The translations under genes and the position numbers were made by a program. Shown piece by piece: positions 1 to 64,000 of a stretch of DNA of 64,000 bases. Each line of letters begins with the position of its first letter. Positions within the stretch are counted from its first letter, which is position 1. The notes below the pieces were generated by a model. The model was not told where the DNA came from, did no database searches, and was given only the letters and a program-made list of their open reading frames with translations. This DNA comes from Planococcus lenghuensis (GTDB lineage Bacteria > Bacillota > Bacilli > Bacillales_A > Planococcaceae). The DNA is taken from the NCBI RefSeq assembly GCF_001999905.1, contig NZ_CP019640.1, forward strand, positions 3,266,001 to 3,330,000. Reading direction: 5' to 3'.

Positions 1-792
1 AAATGGAATGCCGAACGTGTGAGCGAGCAATGCAAGGTTCAGTGTACCGATTTTATTCGCCGTGTCGCCATTCGCTGCAACCCGGTCGGCGCCGACAATG
101 ATCGCTTCAATGTCCTTTGCGCCAATTGTATGAGCAGCCATGCTGTCGGTGATGAGTGTTACATCGACCCCTGACTGCTGCAATTCCCATACTGTCAGCC
201 GGGCGCCCTGATAAACCGGGCGGGTCTCGCAGGCATATACGTCAAATTTCTTCCCGCGTTCGCTGCCGAGATGGAACGGAGCAAGGGCTGTTCCGTATTT
301 TGCAGTGGCGATCGACCCGGCGTTGCAGATTGTCATAACTCGCATCTTATTTTCCAGCAGTTCCAGGCCATGCTCTCCGATCTGCCGGCAAGCCGCCTCG
401 TCTTCTGCCCTGATTGCTTCCGCTTCCCTGAATAACTGCTGTTTCGCATCAGCCACTGACGCTGCACACGGCAATGTGCTGAGCAGCCGTTCAAGCGCCC
501 AAGCCAGATTGACTGCCGTCGGCCGGGAGCTTGCCAGGTAATCGGCATCCTTTCGCACATACGCTTCAAAGGCGTCAAGCTCATCTGTATCATGACTCTC
601 CGCTGCAAGCGCTAAGCCGTAGGCAGCCGTAATACCGATCGCCGGTGCGCCCCGCACTTTCAGGGAAAGGATGGCATCAAATACTTCTTCAATGGTTGTA
701 AGGTCGATAAATTCAATGATATGCGGCAGTTTCTGCTGATCCAAAATCGTAAGCTGCCCGTCTTTCCATTCGATGGATACCGGTACTTGCAT
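1..792 (-). CDS. mtnA: S-methyl-5-thioribose-1-phosphate isomerase (partial)
   Basis: Isomerises methylthioribose-1-phosphate to methylthioribulose-1-phosphate in the cytosolic methionine salvage pathway. The frame starts MQVPVSIEW at the ATG whose complement is 790-792 and stays open to the window edge, giving 264 N-terminal codons; the C-terminal part is outside. Family landmarks visible are the RGAPAIG loop near residue 50, the SRPTAVNL motif near 85, [10 protein letters not shown] near 160, the ETRP motif and the [12 protein letters not shown] stretch with the catalytic Asp near 240. The start overlaps the mtnK stop by one base (TGATG), so the two genes are translationally coupled and share the SAM riboswitch upstream of mtnK. 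Recognition is firm. Confidence 0.95.
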
Positions 793-1976
793 CAGCGCAG
801 CGCCCCGATCAGTGACAGTACGTCATCGATGGACGTAAGTTCTGCCCGCTTCAGAATGAACGCTTCACCTGTCCGCAATGCCTGCCGCTTCCGTGCAATT
901 CGCTCTTCATCGTCTTCAATGCCGTCAAGGTCGCTGACATGTGCCAGACCGATTGTCCGGCGAATCAGCTCAGCGCCGGCAAAGCCGACGGAATCCCGGA
1001 AGATTTTTTCCAGCACGGTTTCTCTGTAACCCGTTGTATCTTTAAATGCACTTTGGTTTTCCTGTTCCCATAGCTCTGAAAACCGGGAAGAAAAGACGTC
1101 CCATGTATTCCGGATATGGTCTGTGATCACATCCCGGCCTTCTTCTCCGCGCGTGATCGACTGGAACACAAGATTCGCGAGGAAGAGGCCGACGTCAAAA
1201 CCGATCGGACCATAAAATGCAAATTCCGGGTCGATGACTTTCGTTTCATCTTTGCTTGCAAAAATACTGCCTGTGTGAAGATCGCCGTGCAGCAAAGCTT
1301 CTGCTTCAGTCAGAAAGCTCTGTTTCAGTTTCGCCGCTTCCAGTTGCAATGCCTTGTTGTTCCAGATTGCTTCGGCATCAGCAGTGAGCGCTTCTTCGAA
1401 ATCATTGGTTTCATTATTGAAGAAAGGATCTGTAAAAATCAGGTCTTCTGTAATTTTGCATAATTCCGGATTGGAGAATTCGGCAGCAAGCCGTTTTTTG
1501 TCGAATGGATGAAGTCCGAAATCCGAGGTATGGAACAGCGTCTGCGCCAAGTACTCGCCAATGTCATCCGACAGTTTCGGATACGTCTCACCAGCGATCA
1601 GGCCAGCCCGTGCAACGGTAAGATGCGACAGGTCTTCCATGACCGTGTATGCCAGCGCTTCGTCGGTTGCGTATACTTCCGGTACTAGATGCGGCACGTA
1701 TTCCCCGTGCTTTTTCAGTGCATTTGCTTCAATCTTTGCCCGTTTCAGTGTCAGCGGCCAGCTTTCACCGACCACTTTTGCATACGGCAATGCCTGTTTA
1801 ATGATAAGGCCTTTGCCGGTTTCGTCTGTTATGTGAAAGACGTAATTGAGATTGCCATCGCCGATTTCCCGGCTTGAAAGTGCCGCTCCTTTCGGAAAGA
1901 AATCTAGCTGAGCGGCAAGCTCGACTGCCGTTTGTTCTGTCAATGGGGTGTAATTCGCCGTTTCTGTAACCGCCAT
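792..1976 (-). CDS. mtnK: S-methyl-5-thioribose kinase
   Basis: Phosphorylates methylthioribose on O1 with ATP, the first step of the Bacillus-type methionine salvage route. The product is 394 residues, the usual family length. It has the aminoglycoside-kinase-like fold: the N-lobe carries [11 protein letters not shown] near residue 40 and a Lys in [10 protein letters not shown] near 60; the catalytic loop is [10 protein letters not shown] near 230 and the metal-binding [13 protein letters not shown] near 251. The ATG at 1976 is preceded by GGAAGGAT on the minus strand. It is the first gene after the minus-strand SAM riboswitch and overlaps mtnA by one base, so both should be induced when S-adenosylmethionine falls. 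Confidence 0.96.
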
Positions 1977-1996
1977 CTGTACTCAATCCTTCCCTG

Positions 1997-2030
1997 AAAA
2001 AAATAAAAGCGCCTCTTCGGAAAGAGGCGC
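1997..2030 (-). terminator. Leader terminator of the mtnKA S-box
   Basis: On the minus strand a GC-rich hairpin (gcgcctctt / aagaggcgc) is followed by a T-rich run. It lies between the SAM riboswitch aptamer and the mtnK ribosome binding site, the usual position of the transcription-terminator expression platform. Confidence 0.85.
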
Positions 2031-2044
2031 AGAATAATCGGATT

Positions 2045-2220
2045 CCCGCCTCTCATCTTCTGGAAAAGTTTCTTTCCAGTGGAATTAGCACCGTGCCTTG
2101 CGGAATGGATTTGTCCATTCCGGCGCAAAATCTTAACGCGCCCCGTTTCACAACGGTATTATGGTCGGTTGCTGGGCTTCATCGGGCCATTTTACCCTCC
2201 GCCTGCTCTTGATAAGAGTG
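2045..2220 (-). ncRNA. SAM-I (S-box) riboswitch upstream of mtnK
   Basis: Read on the minus strand, the S-box landmarks appear in order: CTCTTATCAAGAG with the kink-turn AGCAGGCGGAGGG, CGATGAAGCCCAGCAACC, GGTGCTAATTCC and AGATGAGAGG. The distance between GCAACC and GGTGCTAA is 74 nt (2093-2166), against 13 nt in the second S-box of this window, so the P3 arm is greatly expanded and holds three predicted hairpins. A leader terminator follows at 1997-2030. Binding of S-adenosylmethionine is expected to favour termination and shut off mtnKA. Confidence 0.93.
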
Positions 2221-2385
2221 CTGATAATTTATAAAGTTATTAAAGTCTGACATGAATCCTATCATGATTCAAAATAAAGTGCAACAACTTTTCAAAGAAA
2301 TAGTTCTTAATTGTCTGGCTTATTACAAAGCGGTAAATTATAGATTTATCCTTTCAGAATATCGCTTAATTTTTCGCTTTTTTTC

Positions 2386-2490
2386 GAGTTCCACTAATTG
2401 GACGCTGAGTTCCGCTAATTCGGCATTGAGTTCCACTAATTTAGCATTGAGTTCCACTAATTAGGCGCCGAGTTCCACCAGTTAAATGGA
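2386..2490. repeat. Five tandem copies of a 21-bp repeat
   Basis: Units start at 2386, 2407, 2428, 2449 and 2470, exactly 21 bp apart. The conserved core is GAGTTCCACTAATT, with single changes in units 2 and 5, followed by seven more variable bases. The period equals two helical turns. It lies upstream of the mtnW promoter; function is unknown. Confidence 0.9.
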
Positions 2491-2584
2491 AGCCGCTTCC
2501 ATTCAGTCAGGAATTGGTCTTCTGTTACTTCTTCAGCCAGCCGGCATCCTTGTAAGCACTATTGATGGCATCTTCGTTTTTCAT

Positions 2585-2613
2585 TTGACAGAATTAAGAT
2601 CCCATGAAATAAT
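2585..2613 (+). promoter_or_regulatory. Sigma-A promoter for mtnWXBD
   Basis: A perfect -35 TTGACA (2585-2590) is separated by 17 bp from AATAAT (2608-2613, one mismatch to TATAAT). The predicted start near 2620 lies about 25 nt before the S-box. Confidence 0.75.
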
Positions 2614-2644
2614 CAGCATAATTTCTAAAAAAACTAAATACGTT

Positions 2645-2753
2645 ATTCTTATTCAGAGCAGGCGGAGGGACAAGCCCTACGAAGCCCGGCAACCGGTCGA
2701 TTGACACGGTGCTAATTCTTGCAGCCTTCAAGCGACGGCTGACAAATAAGAAG
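2645..2753 (+). ncRNA. SAM-I (S-box) riboswitch upstream of mtnW
   Basis: P1 is formed by TTCTTATT near 2646 and AATAAGAA near 2745. Between them lie AGAGCAGGCGGAGGG, ACGAAGCCCGGCAACC and GGTGCTAATTC, the S-box core, with a short P3 of normal size. A terminator follows at 2766-2795. It should repress the mtnWXBD operon when S-adenosylmethionine is plentiful. Confidence 0.95.
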
Positions 2754-2765
2754 ATGGTATCCGAT

Positions 2766-2795
2766 AACCTCTTCTTAGGAAGAGGTTTTTTATTT
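2766..2795 (+). terminator. Leader terminator of the mtnW S-box
   Basis: Hairpin aacctcttc / gaagaggtt followed by TTTTTTATTT, placed between the aptamer and the mtnW ribosome binding site. Confidence 0.9.
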
Positions 2796-2820
2796 GTTAC
2801 AGGAACTGGAGAGTGAATTT

Positions 2821-4035
2821 ATGAGTGGATTGACAGCCCGCTATCAACTGTACGGGCGGCCTGGATCATTCGGGAAGAAAGCGGAAGGCATTGCTCTTGG
2901 TCTCACGGTCGGATCTTGGACTGACCTGCCGCAGCTTGAACAGGAACAGCTGAAGCAGCATAAAGGAACCGTGGAGTCCGTCACGGAATTCGGTGACTCC
3001 CCTCACCCGTTAAAACCGGAATTGATCCGGGCGGAAGTGGAAATCCGTTACCCGGCGGCCAATTTTTCGGCGGATCTGCCGGCGATCCTGACGACTGTGT
3101 TCGGGAAATTATCGCTCGACGGCGAAGTGAAATTGCTGGATCTTATTTTCGATGAAGAATTACTCGCCCGTTTCCCGGGTCCGCGGTTCGGCATCGAAGG
3201 AATCCGGGAAAAGCTCGGCGTCCATGACCGGCCGCTCGTCATGAGCATTTTCAAAGGTGTCATCGGCCGCGATCTCGGTTATCTTGCCGACCAGCTCCGC
3301 CAGCAGGCGCTTGGCGGCGTGGATCTCGTGAAAGATGATGAGATTTTATTCGATAACCCGCAGACCCCATTTGAAGAACGGATCGTGCGGGGGAAAGAGG
3401 TGCTGGAACAGGTGTATAAAGAAACCGGCCACCGGACATTGTACGCAGCCAATCTGACCGGCCGCACATCCGGACTCCGCGATAAGGCCCGCAAAGCACG
3501 GGAACTCGGCGCGGACGCGCTGCTGTTCAACGTCCATGCCTACGGGCTGGATGTGCTGCAGGAACTTGCGGAAGACGCGGAAGTCGGATTGCCGCTCATG
3601 GCGCATCCCGCATTCAGCGGCGCATTCACGTCTTCGCCTTTTTACGGTGTGGCGACGGAACTTGCGCTCGGCAAACTGACCCGCATTGCAGGTGCGGACT
3701 TTTCCCTGTTCCCTTCTCCTTACGGCAGTGTTGCACTTGAGAAGAACGCTGCACTGGCGCTCGGCCGGGAACTCGTATCCGACAGCCCGTTAAAACGGAC
3801 ATTCCCGGTTCCATCAGCCGGCATCCACCCGGGCCTCGTCCCGCTTCTGTTTGAGGATTTCGGCACCGACAGCATCATTAACGCAGGTGGCGGTGTCCAT
3901 GGACATCCGGATGGCGCTGCAGGCGGCGGACGGGCGTTCCGTCAGGCCGTCGATGCCGTACTCGCCGGCACTTCGCTTGAGGAAGCGGCGGCATCCCATG
4001 ACGAATTAAAAACGGCGCTCAAGTTATGGGGGTGA
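2821..4035 (+). CDS. mtnW: 2,3-diketo-5-methylthiopentyl-1-phosphate enolase (RuBisCO-like protein)
   Basis: Enolises 2,3-diketo-5-methylthiopentyl-1-phosphate in methionine salvage. It is a form IV RuBisCO-like protein of 404 residues. The GVDLVKDDE motif near residue 170 holds the Lys, Asp, Asp and Glu equivalent to the carbamate/Mg site; a Gly-rich phosphate loop [13 protein letters not shown] sits near 360. The ATG at 2821 follows GGAGAG by 7 nt. A TTG at 2794 would lengthen the frame but lies within the U-tract of the leader terminator, so it is rejected. It is the first gene of mtnWXBD, and its last bases reach into the start region of mtnX. Confidence 0.96.
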
Positions 4036-4040
4036 ACAAT

Positions 4041-4706
4041 GTGAAAAAACCAATCATTTTCTGCGATTTCGATGGAACAGTCACGGACCGCGACAATATC
4101 ATGAACATCATGAAGGAATTCGCACCGCCGGAATGGGAACCGATCAAGGAAGGCATTTTAAACCAAAGCATTACAATACGTGATGGTGTAGCGGAGATGT
4201 TCTCCCTGCTGCCTTCATCAAAGAAAGATGAAATCATTTCTTATGTATTGGATGCAGCGGAAATCCGCGAAGGTTTCGCTGATTTCGTCGCTTTTGCCGA
4301 CCGGGCCGATATCCCGCTGTATATTACGAGTGGCGGCATCGACTTTTTCGTCCGGCCGCTCCTCGAACCATACGGGCCGTTCGCCGGCATTTATTGCAAT
4401 GAAGCGGATTTCTCTGATGATTGCATCCGCATCCGCTTTCCGCACGGCTGTGATGAACAATGCAAAAGCCAAGGCTGCGGATTATGCAAACCGACGGTCA
4501 TCCGGCAGCTTTCAGATGAGGATACGTTCAGCATCGTCATCGGGGACTCGATTACGGATCTCCAGGCAGCCAAAGGCGCGGATCTTGTCATCGCCCGCGA
4601 TTTCCTGATTGAGAAATGCAAAGAGCTCGGCATCCCGTATGAGCCGTTCGAAACCTTCCATGATGTGACGGACATTCTGGAGCGGAAGCTCGGTGTCCGT
4701 GTATGA
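4041..4706 (+). CDS. mtnX: 2-hydroxy-3-keto-5-methylthiopentenyl-1-phosphate phosphatase
   Basis: HAD-superfamily phosphatase that dephosphorylates the enol product of MtnW to the acireductone. The N-terminus has FCDFDGTVT with both catalytic aspartates; a YITSGG stretch holds motif II near residue 100, and [11 protein letters not shown] near 175 holds motif IV. A Cys-rich segment around 145 to 155 ([13 protein letters not shown]) matches the family's zinc-like Cys cluster. The GTG at 4041 is preceded by GGGGGTGA at good distance; an in-frame ATG at 4026 overlapping mtnW has no ribosome binding site but cannot be excluded. It overlaps mtnB by ATGA. Confidence 0.94.
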
Positions 4707-5317
4707 GTATTGTGGAAGAGCGTTGGACGGAACTTGCAGACATCAAAGACGAACTTGCCGCCCGCGACTGGTTCATGGGCACAAGCGGCAACCTCGCCAT
4801 CAAAGTGAACGATGAGCCGCTCCAATTCCTGGTCACCGCCAGCGGCAAGGACAAAAAGAAACGGACGGCGGAGGACTTCCTGCTCGTCGACGCGGACGGC
4901 CAGCCGATTGACGAAACGCAATTGAAACCATCAGCGGAAACGCTACTGCATTGCGCGGTTTATGGTCAGACGGATGCTAGCTGCAGCCTCCATGTGCACA
5001 CGGTGGCGAACAACGTGATCTCTGAATTATACGGGGATGCCGGGAAAATCGGATTCAAAGGCCAGGAACTCATCAAGGCGTTCGGCCTGTGGGAAGAAGA
5101 CGATGTGCTCACCATTCCCGTCATTCCGAACCCGGCGCATATTCCGACGCTGGCCGAAGAGTTCAAGCAGCACGTGAACGCTGATTTCGGTGCTGTGCTC
5201 ATCCGTAACCATGGCATCACAGTCTGGGGCCGCAGCGGATTTGAAGCAGCGAAGCTGTTGGAAGCAAGCGAGTTTTTATTTCAGTATCAATTGACTTTAC
5301 ACCAATATAAACGATAA
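4703..5317 (+). CDS. mtnB: Methylthioribulose-1-phosphate dehydratase
   Basis: Zinc-dependent class II aldolase-fold enzyme that dehydrates methylthioribulose-1-phosphate. The product has 204 residues. Zinc ligands are expected in the HVHTVANN motif near residues 97-99 and in RNHGITVWG near 168; TSGNLA near 30 is the phosphate-binding loop of the fold. It starts with ATG overlapping the mtnX stop and is followed 18 bp later by mtnD, so it acts inside the S-box controlled operon. Confidence 0.95.
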
Positions 5318-5335
5318 AAGAGAGGAAGATTCACT

Positions 5336-5875
5336 ATGGCAATCATCAAACTCCAGGAAACAAACGAAACAATCAATGAACAGCACAACGTCGCGACGTT
5401 CCTTGCCCAGCAGGAAGTCATTTATGAGCACTGGGACATCAATAAACTTCCGGATAATCTCCGTGAAAAATTCGATTTGAATGATGAAGAAAAAGAACAG
5501 ATCTTGGAAGCATTCCGTCCGGAAATCAATGACATTTCCGAGCGCCGCGGCTATAAAGCGGCAGATGTCATTTCGCTGTCGGACTCGAATCCGAAGCTCG
5601 ACGAACTGCTGAAGAACTTCCAGCGCAAGCACATTCATACGGATGATGAAGTGCGTTATATCGTCAGCGGCCACGGCGTATTCATCATCCAGGGCAAAGA
5701 TGAGAAATTCTTTGAAGTCCACCTGGATCCAGGCGATCTCATTTCCGTGCCGCCGAACATCACGCATTACTTCACACTCGCTGATGACCGCAAAGTCGTT
5801 GCCGTCCGCATCTTCGTAACAACTGAAGGCTGGGTGCCAGTGTATCAGGACGAACAGGAAAGCGTGCAAGGATAG
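5336..5875 (+). CDS. mtnD: Acireductone dioxygenase
   Basis: Cupin-fold metal dioxygenase that cleaves the acireductone to formate and the keto acid precursor of methionine (Fe form) or to methylthiopropionate, formate and CO (Ni form); the metal cannot be told from sequence. It has 179 residues, as in B. subtilis. The HIHTDDEVRYIVSGHG block near residues 99-113 supplies His, His and Glu ligands, and the fourth His is in PPNITHYF near 142. A strong AGAGAGGAAG precedes the ATG. It is the last gene of the operon, ending before a terminator. Confidence 0.96.
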   Translation: MAIIKLQETNETINEQHNVATFLAQQEVIYEHWDINKLPDNLREKFDLNDEEKEQILEAFRPEINDISERRGYKAADVISLSDSNPKLDELLKNFQRKHIHTDDEVRYIVSGHGVFIIQGKDEKFFEVHLDPGDLISVPPNITHYFTLADDRKVVAVRIFVTTEGWVPVYQDEQESVQG

Positions 5876-5885
5876 TCGAATAATG

Positions 5886-5915
5886 GGATCCGGTTCAGTG
5901 AGCCGGATCCTTCTT
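5886..5915 (+). terminator. Terminator of the mtnWXBD operon
   Basis: Perfect 8-bp stem ggatccgg / ccggatcc with a 9-nt loop, followed by TTCTT, ten bases after the mtnD stop. Confidence 0.8.
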
Positions 5916-6048
5916 ATGTGCCAAAATCCCTCTCCTATTCCCCCTCCTTAAAAATACTTAAAAATATGACACCTTTTCTCTTCCGATTCGTATTATTACT
6001 AATTAACCCCCTAATTCATTGATAACGTACAGGAAGGAGTGAAATTAT

Positions 6049-6216
6049 ATGACACGATCCGATGATCAACGAAGAAAAGACCGGTTGGGCAGCGGCGCGC
6101 GATCAGAATTGTTTTCAGCAATAGCCCCTGATGTGGTGTTATGGCCATTTCACCTGGTTTTATCTCTGCTGAGAGGAACGGGAAAAGCCATCCATTCGAT
6201 TCTGAGCGGGTTTTGA
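6049..6216 (+). CDS. Small 55-aa protein of unknown function
   Basis: An unrecognised short gene with the marks of real translation: AGGAAGGAG lies 8-9 nt before the ATG at 6049, and the frame runs 55 codons to TGA. The N-terminal third is charged (MTRSDDQRRKDRLGSG), followed by a hydrophobic/amphipathic helix (VVLWPFHLVLSLLRG) and a short basic tail ending SILSGF, which suggests a small membrane-associated protein. A possible promoter lies upstream (ATGACA at about 5967, TATTAT 19 bp later). It stands alone between the mtnD terminator and the phosphoesterase gene. Confidence 0.6.
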   Translation: MTRSDDQRRKDRLGSGARSELFSAIAPDVVLWPFHLVLSLLRGTGKAIHSILSGF

Positions 6217-6235
6217 AAAGCAACCGAAATCGACT

Positions 6236-6260
6236 ATTGTAAAGTGCTCGAATTTACAAT
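6236..6260. promoter_or_regulatory. Inverted repeat, possible operator
   Basis: Perfect 8-bp arms ATTGTAAA and TTTACAAT separated by 9 nt, about 75 bp before the metallophosphoesterase start. No T-run follows, so an operator is more likely than a terminator. The regulator is not known. Confidence 0.4.
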
Positions 6261-6336
6261 TAAACATACTATCTTAAAACCAGCCTAACATTCTCCCTTT
6301 ATACTGAAACTGAACACAGAATGAAGGGAGACGGAA

Positions 6337-7185
6337 ATGAATATGAAAATTGCCGTGACTGGTGATCTGCATTATCCGGAACTGCATGAGGCGATTGAGT
6401 TTATCCGAAAGGATCATCGTGAATTTTTTGAAACGTTCATCGGTCGGTTTTTCTCCATACCTGCAAATTTGTATGTATCCATTGGTGACTTGACCAATAT
6501 CGGCTCGGCGGAAGAATTGAATGATGTGTATGCGCTTCTCCGAAAATACGATAAACGGTTCATGCATGTCCTTGGCAACCATGATATGTATTCACTAACG
6601 CGGAATGAAGTGCTGGCCATCACGGAACAGGACCGCTCCTATGTCATTTCGACAGAACAGGCCGTATTGGCATTCATTGATACCGCCAGGGAAAAAGATT
6701 TTAAGGATTGGGGCGGAACGCTCGATGTCCAGCAATTGTCATGGCTGGAAACGGTCATCGAACAATCCGGGGAGCGCCCATTGATTCTCTTTGCCCATCA
6801 CCCGCCCAACGGAACAACCGCCCGGTCTGAAAAAGACAAGCGGTGCATTCATCCGGATATCCCCATTTGGGACGTGTTAAGCAAAAAGAAAGGGATCGGC
6901 CTGTATGTCAATGGGCATAACCACTGCAATTCCATCGTGCAAAAAGGACAATGGACGTTTCTCCAGCTAGCTGCTGTGCTGGATGAACAGGCCGTGCGGA
7001 CCATTGAAGTCACCGATTCTGAAATCATTATCGATTTCGTCGATGTATCGGATCCGCTTCTGAAAGCAAAAGCGCAGATTATCGGGAATTCCATCCCTTA
7101 TTTTCTGCTGAACCGGAATTTCGCAGGAACAGAAAGGGATGTCCGGCACGTGATTCCTCTGGTTCCGACGGCTGTCGCGGAATAA
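6337..7185 (+). CDS. Metallophosphoesterase (calcineurin-like)
   Basis: Cytosolic dinuclear-metal phosphoesterase of unknown substrate, 282 residues. All five family blocks are present in order: GDLHYP (D, H) near residue 9, SIGDLTN (D) near 49, VLGNHD (N, H) near 80, FAHHPP (H) near 152 and NGHNHC (H, H) near 193. The C-terminal 80 residues are outside the core fold. GAAGGGAG precedes the ATG; a second ATG two codons on is equally possible. It is monocistronic, ending at a strong terminator. The motifs place it in the broad calcineurin-like family; the substrate cannot be inferred. Confidence 0.88.
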   Translation: MNMKIAVTGDLHYPELHEAIEFIRKDHREFFETFIGRFFSIPANLYVSIGDLTNIGSAEELNDVYALLRKYDKRFMHVLGNHDMYSLTRNEVLAITEQDRSYVISTEQAVLAFIDTAREKDFKDWGGTLDVQQLSWLETVIEQSGERPLILFAHHPPNGTTARSEKDKRCIHPDIPIWDVLSKKKGIGLYVNGHNHCNSIVQKGQWTFLQLAAVLDEQAVRTIEVTDSEIIIDFVDVSDPLLKAKAQIIGNSIPYFLLNRNFAGTERDVRHVIPLVPTAVAE

Positions 7186-7211
7186 AACCACGCAATTTGA
7201 TGAAAGACAAA

Positions 7212-7245
7212 GAGAACCCAGCGAATGGCCGCTGGGTTCTTTTCA
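7212..7245 (+). terminator. Rho-independent terminator after the phosphoesterase gene
   Basis: Nine-bp stem gaacccagc / gctgggttc with an 8-nt loop followed by TTTT. Confidence 0.85.
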
Positions 7246-7333
7246 TTGTTTTCATTGCTTAACGATTCTTCAGATATCTCCTTCTCAGCATTTCTCACCG
7301 ATATTCACTATGCAAAAGTATAAGTGTTTTTTC

Positions 7334-8047
7334 TCACTGTTTGAGCAAATCGGCATAGACGACCAGCCGCTCTTCATAATGACCGGTGGCTTCATTAAAT
7401 GGTCCTGTACAAGTGATCAAGTTCAGATGGGATTCCGGACTGGCGCCGAAAATTTTCTCAAGCGGTGCCTCTTCCGGTGCATAGGCGGCCGTTTCCGTGA
7501 CGATAAATGTCAGGGCCTGCCCTTCTGTTCCTGTGATATGGATTTCATCACCCGGCTTCAGCTTTTTCAGGTTATAGAAAGTGCCGGGGCTCGTCATGCC
7601 ATCAACGTGCCCTGCCATGACGGCATTCCCTGCACTGCCGGGCATTGCGCCGGGCGCGTACCAGCCGATTTGATAAATATTCGCCGGGGCTTCCATTGCA
7701 CCTTCACTGGTTACTCCAACTTCAATCACTTCGGCACTTTCACCGATTGCCGGGATCTCGATCAATGCCGGAGTAATGCCGATAAGTTCCGCATCAGTTT
7801 CAGCCGAAGATACAGCAGGTTCAACTGCAGGCTTGCCCGGAACTTCAGTCCTTATTTCCTGTACTGTTTCTTCCGCTTCAGGAAGTGCAGGCTGCTTTGC
7901 AGGTTTGTTTGCCACTATCCTTTCAGTTACCACACCTGTCCCGTTTTCTGCAGAAATCGGCTCTGTAGCAAAGCCGGGGTTATCATTGATGGTCGTCAGA
8001 AGAAACAGAAAGTAGATAAGGAAACCTTTTTTCACGATTCCGCGCAT
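7334..8047 (-). CDS. Class F sortase
   Basis: Membrane-anchored transpeptidase expected to attach a sorted surface protein outside the cell. A hydrophobic N-terminal segment (residues 5-20) acts as signal or anchor and is followed by a Pro/Glu-rich linker to about residue 110. The sortase core carries the catalytic triad: His in AGHVDG near 147, Cys in LITCTG near 212 and Arg in YEERLVV near 226. The ATG at 8047 has AAGGGGTG seven bases upstream; an earlier GTG at 8056 lacks a site. It lies directly downstream of, and in the same direction as, a surface protein with a MPETG-type C-terminus, its likely substrate. A terminator separates them, so the two may be partly independent. Confidence 0.9.
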   Translation of the reverse strand: MRGIVKKGFLIYFLFLLTTINDNPGFATEPISAENGTGVVTERIVANKPAKQPALPEAEETVQEIRTEVPGKPAVEPAVSSAETDAELIGITPALIEIPAIGESAEVIEVGVTSEGAMEAPANIYQIGWYAPGAMPGSAGNAVMAGHVDGMTSPGTFYNLKKLKPGDEIHITGTEGQALTFIVTETAAYAPEEAPLEKIFGASPESHLNLITCTGPFNEATGHYEERLVVYADLLKQ

Positions 8048-8063
8048 GCAGTTCACCCCTTAT

Positions 8064-8096
8064 GTAGAAAAAAGAGGGGAAACGTTCTCCCCTCTG
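8064..8096 (-). terminator. Terminator between surface protein and sortase
   Basis: On the minus strand, stem gaggggagaacg / cgtttcccctc followed by TTTTTT. It lies just after the surface-protein stop and before the sortase start, so it may only partly stop readthrough. Confidence 0.8.
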
Positions 8097-8107
8097 CATT
8101 CATGAAG

Positions 8108-9451
8108 CTATTCCTGAACTTGCTTTCTTCTTGTGAATACTGTGATGCCAGCAAGAGCCAGTACCGGCAATGTCCACAGGATCCAGTTCAGATTGTTTGA
8201 ATCAGCTGTGCCGCCCATACCGGTTTCAGGCATGCCCGGCATATCGTCGAACATTTCCGGGAACTGCTGGACAATTGCAGAGCTCAGCAGTTTGGCTGGC
8301 ATGAACATATGCGCATAGCCTTCACGTGCAATGGTCCATGTCTCTTCGTATTCACCTTCCACATAGCTGTTGAATGTGCCAAGTGCCTGTTCTACGTGTA
8401 CCTGTAACCCTTGGGAAAGCGTTTCTGCTTCCACACGGTCATTTGTTGCTACACTGATGAACTGGGAGAAATCTTCCCGGTACTGTTCCAATTGTTTCAG
8501 TGCTGCTTCTTTTTCTTCCGGATTATCATTGGCTACTGCTTCCACATACTCCATGAAGTACATGATGTGGTTGCTCCAGATATCATAGAACTTTTCTCCA
8601 GCTTCTTCTCCGTAGATCGAAGCGATGGCTGCTGCAAGCTGTTCTGTGTTTGCATTCAGCAATTCACGGTTGGCTTCGAAGCCAGGAGCGTCATCATAAT
8701 TGTTCTGCATCGCCTGCTGCAGAAGTGCAAAATGCTCGGCCAGCAGGAAATTGAAGTCTGTCCGCAGATTTGCTGCATCTGTCACTGCTTCGGTGTGATT
8801 GAACATGTCAGCAAATTGATCCGTATAAGCTTTAGAAAGCGACTTACTCACCGTATTCACCAGGTGTTCCATCGCTTCACTTTGAATCGTGTATGCTTCT
8901 TCATAGTCTTCAGCTACATAAGCATCATAGCTTCCTGTAACCTGATTGATATGTGTGGTCAGCACTTTTACTACTGTCTCTTCTGTCACACGGCCATTTG
9001 TCAGCCGTTCCTGGAATTCACCGGAAATATATGTGTATTCCTGCAGATTGTTGAATGCTTTCTGTCTTTCTTCTTCATTATCATTTGCTACCGCTTCCGC
9101 ATATTCCATAAAGTATCCGATATGATCCGTCCAGTTTTTGATGAACGTTTCCCCTGCCTCTTCACCATACAACTTAGTGATGGCTGCCTGGATATCATAG
9201 CCGTTCTGATACACGGCTTCCAATGCTTCCGCCGCATCCGGATCTCCGTTATATGCTTTACGCATCGCTGTAATGATCAAGTATGCATGCTCGGAAAAAA
9301 GGTGATCCGTGCTGGCTCTGAAATCAACGGCCGCTGTGTCTACTTCCGGCTCACTGTCCTGGTGATTGTCTGCAAGTACTGCTCCGCCGCCGATCGGCAC
9401 CAATAGAACCAGACTCATCAGTGCCACTGCAATGTTCTTAAGCTTCATCAA
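8108..9451 (-). CDS. Sorted surface protein with two repeated helical His-bearing domains
   Basis: A secreted protein of 447 residues that I cannot name. It has a signal peptide (residues 1-27, cut near VLADN), two homologous helical domains of about 180 residues, and a C-terminal MPETG motif followed by GMGG, a hydrophobic stretch (LPVLALAGITVF) and the basic tail RRKQVQE. Both domains share EHA/EHF, W-x-x-HI followed by a near-identical YFMEY-x-EAVANDN block, THI/VHV and EHL/AHM, so four His recur at equal positions, suggesting metal or cofactor binding (inference). The adjacent class F sortase is the likely anchoring enzyme. GGGAGG precedes the ATG; a SigB-like promoter lies about 100 bp upstream. 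Proteins of this look are sometimes labelled copper amine oxidase in databases, but no catalytic oxidase domain is visible. Confidence 0.8.
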   Translation of the reverse strand: MMKLKNIAVALMSLVLLVPIGGGAVLADNHQDSEPEVDTAAVDFRASTDHLFSEHAYLIITAMRKAYNGDPDAAEALEAVYQNGYDIQAAITKLYGEEAGETFIKNWTDHIGYFMEYAEAVANDNEEERQKAFNNLQEYTYISGEFQERLTNGRVTEETVVKVLTTHINQVTGSYDAYVAEDYEEAYTIQSEAMEHLVNTVSKSLSKAYTDQFADMFNHTEAVTDAANLRTDFNFLLAEHFALLQQAMQNNYDDAPGFEANRELLNANTEQLAAAIASIYGEEAGEKFYDIWSNHIMYFMEYVEAVANDNPEEKEAALKQLEQYREDFSQFISVATNDRVEAETLSQGLQVHVEQALGTFNSYVEGEYEETWTIAREGYAHMFMPAKLLSSAIVQQFPEMFDDMPGMPETGMGGTADSNNLNWILWTLPVLALAGITVFTRRKQVQE

Positions 9452-9546
9452 AAAACCTCCCTGATTTTTTTGATAGCTTCTGCTTTCCCATTATGTATAA
9501 CTAAGGCGACAGGTTGGAAATCAGTGCTACCGCTTACAAGATTAAA

Positions 9547-9571
9547 GTACCCCCTGAATTTTTTGATAAAC
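9547..9571 (-). promoter_or_regulatory. Possible SigB promoter of the surface-protein gene
   Basis: On the minus strand GTTTAT (9566-9571) is 13 bp from GGGTAC (9547-9552), close to the SigB consensus GTTTAA-N12-15-GGGTAT. It is correctly oriented and about 100 bp before the start codon. Confidence 0.45.
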
Positions 9572-9747
9572 TTTTAATTTGTATGTTAAAAATGTCATTG
9601 CCTTGTAATTCAACGCCCAGACTCTTGTACAATAATTAATATATACTGACCAGTGGGAGGATTAAGCAAAGCACCTTACCTCTTTTTCAACTGCAATTAA
9701 TAAACCCTCTTCAGTTGTCATTTTCATGCTGGCTGCAGTAAATATTT

Positions 9748-11109
9748 CTATTCTATTGCCTTCTTCAGATTATCGAACCTTTCTTCATTTCCTGTCACTT
9801 TTGCTAATGTCTCCAGTTTTCCGAGAAGCAGCCGCTTGTCGATATCATAGATGATGGCTTCCGGCACATTTTCGACTGTATTTTCCACGAAGCGCCAAAT
9901 ATCCGTATGACGGACCGATTCAGATGATTGGGCAAGCATCTGAAGAGCAGACACGATTTCCACAATGATCGGCAAATCCCCTTTAGCATAATGACGGATC
10001 AAGCCGAATCCTCTGTAAAGTGACTCCTCGAATCGCTGCTCCCGCGTGATGATCCGGACTTGTTCGTCTTCATCAGCCAAATAAGGAGTGAATGTGATGT
10101 ATTCATCAATTGTCTGCATAAGATAGGCCAATTGATAAATGGCATTGATGGCGGAACGGGGATCTCCATTCGCCATGGCTTTGATTGCGATCTCCGCCAG
10201 TTTGCTCATCGCTGCGTAATTATCCTGAATTTCCGTCTCCTTATTGCCAAACAAGATGAAGTGCTTATACGCTTCTTCGTCCACTTTGTCAGCCCCCGGT
10301 CCCCAGTAGGAAAACAGTGAATTCCCACTCAGTATGAAATCACCGATCCGTTTATGGAGCGCAATGACGATATCATCATTGCGGGCTTTTTCTACAATTC
10401 CCGGAAAATCCACAAGCTGAATGTATCCGGCATCCGCCGCTTTTACTGTCTTTTCCTGCTGGCGGTATTCCTCTTTTAAATCTCCGGGATGTTCCGTTTT
10501 CAGTTTTTCCATATCTTCAGTCAGGGATTTCCGAATGATGTCCTCAGAGATCTTCCGCATATTTCCCGTTACATTATGTACCTGCATCCAATAGATGGCA
10601 TGGTTGATGAAGAAAAGGAAATTGATCGCTGCGATGAACATGACGAGCACCGTCGTAAGGGGGACAAGAACAAACTCTTCCTGCTGGAAATTATTCATGA
10701 ACAGCAGGATAACCAGCACATAGACGAAACTGCCGTTGAAGACGCCGACGAAATTCTGCAGCTGCCGGGTCGATACAAAATCCTGCAGCATGCGGGGTGA
10801 AAACTGCCCGCTGAATGTAGTCAATACGACAAGCAGGATATTCAATGTGTAAGCAGCGAGCAGCAATAGCGAGCCGATCAATGTGCTTACCAGCAGCTGG
10901 GTTGTACTGAAGCTGAAGACGATAAAACCGGTCGGCAAGGCAATATTGAGCCCCAGATCGATAAACAATGTGGTGATCGCCAGCACGATGGCTGCAATGA
11001 CATATATCAACGGCACACGCCAAAGAGACATGCGCAATTCATATTTCCGCTGCCGTTTAGGCATCAGAAAGTACTTTCTGATTTCCCGCGGCAAGAATTT
11101 GGCTGGCAT
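9748..11109 (-). CDS. DUF2254-type membrane protein
   Basis: Predicted integral membrane protein of 453 residues with unknown function. Four hydrophobic segments lie in the N-terminal half (about 30-50, 65-95, 125-145 and 150-170), after a basic cytosolic start; the C-terminal 260 residues are soluble, with VQLVDFPGIV-like and IAIKAMANGDPRSAINAI blocks typical of DUF2254 proteins. GGGGGAG lies before the ATG. It is monocistronic, between the surface-protein gene and a divergent phosphatase gene. The family assignment is by overall pattern, so moderate confidence. Confidence 0.75.
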   Translation of the reverse strand: MPAKFLPREIRKYFLMPKRQRKYELRMSLWRVPLIYVIAAIVLAITTLFIDLGLNIALPTGFIVFSFSTTQLLVSTLIGSLLLLAAYTLNILLVVLTTFSGQFSPRMLQDFVSTRQLQNFVGVFNGSFVYVLVILLFMNNFQQEEFVLVPLTTVLVMFIAAINFLFFINHAIYWMQVHNVTGNMRKISEDIIRKSLTEDMEKLKTEHPGDLKEEYRQQEKTVKAADAGYIQLVDFPGIVEKARNDDIVIALHKRIGDFILSGNSLFSYWGPGADKVDEEAYKHFILFGNKETEIQDNYAAMSKLAEIAIKAMANGDPRSAINAIYQLAYLMQTIDEYITFTPYLADEDEQVRIITREQRFEESLYRGFGLIRHYAKGDLPIIVEIVSALQMLAQSSESVRHTDIWRFVENTVENVPEAIIYDIDKRLLLGKLETLAKVTGNEERFDNLKKAIE

Positions 11110-11291
11110 AGGCGGACTCCCCCTTCTGTTATTTTCGCAGCTGTCCGATAATTTCTGTATACCCCGCCAACAGACAGAATAAGATTATTTTCGTTACATG
11201 GAACCTGTTTGAATAATCGCCGCCTTGAACGATGCTTCATGGCATTGTACGCTATATAGCAAACGAGGCTGAAGAAGGGAAGTGAGGAAAA

Positions 11292-11822
11292 ATGGATAAA
11301 ACCGTGTATTTGCTCAGGCATTGTGCAGCTGCAGGCCAGGAACCATCGGCTGAACTGACTGAAGAAGGAAAAGAACAAGCTTTTCAACTTGTGCATTTTT
11401 TTAATGACCGGGGCATCAAGTGCATTCTTTCCAGCCCCTATACGCGAGCTGTGCAATCCGTCGAACCGCTGGCCAATCATCTCGGCCTTCCTTTACAGAC
11501 CGATGAGCGGCTGGCTGAACAGTGGTTGAAGTCGGGGAATATGAAAGAGTGGTTTGTGCGGATTAAAGAGTCAATTCAAAACAGAGAATTGGAAATGACC
11601 GGCGGCAAATCGATCGACGATTTGACAGCCGGCGCAATGGAGGTTTTTAAAGAGGCGCCGAACGGAACTGTTCTATGCATCCATGGCAATATAATGGGCC
11701 TGATGCTGAAACAGATCGACGGCGTGGCAGGATTCAAGGAATGGATCGGACTGTCGCACCCCGACGTGTACGAAGTGAACGTAAAAGACGGCAATTATCA
11801 CGTGAAAAGAATCTGGGAATAG
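11292..11822 (+). CDS. Histidine phosphatase family protein
   Basis: Member of the phosphoglycerate-mutase-like phosphatases, 176 residues. The catalytic motif near residue 8 reads LLRHCAAAG, an RHC variant of the usual RHG; SSPYTRAVQS near 55 gives the second Arg and CIHGNIMG near 128 the second catalytic His. The substrate is unknown; single-domain bacterial members usually act on small phosphorylated metabolites. GAAGGGAAGTGAGG precedes the ATG. It stands alone and ends at a hairpin shared with the convergent glycerophosphodiesterase gene. Confidence 0.85.
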   Translation: MDKTVYLLRHCAAAGQEPSAELTEEGKEQAFQLVHFFNDRGIKCILSSPYTRAVQSVEPLANHLGLPLQTDERLAEQWLKSGNMKEWFVRIKESIQNRELEMTGGKSIDDLTAGAMEVFKEAPNGTVLCIHGNIMGLMLKQIDGVAGFKEWIGLSHPDVYEVNVKDGNYHVKRIWE

Positions 11823-11825
11823 AAA

Positions 11826-11858
11826 AGGCCCGGCAGTTTTGCCGGACCATTGTTTTAT
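11826..11858. terminator. Bidirectional terminator
   Basis: Stem ccggca / tgccgg with loop GTTT lies between two convergent genes. T-rich sequence follows on the plus strand (ATTGTTTT) and TTTTC on the minus strand. Confidence 0.65.
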
Positions 11859-11860
11859 AG

Positions 11861-12598
11861 TTATACCTGAACCATCGCGGCTTCCCGTGTCCAAAGCTGG
11901 TCAGGGCGATTGGATGTGAAGAGAACATCGGCGCCATATGAAGCGATCCGGTCAGCTTCCGCCGGATCGTCCACTGTCCAGATGACAATTTCCGTGCCAT
12001 TGCGCACAAGGCTGTCAATCATCAGCTGATCAATGTATTCCGCATACATGGACACGGACGTCGCCTGGATTTCATTCACCTGCTCTGCCAGGAGAAGTGG
12101 AGACCCCATCATGACAAGTGTCCGGCTGATTTCAGGTGCGATTTTCATGCAGGTCTGGAGGCTTTTATGATCAAATGAAATAAGACTGCATTGGTCTTCG
12201 AGACCATATCGCCGAATCAGTTCAATTGTCTTCAGCTCGAGCCCGAGGTACAAATCGCCCACTTGCTTCAGCTCGATGTACAGCGGTTTTTGTCCGTTTA
12301 CGAGCTGCAGCACTTCTTCCAGCGTCGGGATTTCCTCCCCTGCAAATTGCTCATCAAACCAGCTGCCTGCATCGAGCGCTTTCAGTTCAGCCAGTGTTTT
12401 ATTTTTCAGCGCACCGGTTCCGTTCGTAGTGCGGTCGAGTATTTTATCATGAAAGACAATCGGAACGCCGTCCTTCGTCAGTTGAATATCGATTTCAATC
12501 GCATGGATCTTCGGTTCTTCCAATGCCAGTTTAATTGAACTTAATGTGTTTTCCGGTGCAATTCCTGACCAGCCGCGATGAGCCATCAGCGTCTCCAC
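11861..12598 (-). CDS. Glycerophosphodiester phosphodiesterase
   Basis: Hydrolyses glycerophosphodiesters to glycerol-3-phosphate and an alcohol; without a signal peptide it is a cytosolic UgpQ-like form. The product has about 245 residues. The N-terminal MAHRGWSGIAPENT holds catalytic His and Arg and the metal ligand Glu; EIDIQLTKDGVPIVFHD near 45 supplies the remaining Glu, Asp and His. The C-terminal WTVDDPAEADRIASYGADVLFTS closes the TIM barrel. The GTG at 12598 sits behind GAGGGGA; an ATG at 12586 (MAHRG) behind TGGAG is an alternative. The longest frame to 12652 runs across the ribosome binding site and is rejected. Confidence 0.9.
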   Translation of the reverse strand: METLMAHRGWSGIAPENTLSSIKLALEEPKIHAIEIDIQLTKDGVPIVFHDKILDRTTNGTGALKNKTLAELKALDAGSWFDEQFAGEEIPTLEEVLQLVNGQKPLYIELKQVGDLYLGLELKTIELIRRYGLEDQCSLISFDHKSLQTCMKIAPEISRTLVMMGSPLLLAEQVNEIQATSVSMYAEYIDQLMIDSLVRNGTEIVIWTVDDPAEADRIASYGADVLFTSNRPDQLWTREAAMVQV

Positions 12599-13000
12599 AA
12601 CAGTTCCCCTCTCATTAGTTAAAGGTTTCTTTCCACTGCCTATTATAATCACTGTTTGTTAATTGCATATGTACGAATTGTAAAGATTTTATGACGGCGC
12701 GTTGAACCTTGTCCGGAGACGAAATCCATACAACGATACATATGAAAACCAATAGTACAATAGAAATCAACGGTTGAAAAGAGGAAATTTCAAACGAAAT
12801 TACCTTTCTGCCGTGTGGACTGCCAGCTTTTCCGTTCTCCGCTCTTCCCTTGTGTTTATAACAGGACTGGGTTCTTGCTAAAAGCCAGTTGCTTTTGCTT
12901 CAAGCTCCTCCAAATCAGAAAAAAATCGCCTCCGGCTTCAGTCCTGCTGAATAGATTGGTATAACAAAAAACAGCTATCCGCACCGGATAACTGCTCTGA
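12599..13000. other. Intergenic region before glycerophosphodiesterase
   Basis: About 400 bp with no supportable gene. It contains a TATAAT near the glycerophosphodiesterase start (complement around 12645), the HAD-gene terminator at 12964-12993 and a small inverted repeat AATTTC-AAAC-GAAATT near 12786. A minus-strand frame crossing 12856-13038 reads through the terminator and is rejected. Confidence 0.5.
12964..12993 (-). terminator. Terminator of the HAD phosphatase gene
   Basis: On the minus strand, stem cagttatccg / cggatagctg followed by TTTTTTG, just after the stop codon. Confidence 0.85.
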
Positions 13001-13672
13001 TCACCAGTTCGGATTTGCTCGTTCTTTGAGTTCATCAATTACATCACTGAAACTCCTCTCAGCCATCGAATTCAGCCGGAGAACATACCCTTCGAACGGC
13101 AGGTCAGCCGTCACCACACTCGGCACAATCACACAATCCAAGCCGGCACTCACTGCCGCCTTACAGCCATTCACCGAGTCTTCGAATGCAATCGCCTGCT
13201 CCGACTGCAGCCCCAGCGCTTCAACTGCTTTTACATACAATTCCGGCGCCGGCTTCACTCGTTCGACATCATCCCGGGTCACCAGTACCTCAAAGTATGA
13301 CATCAAGCCGAGTGCTGTCAGGAAATGCGTCGCCCAGGCCCTGGAAGAACTCGTTGCCAGCGCAACCCGGTAACCTTGCCGCTTTGCCTCTGCTAAATAG
13401 TCCGCCACGCCTTCACGGGCGACCGGATTTTTCATCTTTTCATCGACCAGCCGGGCAGCCTGCGCTTCAATCTCTTCAAATCCGGCCCTGTTGCCGATCA
13501 ATTCCCGGAAAACTCCATAGAGCACGTCATCGGTCGTGCCGACGCATTCCGCAAAACGGGCAAGCGGCAAGTCCGCTCCATAGGAAGCCACTACCTCTTT
13601 GTATGCTTCAAACCATGCCACTTCCGTATCGATAATCAGCCCGTCAAAATCAAATACGACTCCTTTTATCAT
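13001..13672 (-). CDS. HAD family phosphatase (beta-phosphoglucomutase-like)
   Basis: HAD hydrolase of the PgmB/YhcW-like subgroup, 223 residues, probably acting on a small sugar phosphate. Motif I is VFDFDGLIIDTE at residues 7-18 with both catalytic Asp; motif II LATSSS near 108; the Lys of motif III is in DDVERVKPAPELY near 138; motif IV is FEDSVNGCKAA near 163. An alpha-helical cap lies between motif I and II. The ATG at 13672 begins MIKGVVFDF; an earlier in-frame ATG at 13702 has a poorer context. It follows the macrodomain gene by about 60 bp in the same direction and may be co-transcribed. Confidence 0.88.
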   Translation of the reverse strand: MIKGVVFDFDGLIIDTEVAWFEAYKEVVASYGADLPLARFAECVGTTDDVLYGVFRELIGNRAGFEEIEAQAARLVDEKMKNPVAREGVADYLAEAKRQGYRVALATSSSRAWATHFLTALGLMSYFEVLVTRDDVERVKPAPELYVKAVEALGLQSEQAIAFEDSVNGCKAAVSAGLDCVIVPSVVTADLPFEGYVLRLNSMAERSFSDVIDELKERANPNW

Positions 13673-13733
13673 GCCGTTTCCCACTCTCCTGTCGATAATC
13701 AATAATGCATAATCTCTGGCAGAAGTTGCAGCG

Positions 13734-14282
13734 TCAGTCCATAAGCTTTTTCAGCGCAGCCTCATACACCTCATAATCACTTTGAGAAAACAGGGTCATC
13801 ACCACTTCGCCGAATTCCCGGCTATCCAGAAATTCAACGATCGTTGAGAGCGCCACAGTCGCTGCCCGGTCAATGGGAAACCGGTAAATCCCGGTTGAAA
13901 TTGAGGGGAAGGAAATGCTGTGGATTCCATGCGCCGCCGCAAGCTGCAACGAATTGCGGTAGCAGTCTGCAAGCAGCTTATCCTTCCCTTCTTTGCCGCT
14001 CCACACCGGACCGACCGTATGAATCACGAAGCTTGCCGGCAGCCTGTACCCTTTTGTGATGACCGCTTTCCCGGTCGGCAGCTTCTCTCCGTTCAGCTGT
14101 TCCTGCCGGATTTGCCGGCATTCCGCGAGCAGTTCCGGCCCTGCCGCCCGGTGGATGGCACCATCAACTCCACCGCCACCGAGCAGGGTGCCATTTGCGG
14201 CGTTGACAATCGCTTCGGTTTCCTGTTTCGTAATATCGCCGGTTATCAATTTCAATGCATTGCCGTTTATCTCTATTTGCAT
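13734..14282 (-). CDS. Macrodomain protein (O-acetyl-ADP-ribose deacetylase-like)
   Basis: Binds ADP-ribose derivatives and probably removes the acetyl group of O-acetyl-ADP-ribose, as YmdB/MacroD members do. The 182 residues form one macrodomain: GDITKQETEAIVNAANGTLLGGGGVDGAIHRAAG spans residues 15-48 in three blocks, with the substrate-binding Asn-Ala-Ala-Asn and the Gly-rich loop with catalytic Asp; HTVGPVW near 87 and SISTGIYRFP near 128 complete the pocket. AGGAAAGGGG precedes the ATG. It is upstream of the HAD phosphatase gene. Confidence 0.92.
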   Translation of the reverse strand: MQIEINGNALKLITGDITKQETEAIVNAANGTLLGGGGVDGAIHRAAGPELLAECRQIRQEQLNGEKLPTGKAVITKGYRLPASFVIHTVGPVWSGKEGKDKLLADCYRNSLQLAAAHGIHSISFPSISTGIYRFPIDRAATVALSTIVEFLDSREFGEVVMTLFSQSDYEVYEAALKKLMD

Positions 14283-14379
14283 ATGCTTACCCCTTTCCTT
14301 ATTCCTTGTTCGTTACCTTACCCGGAAACGGAAATCGGAAAAACTGAAAGAGTGCTGGCAGTCTTCACTTTACTGAAAT

Positions 14380-14409
14380 GAAAAAAGAACAGCCTTAACT
14401 TGACTGTTC
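14380..14409 (-). terminator. Terminator of the LysE-family gene
   Basis: Minus-strand stem gaacag / ctgttc with an 11-nt loop followed by TTTTTT. Confidence 0.75.
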
Positions 14410-14418
14410 CTGATTTGT

Positions 14419-15042
14419 TCATTTTTCACCGAACGCAATGCTGATGCCGATCAAGGTGAAAAGCGCTCCCTGTAAGACGTTCAATTTTCTGGACATCGCT
14501 GGACTGCGGTTCAAGAACCGCCCGATTTCACCTGCAAAAACGCTGATCAGCGAAAAGATGACAAGTGCCTGGATAATGAAGAGAAAACCATAGCCGATCA
14601 TCTGCAGGCTGATGCTGCCTGCACTGTAATCGATGAACTGCGGGAAAAGCGCCAGGAAAAACAGCGAGACTTTCGGATTCAGCAAGTTCATGATGACGCC
14701 CCGCTTATACAGCGACGGATAGTCAAGCGCACGTCTGGCCTTTAGATCAAAGCTGCCGCCTCCCGCCCGGAACGATTGACAGGCAAGATACAGCAAATAA
14801 GCGGCGCCTGCATACTTCACGATCGCAAAAGCAACCGCCGACTGATAGACGATGGCGGAAATTCCGATGGCTGCCGCTGTGATGTGGGCAATAAGCCCAC
14901 TGCATAACCCGAGTGCCGTCGCAATGCCCGCCTTTTTATCCTGCGCAATGCTCTGGGCCAGCACGAACAGATTATCGGGTCCAGGCATAAGCGTCAATAG
15001 TACCGCCGCTCCGAGGAATGAGATGACCGATGTCAGATCCAT
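14419..15042 (-). CDS. LysE/RhtB family amino acid exporter
   Basis: Integral membrane protein of 207 residues with about six hydrophobic segments. The LysE signature near residue 17 reads LMPGPDNLFVLAQS, followed by a Gly-rich second helix. RGVIMNLLNPKVSLFFLALFPQF near 110 in two blocks is the second conserved region, with the Asn-Pro-Lys typical of the family. It probably exports an amino acid or related amine. The ATG at 15042 lies behind AAAGGAAGCGG; the frame continues to a non-ATG codon at 15060 and is trimmed. Monocistronic with its own terminator. Confidence 0.9.
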   Translation of the reverse strand: MDLTSVISFLGAAVLLTLMPGPDNLFVLAQSIAQDKKAGIATALGLCSGLIAHITAAAIGISAIVYQSAVAFAIVKYAGAAYLLYLACQSFRAGGGSFDLKARRALDYPSLYKRGVIMNLLNPKVSLFFLALFPQFIDYSAGSISLQMIGYGFLFIIQALVIFSLISVFAGEIGRFLNRSPAMSRKLNVLQGALFTLIGISIAFGEK

Positions 15043-15170
15043 ATCGCCGCTTCCTTTCAAAATGAGTTGGAGTCATTATAGCAGAAGAACACCGGATGCA
15101 CGTTGCTGAAAAAGAAAAATCCGCAAAAAAACAGAGGGCGGATTAACCTTGCCCCCAGTCTGATATCAAG

Positions 15171-16076
15171 TCATTCATCTTGTTCCTTCATTTGTTCGCG
15201 GATCCCGCCTGAAACGCCGGTTCCTTCCGCCATCGGTTCATGCAATGCCCCCGACGTCGGACCGGCAGGCGGTGCCTGCTGGATGAGTTTCTGCACATAT
15301 TTGGCATTGAGAGTTTCCGTCGATTTCGGCAGGAATTTATGTGAAAGGACCGTACCTGACACTTTCGTTTCCACATCGACGCTTTTCTGCGGCTTATCGA
15401 TGAGTCCAATCAGAACCTCGACCACGACTTCCGGTCCGTCCATCGGTTTCAGCTGTGCCCGGTGGCCGGTGTAATTGCCGGTATGGATGAACCAGGGAGT
15501 GTCCGTCGCCCAAGGATGCAGCGTGCATACATGGATATCGCCATAGCCTTCAAGCGCAATTTCCTCATGCAGCGCTTCTGTCAGTCCGGTCACTGCAAAT
15601 TTCGTCGCGCTGTATGGCATATAGTACGGAAACGGAATCCGGCTGGCGATCGATCCGGTATTGATCAGCGTCCCGTACCCCTGTTCCTTGAACTGGCGCA
15701 AGGCGAAATGGCTGCCGATCACCATGCCGAAGACGTTGATTTCGACGACCCGCCGCATATCTTCTGCCGGCACTTCCGTGTAAGGCCCGATCAGTCCGAT
15801 CGCCGCGTTGTTGATCCACACATCGATCTTGCCGAATTTGTCCATCGCCGTCCGGTACAGCCGCTCCACATCTTCTTCCTTACTGACATCCGCTGTCACA
15901 GCTGTTGCATTCGGACCCAATTCGGCCGCCATGTCTTCAATCACTTCCGTCCGGCGGGCTGCGAATATTACGCTGGCCCCTTCTTTTATCAGCTGTTCTG
16001 TCACGCCCCGTCCGATGCCGCTCGAGGCCCCGGCGATGACGACGGTCAGCCCGTCGCGCGATTTTGTCTCTGCCAT
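15171..16076 (-). CDS. Short-chain dehydrogenase/reductase (copy 1 of 3)
   Basis: NAD(P)-dependent oxidoreductase with a Rossmann fold, 301 residues; substrate unknown. The cofactor loop GASSGIGRG is at residues 16-24, NNAAIG near 90, the catalytic Ser in NTGSIASR near 140 and Tyr-x-x-x-Lys in YSATKFA near 155. After the usual SDR core a 50-residue tail ends in SGALHEPMAEGTGVSGG, a pattern shared with the next two upstream genes. GGGAGG precedes the ATG. It is the last gene of a same-direction set of three paralogues separated by 15-16 bp. Confidence 0.9.
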   Translation of the reverse strand: MAETKSRDGLTVVIAGASSGIGRGVTEQLIKEGASVIFAARRTEVIEDMAAELGPNATAVTADVSKEEDVERLYRTAMDKFGKIDVWINNAAIGLIGPYTEVPAEDMRRVVEINVFGMVIGSHFALRQFKEQGYGTLINTGSIASRIPFPYYMPYSATKFAVTGLTEALHEEIALEGYGDIHVCTLHPWATDTPWFIHTGNYTGHRAQLKPMDGPEVVVEVLIGLIDKPQKSVDVETKVSGTVLSHKFLPKSTETLNAKYVQKLIQQAPPAGPTSGALHEPMAEGTGVSGGIREQMKEQDE

Positions 16077-16091
16077 TCTGTTCCCTCCCGT

Positions 16092-17012
16092 CTAGTCATC
16101 CTTCTTCCCTGCATCTTCTTTCCGTCTCCTGTCCCGGTTGCCGCCGGAAACGTCCACACCTTCCGGAATCGCTTCGTGAAGGCTGCCCGCTGTATTTTCT
16201 GCGGGCGGTGCCGCCTGAAGCAATTCCCACAGAATCAGGCCGGTCATCCTGTCGGTGAATCCCGGCACCACATTGTGGCCTGCCACCACGGCTTTCGATT
16301 TGATGCCGACTTCCACGCTTTCCGCCGGTTCACCGATCAGGCCGATCACCGTATCAATGACGATTTCCGGATCATCCATTGGCCACACATCGATCTGATG
16401 GCCGGTGTAATTGCCGGCATGCGTTGTCCACGGCGTATCTGTGACCCACGGGTGTACCGAACTGATATGAATATCATCATAGCCTTCCGCTTCCATTTCC
16501 TGATGAAGCCCGGCTGTCAGTCCTGCAATTCCGCGTTTCGTCGCGCTATAGACGGCACCGAACGGCATCGGCACTTTGCTAATGAATGAAGACATATTGA
16601 TGAGCGTGCCGTGCCGGGTCTCCTTAAAGTGGCGAAGCGCACAGCGGCTGCCGATCATCATGCCGAACAAATTCGTCTCCACCATGCGGAGTTGATCACG
16701 CAGCGGGATTTCAGTGAATGAGCCAAGTGCTCCGAGCCCCGCATTATTGATCCACACATCCAGCCGGCCAAACGCGGACAGCGCTGTTTCAGTTAATCGG
16801 CTCATGTCTTCTTCCTTGCTGACATCCGTCGTTACTGCAATAGCGTTCGGACCGATTTCCTGCGCCATCCCCTCGATCAAATACGTTCTGCGCGCTGCCA
16901 GTACGACATTCGCGCCTTCTTCCGCCAGCCGCAGAGCAATCCCTTTTCCGAATCCGCTCGATGCGCCGGTGATGACCACCGTCAGCCCTTCTCTGGATCT
17001 CCTGTTTGACAC
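16092..17012 (-). CDS. Short-chain dehydrogenase/reductase (copy 2 of 3)
   Basis: Middle member of the three tandem paralogous SDR genes; about 306 residues. It has GASSGFGKG near residue 15, NNAGLG near 88, the catalytic NMSSFISK near 138 and Tyr-x-x-x-Lys in YSATKRG near 153. The tail ends AGSLHEAIPEGVDVSGG followed by a very basic end (RDRRRKEDAGKKDD). The GTG at 17012 is preceded by GGAGG; a longer frame to 17105 would run deep into the upstream gene and is rejected. Substrate unknown; co-transcription with the neighbours is likely. Confidence 0.88.
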   Translation of the reverse strand: MSNRRSREGLTVVITGASSGFGKGIALRLAEEGANVVLAARRTYLIEGMAQEIGPNAIAVTTDVSKEEDMSRLTETALSAFGRLDVWINNAGLGALGSFTEIPLRDQLRMVETNLFGMMIGSRCALRHFKETRHGTLINMSSFISKVPMPFGAVYSATKRGIAGLTAGLHQEMEAEGYDDIHISSVHPWVTDTPWTTHAGNYTGHQIDVWPMDDPEIVIDTVIGLIGEPAESVEVGIKSKAVVAGHNVVPGFTDRMTGLILWELLQAAPPAENTAGSLHEAIPEGVDVSGGNRDRRRKEDAGKKDD

Positions 17013-17028
17013 AAGAACGCCTCCGTTC

Positions 17029-17940
17029 CTATTCTTCCCGCTGCTCCCGTTCCATCCGCTCCCGGTTGCCGCCGGAGACACCCGTCCCTTCTGCAACCGG
17101 TTCATGGAGATTGCCGGATGTATGTGGTGCCGGCGGTGCGCCTTCTTCCATCTGCAGCATGCTTTTTCCGGTGAGTTTCGATGTCAGGTTCGCCAGCAGG
17201 TCTCCGCCTGTAGCCGCCCCTTTCACTTTTACCCCGATTTCCACGCTTTCTTCCGGATCGTCGATCAGACCGATAATGGCATCGATCACTGTCTCCGGAT
17301 CATCCATCGGCTTCAGGCTGATTTCATGGCCGGTATAATTTCCGGCATGCACCGTCCACGGCGTGTCGGTCACCCACGGATGGACCATGCAGACGTGGAT
17401 GTCCTTCCAGTCCTCCAACGCCATTTCCTGATACAGTCCAGCCGTCAGTCCTGCAATGGCCTGCTTTGATCCGGTATAGGCGGCAGCGAACGGCGTCGTC
17501 ACTTTGCTGGAAAAAGAAGCAATATTGATCAACGTGCCATGCCCTTGTTCTTTGAATTGCCGCAGGGCCAGCCGGCTGCCGTACATTTCACCGAGCAAAT
17601 TTGTCTCGATCGTGCGGAGATGGTCGCGCAGCGGCGCTTCCGTAAACGAACCGAATACGCCCGTTCCGGCATTATTGATCCACACATCAATCTTTCCAAA
17701 AGCTTTCATTGTCTCGTTGAATAAGTTTTCCATGTCTTCTTCTCTGCTGACGTCTGTCGTCACGGCAATGGCATTCGTCCCAAGCCGGTTAGCCAGTTTC
17801 GAAATCACATCCGTCCGGCGGGCAGCGAGAGTAACGTTCGCTCCCTGTGCCGCCAGCCGTTCCGCAGTGCCTCTGCCGATTCCGCTTGATACGCCGGTGA
17901 TGACGACCGTTAGCCCTTCCCGAATACCCTGTTCTTCCAT
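17029..17940 (-). CDS. Short-chain dehydrogenase/reductase (copy 3 of 3)
   Basis: First gene of the tandem SDR set, 303 residues. It shows GVSSGIGRG near residue 17, NNAGTG near 90, the Ser of NIASFSSK near 140 and Tyr-x-x-x-Lys in YTGSKQA near 155, so all catalytic residues are kept. The tail has SGNLHEPVAEGTGVSGG followed by charged residues, as in the other two copies. The ATG at 17940 has GGGGGA upstream; an ATG six codons earlier lacks a site. The substrate is unknown. Confidence 0.88.
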   Translation of the reverse strand: MEEQGIREGLTVVITGVSSGIGRGTAERLAAQGANVTLAARRTDVISKLANRLGTNAIAVTTDVSREEDMENLFNETMKAFGKIDVWINNAGTGVFGSFTEAPLRDHLRTIETNLLGEMYGSRLALRQFKEQGHGTLINIASFSSKVTTPFAAAYTGSKQAIAGLTAGLYQEMALEDWKDIHVCMVHPWVTDTPWTVHAGNYTGHEISLKPMDDPETVIDAIIGLIDDPEESVEIGVKVKGAATGGDLLANLTSKLTGKSMLQMEEGAPPAPHTSGNLHEPVAEGTGVSGGNRERMEREQREE

Positions 17941-18061
17941 AAACGTACCGTCCCCCATCGTTTTGACGTTATCTTTCTGTACCCCTTGTTTTCAGGAGAT
18001 AACCCGGTAACCAGAAAACCCGCTGACCTTCAAATGGGATCGGCGGGTTTTCTATATGTAT

Positions 18062-18361
18062 CTACACTGGCATCATTTTCCGGCTCCAGCTTTTCAGCAC
18101 AGCTTGTTCCTTTCCGGGGTCAAGCCCCGCTTTTCGTTCCGTCTCCGTCCGGGCCGATTCCCAGGTTAGTGTGTCCCACATTATTTCACGGAGCGGTTGG
18201 AATGTCAGCCCTTCATTTGTCGCCCGCTGACCTCCATCGGCAGGAAGCTGGATTTCCTCATCCACCCACGTGTACATGCTCGCTGCTCCGCCAGCTGCCT
18301 GACACGTATTCCAGAATTTCCCCATTATCAAAACTTCAGCGGGGCTGGTCGCGTCGAATGT
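18062..18361 (-). pseudogene. Remnant of an NAD-dependent epimerase/dehydratase
   Basis: On the minus strand a frame of about 100 codons reads GTFDATSPAEVLIMGKFW, then YTWVDEE, GLTFQPLREIMWDTLTWE and a tail KAGLDPGKEQAVLKSW. These are the C-terminal blocks of NAD-dependent epimerase/dehydratases of about 330 residues. The Rossmann half is absent and an in-frame TAG lies just upstream of 18361, so this is a 5'-truncated fragment. It is the only coding-like sequence directly downstream of the T-box leader at 18434-18708. Confidence 0.7.
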
Positions 18362-18433
18362 GCCCGATACTTGCTATTTCTATAGGCTGTTTAGGAAAGC
18401 TCCGTGCTTCTCCCGGCATTCATTATTCTACCA

Positions 18434-18708
18434 AAATAAAAAAAACACACGAGCCCTTTTGTAAAAAGGACAAGTGTGTTTGATCTCGTGGTTCCATTCA
18501 GCTTTCCGTCTCCCGCTGATTGCAGCATGGGACGGCTCTGTACTCAGCATTAACGCAGCTGCCGCGGCACTGATTACTCATTATTCACCAGCGCTGCTCG
18601 AAGGAGGTATATTTTCCGGCTCAGTTAGGAAGCTTGCACCGTCGCTTTCCCTCTCTGGGAACCGGCCTGGAAAACACTTGTCCTTGTCATCGCATTTAAT
18701 ATTATCTT
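18434..18708 (-). ncRNA. T-box riboswitch, orphaned
   Basis: On the minus strand the T-box landmarks are in order: Stem I base AAGGACAAGTG, the AG bulge AGAGAG, GGTGCAAG, a specifier-loop strand GAAAATATACC, the T-box TGGAACCACG (18487-18496), and a terminator hairpin (acacacttgtcc / gggctcgtgtgt) followed by TTTTTTTT near 18440. The codon in the specifier position by the pattern GAA-NN-NNN-ACC is UAU, pointing to tRNA-Tyr; this reading is tentative. A strong promoter precedes it. No intact gene follows within the next 370 bp, only the epimerase fragment at 18062-18361. Confidence 0.85.
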
Positions 18709-18714
18709 GAAATT

Positions 18715-18743
18715 AATATATAAGACGATAACAGTTTCGTCAA
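18715..18743 (-). promoter_or_regulatory. Sigma-A promoter of the T-box leader
   Basis: Minus-strand TTGACG (complement 18738-18743), 17-bp spacer, TATATT (complement 18715-18720). It starts 11 bp after the GNAT gene stop codon. Confidence 0.8.
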
Positions 18744-18753
18744 CAGTTTTTGT

Positions 18754-19257
18754 TCATATCTCCAGAATATATTGAAAAAATGTGACAGATTTCTCCTGCT
18801 GTCTCACGTTTTCTTCCTGTCTGTTCATTTGTCGAAATCCATTATTCTCCAATACCTTTTGAGAAGCGAAATTGGTTGATGTCGTTTTAGCCTTGATGCG
18901 CTTGATGCCCGGTTCCTTCGCCAACAGCGATCGCACAGCATTCCGGCCGATTCCTTTTCCTGTGAAATTCTCGCCGATCCGGAAGCCGAGTTCCGCTTCC
19001 TGAATCGCCGGATCAATATCGATCAGATTGATGCGGCCGACGAGCTGTCCATCACTGGACCAGATCAGGTAAAAACGGGAAAGTCCTTGCGCTTGCTCAG
19101 CCAATAGCTCCTCATGTCTGACTTTGAAGACGGCCGGATCATAATAGGCCTCGCCCCGGCTTGGCACCGACTGTTCGAAAAGTGACCGGTTCCGGCGCTC
19201 GAAGTCCAGCAACGTCCCGGCGTCTTGTTCTTCCAGCAGCTTAATGACGATATCCAT
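18754..19257 (-). CDS. GNAT family N-acetyltransferase (RimJ/RimL-like)
   Basis: Acetyl-CoA dependent N-acyltransferase of 167 residues, with the pattern of ribosomal-protein or small-molecule acetyltransferases. The acetyl-CoA loop is GENFTGKGIGRNAV near residue 95, preceded by the strand AELGFRIG, and NFASQKVLENNGFRQ near 128 is the conserved C-terminal block. GAGGTGAGG precedes the ATG. It begins four bases after the stop of the second GNAT gene and is the last gene of a three-gene operon. The substrate is unknown. Confidence 0.85.
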   Translation of the reverse strand: MDIVIKLLEEQDAGTLLDFERRNRSLFEQSVPSRGEAYYDPAVFKVRHEELLAEQAQGLSRFYLIWSSDGQLVGRINLIDIDPAIQEAELGFRIGENFTGKGIGRNAVRSLLAKEPGIKRIKAKTTSTNFASQKVLENNGFRQMNRQEENVRQQEKSVTFFQYILEI

Positions 19258-19261
19258 ATCC

Positions 19262-19804
19262 TCACCTCAATCTTCCCATGACGACTGTATTATAAAATTT
19301 GCCATCCGACAGGGTTTTGTCGTTGACCAACACACCTTCTGCTTGAAACCCCAGTTCCTCATATAAGCGGATGGCCGGTTCGTTGGTTTCCAATACATTC
19401 AAAGTCAGCTTTGCAAGTCCGCTTTCGTCAGCCCATTTGATGGATTCACTCAAAAGATTCTTCCCAATGCCATTACCCCAGTAGGCTTTCAAGACGCCGA
19501 TTCCAAACTCCGCTTTATGTGCAAACCGCTTCAGTTCATTTCCTTCACAGCGTGAGAACCCGACAATCCGGCCATCTGCGATAGCCACCAGGAACAAGTT
19601 CCGATCACTCTCTGTGTCCGATCGGATCAATTGTTCGAATCCCGATGCATCGATGAATCCTTCCCCCGGTTCCCGGTCCAGGTTTTCCGTCTCGCTGTCC
19701 ATCTGGAGCCGGAGCTGAGACAGTTCCGCTGCATCTTCCTGTCGGGCAGAGCGGATGAGATAAGGGAGTCCGTTTCTGCAGAATCGTTGTTCGGCTACTT
19801 TCAT
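19262..19804 (-). CDS. GNAT family N-acetyltransferase
   Basis: Acetyltransferase of 180 residues. The strand AEFGIGVLKAYWGNGIGKNLL near residue 105 (in two blocks) holds the acetyl-CoA pyrophosphate loop, and LNVLETNEPAIRLYEELGFQ near 140 is the conserved family end. The ATG overlaps the stop of the upstream kinase-like gene by four bases, so translation is coupled. It differs clearly from the following GNAT protein, so the pair is not a recent duplication. Substrate unknown. Confidence 0.87.
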   Translation of the reverse strand: MKVAEQRFCRNGLPYLIRSARQEDAAELSQLRLQMDSETENLDREPGEGFIDASGFEQLIRSDTESDRNLFLVAIADGRIVGFSRCEGNELKRFAHKAEFGIGVLKAYWGNGIGKNLLSESIKWADESGLAKLTLNVLETNEPAIRLYEELGFQAEGVLVNDKTLSDGKFYNTVVMGRLR

Positions 19805-20874
19805 CCCTTATTCAGCTCCAATTGTGCGATTCTCTTCCAAGCCTTCACAAAACTTTCGGCCATCAGTTCCGCTTCCATGTGCTGCGACCCGACCTGTTCG
19901 AGAAAATATGAACTTTGATACGCATACTTGATTGGCGCAACGGCTGCCATATAATCGAACATCGTGATCAACCGGTCGTTTCGCACGTTGGGATCAAGTG
20001 CCAGCAGGTAAGCGTCCCGAAGCTGTAGCTGTGCAGCCGACCATTGGATTTTATGCTTATGGCCGCTGTAGCTGTTCTCGAATTCCGCTGCTTCGTCCAG
20101 CAGCTTCTCCAGTGAAAATAACGGACAGCTGATCACCGCTTCCTCGAAATCAAAGACGATGACTTCCCCGCCTTTAGTACGAATAGCGTTATTGCTGTGC
20201 AGATCCAAGTGGTCGATGGAATACGGAAGCGAAAACCCGTCCAGCTGACCGCATAATTCAGCCATGGCTGACGCCATCCGATCGAGAATACCGGCATCGC
20301 AGATCGCCAGCAAGTCCTCTTTTCCATCCAGATTGTTTTTAATCAGCTGCTCCTGCTGCGCCGTCCATTGCGGCCGATAGACATTCTTGGCATGTTCGAC
20401 AAAAACCGGCAGCTGCACAGCGAGATGCCGCAATGAATAATAGGGAATGGCATGTTCATTGGCAATCGGCGTAAACTGTTTCTGAAGGTCAGCCATCTGC
20501 TTGGCTATATCGATTAATGCATTCAAATTCGCTTCCTCACGGATAAGATGGCCGGAAAATTTTTCAAACAGAAGCCAAGTCAATCCGTCTTCTGTCTTCC
20601 CATTGATATATACAGGCACCGCCCCGGAGTTCAGCTGGGACAATGCCGTATAGATCGCCGGAGATGACTGAAAGATCGGCAGAAATGCAATCTTACAGAC
20701 CACTTCCTGCACGGAATGCCCGTTATATACATGAAATGACGCAGTAATGCCCCAGTCATTCGACCTAAAAATTGTAATCGGCCCTTCCACTTTCCTTGAA
20801 TCAGGAATGGAAGAAGCAATCCACTCCCTAACATCTTCCAATCGCACACGGTCATTCCATTTTAACTCAGCCAT
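19801..20874 (-). CDS. Aminoglycoside phosphotransferase-like kinase
   Basis: Protein-kinase-like small-molecule kinase of 357 residues. The catalytic loop IDHLDLHSNNAIR near residue 225 (Brenner-type His-x-Asp-x-x-x-x-Asn) and the metal-binding VIVFDFEEA near 240 are intact; VVCKIAF near 60 may provide the ATP-binding Lys. A long helical C-terminal part follows. The natural substrate could be an antibiotic, a sugar or a choline-like compound; the sequence does not decide. GGAGGGG precedes the ATG. First gene of an operon with two acetyltransferases. Confidence 0.8.
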   Translation of the reverse strand: MAELKWNDRVRLEDVREWIASSIPDSRKVEGPITIFRSNDWGITASFHVYNGHSVQEVVCKIAFLPIFQSSPAIYTALSQLNSGAVPVYINGKTEDGLTWLLFEKFSGHLIREEANLNALIDIAKQMADLQKQFTPIANEHAIPYYSLRHLAVQLPVFVEHAKNVYRPQWTAQQEQLIKNNLDGKEDLLAICDAGILDRMASAMAELCGQLDGFSLPYSIDHLDLHSNNAIRTKGGEVIVFDFEEAVISCPLFSLEKLLDEAAEFENSYSGHKHKIQWSAAQLQLRDAYLLALDPNVRNDRLITMFDYMAAVAPIKYAYQSSYFLEQVGSQHMEAELMAESFVKAWKRIAQLELNKG

Positions 20875-21017
20875 CGAAACCCCTCCAAAAGAACTAGTGC
20901 TCCCGGCGCCAGTTTTTCTTCTGATTCAATTTTACTGCAAACAGAAAAACTGTACAATTGCTTCTTTAAAGAAGCAGTAGGATGAGTCAGACGCTGAGTC
21001 CGTGAAATTCTCTCCAG

Positions 21018-21045
21018 CAAAAAAACTCCTGCAAATGCAGGAGCT
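21018..21045 (-). terminator. Terminator of the coiled-coil protein gene
   Basis: Minus-strand stem ctcctgca / tgcaggag followed by TTTTTTT. Confidence 0.9.
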
Positions 21046-21102
21046 CAGTCATCGGCAGAAGGGGCAGCTGTCTATTAGTCCGTCTGCTTTAGTCGTTGAT
21101 TA

Positions 21103-22542
21103 TCAGTTGCCTTCATCTTCATCTTCGTCCTCGTCTTCTTTTTCTTTTTCTTTCTCTTTTTCTTTCTCAGCAGCTTCCCGTTCTTTTTCTGCCGCTTTTT
21201 CAGCAGCTTCCCGTTCTTTTTCTGCTGCTTTTTCAGCAGCTTCCCGCTCTTTTTCTGCTGCTTTTTCAGCAGCTTCCCGCTCTTTTTCGGCTGCTTCCCG
21301 TTCTTTTTCAGCTGCTTTTCGTTCTTTTTCGGCCGCTTTCTCAGCAGCTTCCCGTTCTTTTTCTGCTGCTTTTTCGGCTGCTTTGCGTTCCTGTTCAGCC
21401 GCTTTTTCGGCTGCTTTGCGTTCCTGTTCAGCCACTTTTTCTACTGCTTTCTGTTCTTTTTCGGCTGCTTTTTCTACTGCTTTCTGTTCTTTTTCAGCCG
21501 CTTTCTCGCTTGCCTTTACTTCTTTTTCTTTTTGTTTTTCTTCTTTGGCTACAGCCTCTTGCACATCGTCAGCTCCATCGTCCTCAGATTCCAGCTCCTC
21601 AGATTCCGGTTCCTCCGACTCCGCCTCTTCGTGCTCTTCTTCATCTTCCAGAGCTTCCTCTGTGACTTCATCCGCTTCTTCATTAATTTCTTCCATAAGC
21701 TCTTCCTGCTCTTCTGCCAGCTCTTTTTCAAGTTCAGCAAGCTCAGCCTGGTACTCTTCTTCCGAAATTTCACCTGCCGCAAGCAACGCATCAAGCTCAG
21801 CCCGTTTTTCTGCGGCTTTTTCTTGCTTCTCTGTAATATCCGTCAGTTTTTCAGTAATTTTTTCTTCCCATTTCGCTTGCGCTTTTTCAATGTTTTTCTG
21901 CAGTGCTTCCCTTGCTTTCGGATTCTCGATCTGCTCCAGCGCTGCTGTCAGCGCCAGGATATTGGCAGCGAACTTCTCTTCCAATTCTGCCCGGAACCCG
22001 TCTATAGTATCCGCTTCACCTGAAGGTTCTTCCGTCACGGATTCCTCGTCAGGTTCAGTCTCATCCTCAGCTTCCGATTCTGCACTCTGCTCGTATTTCT
22101 CCAGTGCCGCCTCCTGCTGTTCGATGGCTTCCTGAAGAACTTCATTCGCCCGCTCCTCGTCCCCTTGGTCAAGGAGCGCCAGAGCTTCCGAAATGCGTTC
22201 TTCCGCAAATCCAGCCAGCAGCTCGGCCTCTTTCACTCCATCGAACGTCAGGGCCAACTGCACATTTTCCATCAGGTTTTTTACGAAGTAGAAGAAGTCA
22301 CCCGGCAGAAGCGAAGGGTCTTCAGCAGCCGTTTCATCTTCTTCCACTGCTGGTTCTTCTGTCTCCTGCTCTGGTTCTTCTTCAATAAGCACTTCTTCCG
22401 TTTCCGTTGTTTCAGGTTCCACCGGCTGTTCGTGCTGATCTGCTTGAATCGGACTTGCCCCGACTGTAAACGTGAGTGCTGTCGTAATAATACCGGTTGC
22501 TAACACGTTGCGGACCTTAAGATTGATCACGGGTTTTGACAT
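21103..22542 (-). CDS. Acidic secreted DUF5667 protein with long EKAAEKE coiled-coil tail
   Basis: Secreted, very acidic protein of about 479 residues. A signal peptide covers residues 1-34 (hydrophobic VLATGIITTALTFTVGA, then ADQHEQ). After a Glu-rich linker, the segment starting DPSLLPGDFFYFVKNLMEN near 75 and running to about 155 matches DUF5667. Further helices follow, and residues 330-479 are almost pure Glu/Lys/Ala repeats with 11-residue units such as EKAAEKEREAA, ending in an EKEKEKEDEDEDEDEGN tail. No transmembrane anchor or sorting motif is seen at the end. GGAGGA precedes the ATG; the longer frame is trimmed. A probable c-di-GMP-I riboswitch precedes it. Confidence 0.8.
   Translation of the reverse strand: MSKPVINLKVRNVLATGIITTALTFTVGASPIQADQHEQPVEPETTETEEVLIEEEPEQETEEPAVEEDETAAEDPSLLPGDFFYFVKNLMENVQLALTFDGVKEAELLAGFAEERISEALALLDQGDEERANEVLQEAIEQQEAALEKYEQSAESEAEDETEPDEESVTEEPSGEADTIDGFRAELEEKFAANILALTAALEQIENPKAREALQKNIEKAQAKWEEKITEKLTDITEKQEKAAEKRAELDALLAAGEISEEEYQAELAELEKELAEEQEELMEEINEEADEVTEEALEDEEEHEEAESEEPESEELESEDDGADDVQEAVAKEEKQKEKEVKASEKAAEKEQKAVEKAAEKEQKAVEKVAEQERKAAEKAAEQERKAAEKAAEKEREAAEKAAEKERKAAEKEREAAEKEREAAEKAAEKEREAAEKAAEKEREAAEKAAEKEREAAEKEKEKEKEKEDEDEDEDEGN
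21170..21530 (-). repeat. Intragenic tandem repeats coding EKAAEKEREAA
   Basis: Degenerate direct repeats of mostly 33 bp (11 codons, with 21- to 24-bp shortened units) run through the 3' part of the DUF5667 gene. Neighbouring units are nearly identical at DNA level, which suggests unequal crossing-over or slippage. Confidence 0.85.
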
Positions 22543-22617
22543 TTTTCCATTCCTCCAAAACAGTATTTTTGGTTCGGAGAATGTCGACATAACCCGTGTT
22601 CCCACAGGCTATTCTCC

Positions 22618-22735
22618 ATTCTTCAGCGGTTCAGCCGCCCTAGTGACGCGCACCGTAGGCCTGGAACTTTGCGTATCCACCTTTCGATGGAGCTGCCTTT
22701 TTCAAATGAGAAGCGCTGGAAGCTATTCGGTTTCC
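22618..22735 (-). ncRNA. Probable cyclic di-GMP-I riboswitch
   Basis: On the minus strand CATCGAAAGGTGGATACGCAAAG is followed by CCAGGCCTA, CTAGGG and CGGCTGAACCGC. This order matches the GEMM-I aptamer: GAAA tetraloop stem, ACGCAAAG joining segment, a CCTA/TAGG P3 stem and the closing GGTTACC-like tail. Below it a hairpin (GGAGAAT / ATTCTCC) and then CCAAAA / TTTTGG directly before the ribosome binding site may form the expression platform. Assigned by pattern, not by covariance model. Confidence 0.65.
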
Positions 22736-22872
22736 GACTTCTTTATGTAAATATACCCTACATATAAGCCAAAAGATACATTTTTTTAATGGATAAAAAC
22801 TAATTTTCCCGCCTTTGTTTCCACAATGAAAGTTAAGCATTTTGTGTTTAAAATCGGCGAATCGAAGACATC

Positions 22873-22906
22873 AAAAAAACCGCTCACCCTACCAGGGAGC
22901 GGGCAC
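22873..22906 (-). terminator. Terminator of the siderophore uptake operon
   Basis: Minus-strand stem ccgctc-cct / agg-gtgagcgg followed by TTTTTTT, just after the FhuF-like gene. Confidence 0.85.
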
Positions 22907-22910
22907 ATCA

Positions 22911-23624
22911 TCACTTCTTTTTCGGACAGGTGCCGCAATACTTGCCGGCACCCGCCCCTTCATAATGGAAGCAGCACGTCTGGCGAATCCGGATGCCGCC
23001 TTCCGGTTTTTCCCCGTGAAATTTCTGTAGCGGGTTCTTCCGTTCGCCGAACGCTTCTCCCGGCAGGCCGTCGATCAGCCAGCGGAAATCCGCCACCTTC
23101 CGAGCGCTGTCGACCGGTTCTTCCGCCATTCGCTTCTCATACAGCCAGTATACGTAAATGGCGACATTCTCCCATAACACCGGCCGCGGCACATTGCCGG
23201 CCTTCGATACCACCCGGACCAATTTCCCGATTTCAATGAACAGTTCCCAGGAAAATGCCCGGAACTCCTCTGTGTCAATCGGAGTTGTCTCCATGTCTTC
23301 AAGCAGTAAATACGGCAGCCATTTGCCATCCGCATTTTGCGGAACGAGTGCGCCTTCTATTGTATTCAGCCGGTGCCGATGGACTGTTGCGGTAAATAAT
23401 GCCGGCACAGCAAGCAGATATCCGAGCCGTTTGACGAGCTGCGACGCCGCAACCCGGGTTTCACCGGTTTTGAAATCCGCTTTGATGCCATCAATGAATC
23501 CATCCAGAAAGGCCTCGTCCGTGAATTGTCGGAGGGGGAACCGCTTTTCTCCCGGCGTTTCCATTACGACACGGAAGTCGGAAAGCGTCCTGTGAAAGTA
23601 TTTAACCGCTGGCAATGTCGGCAC
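22911..23624 (-). CDS. FhuF-like [2Fe-2S] siderophore-iron reductase
   Basis: Probably reduces iron from imported ferric siderophores in the cytosol. The product has 237 residues; the C-terminus carries [19 protein letters not shown], giving a Cys-Cys-x11-Cys-x2-Cys cluster at residues 217, 218, 230 and 233 as in FhuF-type [2Fe-2S] proteins. The body is helical with an IucA-C-like [15 protein letters not shown] segment. The GTG at 23624 lies behind AGGCGGGA and overlaps the end of the ATPase gene; the longer frame to 23813 lies wholly inside that gene and is rejected. Last gene of the Fur-controlled operon. Confidence 0.8.
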
Positions 23625-24429
23625 GGCGCATCCCGCCTTTCGCACGCTTTCCTTTGCTGAACGGAATGCACATCGGCGTCCCGGAGAACGGGTCGCATGC
23701 CACCTGACAGCGCAGTCCGAACACGGAATGGACAAGCTCCGGCGTGATAATTTCTTCCGGGTCCCCCTGACGGAACACTTTCTTATCGTGAATCGCAACG
23801 ATATGATCCGCATAGCGGCAAGCCAGGTTCAGATCATGCAGCACCATGACAATCGTGCGCTGTTCGGTCTGATTCAGCTCAAACAGCAGATCGAGAATAT
23901 CGATCTGATGCGTCATATCGAGATATGTCGTCGGCTCATCGAGCAGAATAATATCCGTATCCTGCGCAAGCGTCATCGCAATCCATGCGCGCTGGCGCTG
24001 ACCGCCTGATAAGGAATCGACTTTCCGGTCGGCATATTCCGCCATGCCGGTCGCTTCCAGCGCATCGTTTACGGCTTTCTCGTCCGTTTTTGACCATTGC
24101 TGCAGCCAGCTCTGGTGCGGATAGCGCCCCTGTTTCACGAGCTGGAGAACCGTCAGCCCTTCCGGCGCCACAGATGACTGCGGCAAGATAGCGAGCTGAC
24201 GTGCGATTTTCTTCGTCGCCATGCTGGAAATATCCCGGCCGTCGAGCACCACGCCACCTTCCTGCGGCTTCAAAAGCCGCGCCATCGACCGAAGCAGCGT
24301 CGATTTACCGCAGCCATTACTGCCGATGAACACGGTGATTTCACCTTTCGGAATCTTGAGATCGAGCGCTTCAATGATATTCTCTTCTCCATATCCCAAT
24401 GTCAGTTTGCGCGTCGAAAGTGCCTCCAT
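23602..24429 (-). CDS. Ferric siderophore ABC transporter, ATP-binding protein
   Basis: Cytosolic ATPase of the FecE/FhuC type, 275 residues, powering iron-siderophore import with the two permeases encoded upstream. Walker A is GSNGCGKST at residues 36-44, the Q-loop is [10 protein letters not shown] near 82, the signature LSGGQRQR near 140, Walker B IILLDEPT near 160 and the switch His in VLHDLNLA near 197. GAAAGGGGA precedes the ATG. It lies 34 bp after the second permease gene and overlaps the FhuF-like gene by 23 bases. Confidence 0.95.
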
Positions 24430-24463
24430 CTGTCATTCCCCTTTCTGTTCGTAGCGTCTTCCA

Positions 24464-25516
24464 CTATTTATTCCGTGAACGGTACAGCAGATAAATGAAA
24501 TACGGCGCCCCGATGGCAGCTGTGAACACGCCAGCCGGAATTTCAAGCGGCGCAAACGCTGTTCGGGCGATCAGGTCCGCAATCAGCACGATCATGCCGC
24601 CGATGAGTGCGGATACCGGCAGAAGTGCACCGAACGACGAGCCGACAAGCTGCCGGGCGATGTGCGGCGCCATAAGGCCGACGAAACCGATCCCGCCGGC
24701 GAACGCAACGGCACCTCCGGCGAGCGCACTGCTCAAAAACAGCAGCGTGAAGCGATCTTTCTGCACAGAACTCCCGGCGTTTACTGCGAGTTCCTCCCCG
24801 AACTCCTGCATGTTCAGCCGTCTGGCATAGAAAAACAGCACAATCGTCAACGTCAAAATCCACGGAATGACAGTCAGCACTTCATCCCAATTCGTGCCGT
24901 TGACACTGCCTGTGATCCAGATATTTGCGCGGGATGCGGTGAAAATGGGACCAAGCACCATCAGCATCGTCGTCATCGCCTGAACGGCGGCAGACAACCC
25001 GACACCGATCAGAACGAGCCGGACCGGGGCGACGCCGCTGCGCTTCCATGACAGGAGATAGACGAGAAAGCCCATTGCCACGGCCCCGATGAATGAGGCG
25101 AGCGGCAGCCACTGGATGCTGACGGTCAGCGTATTGCTCCGGTCACTGAACAGCGCAAGGAACGCCACGGTCGTGAACGATGCACCTGCTGTAATGCCGA
25201 TGATATCAGGTGAAGCCAGCGGATTGCGGATGATGCCCTGCAGGATGGCACCGGACATCGCAAGGCCGGCACCAGCGAACACGGCAAGCAGGATACGCGG
25301 CATCCGGAATGACCAGACAACGAGACGTTCCATTTCAGTTCCGATGCCGAGAAGGGCCTGGATGACCCGGTGCGGTGCGATGGCGAGCTGGCCGATGCCG
25401 AGACTTACAATCATCATTAAGAGCAAGACGGCGACCAAACCCGTTACGATTTGCAAGGCGCGCCGATTCATCAGAAATGATGCTCGCCCCGTGCGAAAGA
25501 TGAAATGCTTGCTCAT
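24464..25516 (-). CDS. Ferric siderophore ABC transporter permease (FecCD family)
   Basis: Integral membrane subunit of 350 residues with about nine to ten hydrophobic segments, starting after a short cytosolic basic N-terminus (residues 1-16). Conserved FecCD blocks are RMPRILLAVFAGAGLAMSG near 70, GIIRNPLASPDIIG near 92, the ATPase-contact region GGIGFVGLMAPHIAR near 270 and the C-terminal GAPYFIYLLYRSR. Its ATG overlaps the stop of the other permease gene (ATGA), so the two should pair as a heterodimer. Confidence 0.95.
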   Translation of the reverse strand: MSKHFIFRTGRASFLMNRRALQIVTGLVAVLLLMMIVSLGIGQLAIAPHRVIQALLGIGTEMERLVVWSFRMPRILLAVFAGAGLAMSGAILQGIIRNPLASPDIIGITAGASFTTVAFLALFSDRSNTLTVSIQWLPLASFIGAVAMGFLVYLLSWKRSGVAPVRLVLIGVGLSAAVQAMTTMLMVLGPIFTASRANIWITGSVNGTNWDEVLTVIPWILTLTIVLFFYARRLNMQEFGEELAVNAGSSVQKDRFTLLFLSSALAGGAVAFAGGIGFVGLMAPHIARQLVGSSFGALLPVSALIGGMIVLIADLIARTAFAPLEIPAGVFTAAIGAPYFIYLLYRSRNK

Positions 25517-26511
25517 TCGTTAATCCCCCTTCTCGCAATCCACACGAAGAAAGGAGCTCCGATGGCCGCTGTCATGACGCCGACAGGAACTTCCGCCGGC
25601 ATGATAATGTACCGGGCACCGATATCCGCCGCAAGCAGCAGCAGTGCACCGAGAATCGCACTGTACGGGATGACCCAGCGGTAATCGATACCGACAAGCC
25701 AGCGGGCAATGTGCGGAATGATGATGCCGACAAATCCGATCGGCCCGGCTACTGCCACGGAACCGCCGGCGAGCAGGACGACGATCACTGCGCCGAACAG
25801 CTTAACGAATACCGTCCGCTGTCCAAGCCCGGTCGCCAGATCCTCCCCCATCGCCAGCACGTTCATCTGCCTGCCCATCAGCAATGCGAACAGAAGACCC
25901 GCTGCCAAGTACGGCAGTACAGCCAGCAGCAATTCAAGATCCCGGCCTTCAATCGAGCCGGCGAGCCAGAACAGCACCTGATCAAGCGCCCGCTCATCAA
26001 GTGTCAGCATGCCTTGGGTCAAGGAAGAGAACAAAGCCGCGACCGCTGCTCCGGCGAGTGTCAGCCTGATCGGCGTCAGCCCGTCACGCCCCATCGAGCC
26101 GCAAATATAGACAACCGCCGCTGCAAGCGCTGCACCAGTGAATGCAAGCCATGTAAAGGCGTTCAATGACGCCACGCCAAAAAAGGAAATGCCCAGAACA
26201 ACAAAGAAGCTGGCCCCTGCGTTGATGCCGAAAATGCTTGGAGACGCCAGCGGATTTTTCGTGAGACCCTGCATGATGGTTCCTGCCACCGCTAAGCTCG
26301 CCCCCACTGCAGCTGCGATGAAAGCCCGCGGAATCCGGCTATCTCTTATAATGATATGTTCATTTGACTGATCAAACCGGTAGATGGAATCGATGACCAT
26401 GCGCGACGACACATCGGTAAGGCCGAATATGATGCTCGCCCAGATCAGCACAAGCACAAGCAATAGTCCGGCTGCAATTCCGCCTATTCTGAATGGATTC
26501 GTTGAAATCAT
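25513..26511 (-). CDS. Ferric siderophore ABC transporter permease (FecCD family)
   Basis: Second FecCD membrane subunit, about 332 residues, first gene of the operon. It has SRIPRAFIAAAVGASLAVAG near 58, GLTKNPLASPSIFGI near 82, GPIGFVGIIIPHIARW near 257 and a C-terminal GAPFFVWIARR. The ATG at 26511 (MISTNPF) follows AAGGAAGG; the longest frame starts at a TTG inside the promoter region and is rejected. Transcription starts from a promoter with an overlapping Fur box, so the operon should be induced by iron limitation. Confidence 0.94.
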   Translation of the reverse strand: MISTNPFRIGGIAAGLLLVLVLIWASIIFGLTDVSSRMVIDSIYRFDQSNEHIIIRDSRIPRAFIAAAVGASLAVAGTIMQGLTKNPLASPSIFGINAGASFFVVLGISFFGVASLNAFTWLAFTGAALAAAVVYICGSMGRDGLTPIRLTLAGAAVAALFSSLTQGMLTLDERALDQVLFWLAGSIEGRDLELLLAVLPYLAAGLLFALLMGRQMNVLAMGEDLATGLGQRTVFVKLFGAVIVVLLAGGSVAVAGPIGFVGIIIPHIARWLVGIDYRWVIPYSAILGALLLLAADIGARYIIMPAEVPVGVMTAAIGAPFFVWIARRGINE

Positions 26512-26566
26512 GGTGGCTGCCTTCCTTAATTCGTACTTGCAATTTTCTATAGTCAATTCTCATTTC

Positions 26567-26595
26567 AGACTAATGTAATTGATAATCATTGTCAA
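26567..26595 (-). promoter_or_regulatory. Promoter with overlapping Fur box (permease operon)
   Basis: Minus-strand TTGACA (complement 26590-26595), 17-bp spacer, TAGTCT (complement 26567-26572). The Fur box at 26579-26595 reads TGATAAT-C-ATTGTCA, one mismatch from the 7-1-7 consensus, and covers the -35 element and spacer. Confidence 0.85.
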
Positions 26596-26643
26596 TAAAC
26601 TTCCTGAATGCTATCACTACAATAATTCATTTTTTGAAAAATG

Positions 26644-26672
26644 TTGACTTTTCTACTGAGAGCCATTATCAT
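26644..26672 (+). promoter_or_regulatory. Promoter of the siderophore-binding protein gene
   Basis: TTGACT (26644-26649), 17-bp spacer, TATCAT (26667-26672). The start of transcription would fall at the second Fur box. Confidence 0.75.
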
Positions 26673-26683
26673 TTGTGATGAAA

Positions 26684-26700
26684 TTGAAAATCATTATCAA
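26684..26700. promoter_or_regulatory. Fur box before the binding protein gene
   Basis: TGAAAAT-C-ATTATCA, one mismatch from the 7-1-7 Fur consensus, flanked by the symmetric TT and AA. Confidence 0.85.
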
Positions 26701-26721
26701 TGATTGAGGAGGAATTACATA

Positions 26722-27687
26722 ATGCTGAAACACCCTGTACTGCTGCTCACTCTGCTCGCCTCCTTTGTGCTCACGCTGGCCGGATGCGGCGCGGAAGAAG
26801 AAGCAGCGGCACCTGAAACTGGAACGGAAGCTGAAACTGCCTATACAGTTGAACATGCAATGGGCTCCACCACAATCGAGGGTACCCCTGAAAAAGTTGT
26901 TGTCCTGACAAACCATGGTACGGAAGCACTGCTTTCAATGGGTATTACACCGGTCGGCGCCGTTCAATCCTGGACAGGCGACCCATGGTATGACCACATC
27001 ACTGATGAAATGGAAGGCGTTGAAGTCGTCGGTACGGAAAGCGATATCTCCCTTGAAGCGATCGCCGCCCTCGATCCCGACCTTATCATCGGCAATAAAA
27101 TGCGCCAGGAAGAGCATTACCAGGCGTTAACTGATATCGCTCCGACGGTTTTTGAAGAAACGCTGCGCGGCGACTGGAAAGTGAATTATGAATTGATCGC
27201 CCAAGCTGTGGGTCAGGAAGAAAAAGGCGCTGAAGTTCTCGCTGCCTATGACGAGCGCATTCGGAGTCTGAGCACTGAACTTGAAGAAGCCGGCAAACTC
27301 GATACAAAAGTTTCGATGGTACGGTTCATGCCGGATGATGTCCGCATCTACCATAAAGATTCCTTCTCGGGTATTATCCTTGATGAAATCGGACTCGCCC
27401 GCCCGGAATCCCAGGACGTCCCTGATTTCGCTGCCAAAGGGGTAACGAAAGAACGGGTGCCGGAGATGGACGGCGACGTCATCTTCTACTTCACGTATGA
27501 ACCGGCTGAAGGCGGCGGCCAGCAAGTCGAAGATGAGTGGATAAATGACCCGCTTTGGAATAACCTTGAAGCCGTCAAAGCCGGGAATGCCTATGAAGTG
27601 AGCGACACGATCTGGAATACGGCAGGCGGCGTGAAAGCAGCCAACCTTATGCTCGATGATCTGGAAGCTAAACTATTAAGTGAATAA
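26722..27687 (+). CDS. Iron-siderophore ABC transporter substrate-binding lipoprotein
   Basis: Extracytoplasmic binding protein of the FecB/FhuD type, 321 residues, feeding the divergently encoded permeases. The signal peptide ends in the lipobox LAGC with the lipidated Cys at residue 22, followed by a Glu/Ala linker. TPEKVVVLTNHGTEALLSMG near 60 (two blocks) and SLEAIAALDPDLIIGNKM near 115 are the typical class III binding-protein blocks. GAGGAGG precedes the ATG at 26722; an in-frame TTG at 26704 overlaps that site. The ligand is a ferric siderophore by context, its type unknown. Confidence 0.95.
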   Translation: MLKHPVLLLTLLASFVLTLAGCGAEEEAAAPETGTEAETAYTVEHAMGSTTIEGTPEKVVVLTNHGTEALLSMGITPVGAVQSWTGDPWYDHITDEMEGVEVVGTESDISLEAIAALDPDLIIGNKMRQEEHYQALTDIAPTVFEETLRGDWKVNYELIAQAVGQEEKGAEVLAAYDERIRSLSTELEEAGKLDTKVSMVRFMPDDVRIYHKDSFSGIILDEIGLARPESQDVPDFAAKGVTKERVPEMDGDVIFYFTYEPAEGGGQQVEDEWINDPLWNNLEAVKAGNAYEVSDTIWNTAGGVKAANLMLDDLEAKLLSE

Positions 27688-27706
27688 TAATCTTTCCTGT
27701 TGAAAT

Positions 27707-27740
27707 CCCCCGGAGCTTTTCTCGCTCCGGGGAATTCTTT
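27707..27740 (+). terminator. Terminator after the siderophore-binding protein gene
   Basis: Stem ccccggag / ctccgggg followed by AATTCTTT. Confidence 0.8.
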
Positions 27741-28320
27741 ATGTGCCGCTTTCGATTTCCACGCGTTATTTCTCGTTTCTACGCTTTATCAAGTTTTAGG
27801 AAGAGCGCAGACACTTTATTGATCATTCTGTTTTGGAGTCATCGGATTCCACATTGACAACCTCCCCTGTTTTGCGCTTTTCGGTAACTTCTTATTATAG
27901 ACTCTTGCCAGGTCGCTGCATCTTCCACTTCCCTTTTCCGTTCTCTCCCGTGACGCGTTTTTTAAACTGTTTAAATTTTTCCGCTCGCCTCTTCCCTTGC
28001 CCCAACTGAATTTAAGCGACTTACGGCGTTTATTGGACAATAAAAACGCTTCCAAAAGAGGTCCGCTTATTATATACTGAATAATATAACATTTAATAAA
28101 TATTAAACGTTTTAAATCAACTGTATAGAAAGGGAGTTATGGATGAAGATTTTCAGGGTAACCATTTCCAAATTATCGACTCATATCACATCCCATCATC
28201 ATCCCTCATAGGCCGACCGCTGCCGTTCATTCACCTCTGAAGCTGGCCTGTATGGCCAGTGTCCCCTGTCCCTGACGTCAAGAGAGAACCACCAATCTGA
28301 AACTCAGGAGTGAATCCACA
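27741..28320. other. Long leader and intergenic region before the first peptide-binding gene
   Basis: About 580 bp. The first 330 bp hold nothing I can support (one weak minus-strand frame of 79 codons without a ribosome binding site). From 28071 a block TATATACTGAATA marks a probable -10 region and is repeated at 31964 before the paralogous gene. A short ORF with a good ribosome binding site follows at 28143, then a small hairpin (ctggcc / ggccag near 28243-28259). Confidence 0.5.
28143..28211 (+). CDS. Short leader ORF (22 aa) before a peptide-binding gene
   Basis: Reads MKIFRVTISKLSTHITSHHH then PS and stop, with AAAGGGAG six bases before the ATG. It sits 110 bp before the lipoprotein start and about 60 nt after the presumed transcription start. 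A similarly placed ORF of 21 codons, also ending PS, precedes the paralogous gene. It may be a leader peptide; translation is not proven. Confidence 0.4.
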   Translation: MKIFRVTISKLSTHITSHHHPS

Positions 28321-29922
28321 ATGAAAAACAGGCGAAAAAAACTGACCTTAACAACGATGTCGTTAGCCGCACTGACTCTTGCCGCATGTTCAAGTGAGGA
28401 TGCGGGAGGCGCGGAAGAAGCACTGGAAGCGCAGGAGACCTTCATTTTTGCGCGCGGCGGTGATGCCGTGTCCCTCGATCCTGCGGAAGTGACAGACACC
28501 GAATCGGAAAACGTTTCCCAAAGCATTTTGGAAACATTGACGACGTTTGAAGAAGGCACTACAGAAGTCGCTCCGATGCTCGCAACAGACTGGGAAGTGT
28601 CTGAAGATGGCTTGACGTATACGTTTGAGCTCCGGGAAGATGTGCTGTTCCACGACGGGACCGAATTTACAGCAGAAGATGTCGTTTATAATTTCGAGCG
28701 CTGGGCAGCCGGCGATGCGGACAGCTTCCCGATGTACGGCAACGTGTTCGGCGGTTTTGAAGGGGACGAATCCCATGACTTCGCTTCTGTTGAAGCGATT
28801 GATGAGAATACCGTTGAATTCAACTTAACGAAGACACAGCCGACGTTCCTGAAAGATTTGGCCTTGACACCGTTCTCCATTTCAAGTCCGGAAGCGATTG
28901 AAGAGTTCGGTGCGGAATACGGCAGCAACCCGGTCGGCACCGGTCCGTTCATCTTTGGGGAATGGCAGCGCAACGACCGCATCGTGCTGAATGCGTTTGA
29001 AGATTACTGGCTTGAGGATCACCCGAAAGTAAGCCAAGTTATCTTCCGGACCATCCCTGAAAACTCAGCCCGCCTGAATTCACTTCTAAGCGGTGAAGTC
29101 GACATGATCAATGGCGTGGACCCGGAAAACTACGAGACCATCGAAGAGAATCCCGACTTGAAGTTGCTCTCGCGGCCGCCGCTCAATATCGGTTATCTCG
29201 GCCTCACTGTGACACGAGAACCATTCGACAATCCGCTCGTCCGGCGGGCACTGAATCATGCAGTGGATAAAGAAGCGATGATTGAAGCATTCTTCGGAGG
29301 GCAGGCAATTCCGGCGAAGAACCCGATTCCGCCGGCAGTAGCCGGCTATAACGATGAACTTGAGCCTTATCCGTTTGATCCGGAAAAAGCGAAAGAGCTA
29401 CTCGCTGAAGCCGGCTACCCGGATGGCTTCGAAATGGAGTTGTACGCAATGCCCGTTGCCCGTCCGTATATGCCGGATGCCGGCCGGGTCGCTGAATACC
29501 TGCAGTCCAGCTTTGCGGATATCGGCGTAACAGCTGAAATCGTCACATTCGAATGGGCGACATATCTCGAGAAAGCGAAAAACGGAGAGGCGGATGCCTT
29601 CCTGCTCGGTTGGACCGGGACGAATGGTGACGCAGATGATTTCATCTATTCCCTATGGCATGGTGAAAACATCGGTTCCCTGAATTCCACTCAGTATGAC
29701 AATCCCGAACTGAATGCGATTCTCGAGGAAGCGCGGACCATTACCGACCAGGAACAGCGAAATGAACTGTATCGGGAAGCACAGGAAATCATGCATGAAG
29801 ATGCACCGATCATTCCGCTTGTCCATGCCTCCCCTGCCTTGGCCGCAAAAGAAAACGTCATTGGATTCGATCCGCATCCGACAGGCCGTGTGATCACCAC
29901 GACAATTGATTTCGAAGAATAA
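28321..29922 (+). CDS. Peptide ABC transporter substrate-binding lipoprotein (family 5), copy 1
   Basis: Extracytoplasmic solute-binding lipoprotein of 533 residues. The lipobox ALTLAAC places the lipidated Cys at 23. Family-5 signatures include FELREDVLFHDGTEFTAEDVVYNFER near 97-122 (two blocks), NPVGTGPF near 203 and PLVRRALNHAVDKEAM near 305. It closely resembles the second copy at 32174, and no permease or ATPase gene lies nearby, so it must work with a transporter encoded elsewhere. GGAGTG precedes the ATG. The gene is followed by an M20 peptidase, suggesting use of a peptide or N-acyl amino acid. Confidence 0.93.
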   Translation: MKNRRKKLTLTTMSLAALTLAACSSEDAGGAEEALEAQETFIFARGGDAVSLDPAEVTDTESENVSQSILETLTTFEEGTTEVAPMLATDWEVSEDGLTYTFELREDVLFHDGTEFTAEDVVYNFERWAAGDADSFPMYGNVFGGFEGDESHDFASVEAIDENTVEFNLTKTQPTFLKDLALTPFSISSPEAIEEFGAEYGSNPVGTGPFIFGEWQRNDRIVLNAFEDYWLEDHPKVSQVIFRTIPENSARLNSLLSGEVDMINGVDPENYETIEENPDLKLLSRPPLNIGYLGLTVTREPFDNPLVRRALNHAVDKEAMIEAFFGGQAIPAKNPIPPAVAGYNDELEPYPFDPEKAKELLAEAGYPDGFEMELYAMPVARPYMPDAGRVAEYLQSSFADIGVTAEIVTFEWATYLEKAKNGEADAFLLGWTGTNGDADDFIYSLWHGENIGSLNSTQYDNPELNAILEEARTITDQEQRNELYREAQEIMHEDAPIIPLVHASPALAAKENVIGFDPHPTGRVITTTIDFEE

Positions 29923-29935
29923 GAAGCACAGTGGC

Positions 29936-29956
29936 CAGGCGGGTACCCACCCGCCT
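29936..29956 (+). terminator. Hairpin between binding protein and peptidase genes
   Basis: Stem ggcgggt / acccgcc near 29939-29955 followed by TGTTGCC. No real T-run, so it is more likely an mRNA processing or attenuating hairpin than a full terminator. Confidence 0.4.
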
Positions 29957-29984
29957 GTTGCCGTGAAAAAGGAGGAACTCTGCA

Positions 29985-31175
29985 TTGACACAGACAACTG
30001 AGGAACAGACTATTAAAAAAGCGTTCGATCAATTAGATAAGCTTTACCCGGAAATGGTGGAAATCCGCCGGGACCTGCACATGAATCCGGAACTGTCATT
30101 CCAAGAGCAGCGCACCCCCGCCTTCATCGCCAAGTATTTGAAAGACCTTGGCATCGAAGTTCAAACAAACGTCGGTGACGGCGGGGTTGTCGGCACGCTG
30201 CGGGGAGGAAAACCCGGCAAGACGATTGCTTTGCGTGCTGATTTTGATGCGTTGCCGATCGAAGACGAAAAAGAAGTGCCGTTCAAATCTCAAGTGCCAG
30301 GCGTGATGCATGCCTGCGGCCATGATATTCATACAGCTGCGCTGCTTGTGACAGCGAAGGTGCTGATCGGCATGAAAGAAGAAATTCCCGGGACTGTCGT
30401 GTTCCTGCACCAGCATGCCGAAGAGCTGGCTCCGGGTGGCGCAAAAGCGATGGTCGAAGATGGCTGCCTCGATGGTGTCGATGAAGTGTATGGCGCCCAT
30501 GTGGAAGTGAATTTCCCGGTCGGCCAGATCGCGGTCAATGATGGATACGTCCAAGCCTCTTCTGACGCGTTTGACATCACGATCCACGGGAAAGGCGGCC
30601 ATGGGGCTGAACCGCATCGCAGCGTCGATCCGCTTGTGATCGGCAGCCATCTCGTCGTGGACCTGCAGCATATCGTCAGCCGCCGGGTCGATCCGCTGAA
30701 ACCCGCCCTTATCACAATCGGCGCGTTCAATAGTGGGGATGCCCATAACATCATCCCGGATAAGGCGTTTCTGAAAGGTACTGCCCGCACATATGATCAG
30801 GATGTGCGGCGGCAGGTTGAAGATGAACTGAAGCTCATCGTTCGGCACACCGCAGAAAAATACAGAGCGAAAATCGATGTGGATTTTACCCACGGCTACA
30901 TTTCACTTTACAATCATCCGAAAGAAACGGCATTCATCAAAGAGCGATCGGAAGAAATCGTCGGTAAAGACAATGTCGTCATTAAGCCGCCGGATATGGG
31001 CGGTGAGGATTTCGCTTATTATGTCGATAAAGTACCCGGTTCATTCTTTTGGGTCGGCGGCGGAAATCCCGAAATTGATGCAATTTATCCGCATCACCAT
31101 CCGAAATTCGATGTTGACGAGAAATCCATGCTGCTGACAGGTAAAGTGTTCGCCTCTGCAGTCCTGAACAGCTGA
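29985..31175 (+). CDS. M20 family metallopeptidase/amidohydrolase
   Basis: Cytosolic zinc-type hydrolase of 396 residues, related to N-acyl-amino-acid amidohydrolases and hippurate hydrolases. Metal-binding blocks are MHACGHDIHTA near 105, HQHAEELAPGGA near 140, the dimerisation-domain IHGKGGHGAEPH near 200 and PDMGGEDFAYY near 335. The start is TTG at 29985 with GGAGGA eight bases upstream. It probably hydrolyses the compound bound by the neighbouring lipoproteins (inference). It lies 62 bp after copy 1 and 74 bp before the regulator gene. Confidence 0.92.
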   Translation: MTQTTEEQTIKKAFDQLDKLYPEMVEIRRDLHMNPELSFQEQRTPAFIAKYLKDLGIEVQTNVGDGGVVGTLRGGKPGKTIALRADFDALPIEDEKEVPFKSQVPGVMHACGHDIHTAALLVTAKVLIGMKEEIPGTVVFLHQHAEELAPGGAKAMVEDGCLDGVDEVYGAHVEVNFPVGQIAVNDGYVQASSDAFDITIHGKGGHGAEPHRSVDPLVIGSHLVVDLQHIVSRRVDPLKPALITIGAFNSGDAHNIIPDKAFLKGTARTYDQDVRRQVEDELKLIVRHTAEKYRAKIDVDFTHGYISLYNHPKETAFIKERSEEIVGKDNVVIKPPDMGGEDFAYYVDKVPGSFFWVGGGNPEIDAIYPHHHPKFDVDEKSMLLTGKVFASAVLNS

Positions 31176-31249
31176 ACCACTCGCATGCCACTTTCAGCGG
31201 AATTTAGTTTATGATAATAATAGAAGCTGATAGTAAAGGTGGGATGGCC

Positions 31250-31798
31250 ATGAACGATAAATTCAAAGAAGCGAGAGAACGGATCATCGATCAAAACTCA
31301 GAGAGCCAGACACTGTTCGGCATGTCGCCCACTGTCCGGCGTCTGATGTCGGTCATGTACTATAATGAAAAACCCATGACACTGGATGAGATGACCGAGA
31401 TGCTCGGCATGAGCAAAGCGAGCATGAGCAACGCCGTCCGTGAGCTCGACGAGATGGGCCTTGTTGAGAAAGTGTGGCGCAAAGGCGAACGCAAAGACCT
31501 GTACCGGGTGGAGGAAGATAATTACGAGAGCTTCTTCAAGTATTTTGGCTATCACTGGCGGAAAGTACTGACACCCAAAAAGAGTTCACTCCGAAAATCG
31601 ATCAGCGAGCTGAACGATTTGAAAGCAGCCGGTGATCTGGATGCGGAAACGGCAGAACAGATCGACAAGGATCTCTTAAAACTTGAAGCGGGGCTTGAGT
31701 ATTATGACTGGCTCAGCCGACTTGTGGATTCTTTTGAATCGCATGAGATTTTTGATTATATTCCTAAAAAACCGGCCGGGGAAAAAATTCCGGAATAA
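31250..31798 (+). CDS. GbsR/MarR-type transcriptional regulator
   Basis: DNA-binding regulator of 182 residues of the GbsR family, which in B. subtilis controls choline uptake and glycine betaine synthesis. A winged helix-turn-helix at residues 30-85 includes MTLDEMTEMLGMSKASMSNAVRELDEMGLVEKVW (in two blocks), followed by a helical C-terminal effector/dimer part. The ATG at 31250 follows GGTGGG; an ATG two codons earlier is too near. It lies between two paralogous binding-protein genes and is their likely regulator; the TATATACTGAATA blocks at 28071 and 31964 may be part of its target (inference). Confidence 0.85.
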   Translation: MNDKFKEARERIIDQNSESQTLFGMSPTVRRLMSVMYYNEKPMTLDEMTEMLGMSKASMSNAVRELDEMGLVEKVWRKGERKDLYRVEEDNYESFFKYFGYHWRKVLTPKKSSLRKSISELNDLKAAGDLDAETAEQIDKDLLKLEAGLEYYDWLSRLVDSFESHEIFDYIPKKPAGEKIPE

Positions 31799-31807
31799 TC
31801 CTGCTGC

Positions 31808-31836
31808 AAGGCGCCGAAACTTTGGCGCCTTTTTGT
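31808..31836 (+). terminator. Terminator after the GbsR-type gene
   Basis: Stem aggcgcc / ggcgcct followed by TTTTTGTTTT. Confidence 0.9.
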
Positions 31837-32033
31837 TTTGCGCACTTTTTGCATCGTCTGTCGGGAGTTATCGAAATAAGCTTATTCTACGCTGTTCTTC
31901 TCCTATGATCTTTGAATATCTTCTATAAAAAACAGAAATTTCATTTAAATGTACTTTTTTTGCTATATACTGAATACTGTGACGTTCAACTTATTGGATG
32001 GACAATTTAAGTAAAAACCCAGGAGGTGTTTGC

Positions 32034-32099
32034 GTGCAGATCAAGAGAAAACGATTCCTTATTCCATTAGAAGTTCCGATTCCCCGCTCTCCCTCGTAA
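32034..32099 (+). CDS. Short leader ORF (21 aa) before the second peptide-binding gene
   Basis: GTG-started ORF reading MQIKRKRFLIPLEVPIPRSP then S and stop, with a perfect AGGAGGTG before it. It lies 75 bp before the lipoprotein start and 58 nt after the repeated TATATACTGAATA block, mirroring the layout at 28143. The peptide sequence itself is not conserved apart from the end PS. Confidence 0.45.
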   Translation: MQIKRKRFLIPLEVPIPRSPS

Positions 32100-32173
32100 T
32101 GCAATTGCACTTCATTCATAAAATCTTATAACTGCCTAAGGATGATATTCTTATAATTGGAGTGAAGCCTGCA

Positions 32174-33772
32174 ATGAATAAAAAACAGATTACCTCTATC
32201 TTAATCGCTTTACCTTTATCCACCTTTCTTCTTTCCGCTTGTTCCGGCAATGAAGCAGCAGATCCCGGGGCTGATGGAACTACCCAGGATATTTTTGTGT
32301 TTGCCCGCGGAGGGGATGCCGTGTCCCTTGATCCATCGGAGGTGACCGATGGCGAATCGGAAAATGTGGCCCAGAGCATCCTGGAAACGCTGACCACATT
32401 CACCGAAGGCGGGACGACTGTCGAGCCATTGCTTGCAACTAACTGGACCGAGTCAGAGGATTCGCTGACGTACACTTTTGAACTTCGGGAAGGCGTGAAG
32501 TTCCATGACGGAACGGACTTTACTGCAGAAGACGTCGTCTATAATTTCGAACGCTGGATGAACGGCAACGGCCAAAGCGCGCCGATGTACGGCAACGTTT
32601 TTGGCGGCTATGAAGGAGACGAAACTCATGATTTCGCTTCCATCGAAGCCATCGATGAATACACGGTTGAGTTTACATTGAACTCACCGCAACCGACATT
32701 TCTGAAAGACTTGGCTCTGACTCCATTCTCCATTTCGAGTCCGGAAGCGATCGAGGAATTCGGCGAAGACTATCGAAGCAACCCGGTCGGCACCGGCCCA
32801 TTCGTCTTTGAGGAGTGGCAGCGCAACGACCGCATCATGCTGAATGCGTTTGAAGATTACTGGCTTGAGGACCACCCGAAATTGGAGCAAGTCATTTTTC
32901 GAACCATCCCGGAAAACTCCGCCCGAATGAATGCGCTATTGAGCGGCGAAGTGGATATGATTGCCGGTGTGGATCCTGAAAATATTGAACAGATTAAAGA
33001 AAATCCGGAGCTGGAACTGTACTCGCGACCACCGCTTAATCTCGGCTATCTTGGAATGACGGTGACACATGAACCGTTCGATGATCCGCTCGTGCGCCGG
33101 GCGCTCAGCCATGCCGTTGATAAAGAAGCAATGATTGAAGCTTTCTTTGGCGGTCAGGCGATCCCGGCAAAGAATCCGATTCCGCCGGCTGTTGAAGGGT
33201 ATAATGACGACATCGAACCTTACCCGTATGATCCTGAAAAAGCGAAAGAAATGCTTGCAGAAGCCGGTTATCCGGATGGCTTCGAAATGGAATTATGGGC
33301 CATGCCGGTGTCCCGGCCTTATATGCCGGATGCAGCAAATGTAGCGGAATACCTGCAGTCCAGTTTTGCTGATATCGGCATCACCGCTGAAATTGTGACA
33401 TATGAATGGGCTACGTATATTGAAAAAGCAATCGACGGTGAAGCAGATGCCTTCCTTCTTGGTTGGACCGGAATGAACGGGGATGCAGATAACTTCTTAT
33501 ATACGCTGTGGCATGGCAGTAACATCGGAGCGACAAATTCAACACAGTATGATAACCCGGAACTGAATGCCATACTGGATAAAGCGCGCACGATTACAGA
33601 CTCAGAACAACGCAACGAACTGTACCGGCAAGCCCAGGAAATCATGCACGAGGATCCGCCTGTCATTCCGCTTGTCCATACATCGCCTTCTCTTGCAGGG
33701 AAAGATAATATCACCGGATTTGATCCGCATCCGACAGGGCGGGTGATAACGACAACTATCGATTTTGAATAA
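32174..33772 (+). CDS. Peptide ABC transporter substrate-binding lipoprotein (family 5), copy 2
   Basis: Paralogue of the 28321 gene, 532 residues, very similar along its whole length (for example identical runs around NPVGTGPF and RRAL-HAVDKEAMIEAFFGGQ). The signal peptide ends LLSAC, lipid Cys at 23. The ATG at 32174 follows GGAGTG by nine bases; a GTG at 32162 overlaps that site. No transport partners are nearby. It has its own leader and terminator, so it can be expressed independently of copy 1. The divergence outside the mature domain is greatest in the signal peptide. Confidence 0.93.
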   Translation: MNKKQITSILIALPLSTFLLSACSGNEAADPGADGTTQDIFVFARGGDAVSLDPSEVTDGESENVAQSILETLTTFTEGGTTVEPLLATNWTESEDSLTYTFELREGVKFHDGTDFTAEDVVYNFERWMNGNGQSAPMYGNVFGGYEGDETHDFASIEAIDEYTVEFTLNSPQPTFLKDLALTPFSISSPEAIEEFGEDYRSNPVGTGPFVFEEWQRNDRIMLNAFEDYWLEDHPKLEQVIFRTIPENSARMNALLSGEVDMIAGVDPENIEQIKENPELELYSRPPLNLGYLGMTVTHEPFDDPLVRRALSHAVDKEAMIEAFFGGQAIPAKNPIPPAVEGYNDDIEPYPYDPEKAKEMLAEAGYPDGFEMELWAMPVSRPYMPDAANVAEYLQSSFADIGITAEIVTYEWATYIEKAIDGEADAFLLGWTGMNGDADNFLYTLWHGSNIGATNSTQYDNPELNAILDKARTITDSEQRNELYRQAQEIMHEDPPVIPLVHTSPSLAGKDNITGFDPHPTGRVITTTIDFE

Positions 33773-33780
33773 TCATATAT

Positions 33781-33815
33781 AAAAAGGATGGAGTAAAACG
33801 CTCCATCCTTTTTAT
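33781..33815 (+). terminator. Terminator after binding-protein copy 2
   Basis: Stem aaaaaggatggag / ctccatccttttt with the T-run forming part of the stem. Confidence 0.9.
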
Positions 33816-34056
33816 CAGCCAAATTTCTTTTCAAGCCGTACCATCAAATCCTCTGCCATTTCTTCTAAAAATGAATGATTCACATTCTGAAAAAACTTCA
33901 GAACGACTTCATGGCCGGCACCATCTTCAGTTAAATAGCTGAAGTACTGCTTCTGCCCATTGATCGATACTGATCGATACGACTACATCGTGTTCCCCGT
34001 GCATCAGCAGAATCAGTGAGTTGCCCTTGTTCTTGCTAGTCGGATCATTCTTTTAT
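33815..34056 (-). pseudogene. Fragment of an alpha/beta hydrolase with a 10-bp duplication
   Basis: On the minus strand a frame reads NSLILLMHGEHDVVVSI, then after a frame change QKQYFSYLTEDGAGHEVVLKFF and NHSFLEEMAEDLMVRLEKKFG and stop. These are the C-terminal Asp and His blocks of alpha/beta hydrolases. The frame break coincides with a tandem duplication of TGATCGATAC at 33961-33980; removing one copy restores the frame (VVVSINGQKQYF). The 5' part is missing, with an in-frame stop near 34056. Confidence 0.75.
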
Positions 34057-34075
34057 CACCGCCTCTTTTTCTCCT

Positions 34076-34477
34076 CTATCTCCCCTTTCCCATATCATGC
34101 CTTGCTGAAATGGTGTCTTTATTTTGCCGATTCTTCACTTCGTCCATTTTTTTATAAAAACTCTCCTCAAGGTCCACTTCAAAGAAATTCGCGAATTTTG
34201 TGATATACGCCAGACAGTCGGCGAGTTCTTTTCCGATGTCCCCTCTCACCGTTTCCTGCGCCAGCCGAAACGCTGTCTCTTCATCCATTCCTTCTGAAGC
34301 ATACCGATACGTCAGATTGAACATTTTCCGCAGTTCTTCTGCCACTTCCCCGACTTCCGTAGTCAGCAGCATATAATTATTCAATAATGAAGCCCGGCTT
34401 CCTTCAAAACTCTTTTCATCAACTTCCCAACCCATTTCACGCTGAAATTGCCCGGCAAATTCCTGTATGTCTTTCAT
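34076..34477 (-). CDS. MazG-like nucleotide pyrophosphohydrolase
   Basis: All-alpha NTP pyrophosphohydrolase-like protein of 133 residues, perhaps a house-cleaning nucleotidase. TTEVGEVAEELRK near residue 40 gives the metal-binding Glu-x-x-Glu pair and KELADCLAYITKFANFF near 90 gives the second Glu/Asp pair. The C-terminal helix ends KKMDEVKNRQNKD, typical of the family. A short gap separates it from the hydrolase fragment. The nucleotide substrate is not known. Confidence 0.8.
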   Translation of the reverse strand: MKDIQEFAGQFQREMGWEVDEKSFEGSRASLLNNYMLLTTEVGEVAEELRKMFNLTYRYASEGMDEETAFRLAQETVRGDIGKELADCLAYITKFANFFEVDLEESFYKKMDEVKNRQNKDTISARHDMGKGR

Positions 34478-34643
34478 CCAGTACCCCGTTTCATTTTCTT
34501 TCTATCGTAGCACACTCTGTACTGTCACTTGCTGCGCAGTCGCCTGAAGAAGAAAATCTCGATTTCCGAGAGTAACAATGCCAAAATCGGGAATACAGAA
34601 TCTATGGTTCACTCCAGAAATGACAGAAAGGAATGATTTTATA

Positions 34644-35279
34644 ATGACACAGCTTTTATATATCACCGCGCATCCTCATGACGATACGCAATCGTACAGC
34701 ATGGCGGTGGGAAACGCATTTATCGAGACATACAAAAAAGAAAACCCCGACCATGAGGTTGTGAATGTCGATCTTTATACGGAGCACATCCCGCAGCTGG
34801 ATATTGATATCTTCAGCGGCTGGGGTAAGCTTCAGTCGGGCACAGGATTCGAAGAGCTGTCGGCGGAAGAAAAAGGCAAAGTCGGCCGACTCTCGGAACT
34901 CAGCGAACAATTTATCGCCGCTGATAAATATGTGTTCGTCACGCCAATGTGGAATTTTTCATTTCCACCGGTCATGAAAGCGTATATCGACTCAATTGCC
35001 GTCGCCGGTAAAGCTTTCAAGTACACCGCGGAAGGGCCGATTGGGCTGTTGACCGATAAAAAAGCGTTGCACATCCAATCCCGTGGAGGCATTTACTCGG
35101 AAGGACCCGCTGCTGAAATGGAAATGGGACATCGCTATCTGGATATCCTGATGCAATTCTTCGGCGTTCCGTCATTTGACGGGCTGTTCGTCGAAGGACA
35201 TGCGGCCATGCCGGAGAAAGCGGATGAAATTAAAGAAGATGCAATTGCCCGCGCCAAGAAAGCCGCACAGAACTTCTGA
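34644..35279 (+). CDS. azoR: FMN-dependent NADH-azoreductase
   Basis: Flavodoxin-like quinone/azo reductase of 211 residues. The N-terminus has [20 protein letters not shown], the FMN phosphate region; [27 protein letters not shown] near 98-124 (two blocks) and [11 protein letters not shown] near 148 bind the isoalloxazine ring, all typical of AzoR. It reduces quinones or azo compounds with NADH and guards against thiol-specific stress. The ATG at 34644 follows AAAGGAATGA; the longer frame is trimmed. Terminator directly downstream. Confidence 0.93.
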
Positions 35280-35301
35280 TTTACGCCAATTCGCTGAATG
35301 A

Positions 35302-35341
35302 TTAGAGGACCGCTGCAGAAGCGGTCCTCTTCTCTTTTTGG
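35302..35341 (+). terminator. Terminator after azoR
   Basis: Stem agaggaccgct / agcggtcctct followed by TCTCTTTTT. Confidence 0.9.
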
Positions 35342-35360
35342 TATTGTTTTCTGAATATTG

Positions 35361-35389
35361 TTGATAATAACGGACAAGAATGATAAACT
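35361..35389 (+). promoter_or_regulatory. Promoter of the 48-aa protein gene
   Basis: TTGATA (35361-35366), 17-bp spacer, TAAACT (35384-35389). Confidence 0.6.
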
Positions 35390-35429
35390 GGTCTTACAGT
35401 ACCGAATTTGCAGGCTGGAGGTGACCACC

Positions 35430-35576
35430 ATGAACGGCAAACCACTTCATTTTGACGGCAGCAGCCATCCTGTCAGCACAAACAGCAGCAAAGAGCCACG
35501 GCAACCTTTCAAACTGACACTTGAGATGAGAAAATATCTTAGCGGAAATCCCTATCAGATCCCAAGCAGCAAATAA
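35430..35576 (+). CDS. Small 48-aa hypothetical protein
   Basis: Unrecognised small soluble protein. GGAGGTGA lies seven bases before the ATG at 35430, a promoter is placed 40 bp upstream, and a long hairpin follows, so it is a complete transcription unit. The sequence starts MNGKPLHFDGSSHPVSTNSS and ends in the basic FKLTLEMRKYLSGNPYQIPSSK (two blocks); no Cys, no hydrophobic segment. Ser/Pro-rich ends suggest disorder around a short helix. Function unknown. Confidence 0.6.
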   Translation: MNGKPLHFDGSSHPVSTNSSKEPRQPFKLTLEMRKYLSGNPYQIPSSK

Positions 35577-35949
35577 TTGCATATCCGCACATCGAAGCCA
35601 TCCCTGGAACCAGTCCTCTTATCAGTTAAGAGAACCGGTTCGAGGGATGGCTTATTTCATTGTCTTTCACAGACTGACACATCCATCCATTTCTATGGCG
35701 CTGCCGTTCCACAGACCTCCTGAACCTTTCAACCCGCTTAAGCCACTCATTTTTTCTTCCGCTCTCGGTTCATCAGGTCTTTCAGAATAACCTGCCCCCT
35801 CCTTTCATCACAGGGATTTTACCGCTTCCCATTGCTAATTAACTGAATTTTATTAATACATTTACTGTTATAGAATTTATTGCTACGATTTTGCTGACAG
35901 CCTTTCCGGCTGTGAAAATCCGAACTGGACAAAGAGGAGTGGGAGCAAT
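35577..35949. other. Intergenic region before the M14 carboxypeptidase
   Basis: About 370 bp. It holds the long hairpin at 35598-35650 and an AT-rich stretch around 35840-35890 that probably contains the carboxypeptidase promoter, but no clear -35/-10 pair. No gene is seen. Confidence 0.5.
35598..35650 (+). terminator. Long hairpin after the 48-aa gene
   Basis: Arms ccatccct-gaacc-gt-ctctta and taagag-ac-ggttc-agggatgg with loop TCAG pair over about 20 bp with three mismatches. Only a weak T-rich tail (CTTATTTCATTG) follows, so it is a likely but not certain terminator. Confidence 0.6.
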
Positions 35950-37152
35950 ATGATCAGGAAAAAATTGTTTACAACAATGGGGATTCTGGGACTGTGTACG
36001 GCACTTGCCATGCCGGCTTATGCGGCAGAAACCGCAAGCCAGGCAGAGACGCATCATCATGACCAGGCCATTTCAGGATTCATTGATTACGAGGAAATGC
36101 AGAAGACGCTGCTGCAGATCGAAAAAACAAGCAAAGGCCTTGTTGAAGTCGATGTTGCCGGGCAGTCGTTTGAAGGCCGTGACATTTTCACAGCGCGCGT
36201 CGGCACAGGCGATAAAGTCATCCTTATCCAGAGTGAAATCCATGGCAATGAAAAAACCGGTACAGTTGCTCTCCTCAATCTGCTGAAAGAACTGTCCAAT
36301 AACTCGAAGCAGTCGCAGGCCATCCGTGAAGAAGTGACGCTTGTGGTCATGCCGCAGATGAACCCGGACGCGTCCGTCGCCGACAAACGCGCCAACAGCA
36401 TGACATGGGCGGATGTGGTTGCCGACTTCCCGCAACTGGCGGGGGCGGAGCCAGCATGGAATTATTACGATGACCGGGTGATTCAATCCTATGATTACGC
36501 GGCGAATCCCGGCTTCGATGTGAACCGCGACTTTAATCCGGACTTTGACTATGTGCCGGAGGCGGACGACTTCCCGGGCAGCTCGAATGATCCGGGCTGG
36601 TTCATCACACCGGAAGCGCAGACATCCCGCGATGTTTATACAGCCCTTCAGGAAGAGTTCGGAAATGTGGACGTCTTCATCGATCTCCACCACCAGGGCA
36701 AGTACTATGTTGCCGGCACTGATAATCCCGTGACGCTTTCGCTGTCCGCCCAATTCGTTCCGGATCCAAGCACACCGGAAGGCGCAGAGTACGCGGAATA
36801 CGCGGATACGTATAATTACGATTTCTCACGCCAGCTGAATGTTGCTGCTTATGAGTCACTGCAGTCACACGGCAATTCGGTTTTCTCAAATATCTCACTT
36901 TATTCGCAAGGCCTTGATTTGCCAGGTACTGCGCTTGCCTCCTATGCGCTGAACGGCAGCGGAACGGTACTGTTCGAAGTCCGCGGCCAGACGCAGATGA
37001 TGGGCCATAAAGAAAAAGGCAAACTCGTCAAAGCAGTCGAACGCGGACTGACCGGCATCATTGAAGCGGTCGCGGACGGCTCGGTTGAAACGCTTGATCC
37101 GGAAGTATATGAAACCATTCCGACAACGGCATACCGTCCCGCAGATTTATAA
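35950..37152 (+). CDS. Secreted M14 family zinc carboxypeptidase
   Basis: Exported metallo-carboxypeptidase of 400 residues. The signal peptide (1-26) ends AMPAYAAE. Zinc ligands are His98 and Glu101 in SEIHGNEKTG and His in FIDLHHQG near 246; the catalytic Glu is in VLFEVRGQ near 342. The segment PQMNPDASVADKRAN near 137 holds the substrate-binding Asn/Arg. A His-rich stretch (THHHDQ) follows the signal peptide. The first codon follows AAAGAGGAGTGGGAGC. The gene's own terminator is now split by an IS element. Confidence 0.93.
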   Translation: MIRKKLFTTMGILGLCTALAMPAYAAETASQAETHHHDQAISGFIDYEEMQKTLLQIEKTSKGLVEVDVAGQSFEGRDIFTARVGTGDKVILIQSEIHGNEKTGTVALLNLLKELSNNSKQSQAIREEVTLVVMPQMNPDASVADKRANSMTWADVVADFPQLAGAEPAWNYYDDRVIQSYDYAANPGFDVNRDFNPDFDYVPEADDFPGSSNDPGWFITPEAQTSRDVYTALQEEFGNVDVFIDLHHQGKYYVAGTDNPVTLSLSAQFVPDPSTPEGAEYAEYADTYNYDFSRQLNVAAYESLQSHGNSVFSNISLYSQGLDLPGTALASYALNGSGTVLFEVRGQTQMMGHKEKGKLVKAVERGLTGIIEAVADGSVETLDPEVYETIPTTAYRPADL

Positions 37153-37226
37153 GCAATTGGAAAAAACCCCGTATCGGCATGAACTGGGCCCCATTTAATG
37201 GACAATTTAATAAAAGTACCCTGCAG

Positions 37227-38095
37227 CTAGGCTGCGATGAGATGACTCCGGTATTGGGCCGGCGTCATCTTTTTTAAATTCCATTGTTTTCGTGTTCCAT
37301 TGTAATGCTCCATGTACTCATCAACCAGCGTTTTCAATTCGGCTAGACTGGTCGCCTGTTTAAAATCAACGTCATCCTTAAAGTGACCAAAAACGATTCC
37401 ATGGGGGCGTTGTCGATACAGTTGCCCCTACGGGACATTGACTGAGTCAATCCCAGTTCCTTTACGCGCTGTTGATATTCCGGATGAGTATAGTGGAAAC
37501 CCTGATCGGAATGAATCATTGCTTCCGGGTGGATGTTTCCATCCAACGCTTCCTTCAATTTCTTTAATGTACGATAAACAATTTCCATCGTGAGAGTGGT
37601 CGTAACTTCATAGGCGACGATTTCACGGCTGGCGACATCTTTCACGGCGGACAGATACGTCATTTGCCCTGAACGGTTGGGCAAGTAAGTGATATCGGTG
37701 ACGAATACCTTGCCAGGTTCATCTTGATCGAATTCCCGGTTTAACAGGTTGGGGCAAACGGCGTGTTCCTGTGTGGCTTTGGCGATTTTCTTATAGGGAT
37801 TCGCTTTCCGGATGTTGGCGAAGAGGTTGAACTTGCGCATGAGGCGCAGAATCTTTTTGTGGTTCATCGGCGTTTCCAGCAGTTCGGCCAGCGCCATATA
37901 AAAGCCGCGGTACCCGATTTTCCCACGATACGCATCGTAGATGCTTTTGAGCAACAGGTAATCTTGGTAGTCCTGCTCTTCGCGAATTGCGTGTTGTTCC
38001 ATCTTTTCCAGCCAAGCATAATAGCCACTGCGGCTGACATTGGCTGTGTGACAAAGGATTTTCACCAAGTGTTTCAATTGAAATTTGCGGATCAC
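37227..38095 (-). pseudogene. IS3-family transposase orfB, frameshifted near the 3' end
   Basis: Catalytic integrase-like subunit of the transposase. The DDE residues are visible: Asp in VTDITYL, Asp in IHSDQGFHY and Glu in NAPMESF. Directly after Glu the frame breaks at a run of five A on the plus strand (37389-37393); six would restore MESFFGHFKDDVDF and the usual C-terminus MTPAQYRSHLIAA ending at 37227. From a GTG at 38095 the open part is 250 codons. Normal expression would be by -1 frameshift from orfA. The break may be a real inactivating deletion or a homopolymer error. Confidence 0.9.
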
Positions 38096-38127
38096 TGCGT
38101 TGATCGCTTCATACTTTTCCGCTGGGG

Positions 38128-38553
38128 TCAGCTGCGTCTCTTCGCCTGCCTCTCGAGCTCCTCGAGCTTTTTTAGTAATTCATTTTCCGCTTCCAGGTAT
38201 TTGATGCGCGCTTCCGCTTTCTCCAGCTTTTTCTCAGCGGAGAGATCGTTCGTAGAAGGGTGGCCTGTACTGCCTTTTCCGCGGCGCTCTTCGAAGAAGC
38301 CCTGTTCGCCGTAGAGTTGATACGACTTCCGCCAGCGTTTAAGCGCACTTTTTGGCTTATCTGTCCCAATCACCATCAGGTCAAATCCGTGTTCAACAAA
38401 GATTTGAGAAGGTCCTTTCCCTTGCAGGTTTTCTTTAACCGCCTTCACCTTGAACTCAGGTGTATATTGGATAGCACGCTCCGATACAGCCGCGACATTG
38501 GGATTCGCTTCCAACTGCCGACACTGATGTTCGTTGAAAATAATCTTACTCAT
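38128..38553 (-). CDS. IS3-family transposase orfA
   Basis: DNA-binding subunit of the IS3 transposase, 141 residues. It has a helix-turn-helix (YTPEFKVKAVKENLQGKGPSQ, two blocks, near residue 30) followed by KSALKRWRKSYQ and a Leu-rich coiled coil (EKKLEKAEARIKYLEAENEL, two blocks) used for multimerisation. The ATG at 38553 (MSKIIFNEH) follows GGGAGCG. Near its end an A-AAA-AAG heptamer (complement 38167-38173) followed by a CTCGAG-GAG-CTCGAG hairpin is a probable -1 frameshift signal into orfB. Confidence 0.9.
   Translation of the reverse strand: MSKIIFNEHQCRQLEANPNVAAVSERAIQYTPEFKVKAVKENLQGKGPSQIFVEHGFDLMVIGTDKPKSALKRWRKSYQLYGEQGFFEERRGKGSTGHPSTNDLSAEKKLEKAEARIKYLEAENELLKKLEELERQAKRRS
38167..38173 (-). 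promoter_or_regulatory. Predicted -1 ribosomal frameshift site of the IS
   Basis: Slippery heptamer AAAAAAG in frame A-AAA-AAG, followed directly by the self-complementary CTCGAG-GAG-CTCGAG. A -1 shift here joins orfA to the orfB frame (reading ARGAREAGEETQLTPAEKYE). Confidence 0.75.
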
Positions 38554-38699
38554 GTCAATCGCTCCCGTTCCAGTAGTTATGTTCAGTATACTGGGGTCTG
38601 AAAACAGAAAGAACCCCAAATGGGGTCACTTTTATAAAGTGTCTACCATTTGGGGTTCAGTTCAGCAATGCCGATACGGGGTTTTTCTCCATAGAGAAT

Positions 38700-39071
38700 T
38701 TAGTAGTACATCCAGAGTCCTGCAATGGATAATGCGAATGATACAATCGAGCAGGCAACGACTGTATGAAACAGCCAATCTCCCATTGACCGTTTAAATT
38801 CCTGCAGGGAGGCATCCTGCTTGAGCTGCTCGTCTGCCCGTTCCATCGCATTTGAGCGCCCTGTGACTGCTTGTCCGAGACGCTGAAACCCATCCAGGAA
38901 CAGCTCAAGAAAGCCCGACTGCATGATTTTAATGGAAGCAGCGATTATGGCTGTGATGAGACCGACCATGAATGCGCCATTTATTACTTCTAGCGCCGAC
39001 CATTGCAATCTGATTACGATGCCTGCCCATACCAGAACAAAAAACAAATACAGGAAGCTTACTTTTTTCAT
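38700..39071 (-). CDS. DUF3899 membrane protein
   Basis: Small membrane protein of 123 residues with three hydrophobic segments (about 5-22, 28-52 and 100-121) and a charged cytosolic middle part (RSNAMERADEQLKQDASLQEF, two blocks). The overall plan matches DUF3899 proteins of Bacillales; function unknown. GGAGAG precedes the ATG. It lies downstream of the dpp operon in the same direction and converges on the IS-split terminator. Confidence 0.75.
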   Translation of the reverse strand: MKKVSFLYLFFVLVWAGIVIRLQWSALEVINGAFMVGLITAIIAASIKIMQSGFLELFLDGFQRLGQAVTGRSNAMERADEQLKQDASLQEFKRSMGDWLFHTVVACSIVSFALSIAGLWMYY

Positions 39072-39098
39072 ACAACGCTCTCCTCATTGCGAAAATAA

Positions 39099-39135
39099 TG
39101 ACAGACAGAAGCTGAACGGCTTCTGTCTGCCCTTT
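39099..39135. terminator. Hairpin after the dpp operon
   Basis: Stem cagacagaagc / gcttctgtctg with a short loop; TTTTTCTCTT follows on the plus strand and a weaker TCATTATTTT on the minus strand, the transcribed strand of dpp. Confidence 0.6.
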
Positions 39136-39140
39136 TTCTC

Positions 39141-40769
39141 TTATTCAGGTACTACTTGAGCCCATTTGAAGCTTGGGTAGCTATTGACATAATAAGCAAC
39201 GTCTTCAATATCGCTGTCTGTCATGTACGTGTTTGTATAGAAATAAACAGGCATGAATGGCAGGTCAGTCATCAGGATTTCTTCAGCTTGATGAAGTAGT
39301 TCAAAGCGTTTTGCTTCATCTTGCTCCACTTTCGCTTCTGCAATCAGACGGTCATAATCTTCATTCACCCAGTTCGTACGGTTGTTCGGGCTGTCACCGA
39401 GGTAATAGTCGAGGTTTGCAACCGGATCAATGAATGAACCGATCCACCCCATACGCGCCATCTGGAAGTTACCCTGTTCAGTTGTTTCCAAATACGTTTT
39501 CCATTCCTGGTTCGCCAGCTGCACTTCAACGCCGAGGTTCTGTTTCAGCATTTCCTGTACGGCTTCAGCAAACTTCTTGTGGTTTTCAGATGTATTATAC
39601 ATCAGTGTTACTTCCGGAAGTGTATCCCAGCCTTCTTCAGCCATACCTTCTTCCAAAAGACGTTTCGCTTCTTCATAGTCCTCTTCGAAATAGGCGCCGC
39701 CTTCTTCACGGAAATCTCCTTCAGGAGTTGTAACGCCTGTTGGGACCATTGCATATGCCGGAGACTCGCCAGCTCTTGATACGTTTTCAGTCAATGATTC
39801 ACGGTCAATCGCCATGGCGAACGCTTTACGGACCTTTTGGTTTGTAAACGGTTCTTGCTCTACATTAAACATGTACATATACGTACCATAGTAAGGGATC
39901 GACTGGAATTCCGGATTGTCTTTTTCAGCATCCAGTGCATCCGGCGGCAGTGTCATGATAAAGTCGAGCTCATCTGTTTTGAACATCTGATAGTACGTTG
40001 TTGCGTCATTTACCATTTCAAAAGTGATTTGTTGCAGATCAATTTGATCGGCATTGAAGTACTCTTCATTTTTTTCGATGACGACTTGCTCGTTATGTGA
40101 CCATTCCGTCAGTTCGAATGGACCGTTGCTGATATACGTCTCCGGTCCGGCTGCCCAATTCGGATCTGCTTCCACGACTTCCTGCTTCAATGGGAGGAAA
40201 GTACGTTGGGTGAGAAGTTTATCAAAGTACCCAAGCGGTGAATTCAGCGTTACTTCTAATGTTCGCTCATCAACTGCATTGATCGCGACATCTTCCACTG
40301 AACCTTCACCTTTATTGTATGCTTCAGCACCTTCAATATAGTAAAGATAGAAAGCGAACGCACTGGCTGTTGCCGGATCGAGCACTCGTTTCCATGCATA
40401 TTCAAAGTTTTCGGCGGTTACCGGCGTCCCATCTGACCATACTGCGTCTTCCCGGATAGTAAAGGTATAAACAGTACCGTCTTCTGAAATATTAACGTCT
40501 TCTGCTACACCAAGAACAGCTTCTCCTTCTTTATCCTGTGTATACAGACCCTCGAACATATGGTCCAGAATCCAGAAAGATGTCGTATCTGTCGATAAAG
40601 CCGGATCAAGTGTCGGCGGCTCTGTCATCGCATTTACCGTAATCTCCTGTTCAACTTCCTCCTGGCTTACCGCTGCGCCTTCTTGTCCTTCTTCTGCGCC
40701 ACCACTACAACCGGCAAGTACAGAAGACAACGCCAATGTTGCAGTCATGCCTACTAGCATTTTCTTCAT
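39141..40769 (-). CDS. dppE: Peptide ABC transporter substrate-binding lipoprotein
   Basis: Extracytoplasmic family-5 binding lipoprotein of 542 residues serving the permease and ATPase genes just upstream. The lipobox SVLAGC places the lipidated Cys at 21, followed by a Gly/Glu linker. Family-5 blocks include TEPPTLDPALSTDTTS near 53, DVNISEDGTVYTFTIREDAVWSDGTPVTAENFEYAWKR near 88-125 (three blocks), ISNGPFELTEW near 212 and QKVRKAFAMAID near 292. It belongs to the OppA/DppE branch, distinct from the two family-5 proteins at 28-33 kb. AAAGGGAGG precedes the ATG. Confidence 0.93.
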   Translation of the reverse strand: MKKMLVGMTATLALSSVLAGCSGGAEEGQEGAAVSQEEVEQEITVNAMTEPPTLDPALSTDTTSFWILDHMFEGLYTQDKEGEAVLGVAEDVNISEDGTVYTFTIREDAVWSDGTPVTAENFEYAWKRVLDPATASAFAFYLYYIEGAEAYNKGEGSVEDVAINAVDERTLEVTLNSPLGYFDKLLTQRTFLPLKQEVVEADPNWAAGPETYISNGPFELTEWSHNEQVVIEKNEEYFNADQIDLQQITFEMVNDATTYYQMFKTDELDFIMTLPPDALDAEKDNPEFQSIPYYGTYMYMFNVEQEPFTNQKVRKAFAMAIDRESLTENVSRAGESPAYAMVPTGVTTPEGDFREEGGAYFEEDYEEAKRLLEEGMAEEGWDTLPEVTLMYNTSENHKKFAEAVQEMLKQNLGVEVQLANQEWKTYLETTEQGNFQMARMGWIGSFIDPVANLDYYLGDSPNNRTNWVNEDYDRLIAEAKVEQDEAKRFELLHQAEEILMTDLPFMPVYFYTNTYMTDSDIEDVAYYVNSYPSFKWAQVVPE

Positions 40770-40797
40770 TCTCTTTTCCTCCCTTTACTTTCTTCTA

Positions 40798-41754
40798 TTA
40801 ATTATTGTACAAATGGCAAGCAGTCCAGTGATCTTCTCTGACTTCTCTCCATTCAGGTACCTTCTCTGCGCAAATATCCATTGCAAATGGACATCTTGTT
40901 CGGAATCTGCATCCGCTCGGCGGATTCACCGGGCTTGGCGGGTCTCCCGCAAGGACAATTCGCTCTCTTTTGACTACTGTCGGATCAGCGACCGGGATCG
41001 CCGAAAGAAGTGCTTGGGTATAGGGATGCAGCGGCTCTTCAAACAAATCGTGGCTGTTTGACAGTTCCATCATCATTCCCAGATACATAACGCCAATCCG
41101 GTCACTGATGTGTTTCACCATTCCAAGGTCATGGGCAATGAATAAATAAGTCAGATCCTCCTGCTCTTTTAAGTCCTCCATCAGATTAATAACTTGTGCT
41201 TGAATGGAGACATCCAGAGCAGATATTGGTTCATCTGCGACGATAAACTTAGGTTCCACAGCGAGTGCACGGGCAATCCCGATCCGTTGCCGCTGCCCGC
41301 CGCTGAACTCATGCGGAAATCGCTTTGCATGTTCCGCGCGAAGTCCGACTTTCTCCAGAAGTTCATAAATCCGGTCTTTTCTTGCCTGGCCTTTTAATAG
41401 TTTATGCGCATCAATCCCTTCAGCGATAATGTCTCCTACCCGCATTCGCGGATTCAGTGAGGCTTGCGGGTCCTGGAAGATAATTTGCATTTCACGGTTG
41501 ACCCGTTTTTTGTCTTTGCCGCTTAGCTTCTCGACGTTTTGATCGTTGTAGAGGATTTCTCCTGCTGTCGAATGCTGGAGACCGACAATTGTCTTGCCGA
41601 GCGTCGATTTGCCGCTGCCACTCTCACCGACCAAGCCGAACGTTTCGCCTCTTCTAATTTCAAAACTGATATCATCCACCGATTTAACTGATACGTTTTT
41701 TGCGATTTGAAAATGTTTTTTCAGGTTTTTTACTTCTAGCAGCCGTTCACTCAT
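40798..41754 (-). CDS. dppF: Dipeptide/oligopeptide ABC transporter ATP-binding protein (DppF/OppF type)
   Basis: Second ATPase subunit, 318 residues. Walker A is GESGSGKSTLGKT near 41, Walker B FIVADEPISALD near 170 and the signature FSGGQRQRIGIA near 147, with the H-loop in FIAHDLGMV near 203. The C-terminal Cys-bearing block PPSGCRFRTRCPFAMDIC near 270-290 is typical of Opp/Dpp ATPases and often binds an iron-sulphur cluster in this family. Its ATG overlaps the stop of the DppD gene (ATGA). Confidence 0.94.
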   Translation of the reverse strand: MSERLLEVKNLKKHFQIAKNVSVKSVDDISFEIRRGETFGLVGESGSGKSTLGKTIVGLQHSTAGEILYNDQNVEKLSGKDKKRVNREMQIIFQDPQASLNPRMRVGDIIAEGIDAHKLLKGQARKDRIYELLEKVGLRAEHAKRFPHEFSGGQRQRIGIARALAVEPKFIVADEPISALDVSIQAQVINLMEDLKEQEDLTYLFIAHDLGMVKHISDRIGVMYLGMMMELSNSHDLFEEPLHPYTQALLSAIPVADPTVVKRERIVLAGDPPSPVNPPSGCRFRTRCPFAMDICAEKVPEWREVREDHWTACHLYNN

Positions 41755-42785
41755 TTAGCTCCACTCCCTACCACAATGGGTTCGTGTGCCACTTTCGGAG
41801 CCCGTTCATCATTCAGCCAGCATTTTGCTGTGTGGCCTTTGTGTCCTTCGATTACTTCGAATGAAGGCGGCATATGATCGATACACACATCCATCGCATA
41901 CCTGCATCTTGGTGCAAACGGACAGCCTTTAGGGGGCGCGAACAGATCAGGCGGCGCCCCTTCGATCGGTACGAGCCGTTTCTTATCGGCAGTCGTGACA
42001 TCCGGTGTCGATTCAAGCAATCCCCACGTATAAGGATGTCCGGGTTTTGCAAAGATCTCTTCCACCGTTCCTTCTTCGATCATCATACCTGCATACATGA
42101 CGATGACCCGTTCGGCTGTTTCTGCTACGACCCCTAAATCATGGGTGATCAATATAATAGAGGTGTTCGTCTTTTCTTGCAGGCTTTTCATCAACTCCAG
42201 CACTTGCGCCTGAATGGTTACATCGAGTGCTGTTGTCGGTTCATCGGCAATCAGCAGCTCCGGGCTGCAGGCAAGCGCAATGGCAATCATTGCCCGCTGA
42301 CGCATCCCTCCACTGAATTCGTGCGGATATTGGTTGTACCGAGATTCAGGATTGGGAATACCGACAAGCCGGATCATTTCGATGGCCTGTTTTTTCGCTT
42401 CCGCTTTTGAGGCCCGGCCATGCACAATGAGGCTTTCTTCAATTTGCTTGCCGACTCTCATCGTTGGATTCAGCGATGTCATAGGGTCTTGGAAGACCAT
42501 ACTGATTTTGGACCCCTTAATTTTCTGCATTTGGCGCTTCGACATCTTCAGAAGCTCTTGTCCTTGAAACTCAATACTGCTGTTTTTCCCAATGATGCCT
42601 GGTGGCGTAGGAATAAGCCCCATGATCGATTGGACGGTTACGCTTTTGCCGCTGCCGCTTTCGCCGACAATGGCGACAATCTCTCCTTTATCCACATGGA
42701 AAGAGACATCGCGGACCGCTTTGACTTCGCCTCCGTAAGTCTTGAAGTTGACCTCCAAGTTCTTTACCTGTAACAAGTGATCCAT
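41751..42785 (-). CDS. dppD: Dipeptide/oligopeptide ABC transporter ATP-binding protein (DppD/OppD type)
   Basis: First ATPase subunit, 344 residues. Walker A GESGSGKSVTVQS near 38, signature FSGGMRQRAMIA near 152, Walker B LLIADEPTTALD near 173, H-loop LITHDLGVV near 207; the C-terminal PKGCPFAPRCRYAMDVC block near 290 carries the conserved Cys residues. The ATG at 42785 follows AAGAGGTGG; a GTG three codons earlier overlaps it. With DppF it should form the nucleotide-binding heterodimer. Confidence 0.94.
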   Translation of the reverse strand: MDHLLQVKNLEVNFKTYGGEVKAVRDVSFHVDKGEIVAIVGESGSGKSVTVQSIMGLIPTPPGIIGKNSSIEFQGQELLKMSKRQMQKIKGSKISMVFQDPMTSLNPTMRVGKQIEESLIVHGRASKAEAKKQAIEMIRLVGIPNPESRYNQYPHEFSGGMRQRAMIAIALACSPELLIADEPTTALDVTIQAQVLELMKSLQEKTNTSIILITHDLGVVAETAERVIVMYAGMMIEEGTVEEIFAKPGHPYTWGLLESTPDVTTADKKRLVPIEGAPPDLFAPPKGCPFAPRCRYAMDVCIDHMPPSFEVIEGHKGHTAKCWLNDERAPKVAHEPIVVGSGAK

Positions 42786-42799
42786 TCTTTCCACCTCTT

Positions 42800-43744
42800 T
42801 TAATCGCGAATTTTCGGGTCAAGTGCATCTTGAAGTCCGTCACCGAACGCATTAAACGCCAACATGGTCAGTGAAATCATTAGACCCGGGAAGAATAGCC
42901 GCCACCATTGCCCGCTTAGAATTACACCGAGTGCATCGTTCGCCATGGTCCCCCAGCTGGCATGCGGTGCTTGTACGCCAAGCCCGATGAAGCTCAGGAA
43001 CGCTTCAGCGAAAATAGCGGTTGGAATGGTGAATGTCAGGTTCACGATAATAATGCCGAGCGTGTTCGGTATTAAATGCCGGCTGATGATCTTGCCATGA
43101 GAAGTTCCGAGCTTTTCTGCTGCCAGCACATATTCCTGTGACTTCAACTGGAGAATCTGTCCCCGTACGATCCGGGCCATCCCAACCCATCCAGTCACAG
43201 ATAATGCGATGATAATTGTAACAATTCCAGGTTCCATCATTACCATAAGCAGAATAACAACGAGCAGGTAAGGAATCCCGTAAAGGATTTCAACGAAACG
43301 CATAAGTACATTATCCACCCGGTCGCCTTTTTTCCCCCTGCCGGCCATATAACCAGAGATGCCACCGACAATGGTTCCAAGCAACAGGTCAATGAACGCT
43401 GCAGCAAATCCGATTGTCAATGAAACCCGCGCACCGTACCATGTTCTTGCCCACATATCCCGTCCAAGATCGTCCGTTCCAAACCAATGTTCACTGGATG
43501 GCGCAAGATTCGATTGGGTCAGACTTTGATCGGATGGACTGTATGGCACCATGAGCGGGCCAAAGATCGCAAAGAAGATCAGAAGGAAAAGCAGGATCAA
43601 GCCAAGTACAGCCATTTTGTTCTTCAGTATACTGACAGAAGTTTCCCGCCACACACTTAAGCTGGGCCGTACAATTTCAGGCGGTTTTACCCTGTCCGGG
43701 TCTGCTGGCCGGAATAATGCATCATCTATCGGTTTTCCGGTCAT
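42800..43744 (-). CDS. dppC: Dipeptide ABC transporter permease (DppC/OppC type)
   Basis: Membrane subunit of 314 residues with an N-terminal cytosolic tail, one OppC-type N-terminal helix (LGLILLFLLIFFAIFGPLM, residues 40-60) and five more hydrophobic segments. HWFGTDDLGRDMWAR near 85 is the OppC signature; the EAA loop for ATPase contact is EYVLAAEKLGTSHGKIISRHLIPN near 200 (two blocks). The ATG at 43744 follows AAGGGGGATT; the longer frame is trimmed. Third gene of the dpp operon. Confidence 0.94.
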   Translation of the reverse strand: MTGKPIDDALFRPADPDRVKPPEIVRPSLSVWRETSVSILKNKMAVLGLILLFLLIFFAIFGPLMVPYSPSDQSLTQSNLAPSSEHWFGTDDLGRDMWARTWYGARVSLTIGFAAAFIDLLLGTIVGGISGYMAGRGKKGDRVDNVLMRFVEILYGIPYLLVVILLMVMMEPGIVTIIIALSVTGWVGMARIVRGQILQLKSQEYVLAAEKLGTSHGKIISRHLIPNTLGIIIVNLTFTIPTAIFAEAFLSFIGLGVQAPHASWGTMANDALGVILSGQWWRLFFPGLMISLTMLAFNAFGDGLQDALDPKIRD

Positions 43745-43745
43745 G

Positions 43746-44672
43746 TTAATCCCCCTTGCTTGTAAGTTTAATTCTCGGATCAATCAATCGATATGAGATA
43801 TCGATCAGGAACAGCGTGATTACCAGAACGGCACTGAAGAAAATCGTTGTTCCCATGATAACCGGATAATCCCGGTTGAAGATGCTGTCAACGAAGTAAC
43901 GGCCAATTCCTGGTATTGCAAAGATTTTCTCGATAACGAATGTACCGGTGATGACTGCCACAAACAGTGGTCCAATGAACGATACAACTGGCAGAATGGC
44001 GTTTCTGACACCGTGTTTGATGACCAATCCTGTAGAGGACAGCCCTTTAGCATCAGCTGTTTTAATGTAATTCTGATTTAGTACTTCCAGCATACTTGCA
44101 CGCATAAACCGGGCAATAATTGCGAGCGGTGTCACTGCCAACGCAATCGTCGGCAATACCGTGTGCTGCCAGGTGCCCCACGTGGCAACCGGCAAGAGCC
44201 CGTAATCCACAGCAAATACTTTGATCAGCAATGGGGCGAGGATAAAGCTGGGAATTGAAATTCCGATAATTGCAAGAATCATCGCGGTGTAATCCAACAG
44301 CCGGTTATGGTTCAATGCGGCGACGATTCCTAAAAATAATCCGAAGACGAGTGCCACTACAATGGACTGTATACCGAGCAGCGCGGATGCAGGTGCTCCT
44401 TCAGCGATGATGTCGTTCACTGTCCGGCTTTCCGATTGAATGGAAGGGCCAAGATCAAACGTCGCCAAGTCTCTCATATATAATGCGTATTGCACTGGAA
44501 CCGGTTCATCCAAGTTGTATTTTGCCCGGATGTTCTCCAGCACTTCCGGCGGAAGCACGTCAGCATCCGATGCAAAAGGATCACCCGGGATAAATTTCAT
44601 GATGACAAACGTCAGAGTCGCAATGACCCAGATCGTCAGTATCATGATCAAAAAACGTTTTACTATATACAT
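43746..44672 (-). CDS. dppB: Dipeptide ABC transporter permease (DppB/OppB type)
   Basis: Membrane subunit of 308 residues with six hydrophobic segments. The N-terminus MYIVKRFLIMILTIWVIATLTF is the first helix (two blocks), GDPFA near 35 the OppB loop, and the EAA loop NYIKTADAKGLSSTGLVIKHGVRN near 200 (two blocks) contacts the ATPase. The ATG at 44672 follows GGAGGTG. It lies 45 bp after dppA and one base before dppC. Confidence 0.94.
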   Translation of the reverse strand: MYIVKRFLIMILTIWVIATLTFVIMKFIPGDPFASDADVLPPEVLENIRAKYNLDEPVPVQYALYMRDLATFDLGPSIQSESRTVNDIIAEGAPASALLGIQSIVVALVFGLFLGIVAALNHNRLLDYTAMILAIIGISIPSFILAPLLIKVFAVDYGLLPVATWGTWQHTVLPTIALAVTPLAIIARFMRASMLEVLNQNYIKTADAKGLSSTGLVIKHGVRNAILPVVSFIGPLFVAVITGTFVIEKIFAIPGIGRYFVDSIFNRDYPVIMGTTIFFSAVLVITLFLIDISYRLIDPRIKLTSKGD

Positions 44673-44717
44673 GTTTCGCACCTCCATTTGCTGTCTGCTG
44701 AAAACGATTCGGCAGCT

Positions 44718-45563
44718 CTATGCGTTGACGCTTCCAAGAACGCCATTTGTCGCTGTCATCGCGATAATGACGCAGCCCCACATATGCTTATACGCTGTTA
44801 TGATATCGTCACATGTAAAGCGAATCCGTTTTGGGGAAATCCGTTCCACAGTCGGCAATGTCGTTGTCATATGAGCCTGCTGCGGTCCTTTGAATTCAAT
44901 CTCGAATGTGAAAGGCCCTTCCATTTCCAGCGGTGAGAACCGATCAATTTTACTGACTGCCGCTTCAGCGTGCTGCCGGATCAGTTCATAGGCTCTATCA
45001 GGATGCAGCAGTTGTGCCGCGAATCGGTCAACCGCCTTTTTTACGACAACCGCTTCTATATCCAGCAAAGTCTCTTTTACTTCTTCCACGTACGCATCGT
45101 CTCCACTGATGAAGATTGCCGGCACGCCGAATCCGCCTGCAACGATCGCATTCATCTCTGTTTCGCCGACGACTTTTCCGTTGATCTTCATTTCATTGAC
45201 ACAAATACCGGCGAGCGTGTGGCTGATGACAGCATCCGAGCCGCCTTCTCGGCCATGGTGACCCACGAACATGATGGCATCGAACGATTCATCCAGTCCT
45301 TCTAGCTGGCACATGACCCGATTATTTCCGGATACAAGTTGCGCTCTTGGGTCCAGATCTTCAATTCGGATATTCGACATATTGCCATGCCCGTCTGCTA
45401 CAACGACTTCTTCCGCCCCTCCCCGGAACGCACCTTCTATCACCGCATTTACTTCACTCGTCATCAGACGCCGAAACCGTTCATATTCCCCCGGCGTTTT
45501 CAGTTGCTGATTGGTGGCGACGCCTGCAATTCCTTCAATATCCGCTGATACAAATACCTTCAT
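44718..45563 (-). CDS. dppA: D-aminopeptidase, M55 family
   Basis: Zinc D-aminopeptidase releasing D-amino acids from short peptides such as D-Ala-D-Ala, 281 residues. Metal ligands fit the DppA pattern: Asp8 and Glu10 in SADIEG, His60 in ADGHGN, His near 103 in VGHHGREG and Glu near 132 in VGETEMNA. The protein forms the start of a dppABCDFE operon, as in B. subtilis, for uptake and use of peptides with D-residues, including those from cell-wall turnover. GGGGATAAAAAG precedes the ATG. Confidence 0.95.
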   Translation of the reverse strand: MKVFVSADIEGIAGVATNQQLKTPGEYERFRRLMTSEVNAVIEGAFRGGAEEVVVADGHGNMSNIRIEDLDPRAQLVSGNNRVMCQLEGLDESFDAIMFVGHHGREGGSDAVISHTLAGICVNEMKINGKVVGETEMNAIVAGGFGVPAIFISGDDAYVEEVKETLLDIEAVVVKKAVDRFAAQLLHPDRAYELIRQHAEAAVSKIDRFSPLEMEGPFTFEIEFKGPQQAHMTTTLPTVERISPKRIRFTCDDIITAYKHMWGCVIIAMTATNGVLGSVNA

Positions 45564-45611
45564 CTTTTTATCCCCTTTTCATTCTGATCATTAGCTCTTC
45601 ATGCAACCTGT

Positions 45612-46100
45612 TTAAATGTACTCGAACGTATTCTTGAAGATCTCCAATTGGACGATTGTGTTGATTCCATTGATTTCCTCGATCTGATTCAGCTGGTAAA
45701 TCGTTTCGGTGATCGCTTCCTGATCCCGTACATTGACTTGGATTAACAGCGGATACTCACCTGATGTCAGCGTGATAAACCGCACTTCCCGGATTTGCTG
45801 CAGCTGTTCGACAACCAGTGCGACCGCTTGAGGCTTCACTTTAATCTGGATGATCGCCCCCGCCTTCAAACCGAGCGCAATCGGATTCACGACCCCGACC
45901 ACATCGATGATTTGGTTTTCCAATAAGTTCTTAAACCGCAGTCGGATGGTCTTCTCTGTGACGTTTAACGCGGAAGCCAAATCGGTAACCGGCATCCTCC
46001 CGTCTTTGGACAGTAATTTAATGATGCCTCTATCCAGCTCATCAATTTCGTAAATCCCCAGGTTATCCAGTTCTTTTGTTGCCTTGTCGAAAACCGCCAA
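45612..46100 (-). CDS. Lrp/AsnC family transcriptional regulator
   Basis: Leucine-responsive-type regulator of about 162 residues. The helix-turn-helix spans residues 18-58 (ELDRGIIKLLSKDGRMPVTDLASALNVTEKTIRLR in two blocks) after a longer than usual N-terminal leader, followed by the RAM effector domain with LTSGEYPLLIQV near 112. The TTG at 46100 lies eight bases behind AAGGAAG; an upstream TTG at 46130 has no site. It is 48 bp upstream of dppA in the same direction and divergent from the amidohydrolase gene; a role in sensing the amino acids released by this locus is likely (inference). Confidence 0.88.
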   Translation of the reverse strand: MAVFDKATKELDNLGIYEIDELDRGIIKLLSKDGRMPVTDLASALNVTEKTIRLRFKNLLENQIIDVVGVVNPIALGLKAGAIIQIKVKPQAVALVVEQLQQIREVRFITLTSGEYPLLIQVNVRDQEAITETIYQLNQIEEINGINTIVQLEIFKNTFEYI

Positions 46101-46171
46101 AGTATCAACTTCCTTTACTGTTTTAATCAATCGCTATGCGTTTTCGATACAAAATATGCTTCAAGTATCTA

Positions 46172-46200
46172 TTTACATTATTTCAAATTTACTTTAATAT
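46172..46200 (+). promoter_or_regulatory. Promoter of the amidohydrolase gene
   Basis: TTTACA (46172-46177), 17-bp spacer, TAATAT (46195-46200). It lies in the AT-rich divergent region next to the Lrp gene, where Lrp control would be expected. Confidence 0.7.
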
Positions 46201-46280
46201 CTGAAAAAGTAAGATGAGAGTTAGTATATAGAATGAATTGTCAGAATGCAATGCTTTTTCTAAAAAAGGAGGATTTTTTT

Positions 46281-47411
46281 ATGTTTGCAATCATTAACGG
46301 TTTGATCCATATCGGAACTGGTGAAGTCATCGACAATGGAACGGTGCTCATTAAAAATGGTAAAATTGAAAAATGCGGCACCGATATCCAAATCCCTGAT
46401 GTCTATGCTGTCATTGACGCAGCAGGAAAAACGGTGACGCCCGGCTTGATCGATGTACATACTCACCTTGGTGTTCATGAAGCCGGTCTTGGCCGTGAAG
46501 GGCAGGATTTCAATGAGACGAGCAGCGCCATCACCCCGCAAGTACGCGCTCTCGACGGCATTAATCCACTGGAAACGGGGTTCGAAGATGCACGGGCAGC
46601 CGGTATCACGACTGTGCAGATTATGCCCGGAAGCGCTAATGTGCTGGGCGGTGAGATGGTCACCAGAAAGACAGTCGGCCCAGCGGCAGATGACAATGTT
46701 CTAAGAAATCCTTCCGGCATGAAAGCGGCAATGGGCGAAAACCCGAAGAGATTGCACGGGGAAAAAGGCAAGATGCCAACCACCCGAATGGGGGTCGCAG
46801 CAATGCTGCGGGAAAATCTGATCAAGGCGCAAAATTACAAAAACCGTTCAGGGAAAACAGAAAACGAACGAAACCTCGGTCTGGAAAACCTTGTAAAAGT
46901 ACTGGATAAAGAAATCCCCCTGCGGGTCCACGCCCACCGTGCGGATGATATTCTGACCGTATTGCGGATTCGGGAAGAGTTCGGAATCGACGTGACAATC
47001 GAGCATTGCACGGAAGGCCATAAGATTGCTGACCGGATTGCAGCGAGCGGTGTCCGCGTATCGGTCGGCCCTACGATGTCAACCCGTTCAAAAGTGGAAC
47101 TCGCAGATAAAGGATGGCATACGCTGCGCAGCCTTGCGGACGCCGGCGTTCCATTTTCACTCACGACCGATCATCCGGTAATCGGAATCGAATACTTGCC
47201 GGCGAGCGCAATCCTGGCAGTGAAACACGGTCTGACAGAACAACAGGCATTACAGGCCATCACGCTGAACGCAGCCCGACATTTGGGCGTAGAAGATCGG
47301 GTCGGCTCCATCGAATCCGGGAAAGATGCAGATGTTGTCATTTGGGACGGCGATCCCTTTGATCTCCGGACAACCGTTACAGCAACATATATAAATGGAG
47401 AGCTCGTCTAA
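46281..47411 (+). CDS. Amidohydrolase family protein (imidazolonepropionase-like)
   Basis: Metal-dependent hydrolase of 376 residues with the amidohydrolase fold. VTPGLIDVHTHLG near 55-65 gives the His-x-His metal pair; RVHAHRADD near 218 and IEHCTEGHK near 244 supply two further His; SLTTDHPVI near 297 the catalytic Asp. The frame resembles imidazolonepropionase-like amidohydrolases found as putative dipeptidases. AAAGGAGG precedes the ATG. Its position, divergent from the Lrp and D-aminopeptidase operon, fits peptide or D-amino-acid derivative use; the exact substrate is unknown. Confidence 0.88.
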   Translation: MFAIINGLIHIGTGEVIDNGTVLIKNGKIEKCGTDIQIPDVYAVIDAAGKTVTPGLIDVHTHLGVHEAGLGREGQDFNETSSAITPQVRALDGINPLETGFEDARAAGITTVQIMPGSANVLGGEMVTRKTVGPAADDNVLRNPSGMKAAMGENPKRLHGEKGKMPTTRMGVAAMLRENLIKAQNYKNRSGKTENERNLGLENLVKVLDKEIPLRVHAHRADDILTVLRIREEFGIDVTIEHCTEGHKIADRIAASGVRVSVGPTMSTRSKVELADKGWHTLRSLADAGVPFSLTTDHPVIGIEYLPASAILAVKHGLTEQQALQAITLNAARHLGVEDRVGSIESGKDADVVIWDGDPFDLRTTVTATYINGELV

Positions 47412-47436
47412 AAAAGTTATTGAATAGAGTGGTTCG

Positions 47437-47477
47437 AAAATCCCCGCACCGGTCAACACCGATGCGGGGATTTTTCT
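47437..47477 (+). terminator. Terminator after the amidohydrolase gene
   Basis: Stem aaaatccccgca-cgg / ccg-tgcggggatttt with T-run TTTTTCTT. Confidence 0.9.
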
Positions 47478-47702
47478 TCTTTCATTCTTTTGAACGGATA
47501 AATTTTCCGAAGAATGAAATACATGAATTTTGTTACCATAACCAAATCAAGCGATAGCGTTCCGTTCTGACCCTGATTTCGCCGGATTGTGAACGCTCTT
47601 GTAACAAACGGCAGTCGGATCATCAAGACTCCATGCGTCCGCAGCGTCTTTTCACTCGCTGGATTTTATAATAGAGGGAGAGCCACAAAAGGAGAGATCC
47701 GC

Positions 47703-49427
47703 ATGGATAATCTGAAACAGCTGGCATTTGGACGAAAAAATGCGATGCGCCTGCTCATGGCCGGCGCTACGGTGAAAGGACTGGCAATGGTGGGCCAGGC
47801 ATTGTTCTTTGTGCTGGTCGCCGACGCCGTTTTCCTTCAAGACCGGTCATTCACTGATATATTGCCGCTGCTCGGCGGCCTGTTCGCCGCCATCCTGCTC
47901 CGGGTGCTGAGCGGATATATTATTGCGCGCACCGGCATCAATTTAGCGGCTGCCGTCAAAACGGACCTGCGGACGAAGCTCATCCGGTCATTCGCCGACA
48001 GCCCGCTGCAGGCTTCCATTCACGGGCAGTCCGGCCGGAAAGTGAGCCTTCTGCTGGATGCAGTGGATGAGACCGATGGTTTTTTCAGCGTCTATATCCC
48101 GCAGCTCATTCAAAGTTACATCATCCCTGTCATTCTGCTGGCAGTTATCTTCTTCCTTCACTGGCCAACAGGTGTCATCATTTTGCTGACTGCCCCGTTC
48201 ATTCCCGTATTTATGGCGATCGTCGGCAAACGGACGAAAGAAAAAGCCGACAGACAGATGGAGGAATTGAGTCATTTCTCTGGCAACTTCCTGGACGTGC
48301 TGCAGGGACTGACATCGCTCAGGCTCTATGGCAAGACTGCCGAGCAGAAAGACAGCATCCGGCAGAACAGCCTGAAATTCCGGGATGCGACGATGGATGT
48401 GCTGAAATCCGCTTTCCTGTCGTCACTTGCCCTTGAATACATTTCCATGCTGTCGATCGGTATCATCGCCCTTGAAATCGGCATGCGTCTTATTGCATTC
48501 GAAAGCATCACGTTCTTTACGGCGTTTTTCGTCATGGTTCTTGTGCCTGAGTTTTTCGCCTTGCTGAAAGAATTCGGCTCGGCGTTCCACACGGCCCGGG
48601 GCAGTCTCGCTGCAGCCGGTCAATTCGAAGCTGTATTCAATGAAACCGAACGGCCTGTCGCCTGGGGAACAGAATCCCTGTCCGGCACGCCGCCGCATAT
48701 TTCACTGGCCGGCGCGTCATTCCAGTATGGGGAAGGTTTCACTTTACAGCCGGTCGATGCAGAGATTCCGCCGCACAGCCAAGTGGCGATTATCGGCGAG
48801 AGCGGATCAGGAAAAACAACCTTGCTCCATTTGATCGCCGGTCTCCTGCCGCCGGCTGCCGGCACTGTCATGCTGAACGGCATGCCGCGGGAACAGATCG
48901 GTGAAGATGCATGGTTTGATGAATTAAGCTATATCTCGCAGGATCCGTATCTGTTTGCCGGGACGATCGAAGAAAACATCGCTATTGGCGCAAGCCGGGA
49001 AACCAGCCGGGCGGAAGTGGCGGCCGCGGCGGAAAAAGCCGGAATCGGCGAATTGGTCCAGTCGCTCAGCCAAGGATTCGACACACCGGTCGGAGAAGGC
49101 GGACGCGGCTTGTCGGGTGGTGAAAAGCAGCGAATTGCATTGGCACGGGCATTCCTGAAGAAACCGTCCGTCATTTTATTCGATGAGCCGACGACCGGAC
49201 TCGACTTGCATACCGAACGGGTGCTGCAGGCCTCGCTGGCGGAACTCGGGAAATCAGCGACCGTCATCACCGTCGCCCACCGGCTGCATACCATCCGGCA
49301 GGCGGATGTCATCCTGTATCTCTCCGGCGGCGAATTGCTGGCCGCCGGCAGTCACGAGGAATTGATGGGCCATTTCATTCCGTACAGTGAAATGGCTGCT
49401 GTTCAGCAAGGAGGCGGAGTACGATGA
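47703..49427 (+). CDS. cydD: ABC transporter CydD (cytochrome bd assembly)
   Basis: Half-transporter of 574 residues that with CydC exports thiols (cysteine/glutathione in E. coli) needed for cytochrome bd assembly. Six membrane helices fill residues 15-320, followed by the nucleotide-binding domain: Walker A GESGSGKTTLL near 366, signature LSGGEKQRIALA near 471, Walker B VILFDEPTTGLD near 490 and H-loop VAHRLHT near 522. The ATG at 47703 follows AAAGGAG; a longer frame to 47589 is trimmed. cydAB is not in the window. Confidence 0.92.
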   Translation: MDNLKQLAFGRKNAMRLLMAGATVKGLAMVGQALFFVLVADAVFLQDRSFTDILPLLGGLFAAILLRVLSGYIIARTGINLAAAVKTDLRTKLIRSFADSPLQASIHGQSGRKVSLLLDAVDETDGFFSVYIPQLIQSYIIPVILLAVIFFLHWPTGVIILLTAPFIPVFMAIVGKRTKEKADRQMEELSHFSGNFLDVLQGLTSLRLYGKTAEQKDSIRQNSLKFRDATMDVLKSAFLSSLALEYISMLSIGIIALEIGMRLIAFESITFFTAFFVMVLVPEFFALLKEFGSAFHTARGSLAAAGQFEAVFNETERPVAWGTESLSGTPPHISLAGASFQYGEGFTLQPVDAEIPPHSQVAIIGESGSGKTTLLHLIAGLLPPAAGTVMLNGMPREQIGEDAWFDELSYISQDPYLFAGTIEENIAIGASRETSRAEVAAAAEKAGIGELVQSLSQGFDTPVGEGGRGLSGGEKQRIALARAFLKKPSVILFDEPTTGLDLHTERVLQASLAELGKSATVITVAHRLHTIRQADVILYLSGGELLAAGSHEELMGHFIPYSEMAAVQQGGGVR

Positions 49428-51130
49428 GTGAATTGACGAATATAATAAGCGTGACATTGCGGGAGAAGCGGGATGTGGCATTGGCAGTTACCTGCGGCTT
49501 TTCAGCTGGCCTTGCCGGCGTTGCCCTTCTCGCTTCAAGCGGCTACCTCATCTCACAAGCGGCACTGTCCGCACAAATGGTCACACTTGTAGTGCTCGGC
49601 GCCTGCCTGAAATTGTTCGGACTTGCCGCCGCCATCAGCCGCTACGGAGAACGGCTGTTTTCCCACCGGGCGACGTTTACCATGCTCAGTCATTTGCGGA
49701 GCTCGTTTTTTGATAAACTGGCACCGCTCGCCCCCCGGGTCTTCCAGCAGTACCGGAGCGGCGACCTGCTGTCACGGATTGTCGGAGATGTCGAGAGCCT
49801 GCAGAACTTCCTGCTGCGCGTCCTTTATCCGCCCGTGGTACTGCTGCTTGTGTTCACAAGCACGATTTTCTTTACGTCATTCTTCTCCCTTTCCATTGCG
49901 CTTGTCTTGCTGGCGGGCATGCTGCTGACCGTCTTTATCATTCCCGGTTTTGCTGCATGGCGAAAAAAGAAAAGCGGATCCGCCGTCCGGGAAAGTCGGG
50001 CGATGCTTTCATCGGAAGCGGCTGAGTTTCTGTATGGATTCCGGGATCTGAAGATTTACCGGCAGGCGGAAGCAAAAGAGCGCCGGCTTGGCCGTTTCGC
50101 CGAGGCTTATGAAGAAGAGAACCGGAAAGAAGCGCTGCGGAACACGCGGAATCAGTCGGTCAATTCACTTGCTGCCATGCTGACGGTACTGGCTGTACTT
50201 GCACTCGGTGCGTACTTTGTCACGACCGGCGAATTGGAAGGACTGTACTTGGCAATGCTCGTCATGATTTCCCTTGCTTTGTTTGAGAATATTGCACCGA
50301 TGGCCGTATTCCCTTCCCATTCCGAGGAAAGCCGGAAAGCCGCCGTCCGGCTGGAGAGCATCACATCGGCACCGGTACCGGATACCGGTACCGGAACCCT
50401 GCAGCCCGGCCAGCATGAATTAGCGGCTGATCACTTATCCTATACGTATCCGGAAGAAGAACGGCCGGCATTGAAAGAAGTGTCTTTGCGCATTGCCCCG
50501 GGTACGAAGACAGCCATTGTCGGACCGAGCGGCTCAGGTAAATCCACATTGCTTTACGCCTTGCTCGGCATCCTGCCTCCGGACAGCGGCGCCGTCACAA
50601 TCGATGGCCGGCCGCTCGGTTCTATCGATTCCGAATCGCTGTGGCGCCGGATGAATGTAGTATTACAGGACAATCATTTCTTTTACGGTACGATCCGCAG
50701 CAACCTGCTTATCGCTGACGGAGAAGCGACGGATGCGGAACTGGAAGAAGCGCTCGGACGTGTCCGGCTCGGTGCCTTCCCTCTCTCCCATTCAGTGGAG
50801 GAAAAAGGCGGGAATTTATCCGGCGGCGAAAAACAGCGGCTTGCCATCGCCCGGGCCTGGCTGCGGGGTGGCAGTCTTTGGCTGCTCGATGAACCGGTGT
50901 CGTCCGTCGATGCTGCCACAGCGCGCGCCATCTACGCTGAACTGTTCCAGAAATGGACAGATGATACGTTCGTGATCATCAGTCATGACCTGTCAGGACT
51001 CGAAGGGATGGATCAGATCATTGTCATGGACGGAGGACGGGTTGTGGAAACCGGTTCATACGCGGAACTTATGCATGCCAAGGGGTATTTTTACGGGCTG
51101 AAGGAAATTGAAAAGAGTGTATTCGCTTAA
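49424..51130 (+). CDS. cydC: ABC transporter CydC (cytochrome bd assembly)
   Basis: Partner half-transporter of CydD, 568 residues. The N-terminal part contains six hydrophobic helices with the typical SSGYLISQAAL block near 40 and ISRYGERLFSHRATF near 73; Walker A is GPSGSGKSTLLYALL near 366, the signature LSGGEKQRLAIARAWL near 465 and Walker B LWLLDEPVSSVD near 485. Its ATG overlaps the cydD stop by four bases. A hairpin at 51138-51165 ends the operon. Confidence 0.93.
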   Translation: MSELTNIISVTLREKRDVALAVTCGFSAGLAGVALLASSGYLISQAALSAQMVTLVVLGACLKLFGLAAAISRYGERLFSHRATFTMLSHLRSSFFDKLAPLAPRVFQQYRSGDLLSRIVGDVESLQNFLLRVLYPPVVLLLVFTSTIFFTSFFSLSIALVLLAGMLLTVFIIPGFAAWRKKKSGSAVRESRAMLSSEAAEFLYGFRDLKIYRQAEAKERRLGRFAEAYEEENRKEALRNTRNQSVNSLAAMLTVLAVLALGAYFVTTGELEGLYLAMLVMISLALFENIAPMAVFPSHSEESRKAAVRLESITSAPVPDTGTGTLQPGQHELAADHLSYTYPEEERPALKEVSLRIAPGTKTAIVGPSGSGKSTLLYALLGILPPDSGAVTIDGRPLGSIDSESLWRRMNVVLQDNHFFYGTIRSNLLIADGEATDAELEEALGRVRLGAFPLSHSVEEKGGNLSGGEKQRLAIARAWLRGGSLWLLDEPVSSVDAATARAIYAELFQKWTDDTFVIISHDLSGLEGMDQIIVMDGGRVVETGSYAELMHAKGYFYGLKEIEKSVFA

Positions 51131-51137
51131 AGAAACG

Positions 51138-51167
51138 AAGCCATCTGCCGCGCGCGGGTGGCTTTAT
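51138..51167 (+). terminator. Terminator of cydDC
   Basis: Imperfect stem aagccatctgccgc / gcgggtggctt followed by TATTGCGTTT. Confidence 0.65.
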
Positions 51168-51422
51168 TGCGTTTCAGAGCTTTTCTGAAGTATGCAGTGA
51201 CAAACGACAGTCAGCACTATAATTGAATGACATTTTCTCCGTTCAGAAGTTGGTTAACCCTAACCCGCTCCTAACTATGAAACCGCAAACCCTTGACTGC
51301 GGATTGCTTGTTAACATGGTTACTTTTGCTGACTAAGTGGGTATATAGCAACTAGTACTCTTTTTAGTCCTTCGTGCTGACGCCTCTCCCTTTGTGAGAA
51401 GCGTCTGCGGGAGGTGACCAAA

Positions 51423-51614
51423 TTGAGAAAAGTGCATGGTGTTAAACCGTTGATCTCATATCTCGCTTCACAGAATCGTTCATACAGTGAAGCGGAGATT
51501 CATGAGCTGATAGCAAAGAAAGTGCTGCCTCACAGCAACCCGATGAGCAATGTGCTTGTCTTCGATCTTGACCATATTGATTGGTGGATCGATCAAATGC
51601 AGCCTGAAAAGTAA
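51423..51614 (+). CDS. Small winged-helix/excisionase-like protein
   Basis: Protein of 63 residues reading LRKVHGVKPLISYLASQNRS at its start (TTG read as Met) and ending IDWWIDQMQPEK. The pattern SEAEIHELIAKKVLPHSNPMSNVLVFDLDHIDWWI (two blocks) resembles MerR/excisionase-like small DNA-binding proteins widespread in Bacillales. The TTG at 51423 lies six bases after GGGAGGTGA; a GTG three codons earlier would sit inside that site. It has its own terminator. Target unknown. Confidence 0.65.
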   Translation: MRKVHGVKPLISYLASQNRSYSEAEIHELIAKKVLPHSNPMSNVLVFDLDHIDWWIDQMQPEK

Positions 51615-51619
51615 GATTG

Positions 51620-51652
51620 GAGCCCCGCTTGTGAGCGGGGCTTCAATTTCGA
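51620..51652 (+). terminator. Terminator after the small DNA-binding protein gene
   Basis: Stem gccccgct / agcggggc followed by TTCAATTT. Confidence 0.8.
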
Positions 51653-51766
51653 TGCAAACCGCTAATGGTCAATGATCTGCCCGCAAGTTCCAGCCGGCCT
51701 TTTCCTCGATAACCACCAGGAGAACGTTGGGTTTCTATACGCAGCCAGACATGTTATGATGGCATT

Positions 51767-51896
51767 GCAAGCATATGTTTGCCTCTTCTCGCTGATTGCC
51801 GCTTGAAGTCTTTGCAACGTCATGTGCAAAAGATCCAAGCGGAAAATGCGCTTGAAGGATGCCTTTTGAGGGTGCACCCTCGATTGGCTTTTTTTG
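51767..51896 (+). ncRNA. Candidate structured small RNA
   Basis: A -10-like TATGAT at 51755-51760 is followed by a transcript that would contain a long stem (CCGCTTG with CAAGCGG at 51799-51842, inner TCTTTGCA with TGCAAAAGA) and end in a terminator: GAGGGTGCACCCTC (51868-51881) with an outer GCC/GGC and TTTTTTT at 51889-51895. The -35 region (TTCTAT) is poor. It matches no RNA family I recognise. Confidence 0.4.
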
Positions 51897-52024
51897 TTTT
51901 CTTTTCTATCCCCGCGAGTGATCCCGCCCCCTTTTTCTCTCTTATCTTTACCCTGCATCGCTCTCTTAAAATAAGCCTCTTCAGCTTGCCCAATTCTTCT
52001 TTGCCCGTTTTTCCCTTTTCACCC

Positions 52025-52059
52025 TTGAATCAATGAAATATTATGCTATCATTGATAGC
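52025..52059 (+). promoter_or_regulatory. padR promoter with overlapping inverted repeat
   Basis: TTGAAT (52025-52030), 16-bp spacer, TATCAT (52047-52052). The inverted repeat GCTATC-ATT-GATAGC (52045-52059) covers the -10 element, a good place for autorepression by the PadR regulator. Confidence 0.6.
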
Positions 52060-52105
52060 GAAATTCGATATTGGAAGTCGATACTTATAAAAGGAGGCGA
52101 AGCGC

Positions 52106-52417
52106 TTGGAAGAGAAAGTGCTCCGTAAACTCTTTCTCGGATTCATTCATATCCATATTCTTCATCATGCAAAAGAAGAACCGATCTACGGATCTTGGAT
52201 GCTCGATGAATTACGGCAGCATGGGTATGAAATGAGCGCAGGAACCCTATATCCCATCCTTCATGGAATGGAAGCGGATGGCTTGCTGACAAAAGAAGAA
52301 AAGAACATCAGCGGAAAGATCAGGAAGTACTACACGATCACCGAAAAAGGTGACATGATCCTGATGGAAGCACGAAAAAAAGCGTACGAACTTTTCAAGG
52401 AAATCAAAGATGAATAA
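52106..52417 (+). CDS. PadR family transcriptional regulator
   Basis: Winged-helix repressor of 103 residues. The PadR core is recognisable: GSWMLDELRQHGYEMSAGTLYPILHGMEADGLL near residues 28-60 (two blocks) and the wing GKIRKYYTITEKG near 72. The start is TTG at 52106 with AAGGAGG eight bases upstream. It precedes and nearly overlaps chrA, so it probably controls the chromate transporter gene; an inverted repeat covers its promoter. Confidence 0.92.
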   Translation: MEEKVLRKLFLGFIHIHILHHAKEEPIYGSWMLDELRQHGYEMSAGTLYPILHGMEADGLLTKEEKNISGKIRKYYTITEKGDMILMEARKKAYELFKEIKDE

Positions 52418-52430
52418 TAAGGAGAATGAC

Positions 52431-53627
52431 ATGGCACCACACGAACCGAAAAGCGCTCTTAAAGCCTTGCTGGAGATTCTAATGGTTTCCACCCGGCTCG
52501 GGTTCACTTCGTTTGGCGGACCGATCGCTCACCTGGGTTACTTCCATGATGAGTATATCCGAAAAAGAAAATGGCTGGATGAAAAGAGTTACGCAGATCT
52601 GATAGCGCTCTGTCAATTCCTGCCGGGGCCCGCTAGCAGTCAAGTCGGAATCGGCATCGGCGTGATGAGGGCCGGGGTGCTGGGCGGGATTGTTTCCTTC
52701 ATCGGCTTCACCCTCCCTTCTGTTATCGCCCTTATTTTGTTTGCTGTTCTCTTACGGGAGTTCGACGTGGGGGAGTCCGGGTGGATCCATGGATTGAAGA
52801 TTGTGGCTGTGGTGGTTGTGGCCCATGCAATTTTAGGCATGGCGCCAAAATTGGCACCCGATTTGAAACGGAAAATGCTGGCGCTGTTTGCGGTGGTCAT
52901 CACGTTGCTGTGGCAAACGACATTTTCACAAGTCAGTGTCATCCTGTTTGCAGCGCTTGTGGGCTTTTGGCTGTTCCGGAACCAGCCGGAACAGGAGGAC
53001 TCGCATATTAAAGTGCCCATCTCGCGCCGGTTTGCAGCCGGATGCCTGGTCCTGTTCTTCGGTCTCCTCTTCCTGCTGCCGATTGCAGCGGAAGCAACGG
53101 CATGGGGCTGGCTTGCCCGGTTCGACAGCTTCTACCGCTCGGGCTCGCTCGTATTTGGTGGCGGGCATGTGGTTTTGCCGCTATTGGAACGTGAATTTGT
53201 ACCGACCGGCTGGATGACGGAAGAAGCATTCCTGGCCGGATACGGAGCGGCGCAGGCGGTGCCGGGGCCTTTGTTTACATTTGCAGCATATTTAGGAGCT
53301 GTCATGGGCGGCTGGACAGGCGGCCTGCTCGGAGCCGCTGCGATCTTCCTGCCGGCATTCCTGTTGATTTTTGGGACGCTTCCATTTTGGGGTGCTCTGC
53401 GCGGCAATTCAAAAGTCAGAGGTGCCTTGCTTGGCGTGAATGCTGCAGTACTTGGCATTCTGATTGCCGCTTTTTATGACCCGATCTGGACCAGCTCGAT
53501 TTTTGCGCCGCCCGATTTTGCGTTCGCTGCCATTCTGTTCAGCATGCTGGTCTACTGGAAACTGCCGCCTTGGGTTGTGGTTTTGACTGGTGCAGCAGGC
53601 GGTGCGCTTTTAGGGTTACTTTATTAA
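52431..53627 (+). CDS. chrA: Chromate transporter, two-domain ChrA
   Basis: Membrane exporter of chromate of the CHR family, about 398 residues with two homologous halves. Half one begins STRLGFTSFGGPIAHLGYF near residue 18 and has LCQFLPGPASSQVGIGIG near 62; half two has GSLVFGGGHVVLPLLE near 235 and GYGAAQAVPGPLFTFAAYLG near 265. These PGP motifs define the family. The ATG at 52431 follows AAGGAG; the in-frame ATG at 52410, overlapping the padR stop, is an alternative start with a weaker site. Confidence 0.93.
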   Translation: MAPHEPKSALKALLEILMVSTRLGFTSFGGPIAHLGYFHDEYIRKRKWLDEKSYADLIALCQFLPGPASSQVGIGIGVMRAGVLGGIVSFIGFTLPSVIALILFAVLLREFDVGESGWIHGLKIVAVVVVAHAILGMAPKLAPDLKRKMLALFAVVITLLWQTTFSQVSVILFAALVGFWLFRNQPEQEDSHIKVPISRRFAAGCLVLFFGLLFLLPIAAEATAWGWLARFDSFYRSGSLVFGGGHVVLPLLEREFVPTGWMTEEAFLAGYGAAQAVPGPLFTFAAYLGAVMGGWTGGLLGAAAIFLPAFLLIFGTLPFWGALRGNSKVRGALLGVNAAVLGILIAAFYDPIWTSSIFAPPDFAFAAILFSMLVYWKLPPWVVVLTGAAGGALLGLLY

Positions 53628-53637
53628 ATTGATGAAA

Positions 53638-53674
53638 ACAAAAGGCTGCCACAGACTTGGCAGCCTTTTGTCCT
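53638..53674 (+). terminator. Terminator after chrA
   Basis: Stem aaaaggctgcca / tggcagcctttt followed by GTCCTGG; the T-run lies within the 3' arm. Confidence 0.85.
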
Positions 53675-53876
53675 GGTCGTTAAATATATCGGCAAACTTA
53701 TGATTCCCAGTCTTTTATTCAGTTGCCGATTACAGCACCGCGCATAACAGCGAGCAGTAAAGAGCTTCATCGGTGGACCATGATTTTCGCTTTCATATCA
53801 ATCATACCGGATCGGCCGAAGACAACCCGGCAGTTTTTCTTTATGCTGAATGAGGGAATGTCAGGAGGAGAACTTC

Positions 53877-54491
53877 GTGGAACCGTTACTTCATGGAATT
53901 GTATTAGCGTTCGGCCTGATTCTGCCTTTGGGAGTCCAGAACGTCTTCATCTTCAATCAAGGCGCAACTCATCCGAAATTTACATACGCATTGCCCGCCG
54001 TCATAACGGCTGCCCTTTGCGACACCTTGCTCATTGCCCTGGCTGTCACGGGCGTCTCGGTTGTCGTTCTCAACTTCGATTGGCTGAGAACCGCCTTATT
54101 TCTCATAGGCTTTATTTTTCTAACGTATATGGGCTGGGTCATGTGGCGGACAACCCCTGAAACAAGTTCGAACCAGCAGGCCCGCCGCTTATCCGCCAGA
54201 CAACAGATCCTGTTTGCGGCATCCGTTTCGCTGCTGAATCCCCATGCCATCATGGACATCATCGGCGTCATCGGCACGAGTTCACTCGTCTATACCGGTG
54301 ATGAGAAATGGATCTTCACAGCTGCGGTGATCGGCGTCTCCTGGATCTGGTTCATTTCTTTGGCGGTCGCGGGAAGAAAGATCGGTCAATTCGATACGAG
54401 CGGCAAGCTGTTAAAACGGATCAACCAATTATCGGCACTGATTGTCTGGGCGATGGCGTTGTTCATTTTAGCTCAGTTATTTTCTGTTTGA
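53877..54491 (+). CDS. LysE/ArgO family amino acid exporter
   Basis: Membrane exporter of 204 residues with five to six hydrophobic helices. The signature LILPLGVQNVFIFNQGA near residue 14 and SVSLLNPHAIMDIIGVIG near 115 are typical of LysE/ArgO, which export lysine or arginine. The GTG at 53877 lies six bases after GGAGGAGAA; upstream in-frame codons lack a site. It is closer to true LysE/ArgO than the RhtB-like gene at 14.4 kb. Confidence 0.9.
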   Translation: MEPLLHGIVLAFGLILPLGVQNVFIFNQGATHPKFTYALPAVITAALCDTLLIALAVTGVSVVVLNFDWLRTALFLIGFIFLTYMGWVMWRTTPETSSNQQARRLSARQQILFAASVSLLNPHAIMDIIGVIGTSSLVYTGDEKWIFTAAVIGVSWIWFISLAVAGRKIGQFDTSGKLLKRINQLSALIVWAMALFILAQLFSV

Positions 54492-54525
54492 GGAAAAATG
54501 AAAGGCAGCCAACAGAAAACCAAAA

Positions 54526-54573
54526 TGCAGGCAACTGATCAGGAATTTGATCAGCGGCCTGCGTTTTTTCACT
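54526..54573 (+). terminator. Terminator between convergent lysE and czcD
   Basis: Stem gcaggc-ctgatcag / ctgatcag-gcctgc (with bulges) followed by GTTTTTTC on the plus strand. Confidence 0.8.
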
Positions 54574-55520
54574 TAATGCTGATGGTCATGCCCAGCAGCG
54601 GAATCATCGGAACCCAGTTCGCAAAGAAGCGATTCTTCATGTGGGTGGTCATCACTTTCCATCTGGATCGTCGCGTGACCGATGTTTTTCTCCAGCAGCT
54701 TCTGTCCGATCAGCTGTACAAGCTGTTCACTTTCACGGATGGAGAGGTTCCCGTCCACTACAGCATGACAGGAAAGGGCATTCTGACCGCTTGTAATGCT
54801 CCATACATGCAGGTCATGGACGCCGGTTACGCCCTGTATGCTTTCGACGGTCTTTTTCACGTCACCAAGGTCCACGTTCTGCGGTGTCCCTTCCATGAGG
54901 ACATGAAGTGAATCTTTTGTGACCCGCCAACCGCTGATCAGTACGAGCATAGCTACGATGACACTCGCCAGCGGGTCGGCCCAGCCCCAGCTGAAGAACA
55001 TAATCAGGAGCGCCGCGATGATGGCTCCCACTGAACCGAGCAGGTCACCCAACACATGCAGGAATGCCGCCCGGACATTCAGATTGTCTTTCGTATCGCC
55101 GCTCCGGTTCAAGATCCAGGCAACCACAAGGTTAACAATCAGCCCGATAACCGCAATCACCAGCATGCCGCCGGATGCCACTTCCGGCGGATCCGCAAAC
55201 CGGTGATACGCCTCATAGAAAATATAGATTGAGATCAGCGTCAGCGTGACGCCATTGAAAAGAGCAGCCAGCACTTCAAACCGCTTATAGCCATAGGTTT
55301 TACTGGCATCCGCCGCTTTCTCGCCCATGACAAATGCGGCCACCCCGACACCGAGCGAAACGGAATCGCTCAGCATGTGGCCGGCGTCTGCAAGCAACGC
55401 CAGGCTGTTCGTAAGCCAGCCGCCGATCGCTTCGACGATCATGTAACTGGTCGTGATGATAAATCCGATCATCAATGCTTTTTTGTTCGCATTATGGGTA
55501 TGCGAATGTCCTGCGCCCAT
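54573..55520 (-). CDS. czcD: Cation diffusion facilitator CzcD (zinc/cadmium/cobalt efflux)
   Basis: Membrane metal/proton antiporter of 315 residues. His-rich ends (MGAGHSHTHN and AGHDHQH) flank six helices; the transport-site residues are in LLADAGHMLSDS near 43 (His and Asp) and AFLHVLGDLLGS near 150 (His and Asp). The cytosolic C-terminal domain has VHDLHVWSITSGQNALSCH near 235. AGGAGGGATT precedes the ATG. It lies 66 bp after czrA, with a second operator-like palindrome in between. Confidence 0.95.
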   Translation of the reverse strand: MGAGHSHTHNANKKALMIGFIITTSYMIVEAIGGWLTNSLALLADAGHMLSDSVSLGVGVAAFVMGEKAADASKTYGYKRFEVLAALFNGVTLTLISIYIFYEAYHRFADPPEVASGGMLVIAVIGLIVNLVVAWILNRSGDTKDNLNVRAAFLHVLGDLLGSVGAIIAALLIMFFSWGWADPLASVIVAMLVLISGWRVTKDSLHVLMEGTPQNVDLGDVKKTVESIQGVTGVHDLHVWSITSGQNALSCHAVVDGNLSIRESEQLVQLIGQKLLEKNIGHATIQMESDDHPHEESLLCELGSDDSAAGHDHQH

Positions 55521-55542
55521 TTATAATCCCTCCTGCAGCCTT

Positions 55543-55562
55543 ATATTGATAAATGTTCATAT
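55543..55562. promoter_or_regulatory. Possible CzrA operator upstream of czcD
   Basis: Imperfect palindrome ATATTGATAAATGTTCATAT with TGA/TCA half-sites at the spacing typical of ArsR/CzrA operators. It lies 23 bp before the czcD start codon. Confidence 0.5.
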
Positions 55563-55586
55563 GACCATGTTTCATTTTTAAAAACG

Positions 55587-55916
55587 TCAGTCATGCTGGG
55601 CATGCTCAATCATCTGGTGCAGAACATCAACAACGTGCCGGTCAGCATGCGAATAAAAAATGGTCGTTCCCTGCCGCCGGCACTTGACCAGCTGGAAGTT
55701 TTTCAGCAGGCGAAGCTGATGGGAGACCGTAGACTGTTTTAAACCCAATGCTTCTGCAATCTGGTTCACTGCACATTCTCTGTGAAACAGCAGCGAGAGA
55801 ATGCGTAGACGCGTAGGATCACTGAGCGCTTTGAACAGCTGCGATACACGTTCAACGGTTTCCGCGTCCATGTCAAGCGGTCCCCGTCGGCCGGCCGTCA
55901 TCGTTCTTTCTTCCAT
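55587..55916 (-). CDS. czrA: ArsR-family zinc-responsive repressor CzrA
   Basis: Metal-sensing winged-helix repressor of about 109 residues. The DNA-binding part is [23 protein letters not shown] near residues 48-70 (two blocks). The C-terminal helix [18 protein letters not shown] holds the Asp, His, His and His of the alpha-5 zinc site found in CzrA/SmtB, and the alpha-3N cysteine site of cadmium sensors is absent. The ATG at 55916 follows GAGGGG. It precedes czcD in the same direction and should release it when zinc or cobalt binds. Confidence 0.92.
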
Positions 55917-55935
55917 CTTCATCCCCTCGTTTTTC

Positions 55936-55953
55936 TTAAGGTACTGGCCTTAA
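55936..55953. promoter_or_regulatory. Inverted repeat upstream of czrA
   Basis: Perfect arms TTAAGG and CCTTAA with a 6-nt spacer, 20 bp before the czrA start. A possible binding site for CzrA or another regulator. Confidence 0.4.
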
Positions 55954-55992
55954 ATCCGGATCAACCATTTCCGTCAATATCTTTTACCCGCT

Positions 55993-57018
55993 TCAAAACA
56001 GGTTAAGCACCCATTTCAGAATGATGAAAATGTACAGGAGCAATAATGCATCAAGCAGCAGCACATTCCATAGTTTCAAACCAGAATGCTTGTTTTTCAG
56101 TACCATCAGCGAAAATGCGACCGGCATGAGTGTGACGAAGACCAGGTTGATCCAAAACAGCTGAAAATCATTGATGGGCGTTGTCACGAGTGCCAATGGC
56201 ACAAGACCCAGTGACAGCGTGATCGCTTTATCTCCGATGACGCTTGTACTCCCGGCTGTCGTCTGGCCGCTGCCGACGATTTTCCATGTCTTGAACACTT
56301 CCGGTGCCGTGCTCAAGGTCCCGGTGATGAAAATACCGCCAATAATTTGGGAGATGCCGATGGCGGAAATTACATTTTCAGCAGCTGTGACCGTAAAATA
56401 AGCACCTGCGATTAAGGCCACGGCTCCAAGCGCGGCCAGTTTAATCTGCTTTTTGCTCCATTTTACATCTTCTCCTTCTTTCCGGCCGCGCCAAAGTGCC
56501 TGGCCCAGAAACAGGAAAAACACGCCAAGCATGATCCAGCCGTCGACCGGCTGAAGTCCGCGCCAGCCCGGCGGCATGGTGAGTAGCGCGACGATGGCGA
56601 TAATAACAACATAAGGCAGCGCCAACACGGTTGCTGCCCGCTTGGACAGCGACAGCAAATGCTCCCGCAGATGCTCCTGATGCTTCCGCTCGAGTTCCTT
56701 CTGGTCCTCATCTTTTCCCTTTCCGCCGAATTTTTTACGGGAAGCGGCATATGCCACTGTCATGATCAGCGGGATGGCGATGATATTGGATCCGAGAAGT
56801 GTACCGAGACCGATATCGCCCGAGTTCCGGATTGCGCTGACCGTGCTGATCCCGACTTCGGGACTCGCTGTCAAAATAGCCAGCAGGCTCGCACCGGCCA
56901 CTTGTGTAATTCCCCATTGTCTGCGCACTTTTTTCAGCGGCTCAACCATCTGGTCGGCGCCCCATTTGGCGGCGTAAATAGCGACCAGCATGACGATTCC
57001 CCAAATCCATGGACTCAT
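55993..57018 (-). CDS. CaCA-type sodium/calcium exchanger
   Basis: Membrane cation/Ca antiporter of 341 residues with about ten helices in two halves joined by a charged loop (KKFGGKGKDEDQKELERKHQ near 125). The alpha-repeats are ILTASPEVGISTVSAIRNSGD near 50 (two blocks) and GTLSTAPEVFKTWKIVGSG near 235, each with the Ser-x-Pro-Glu type core. The ATG at 57018 follows GGGGGGAGA; the longer frame is trimmed. It lies between the zinc and arsenic genes; the transported ion is calcium by family, not proven. Confidence 0.85.
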   Translation of the reverse strand: MSPWIWGIVMLVAIYAAKWGADQMVEPLKKVRRQWGITQVAGASLLAILTASPEVGISTVSAIRNSGDIGLGTLLGSNIIAIPLIMTVAYAASRKKFGGKGKDEDQKELERKHQEHLREHLLSLSKRAATVLALPYVVIIAIVALLTMPPGWRGLQPVDGWIMLGVFFLFLGQALWRGRKEGEDVKWSKKQIKLAALGAVALIAGAYFTVTAAENVISAIGISQIIGGIFITGTLSTAPEVFKTWKIVGSGQTTAGSTSVIGDKAITLSLGLVPLALVTTPINDFQLFWINLVFVTLMPVAFSLMVLKNKHSGLKLWNVLLLDALLLLYIFIILKWVLNLF

Positions 57019-57133
57019 CCGCTCTCCCCCCATCTGTCTGGTTTGTTCCTCCTTTACCCTATATGGAAAGCGATATTTATCACTCGAACATCTTTTGTTG
57101 TTTTTCTGCAGCAATGCTAGAATTCTTCAAAGA

Positions 57134-57163
57134 AAAAAGAGCCCGGAAATCGGGCCCTTTTCA
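57134..57163 (-). terminator. Terminator of the ars operon
   Basis: Minus-strand stem gggcccgat / atttccgggctc followed by TTTTTTC. Confidence 0.85.
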
Positions 57164-57258
57164 TTCACAGCAAGTGAGCGCGCCAATCGGTATGGACGCG
57201 GACTGTCTGCCTTCAATTATGCACATGCGCAGTATTCCCGTCCGGTTCGCTTCCGCTG

Positions 57259-57678
57259 CTATTTCCCTGTGTCTTTAAACTGCCGGATCCGTTCCCCGAT
57301 GCCGTCGCGCACCTGCTGGAACACCGCCCATTTCTCTTCTTCGGTTCCTTCCGCTTTCGCCGGGTCCGGGAATCCCCAGTGATCACGCTTGACGTGAGGC
57401 GGTGTCATCGGGCATTTATCCGCCGCATCGCCGCAAAGCGTGATGGCAAATTCGGCATTGTTCAGGATGTCGGTATCAATGATATCCGATGACTGGTTCG
57501 AGATATCGATCCCGACTTCATTCATCGCCTTCACCGCTTTCGGGTTCAGGCCATGCGCTTCAATGCCGGCGCTGAGCACTTGCCACTCATCTCCAAGGAT
57601 TTCTTTGCCCCACCCTTCCGCCATCTGACTGCGGCAGGAATTACCTGTACACAGGAAGTAAATCGTCTTTTTCGTCAT
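57259..57678 (-). CDS. arsC: Arsenate reductase (thioredoxin-coupled)
   Basis: Reduces arsenate to arsenite, which ArsB then exports. It has 139 residues, like S. aureus and B. subtilis ArsC. The phosphatase-like P-loop CTGNSCRS holds Cys10 and Cys15, and the redox pair Cys82 and Cys89 is in [10 protein letters not shown]. The segment [18 protein letters not shown] near 100 binds and positions the catalytic Asp. AAAGGAGC precedes the ATG. Last gene of arsR-arsB-arsC, 21 bp after arsB. Confidence 0.96.
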
Positions 57679-57699
57679 AACTAAACGCTCCTTTAGTAA

Positions 57700-58998
57700 T
57701 CATAGTATGAATGAAAGCCATAAATAGAGGCCGACAAGCGTGATGAACAGCGTCGGAATCGTCAGAATGATTCCGATCTTGAAGTAATAGCCCCAGGAAA
57801 TCTTGATGCCTTTCTGCGCAAGGACGTGCAGCCATAATAAGGTCGCAAGCGAGCCGATCGGCGTGATTTTCGGTCCGAGATCGGAGCCGATGACGTTGGC
57901 ATAAATGAGCGCCTCTTTGATCGGTCCTGTTACGCCGGAATCGGTGATGGCAAGTGCGTCGATCATAACGGTCGGCATATTGTTCATGACCGAAGACAGG
58001 ATTGCGGCAATGAAGCCCATGGAAATCGTCGCAACGAACATGCCCTGTCCTGCCGCTGATTCAATAACACTCGCCAGCATGTCGGTGAGTCCGACATTGC
58101 GGAGTCCGTACACGACGACATACATGCCGATCGAGAAGAACACCACCGCCCATGGCGCACCTTTGACAACCGTCATCGTTTCCACTGCATGGCTTCTGCG
58201 GGCCATCAGCAGGAAGAAGACCGCGACCACACCGGCGACAAGTGACACCGGGATGCCGAGCGGTTCGCTCAGGAAATACCCGGCGAGGAGAACGGCCAGA
58301 ACTGCCCAGGACAGCCGGAACATTTTCAAATCCTTGATGGCGTCTTTCGGTGCCTTCAGCTGATCCAAGTCGTAATTCGCCGGAATGTCTTTCCGGAAGT
58401 ATAAGTAAAGGACGATCAGACTTGCTCCGAGCGCAAAGAAATTCGGCACGATCATACGGGACGCGTATTCCGCGAAGCCGATGCCGAAGTAATCCGCCGA
58501 TACGATATTGACGAGGTTGCTGACAACAAGCGGCAGCGACGTCGTATCGGCGATAAACCCGCTCGCCATGATAAACGGAAACACCATCCGGTCCTCGAAT
58601 TTCAATGCCCGCACCATCGCCAATACGATCGGCGTCAGGATAAGCGCTGCTCCGTCATTGGCGAACAGTGCAGCGACGACTGCACCGAGCAATGTGACGA
58701 GCACGAACATCCGGACTCCGTTTCCTTTGGCAAGCCGCGCCATATGCAGCGCCGCCCATTCAAAGAAGCCGATTTCGTCCAAGATGAGTGAAATAAGGAT
58801 GATCGCGATGAATGCGAACGTTGCATTCCAGACGATATCGGCAACCGTGATGACATCATTCAAGTCGATGACACCGGCGATAAGCGCCAGAAGCGCTCCC
58901 GCCATGGCCGGCCAGCCGATTGACAGCCCTCTCGGCTGCCAGATCACAAAAACTAACGTAACGATAAAAATAACTGAAGCTGCAAATACTAAACCCAC
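57700..58998 (-). CDS. arsB: Arsenite efflux permease ArsB
   Basis: Arsenite/antimonite exporter of 432 residues with about eleven to twelve hydrophobic helices. [14 protein letters not shown] near 112 and [17 protein letters not shown] near 335 are the paired ArsB/NhaD signature loops, and [24 protein letters not shown] near 365 (two blocks) closes the second half. The GTG at 58998 follows GGAGGG by eight bases. It lies 15 bp downstream of arsR and is co-transcribed with it and arsC. Confidence 0.95.
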
Positions 58999-59013
58999 TG
59001 ACTGAACCCTCCG

Positions 59014-59364
59014 CTACTCACAAATAATCCGTAATCCTTGTTTCTCCAATTCCTTGATGCGCTCATTCTGATCCGGGATGAAATTCAGGATGCTTTGCAC
59101 CAGCTCAACCATGTCGCTGTTCCGGTTCAGTGAATAAAAGATCCACTGTCCTTTCCGGTTTTCCTTCACAAGGCCGATGTCTTTCAATTTCCGGAGATGC
59201 TGGCTGATGGCCGACTGGCTGATATCAAAAATCTCCACGAATTCACACACGCAGCAATCGTTCTGCTCGAGCAGTTTCATCATGGACAACCGGGTTTTGT
59301 CGCCCAGCAGTTTCAGCACCACACCGGCTTTTTCCACTTCTATTTCCCTGGATTTAACTTTCAT
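59014..59364 (-). CDS. arsR: ArsR family arsenite-responsive repressor
   Basis: Winged-helix repressor of 116 residues controlling the ars operon. The sensor cysteines are in NDCCVCEFV (Cys37, Cys38, Cys40), the classic ELCVCDL-type arsenite site, just before the recognition helix FDISQSAISQHLRKLKDIG. The wing is KENRKGQWIFYSL. The ATG at 59364 follows GAGGTGA; GTG codons further upstream are alternatives. The AT-rich palindrome GAATTttcAATTC near 59409 may be part of its operator. Confidence 0.94.
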   Translation of the reverse strand: MKVKSREIEVEKAGVVLKLLGDKTRLSMMKLLEQNDCCVCEFVEIFDISQSAISQHLRKLKDIGLVKENRKGQWIFYSLNRNSDMVELVQSILNFIPDQNERIKELEKQGLRIICE

Positions 59365-59394
59365 CTGCCCGTTCACCTCAATCACCTCAAAGTG

Positions 59395-59878
59395 AGTTCA
59401 ATCACTGAATTTTCAATTCATCGAATCTTTCTGTTCTGCTTCAAAGCCTTTAACAGTGTATCAGCATATGCTTATATGTTCAATGGTGATTTTCCCTTTT
59501 TAATTGTTTAGATGAGGCTTTCGATTATTCAGGGATCATTCCGCAACTGATTCGCAGACTATATTGGACAGCGGATGTCACTTAGAAAGGCGAAAATTCT
59601 TCTACCTTTGACCATTCCTTATGAAGGTTCATTTATCATCTTCCGACAGAAGATGCCCACTTCAATTCGTGCAGTGCATCAGCCGGAAGTAAGTGAGCGA
59701 TGTATGTCCGCATGTATAAGCCTGAGGAATCTTCTCGGCAGAAATGATAAAATGCAGCTCAGGGGAAGCAGCCGCTTAATTGGCGTATCAATATTTGTCC
59801 TCATCACAACGTAAAAGAGCTCACCTGAAACCAGGTAAGCTCTTTCGCATGCTTCATAACCAGTCAATTATTCTCGTC
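59395..59878. other. Intergenic region between arsR and the DUF1541 gene
   Basis: About 480 bp. The end near arsR should contain its promoter and operator; a frame of 79 codons from 59575 lacks a ribosome binding site and is rejected. A bidirectional hairpin at 59816-59850 ends the region. Confidence 0.5.
59816..59850. terminator. Terminator after the DUF1541 gene
   Basis: Stem aaagagct-acctg / caggt-agctctttt with T-runs on both strands, 30 bp after the DUF1541 stop codon. Confidence 0.85.
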
Positions 59879-60499
59879 TTACTCGGCCGATAATTCGTCT
59901 CCCGTTACCCACATATGATTCATGACTTCTTCTCCCGATGATGTAACATAATCAATCGTGTAGACCGTCGTTTCCTCAACTGTATCGATTGTTGCCGCTG
60001 CTCCTGCCATGCCAGCCATGTGGTCAGCAATCACAGTCACTTCTGTTCCCGGTTCCAGCGGCTCCGGGCCCGGGTTCTCAAGTTCCTCATGGACAACCCA
60101 TTTATGGTTTTCAACCGGGTTCCCGTCTTCCGGCGTATAGGAGATGGAGTAGACAGCCGTATCATATGCACCGGATATGGTCGCTTCCACCCCCTGCATT
60201 CCCATCAGGTGATCAGTTTCCACGAAGACTTGGCTTCCGACTTCAAATGCGGGATCCACTGCCGCCTGCAGACCTTCCGGCAGCTCAGCTGAACCTGAAT
60301 GATCCATTCCCTCATGTGCGTCTTCAGCCATTCCCATATCTTCAGCCGGATCTTTTTCCATGTCCATCCCTTCATGGGAACCGTCTTCCATGTCCATGCC
60401 GAGCGACCCTTCCGCTTCTTCCGGTGCCTCTGAACACGCCGCTAAGGATAAAACGAATACAGTTGCGGTCATTCCCGCTGATACTTTTCGGTTAATCAT
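59879..60499 (-). CDS. YdhK-like lipoprotein with two DUF1541 repeats and Met/His-rich linker
   Basis: Exported lipoprotein of 206 residues. The lipobox VLSLAAC puts the lipid Cys near 22. Residues 30-70 are rich in Met, His, Asp and Glu (HEGMDMEKDPAEDMGMAEDA), as in metal-binding periplasmic proteins. Two DUF1541 repeats follow: FVETDHLMGMQGVEATI near 95 and VIADHMAGMAGAAATI near 160, each with an H-M-x-G-M core and a later NH-W motif. The role is unknown; a copper- or metal-handling function is inferred from composition and neighbours. The ATG at 60499 follows AGAGGGA. Confidence 0.85.
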   Translation of the reverse strand: MINRKVSAGMTATVFVLSLAACSEAPEEAEGSLGMDMEDGSHEGMDMEKDPAEDMGMAEDAHEGMDHSGSAELPEGLQAAVDPAFEVGSQVFVETDHLMGMQGVEATISGAYDTAVYSISYTPEDGNPVENHKWVVHEELENPGPEPLEPGTEVTVIADHMAGMAGAAATIDTVEETTVYTIDYVTSSGEEVMNHMWVTGDELSAE

Positions 60500-60629
60500 A
60501 CTAATCCCTCTTCTTTCATAATAGCTTGTACTCAGTATAAGCGAAATCCTCGCATTTGTTGTGCAGAAACTATGGTATTTCCGTGACACAGAAATTCTAT
60601 TTACTCTTTGAAGCAAAAGATGGTAAATG

Positions 60630-60664
60630 ATCAAAAAAATGACGACATTTTCATGCCGTCATAT
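60630..60664 (-). terminator. Terminator after the Rieske oxidoreductase gene
   Basis: Minus-strand stem atgacggcat / atgtcgtcat followed by TTTTTTG. Confidence 0.85.
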
Positions 60665-60681
60665 ATTTCAACATCGGCTTC

Positions 60682-62241
60682 TTATTCCAAGCTGTCAATC
60701 GGCTGGGCACCATCAAACAGCCGTTTTAAAGGTTTAGTCGCAGGTCCTTCCACCACTTCTCCATTATACGAAAAACGGGAGCCGTGACATGGGCAGTCCC
60801 ATGTGCGTTCACTGTTATTCCAATGCGTTTCACACCCCATGTGCGTACAAGTTGTATCGACGACGTGCAGGCTGCCCTGCCGGTCCCGATATGCACCAGC
60901 CCGCTGTTCGTTATACTTCACGACTTTCCCTTCATCAGTCTGCAGATCGGCGAATCGGCCCTTCGGTTCTTCGGCCTTATCTTCTGCAAACATTTTCCCT
61001 GCGTGAAAACTGGTCTGGGTAAGCTGTTTCATATTGGGCTCTGAAATCGGCCGCAGCGGAGAGAACATTTCCTCATACTTTGAGCCTTCACCGCTGATCA
61101 AATCGGTCAATAACCGGCCGGCCAGCACACCGGAACTCATGCCCCATTTCCGGTATCCGGTCGCGACGAACACATTGTTCATTTCCGTCGAATACTTGCC
61201 GATATACGGTATCTGGTCCAAAGTGCCGGGATCCTGAGATGACCAGCGGTATGGAACGTTTTCGATGCCGAAAACCTGATCTGTAAATTCATATAACTTG
61301 CTGTAGTTTTCTTCCGTATTCTGTTTATGGCCGATTGGATGGCCGTAGCCGCCTGCCAACACCATTTTTTTCCCATCAGCATGAATGCAGCGCAGGGAGC
61401 GGGCAGGCTGTCCGGCATTCACATACATGCCGCCAGGGTAGTCCCCGGTTGTTTCTGCCGCGATGCTGTATGAACGGCTCGGGCTCAGCCGCGCATAATA
61501 ATAGCCTTCCTTATCATAAAAAGGATAATGGGAGCAGACAACCAAATAATCCCCTTCCACTTTATGACCTTCCCTCGTCACGGCAGACGGCCGCGGATTC
61601 GGCTCAATATCGGTTACGCGTGTATTTTCAAATACCTCGCCGCCTTGGGTGATGATTTCTTCAATTAAAGGCTTAAGGAATTTAACCGGATTGAATTGGG
61701 CCTGACGGTTCATGACAACCGCCCCTAAATGCTCGATCTCAAGCGGAAGTGTATGAACAAATTCTCCGTCAATTCCAAGCTTCTGATAGGCTTCCCCTTC
61801 CTTTACCACTTTCTCCTTCTGCTCCTCGTCTTCCGCAAAGACGTACGCAGGTTCTTCAGAAAAGTCGCAGTCGATCCCTTTTTCTTCAATAAGGGTTCTA
61901 ACATACTGAACCGCTTCCGTGTTGGCTTCATAGAATTGTCTGGCCGTTTCTTCTCCATTGTGCTGCAGGAGGTGATCGTAGATAAGACCATGCTGGGCAG
62001 TCAGTTTTGCCGTCGTGAAGCCTGTTGTTCCGTTCAGCATACGATCTGCCTCGATGAGTGCAATGCGGTATCCTTTTCGAGTGAGCTGGTAAGCAGTCAT
62101 AATCCCGGAAATGCCTCCGCCGGTGATGACCACATCCGCCTTTCGATCTTCCGTCAAGGAAGGAAAAGTGGGCAATTCTGTGGAATTGAGCCAGTAAGAT
62201 TCCGAAGCATCAGGCATCTTTTCAATATGCTTGTTAGTCAT
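60682..62241 (-). CDS. FAD-dependent oxidoreductase with C-terminal Rieske domain
   Basis: Two-domain redox protein of 519 residues. The N-terminal DAO-type domain has VVITGGGISGIMTAYQL near residue 38 (FAD-binding Gly-x-Gly-x-x-Gly) and IALIEADRM near 62, with a second flavin block FVATGYRKWGMSSG near 355. Residues 420-519 form a Rieske [2Fe-2S] domain with CTHMGC and CPCHGSRF. It is like B. subtilis YhfW. The substrate is unknown. The ATG at 62241 follows GAGGAGG; a preceding TTG is rejected. Confidence 0.93.
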   Translation of the reverse strand: MTNKHIEKMPDASESYWLNSTELPTFPSLTEDRKADVVITGGGISGIMTAYQLTRKGYRIALIEADRMLNGTTGFTTAKLTAQHGLIYDHLLQHNGEETARQFYEANTEAVQYVRTLIEEKGIDCDFSEEPAYVFAEDEEQKEKVVKEGEAYQKLGIDGEFVHTLPLEIEHLGAVVMNRQAQFNPVKFLKPLIEEIITQGGEVFENTRVTDIEPNPRPSAVTREGHKVEGDYLVVCSHYPFYDKEGYYYARLSPSRSYSIAAETTGDYPGGMYVNAGQPARSLRCIHADGKKMVLAGGYGHPIGHKQNTEENYSKLYEFTDQVFGIENVPYRWSSQDPGTLDQIPYIGKYSTEMNNVFVATGYRKWGMSSGVLAGRLLTDLISGEGSKYEEMFSPLRPISEPNMKQLTQTSFHAGKMFAEDKAEEPKGRFADLQTDEGKVVKYNEQRAGAYRDRQGSLHVVDTTCTHMGCETHWNNSERTWDCPCHGSRFSYNGEVVEGPATKPLKRLFDGAQPIDSLE

Positions 62242-62588
62242 CAAACATCCTCCTCGAGTTGGTATGGATTTCGATTTACCGGGATAAACAACGGCGGCCG
62301 GCTGATACGCTTAACATACCCGGTCAGACAGCTTTCACTGTTTGAATCTCCATATGCCATTTCTGCTGTTTACTGTTATATTTTTTCCTTTTACCCTTCG
62401 GTTCCGCCTTCAAACTGTTAAACATCAGAATAGTAATAAGGCAGTTTCCGAAGTATGATGCAATTTGCCGAACCATCAAGTGCATGGCGGCAAGCCAACT
62501 TACGGTTTTGTTCAAGTTTATCCCTAATTTGCCAGTGGTAAAGTTACGATACAAAGAAAAACTCCAGCAGAAAAGAAGGGATGATCAT

Positions 62589-63113
62589 ATGTTACTGCCA
62601 GCTGCCGACTTAGGTCTGATCAGCTCACATTTATCTTCGCACGATGGCATTATCAGAAAAACGAAGATGCAGTTAAAGAAAGTGGAAAATCCGGTGTTGA
62701 AACAATTGTTTGATGCCCAACTTGAAGCATTGCGCAACCATGTAGCCGTTATGCTTGAAATGATTGATCCGGATAAAGAAGACTTTGCTGAAGTGCCCTC
62801 CGTGGATAAACTGAGCGGCGATTCAAAAGCAAAGAAAAAAGATGCGGAAACAGGTCGCAAGCTGGAGATTCACCTGGCACTGGAAGCAAAAGCCACCGCC
62901 CAGCAAATGGCTGTGGATAACATGTTTTCAGCAATGAAGATGAAAGAACCGAAAGTGAAACAGGCACATTTGGATATGGCACATCAGCAAGTCGAATTAG
63001 CGAAAGGAATCACCGCATTCCTGAAAGAAAACAATGCTGAGGTTACACCAGTCAGCAGCGCAGAGGAGCAAAAGAAAGTTCTGGATCATTTCAAGCATAT
63101 GAAAAAAGAATGA
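62589..63113 (+). CDS. Helical CotF/ferritin-like protein
   Basis: Protein of 174 residues that is nearly all alpha-helix. The N-terminal half (LGLISSHLSSHDGIIRKTK, FDAQLEALRNHVAVMLEMID) resembles the spore-coat CotF/ferritin-like helical hairpin, and the second half repeats a similar helix pattern with HLDMAHQQVELAKGI. Scattered His, Glu and Met residues could bind metal, but no clear diiron motif is seen. GAAGGGATGAT precedes the ATG at 62589; the longer frame to 62484 is trimmed. The function is not known. Confidence 0.65.
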   Translation: MLLPAADLGLISSHLSSHDGIIRKTKMQLKKVENPVLKQLFDAQLEALRNHVAVMLEMIDPDKEDFAEVPSVDKLSGDSKAKKKDAETGRKLEIHLALEAKATAQQMAVDNMFSAMKMKEPKVKQAHLDMAHQQVELAKGITAFLKENNAEVTPVSSAEEQKKVLDHFKHMKKE

Positions 63114-63442
63114 TCCTGCAGGCTGAGCGCAATCCATCAAAGCAAGCGCTTTGCCACTCGCGCTTCCATATCTTGTTTAAGTTCAATTCCGCTGATTTAC
63201 TTAGCCCATTTTCAATCGGCGGGCATAACTCTGTATGTGCCCGCCTACTGTTGTCATCTATCGGTGGAATCCCGCGAAAGAGAATAGTCCATGCATGCGC
63301 TTTTCATGAAAAACGGCCATCCCGGTTACCGGATGGCCGTTTTTTGTGTCATTGATGTGCTAATGCAGCACAGCCAGACTCCCTGCTTTCAAATCGTTCT
63401 GTATACCGATTATCAACTCAGAGGCAGGGGCTTTGCTGATTC
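63114..63442. other. Intergenic region with two terminator hairpins
   Basis: About 330 bp without a gene. A hairpin ggcgggca / tgtgcccgcc near 63218-63246 and a stronger bidirectional one at 63309-63347 lie between convergent genes. Confidence 0.6.
63309..63347. terminator. Bidirectional terminator
   Basis: Stem aaaacggccatcc / ggatggccgtttt with T-runs on both strands, between the convergent helical-protein and DUF305 genes. Confidence 0.85.
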
Positions 63443-63901
63443 CTATTCGTCTTCCGTTTCTTCAAGGTCGTCAATCAGTTTTTTCATTTCCTCGATTTCC
63501 CTGCGCTGTGCTTTAATAATATCCTGTGCCAGTTGTTCCACACGGGGATCCGAAATTTCAGCACGCTCACTTGTCAGGATTGCAATCGAATGATGGGGAA
63601 TCATCGCCTGCATATAGTCCACGTCATCAATCGTCGCTTGGCTGCGGGCAAGCCAGAACGGAACAATAATTAAAAGTGCGCTGACCACATAAATGGTAAT
63701 ATTCTTTTTCTTATCTTTATACATATGCTGCATGAATGCCAGCATAACAATTGCCATGACAGCTCCCATGTACAGAGCCATATACGTCCGCATTTCACTG
63801 AAGAAAACATGATCCCAGCGGTATACCGTGGAATACATGAGCCCGTACATGATTACAGTGGCTGTCAGGACCATCAAAATGAACCGGATATACATTTTCA
63901 T
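63443..63901 (-). CDS. DUF305-type membrane protein
   Basis: Membrane-anchored protein of 152 residues. Three hydrophobic segments (about 4-21, 35-57 and 66-84) are followed by a soluble tail with the DUF305 block YMQAMIPHHSIAILTSERA near 98-116 and IIKAQRREIEEMKKLIDDL near 128. The M-x-P-H-H core is typical of this family, which is often found with copper or metal handling genes. The ATG at 63901 follows GGAAGAGGG; the longest frame is trimmed. Function unknown. Confidence 0.85.
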   Translation of the reverse strand: MKMYIRFILMVLTATVIMYGLMYSTVYRWDHVFFSEMRTYMALYMGAVMAIVMLAFMQHMYKDKKKNITIYVVSALLIIVPFWLARSQATIDDVDYMQAMIPHHSIAILTSERAEISDPRVEQLAQDIIKAQRREIEEMKKLIDDLEETEDE

Positions 63902-64000
63902 GTCCCTCTTCCTTTCTTCATCATGGTTATTTCCTCTTTCCCCTCTTTTCTTCTTTTGAAAACAGTTTAAGTAGAAAATCCGTAAAATCCGCACACTCCA

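Follow-up and report, generated by a model that had tools for sequence, protein, structure and literature searches.

A probable relic of a tandem thrZ-type T-box leader that has lost its ThrRS gene in Planococcus lenghuensis

Introduction

Why does a full T-box leader with a promoter of its own stand in front of nothing that it could regulate? The question is raised by the minus strand at 18743-18434 of a 64,000-nucleotide stretch of the Planococcus lenghuensis genome (“the window,” i.e., the whole stretch of DNA analyzed), where promoter, leader and terminator follow each other (Table 1). As an earlier note on this DNA had observed, no intact gene lies directly downstream, only a 5′-truncated epimerase fragment. 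Here we argue that the site is very probably what remains of a tandem T-box leader whose gene, a second threonyl-tRNA synthetase (ThrRS) gene of the thrZ type, was lost by deletion. The mechanism involved is an ordinary one, a spare ThrRS gene controlled by T-box attenuation, and the site would be a fossil of this well-known switch. The name thrZ comes from B. subtilis, where the gene has tandem T-boxes.

Table 1. Features of the orphan leader and its surroundings, with positions in the window.
Feature	Position	Strand	Basis
Promoter TTGACG-N17-TATATT	18715..18743	-	10/12 consensus matches; hexamers at the same leader distance in L157-L159
T-box 1	18463..18699	-	RF00230 match, 78.0 bits, E 2.7e-17, model 1-219 (full length)
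AGAGAG, Stem I motif (AG bulge)	18656-18651	-	Sequence
GGTGCAAG, Stem I distal loop motif	18640-18633	-	Sequence
Specifier ACC (threonine)	18606..18608	-	Alignment to 53 ThrRS leaders
Closing stem CCUU	18604-18601	-	Alignment to ThrRS leaders
Antiterminator helix A1, 5′ strand GAA (GGG in 53/53 relatives)	18497..18499	-	Alignment, folding
T-box sequence TGGAACCACG	18487..18496	-	Sequence and alignment; UGGA fits U73 of tRNA-Thr(GGU)
Terminator hairpin and T-run	18442..18481	-	Sequence; folding energy
Antiterminator helix A1, 3′ strand CCU (CCC in relatives)	18467..18469	-	Alignment, folding
5′ remnant of second tandem thrZ-type T-box	18370..18428	-	Alignment score vs. shuffles and background
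Deletion junction (inferred)	18365..18369	-	Where the two similarities stop
3′ remnant of epimerase-like gene, ~100 codons, ~23 lost internally	18062..18364	-	Protein comparison

Architecture of the Leader

T-box 1 is a genuine T-box leader. The Stem I motifs, T-box and terminator occur in the order that the earlier note had given, and the covariance-model check that it proposed yielded a significant match to RF00230 in a search space of 501 bases, with the Stem I motifs, the Stem IIA/B positions, the T-box bulge and the terminator all kept. Because its 78.0 bits lie below the Rfam gathering score of 93 for this family, the leader is absent from a scan of the window at gathering thresholds, which returned only two SAM riboswitches and one c-di-GMP-I riboswitch. 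The former (2050-2218, minus strand; 2646-2752, plus strand) diverge on opposite strands about 430 bases apart; the latter (22622-22707, minus strand; 58.9 bits) immediately precedes a frame of 500 aa (21103-22605) that contains long repeats of the AEKEREAAEKA type.

In the complete genome (labeled G000) 18 T-box matches were found at E ≤ 0.001, eight of which, the orphan leader included, score below 93. The other 17 precede genes that we take, from their translated downstream frames and not from family searches, to be trpS, leuS, serS, valS, argS, trpE, ileS, cysE, hisS, a proC-like gene, pheS, a trpD-like gene, thrS, tyrS, alaS (which stands some way downstream of its T-box), ilvB and glyS. 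The orphan is the only one of the 18 that has no intact gene of such a kind behind it.

The promoter, too, is present as first described. Taken alone, this match is weak, as five promoter-like sites occur in that kilobase vs. 1.4 expected and a second one likewise agrees with the consensus at 10 of 12 positions. The call becomes more credible because three related leaders (L157-L159) carry TTGACA-N17-TATATT at the identical distance before their first T-box.

Specifier and tRNA Identity

The earlier note read the specifier, by pattern, as UAU, which suggested tRNA-Tyr. In favor of that reading, the UAU triplet does stand immediately 5′ of ACC, and the specifier loop is shifted to a wrong place in the Rfam alignment. 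However, many of the 53 ThrRS leaders contain the block UUACC-N-CCUU-NGAGCAG, with which UAUACC-U-CCUU-CGAGCAGCG of the orphan aligns, so that the specifier is ACC, where ThrRS leaders have theirs; the closing stem CCUU pairs with AAGG. Several relatives carry ACU at this position (the simple motif used did not match every leader).

The discriminator base points in the same direction. Among the 8 of 30 fetched tRNA loci that were examined, ARAGORN identified tRNA-Thr(GGU) with U73, tRNA-Thr(UGU) with A73 and tRNA-Tyr(GUA) with A73, and of these three the UGGA bulge of the orphan fits tRNA-Thr(GGU) only; it cannot pair with A73 of tRNA-Tyr, and tyrS possesses a separate T-box with a UGGU bulge. 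The same discriminator test is applied in TBDB, where UAU makes up 1% of the tyrosine specifiers and ACC 60% of the threonine specifiers (PMC7778990). The tree with the g8 leaders (see below) also contradicts a tyrosine T-box. That reading has next to no probability and was rejected; by alignment and discriminator base, the specifier is ACC, for threonine. Since the GGU isoacceptor carries U73 and the UGU isoacceptor A73, ACC and UGGA together would select the former. The two differ as well in that tRNA-Thr(GGU) has no encoded CCA and tRNA-Thr(UGU) has one (L124:1024-1097, L125:1421-1496). Specifier calls from alignment columns or from a local pattern can thus err by a few bases and are settled by a look at the host tRNA's discriminator base.

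Phylogenetic Origin of the Leader

DNA matches to the orphan leader (E ≤ 0.01) were found in 24 of 151 family genomes, and the nine best non-self matches come from the tandem T-boxes of G006, G024, and G041, three members of genus g6, where these T-boxes precede a ThrRS gene (for G024 by coordinates). Each of 40 stretches upstream of ThrRS genes held a T-box, and the resulting 41 T-boxes, ten tandem copies, the G001 leader, the organism's own thrS leader and the orphan formed a set of 54 leaders. In the tree of this set the orphan falls in the clade of second-ThrRS (thrZ-type) leaders (100%), next to the tandem copies of g6 (100%). When the tree was split by segment, Stem I placed the orphan with g6 (92%) and the platform placed it within the thrZ type (93%), nearest to G017 (87%); the middle segment joined g6, but with the orphan paired with the divergent G163_a (96%).

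Among 261 genomes, g8 is the sole other genus with a close homologue (E ≤ 1e-80) of the SDR genes downstream of the locus. Three g8 genomes (G217, G220, and G224) have a second ThrRS behind two tandem T-boxes, recognized by motif, and with these six copies added to the tree the orphan becomes sister to the g8 second copies (96%), within a group (95%) that takes in the first copies as well. Its identity is 64.6-65.6% to these copies, 64.4-65.6% to the tandem thrZ-type leaders measured as a whole and 51.6% to the organism's own thrS leader. Judging from these comparisons, the orphan is a thrZ-type leader by descent, i.e., one of the kind found 5′ of second ThrRS genes. A recent duplication of the organism's own thrS leader was rejected because the thrS-type leaders form another clade.

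With the tandem leaders of g8 and g6 the orphan shares ACC (in the copies compared), UGGA, the tandem layout, an AACACAC..GTGTGTTTT terminator and, for g8, the promoter position; unlike them, it has no synthetase gene, a shortened second copy and a first copy that has lost helix A1. The organism's own thrS T-box (L013, G000:C1:1331061) likewise combines an ACC specifier with UGGA but is of the thrS type, with antiterminator and gene intact. From the RF00230 family at large the orphan is set apart by the lack of helix A1 and of a regulated gene. ThrRS genes are described as the only synthetase genes of the Bacillota with two or three tandem T-boxes (PMC12452182).

How special is the site? The pattern TACYNCCTTNGAGCAG gave 126 matches in 118 of the 261 family genomes, and 76 of the 79 matches compared lie 386-1004 bases upstream of a ThrRS gene on the same strand. 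The remaining three are the orphan site and two matches (G026:C3, G005:C10) that were rejected as further orphan leaders because they fall within protein-coding frames. Other orphan leaders may exist, since the pattern misses many leaders and 79 of the 126 matches were compared. In the literature searched, which mostly excluded subscription papers, we found no orphaned or degenerate T-box leader or vestigial riboswitch, and nothing on the thrZ tandem T-box.

The survey of ThrRS loci also yielded some observations in their own right. One or two copies of Bacillaceae-1 RNA (RF01690) occur between the Thr T-box and the ThrRS gene in relatives (L084, L086, L087, L042 (with a putative ThrRS gene), L043, and L045), and none was reported in the organism's own thrS locus L013. 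In genus g5, second ThrRS-like frames of 404-437 aa (G005:C13, G023:C16, G040:C43, and G067:C56) match the profile only from about position 162 on and thus represent a shortened paralogue. In one other genome (G031:C1:3542258-3543924, minus strand) the second ThrRS is split over two frames, an apparent decay of a spare ThrRS.

Probable Loss of the Downstream Gene

Directly 3′ of the orphan terminator, before the epimerase remnant, lies a stretch that had been overlooked in the first reading. It can be aligned to the 5′-terminal 60 bases of T-box 2 in the tandem leaders of G217 and G224 (score 45) and of G220 (score 41). In each comparison the best of 2000 dinucleotide shuffles scored 32 (0/2000 as good), and the maximum in 3800 windows without thr leaders was 34; a background that reached 45 had included L162, which contains the very G217 leader compared. 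This remnant occupies the position that the second T-box has in G217 and G224. From 18364 on, the sequence resembles an epimerase-like gene in its 3′ portion (GTFDATSPAEV); this 5′-truncated fragment also lacks about 23 internal residues vs. the nine relatives compared. The fragment was matched in 15 other genomes of 151, in 12 of which the open frame is 324-364 aa, and Pfam and NCBIfam gave no match in it. Because both similarities end there, the break is confined to some five bases.

The genome contains a single ThrRS gene at E ≤ 1e-60 (G000:C1:1331623-1333320), behind the thrS T-box, and a tblastn search of the window with the ThrZ proteins of two relatives revealed no trace of the reading frame (best E 0.33, away from the site). 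The synteny comparison suggested in the earlier note to see which gene had followed the leader gave a partial answer: in relatives thrZ-type leaders precede a second ThrRS, but the sister species G001, the one other genome of the genus in the set compared, is without leader and block and has its neighboring genes reordered. The neighbors of thrZ differ in the two g8 loci examined (G217, G224), and thrZ and the epimerase gene in the order expected before the loss were found in no genome. Since that order was not encountered and G001 has no such block, the deletion is something that we infer; it would have removed all of T-box 2 but its 5′ end, together with thrZ, whatever lay in between and the 5′ portion of the epimerase gene, presumably in a single event, so that what is left of T-box 2 now abuts what is left of the epimerase gene. 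The first guess that the regulated gene was deleted and its leader left behind is, with the thrZ-type descent, the T-box 2 remnant and the one remaining ThrRS, probably right.

A mobile origin was rejected: the leader had no phage match, and for the region 17950-22900 the one match was to 58 bases of an E. coli plasmid. A scan of named genomes with the upstream GNAT protein returned two weak Chloroflexi matches only. On the other side of the epimerase remnant, three tandem SDR paralogues (15171-17958, minus strand) are found, an arrangement shared by G001 and several g8 genomes; in the former, genes that we presume to be macro-domain-like and LysE-like lie on the other side of the SDR cluster.

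Antiterminator Decay and Remaining Function

In the intact relatives, uncharged tRNA-Thr(GGU) would pair with the leader twice, at ACC through its anticodon and at UGGA through its 3′ UCCA end, stabilizing the antiterminator and allowing transcription into the synthetase gene. Among the 53 other leaders, 82 columns show a conservation of 90% or more, and the orphan keeps 73 of them. The antiterminator marks the divide: before it, 48 of 50 are kept, and from its start onward 25 of 32, with three of the seven misses in the 3′ arm of the terminator, in which the alignment is uncertain. This overall count proves no decay, because two leaders with thrS still behind them do no better (G004_S 72/84, G001_S 76/85). 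The antiterminator is different. Helix A1, GGG/CCC in all 53 other leaders, is GAA/CCU in the orphan and forms no pair, vs. three (26 leaders) or five (27 leaders) in the others, and with the first four bulge bases held unpaired the antiterminator energy is -1.7 kcal/mol vs. a median of -8.3 (range -9.8 to -4.6). Helix A2 is intact (five pairs), and the terminator energy of -18.4 kcal/mol lies within the range of the others (-31.5 to -12.9). Of what makes up a working T-box, the orphan thus has the model match, Stem I and specifier, the UGGN-discriminator pairing and a competing terminator, but neither an antiterminator with both A1 and A2 nor a regulated gene downstream.

The key to the ON state is that the 3′ end of the tRNA stacks on helix A1 (PMC7583486), and because A1 is lost the leader is predicted to be always terminated. 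The site is therefore best read as a decaying leader that would terminate whatever the charging of the tRNA, and the description of it as still functional is probably wrong. That the T-box still switches and governs read-through into the SDR genes, which begin at 17958 and are the next genes on the same strand some 480 bases further, is highly improbable: specifier, bulge and helix A2 are intact, but A1 is predicted not to form, and G001 and g8 genomes, which do not have the orphan leader, have conserved SDR genes all the same.

A broken antiterminator beside a terminator of normal energy would also suit a relic kept only as terminator for the upstream kinase/GNAT genes (20874 to 18754). Two terminator-like sites occur on the minus strand in 17900-18900, and the hairpin, which lies 3′ of the GNAT stop codon, is one of them. 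Such a function needs neither a promoter of its own nor a conserved Stem I, and we consider it unlikely as the sole reason for the relic, although it can be true alongside the loss of a thrZ-type gene.

The better conservation upstream of the antiterminator, together with the intact promoter and terminator, raises a further alternative, of a kind that the earlier note had also considered: the leader may live on as a free RNA, ~265 bases long and always terminated, whose Stem I binds tRNA-Thr(GGU) as a sponge or sensor. Selection would then have kept Stem I, specifier, promoter and terminator after the loss of synthetase and antiterminator, turning a cis switch into a trans-acting tRNA-Thr(GGU)-binding RNA, a scenario that strikes us as very unlikely. 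Recent gene loss accounts for the conservation pattern equally well, the leader was found in one genome only, and the adjoining 5′ part of T-box 2 is clearly decaying.

Implications

We thus return to the relic of a thrZ-type tandem leader, presumably transcribed and probably without a new role, in which T-box 1 retains promoter, Stem I, specifier, bulge and terminator, and in which the loss of helix A1 would make transcripts stop at the terminator. The locus would represent a tRNA-sensing leader caught after the loss of its gene, the switch broken and the sensing arm and terminator remaining. If it is expressed and binds tRNA-Thr, it would offer a natural test of T-box action in trans.
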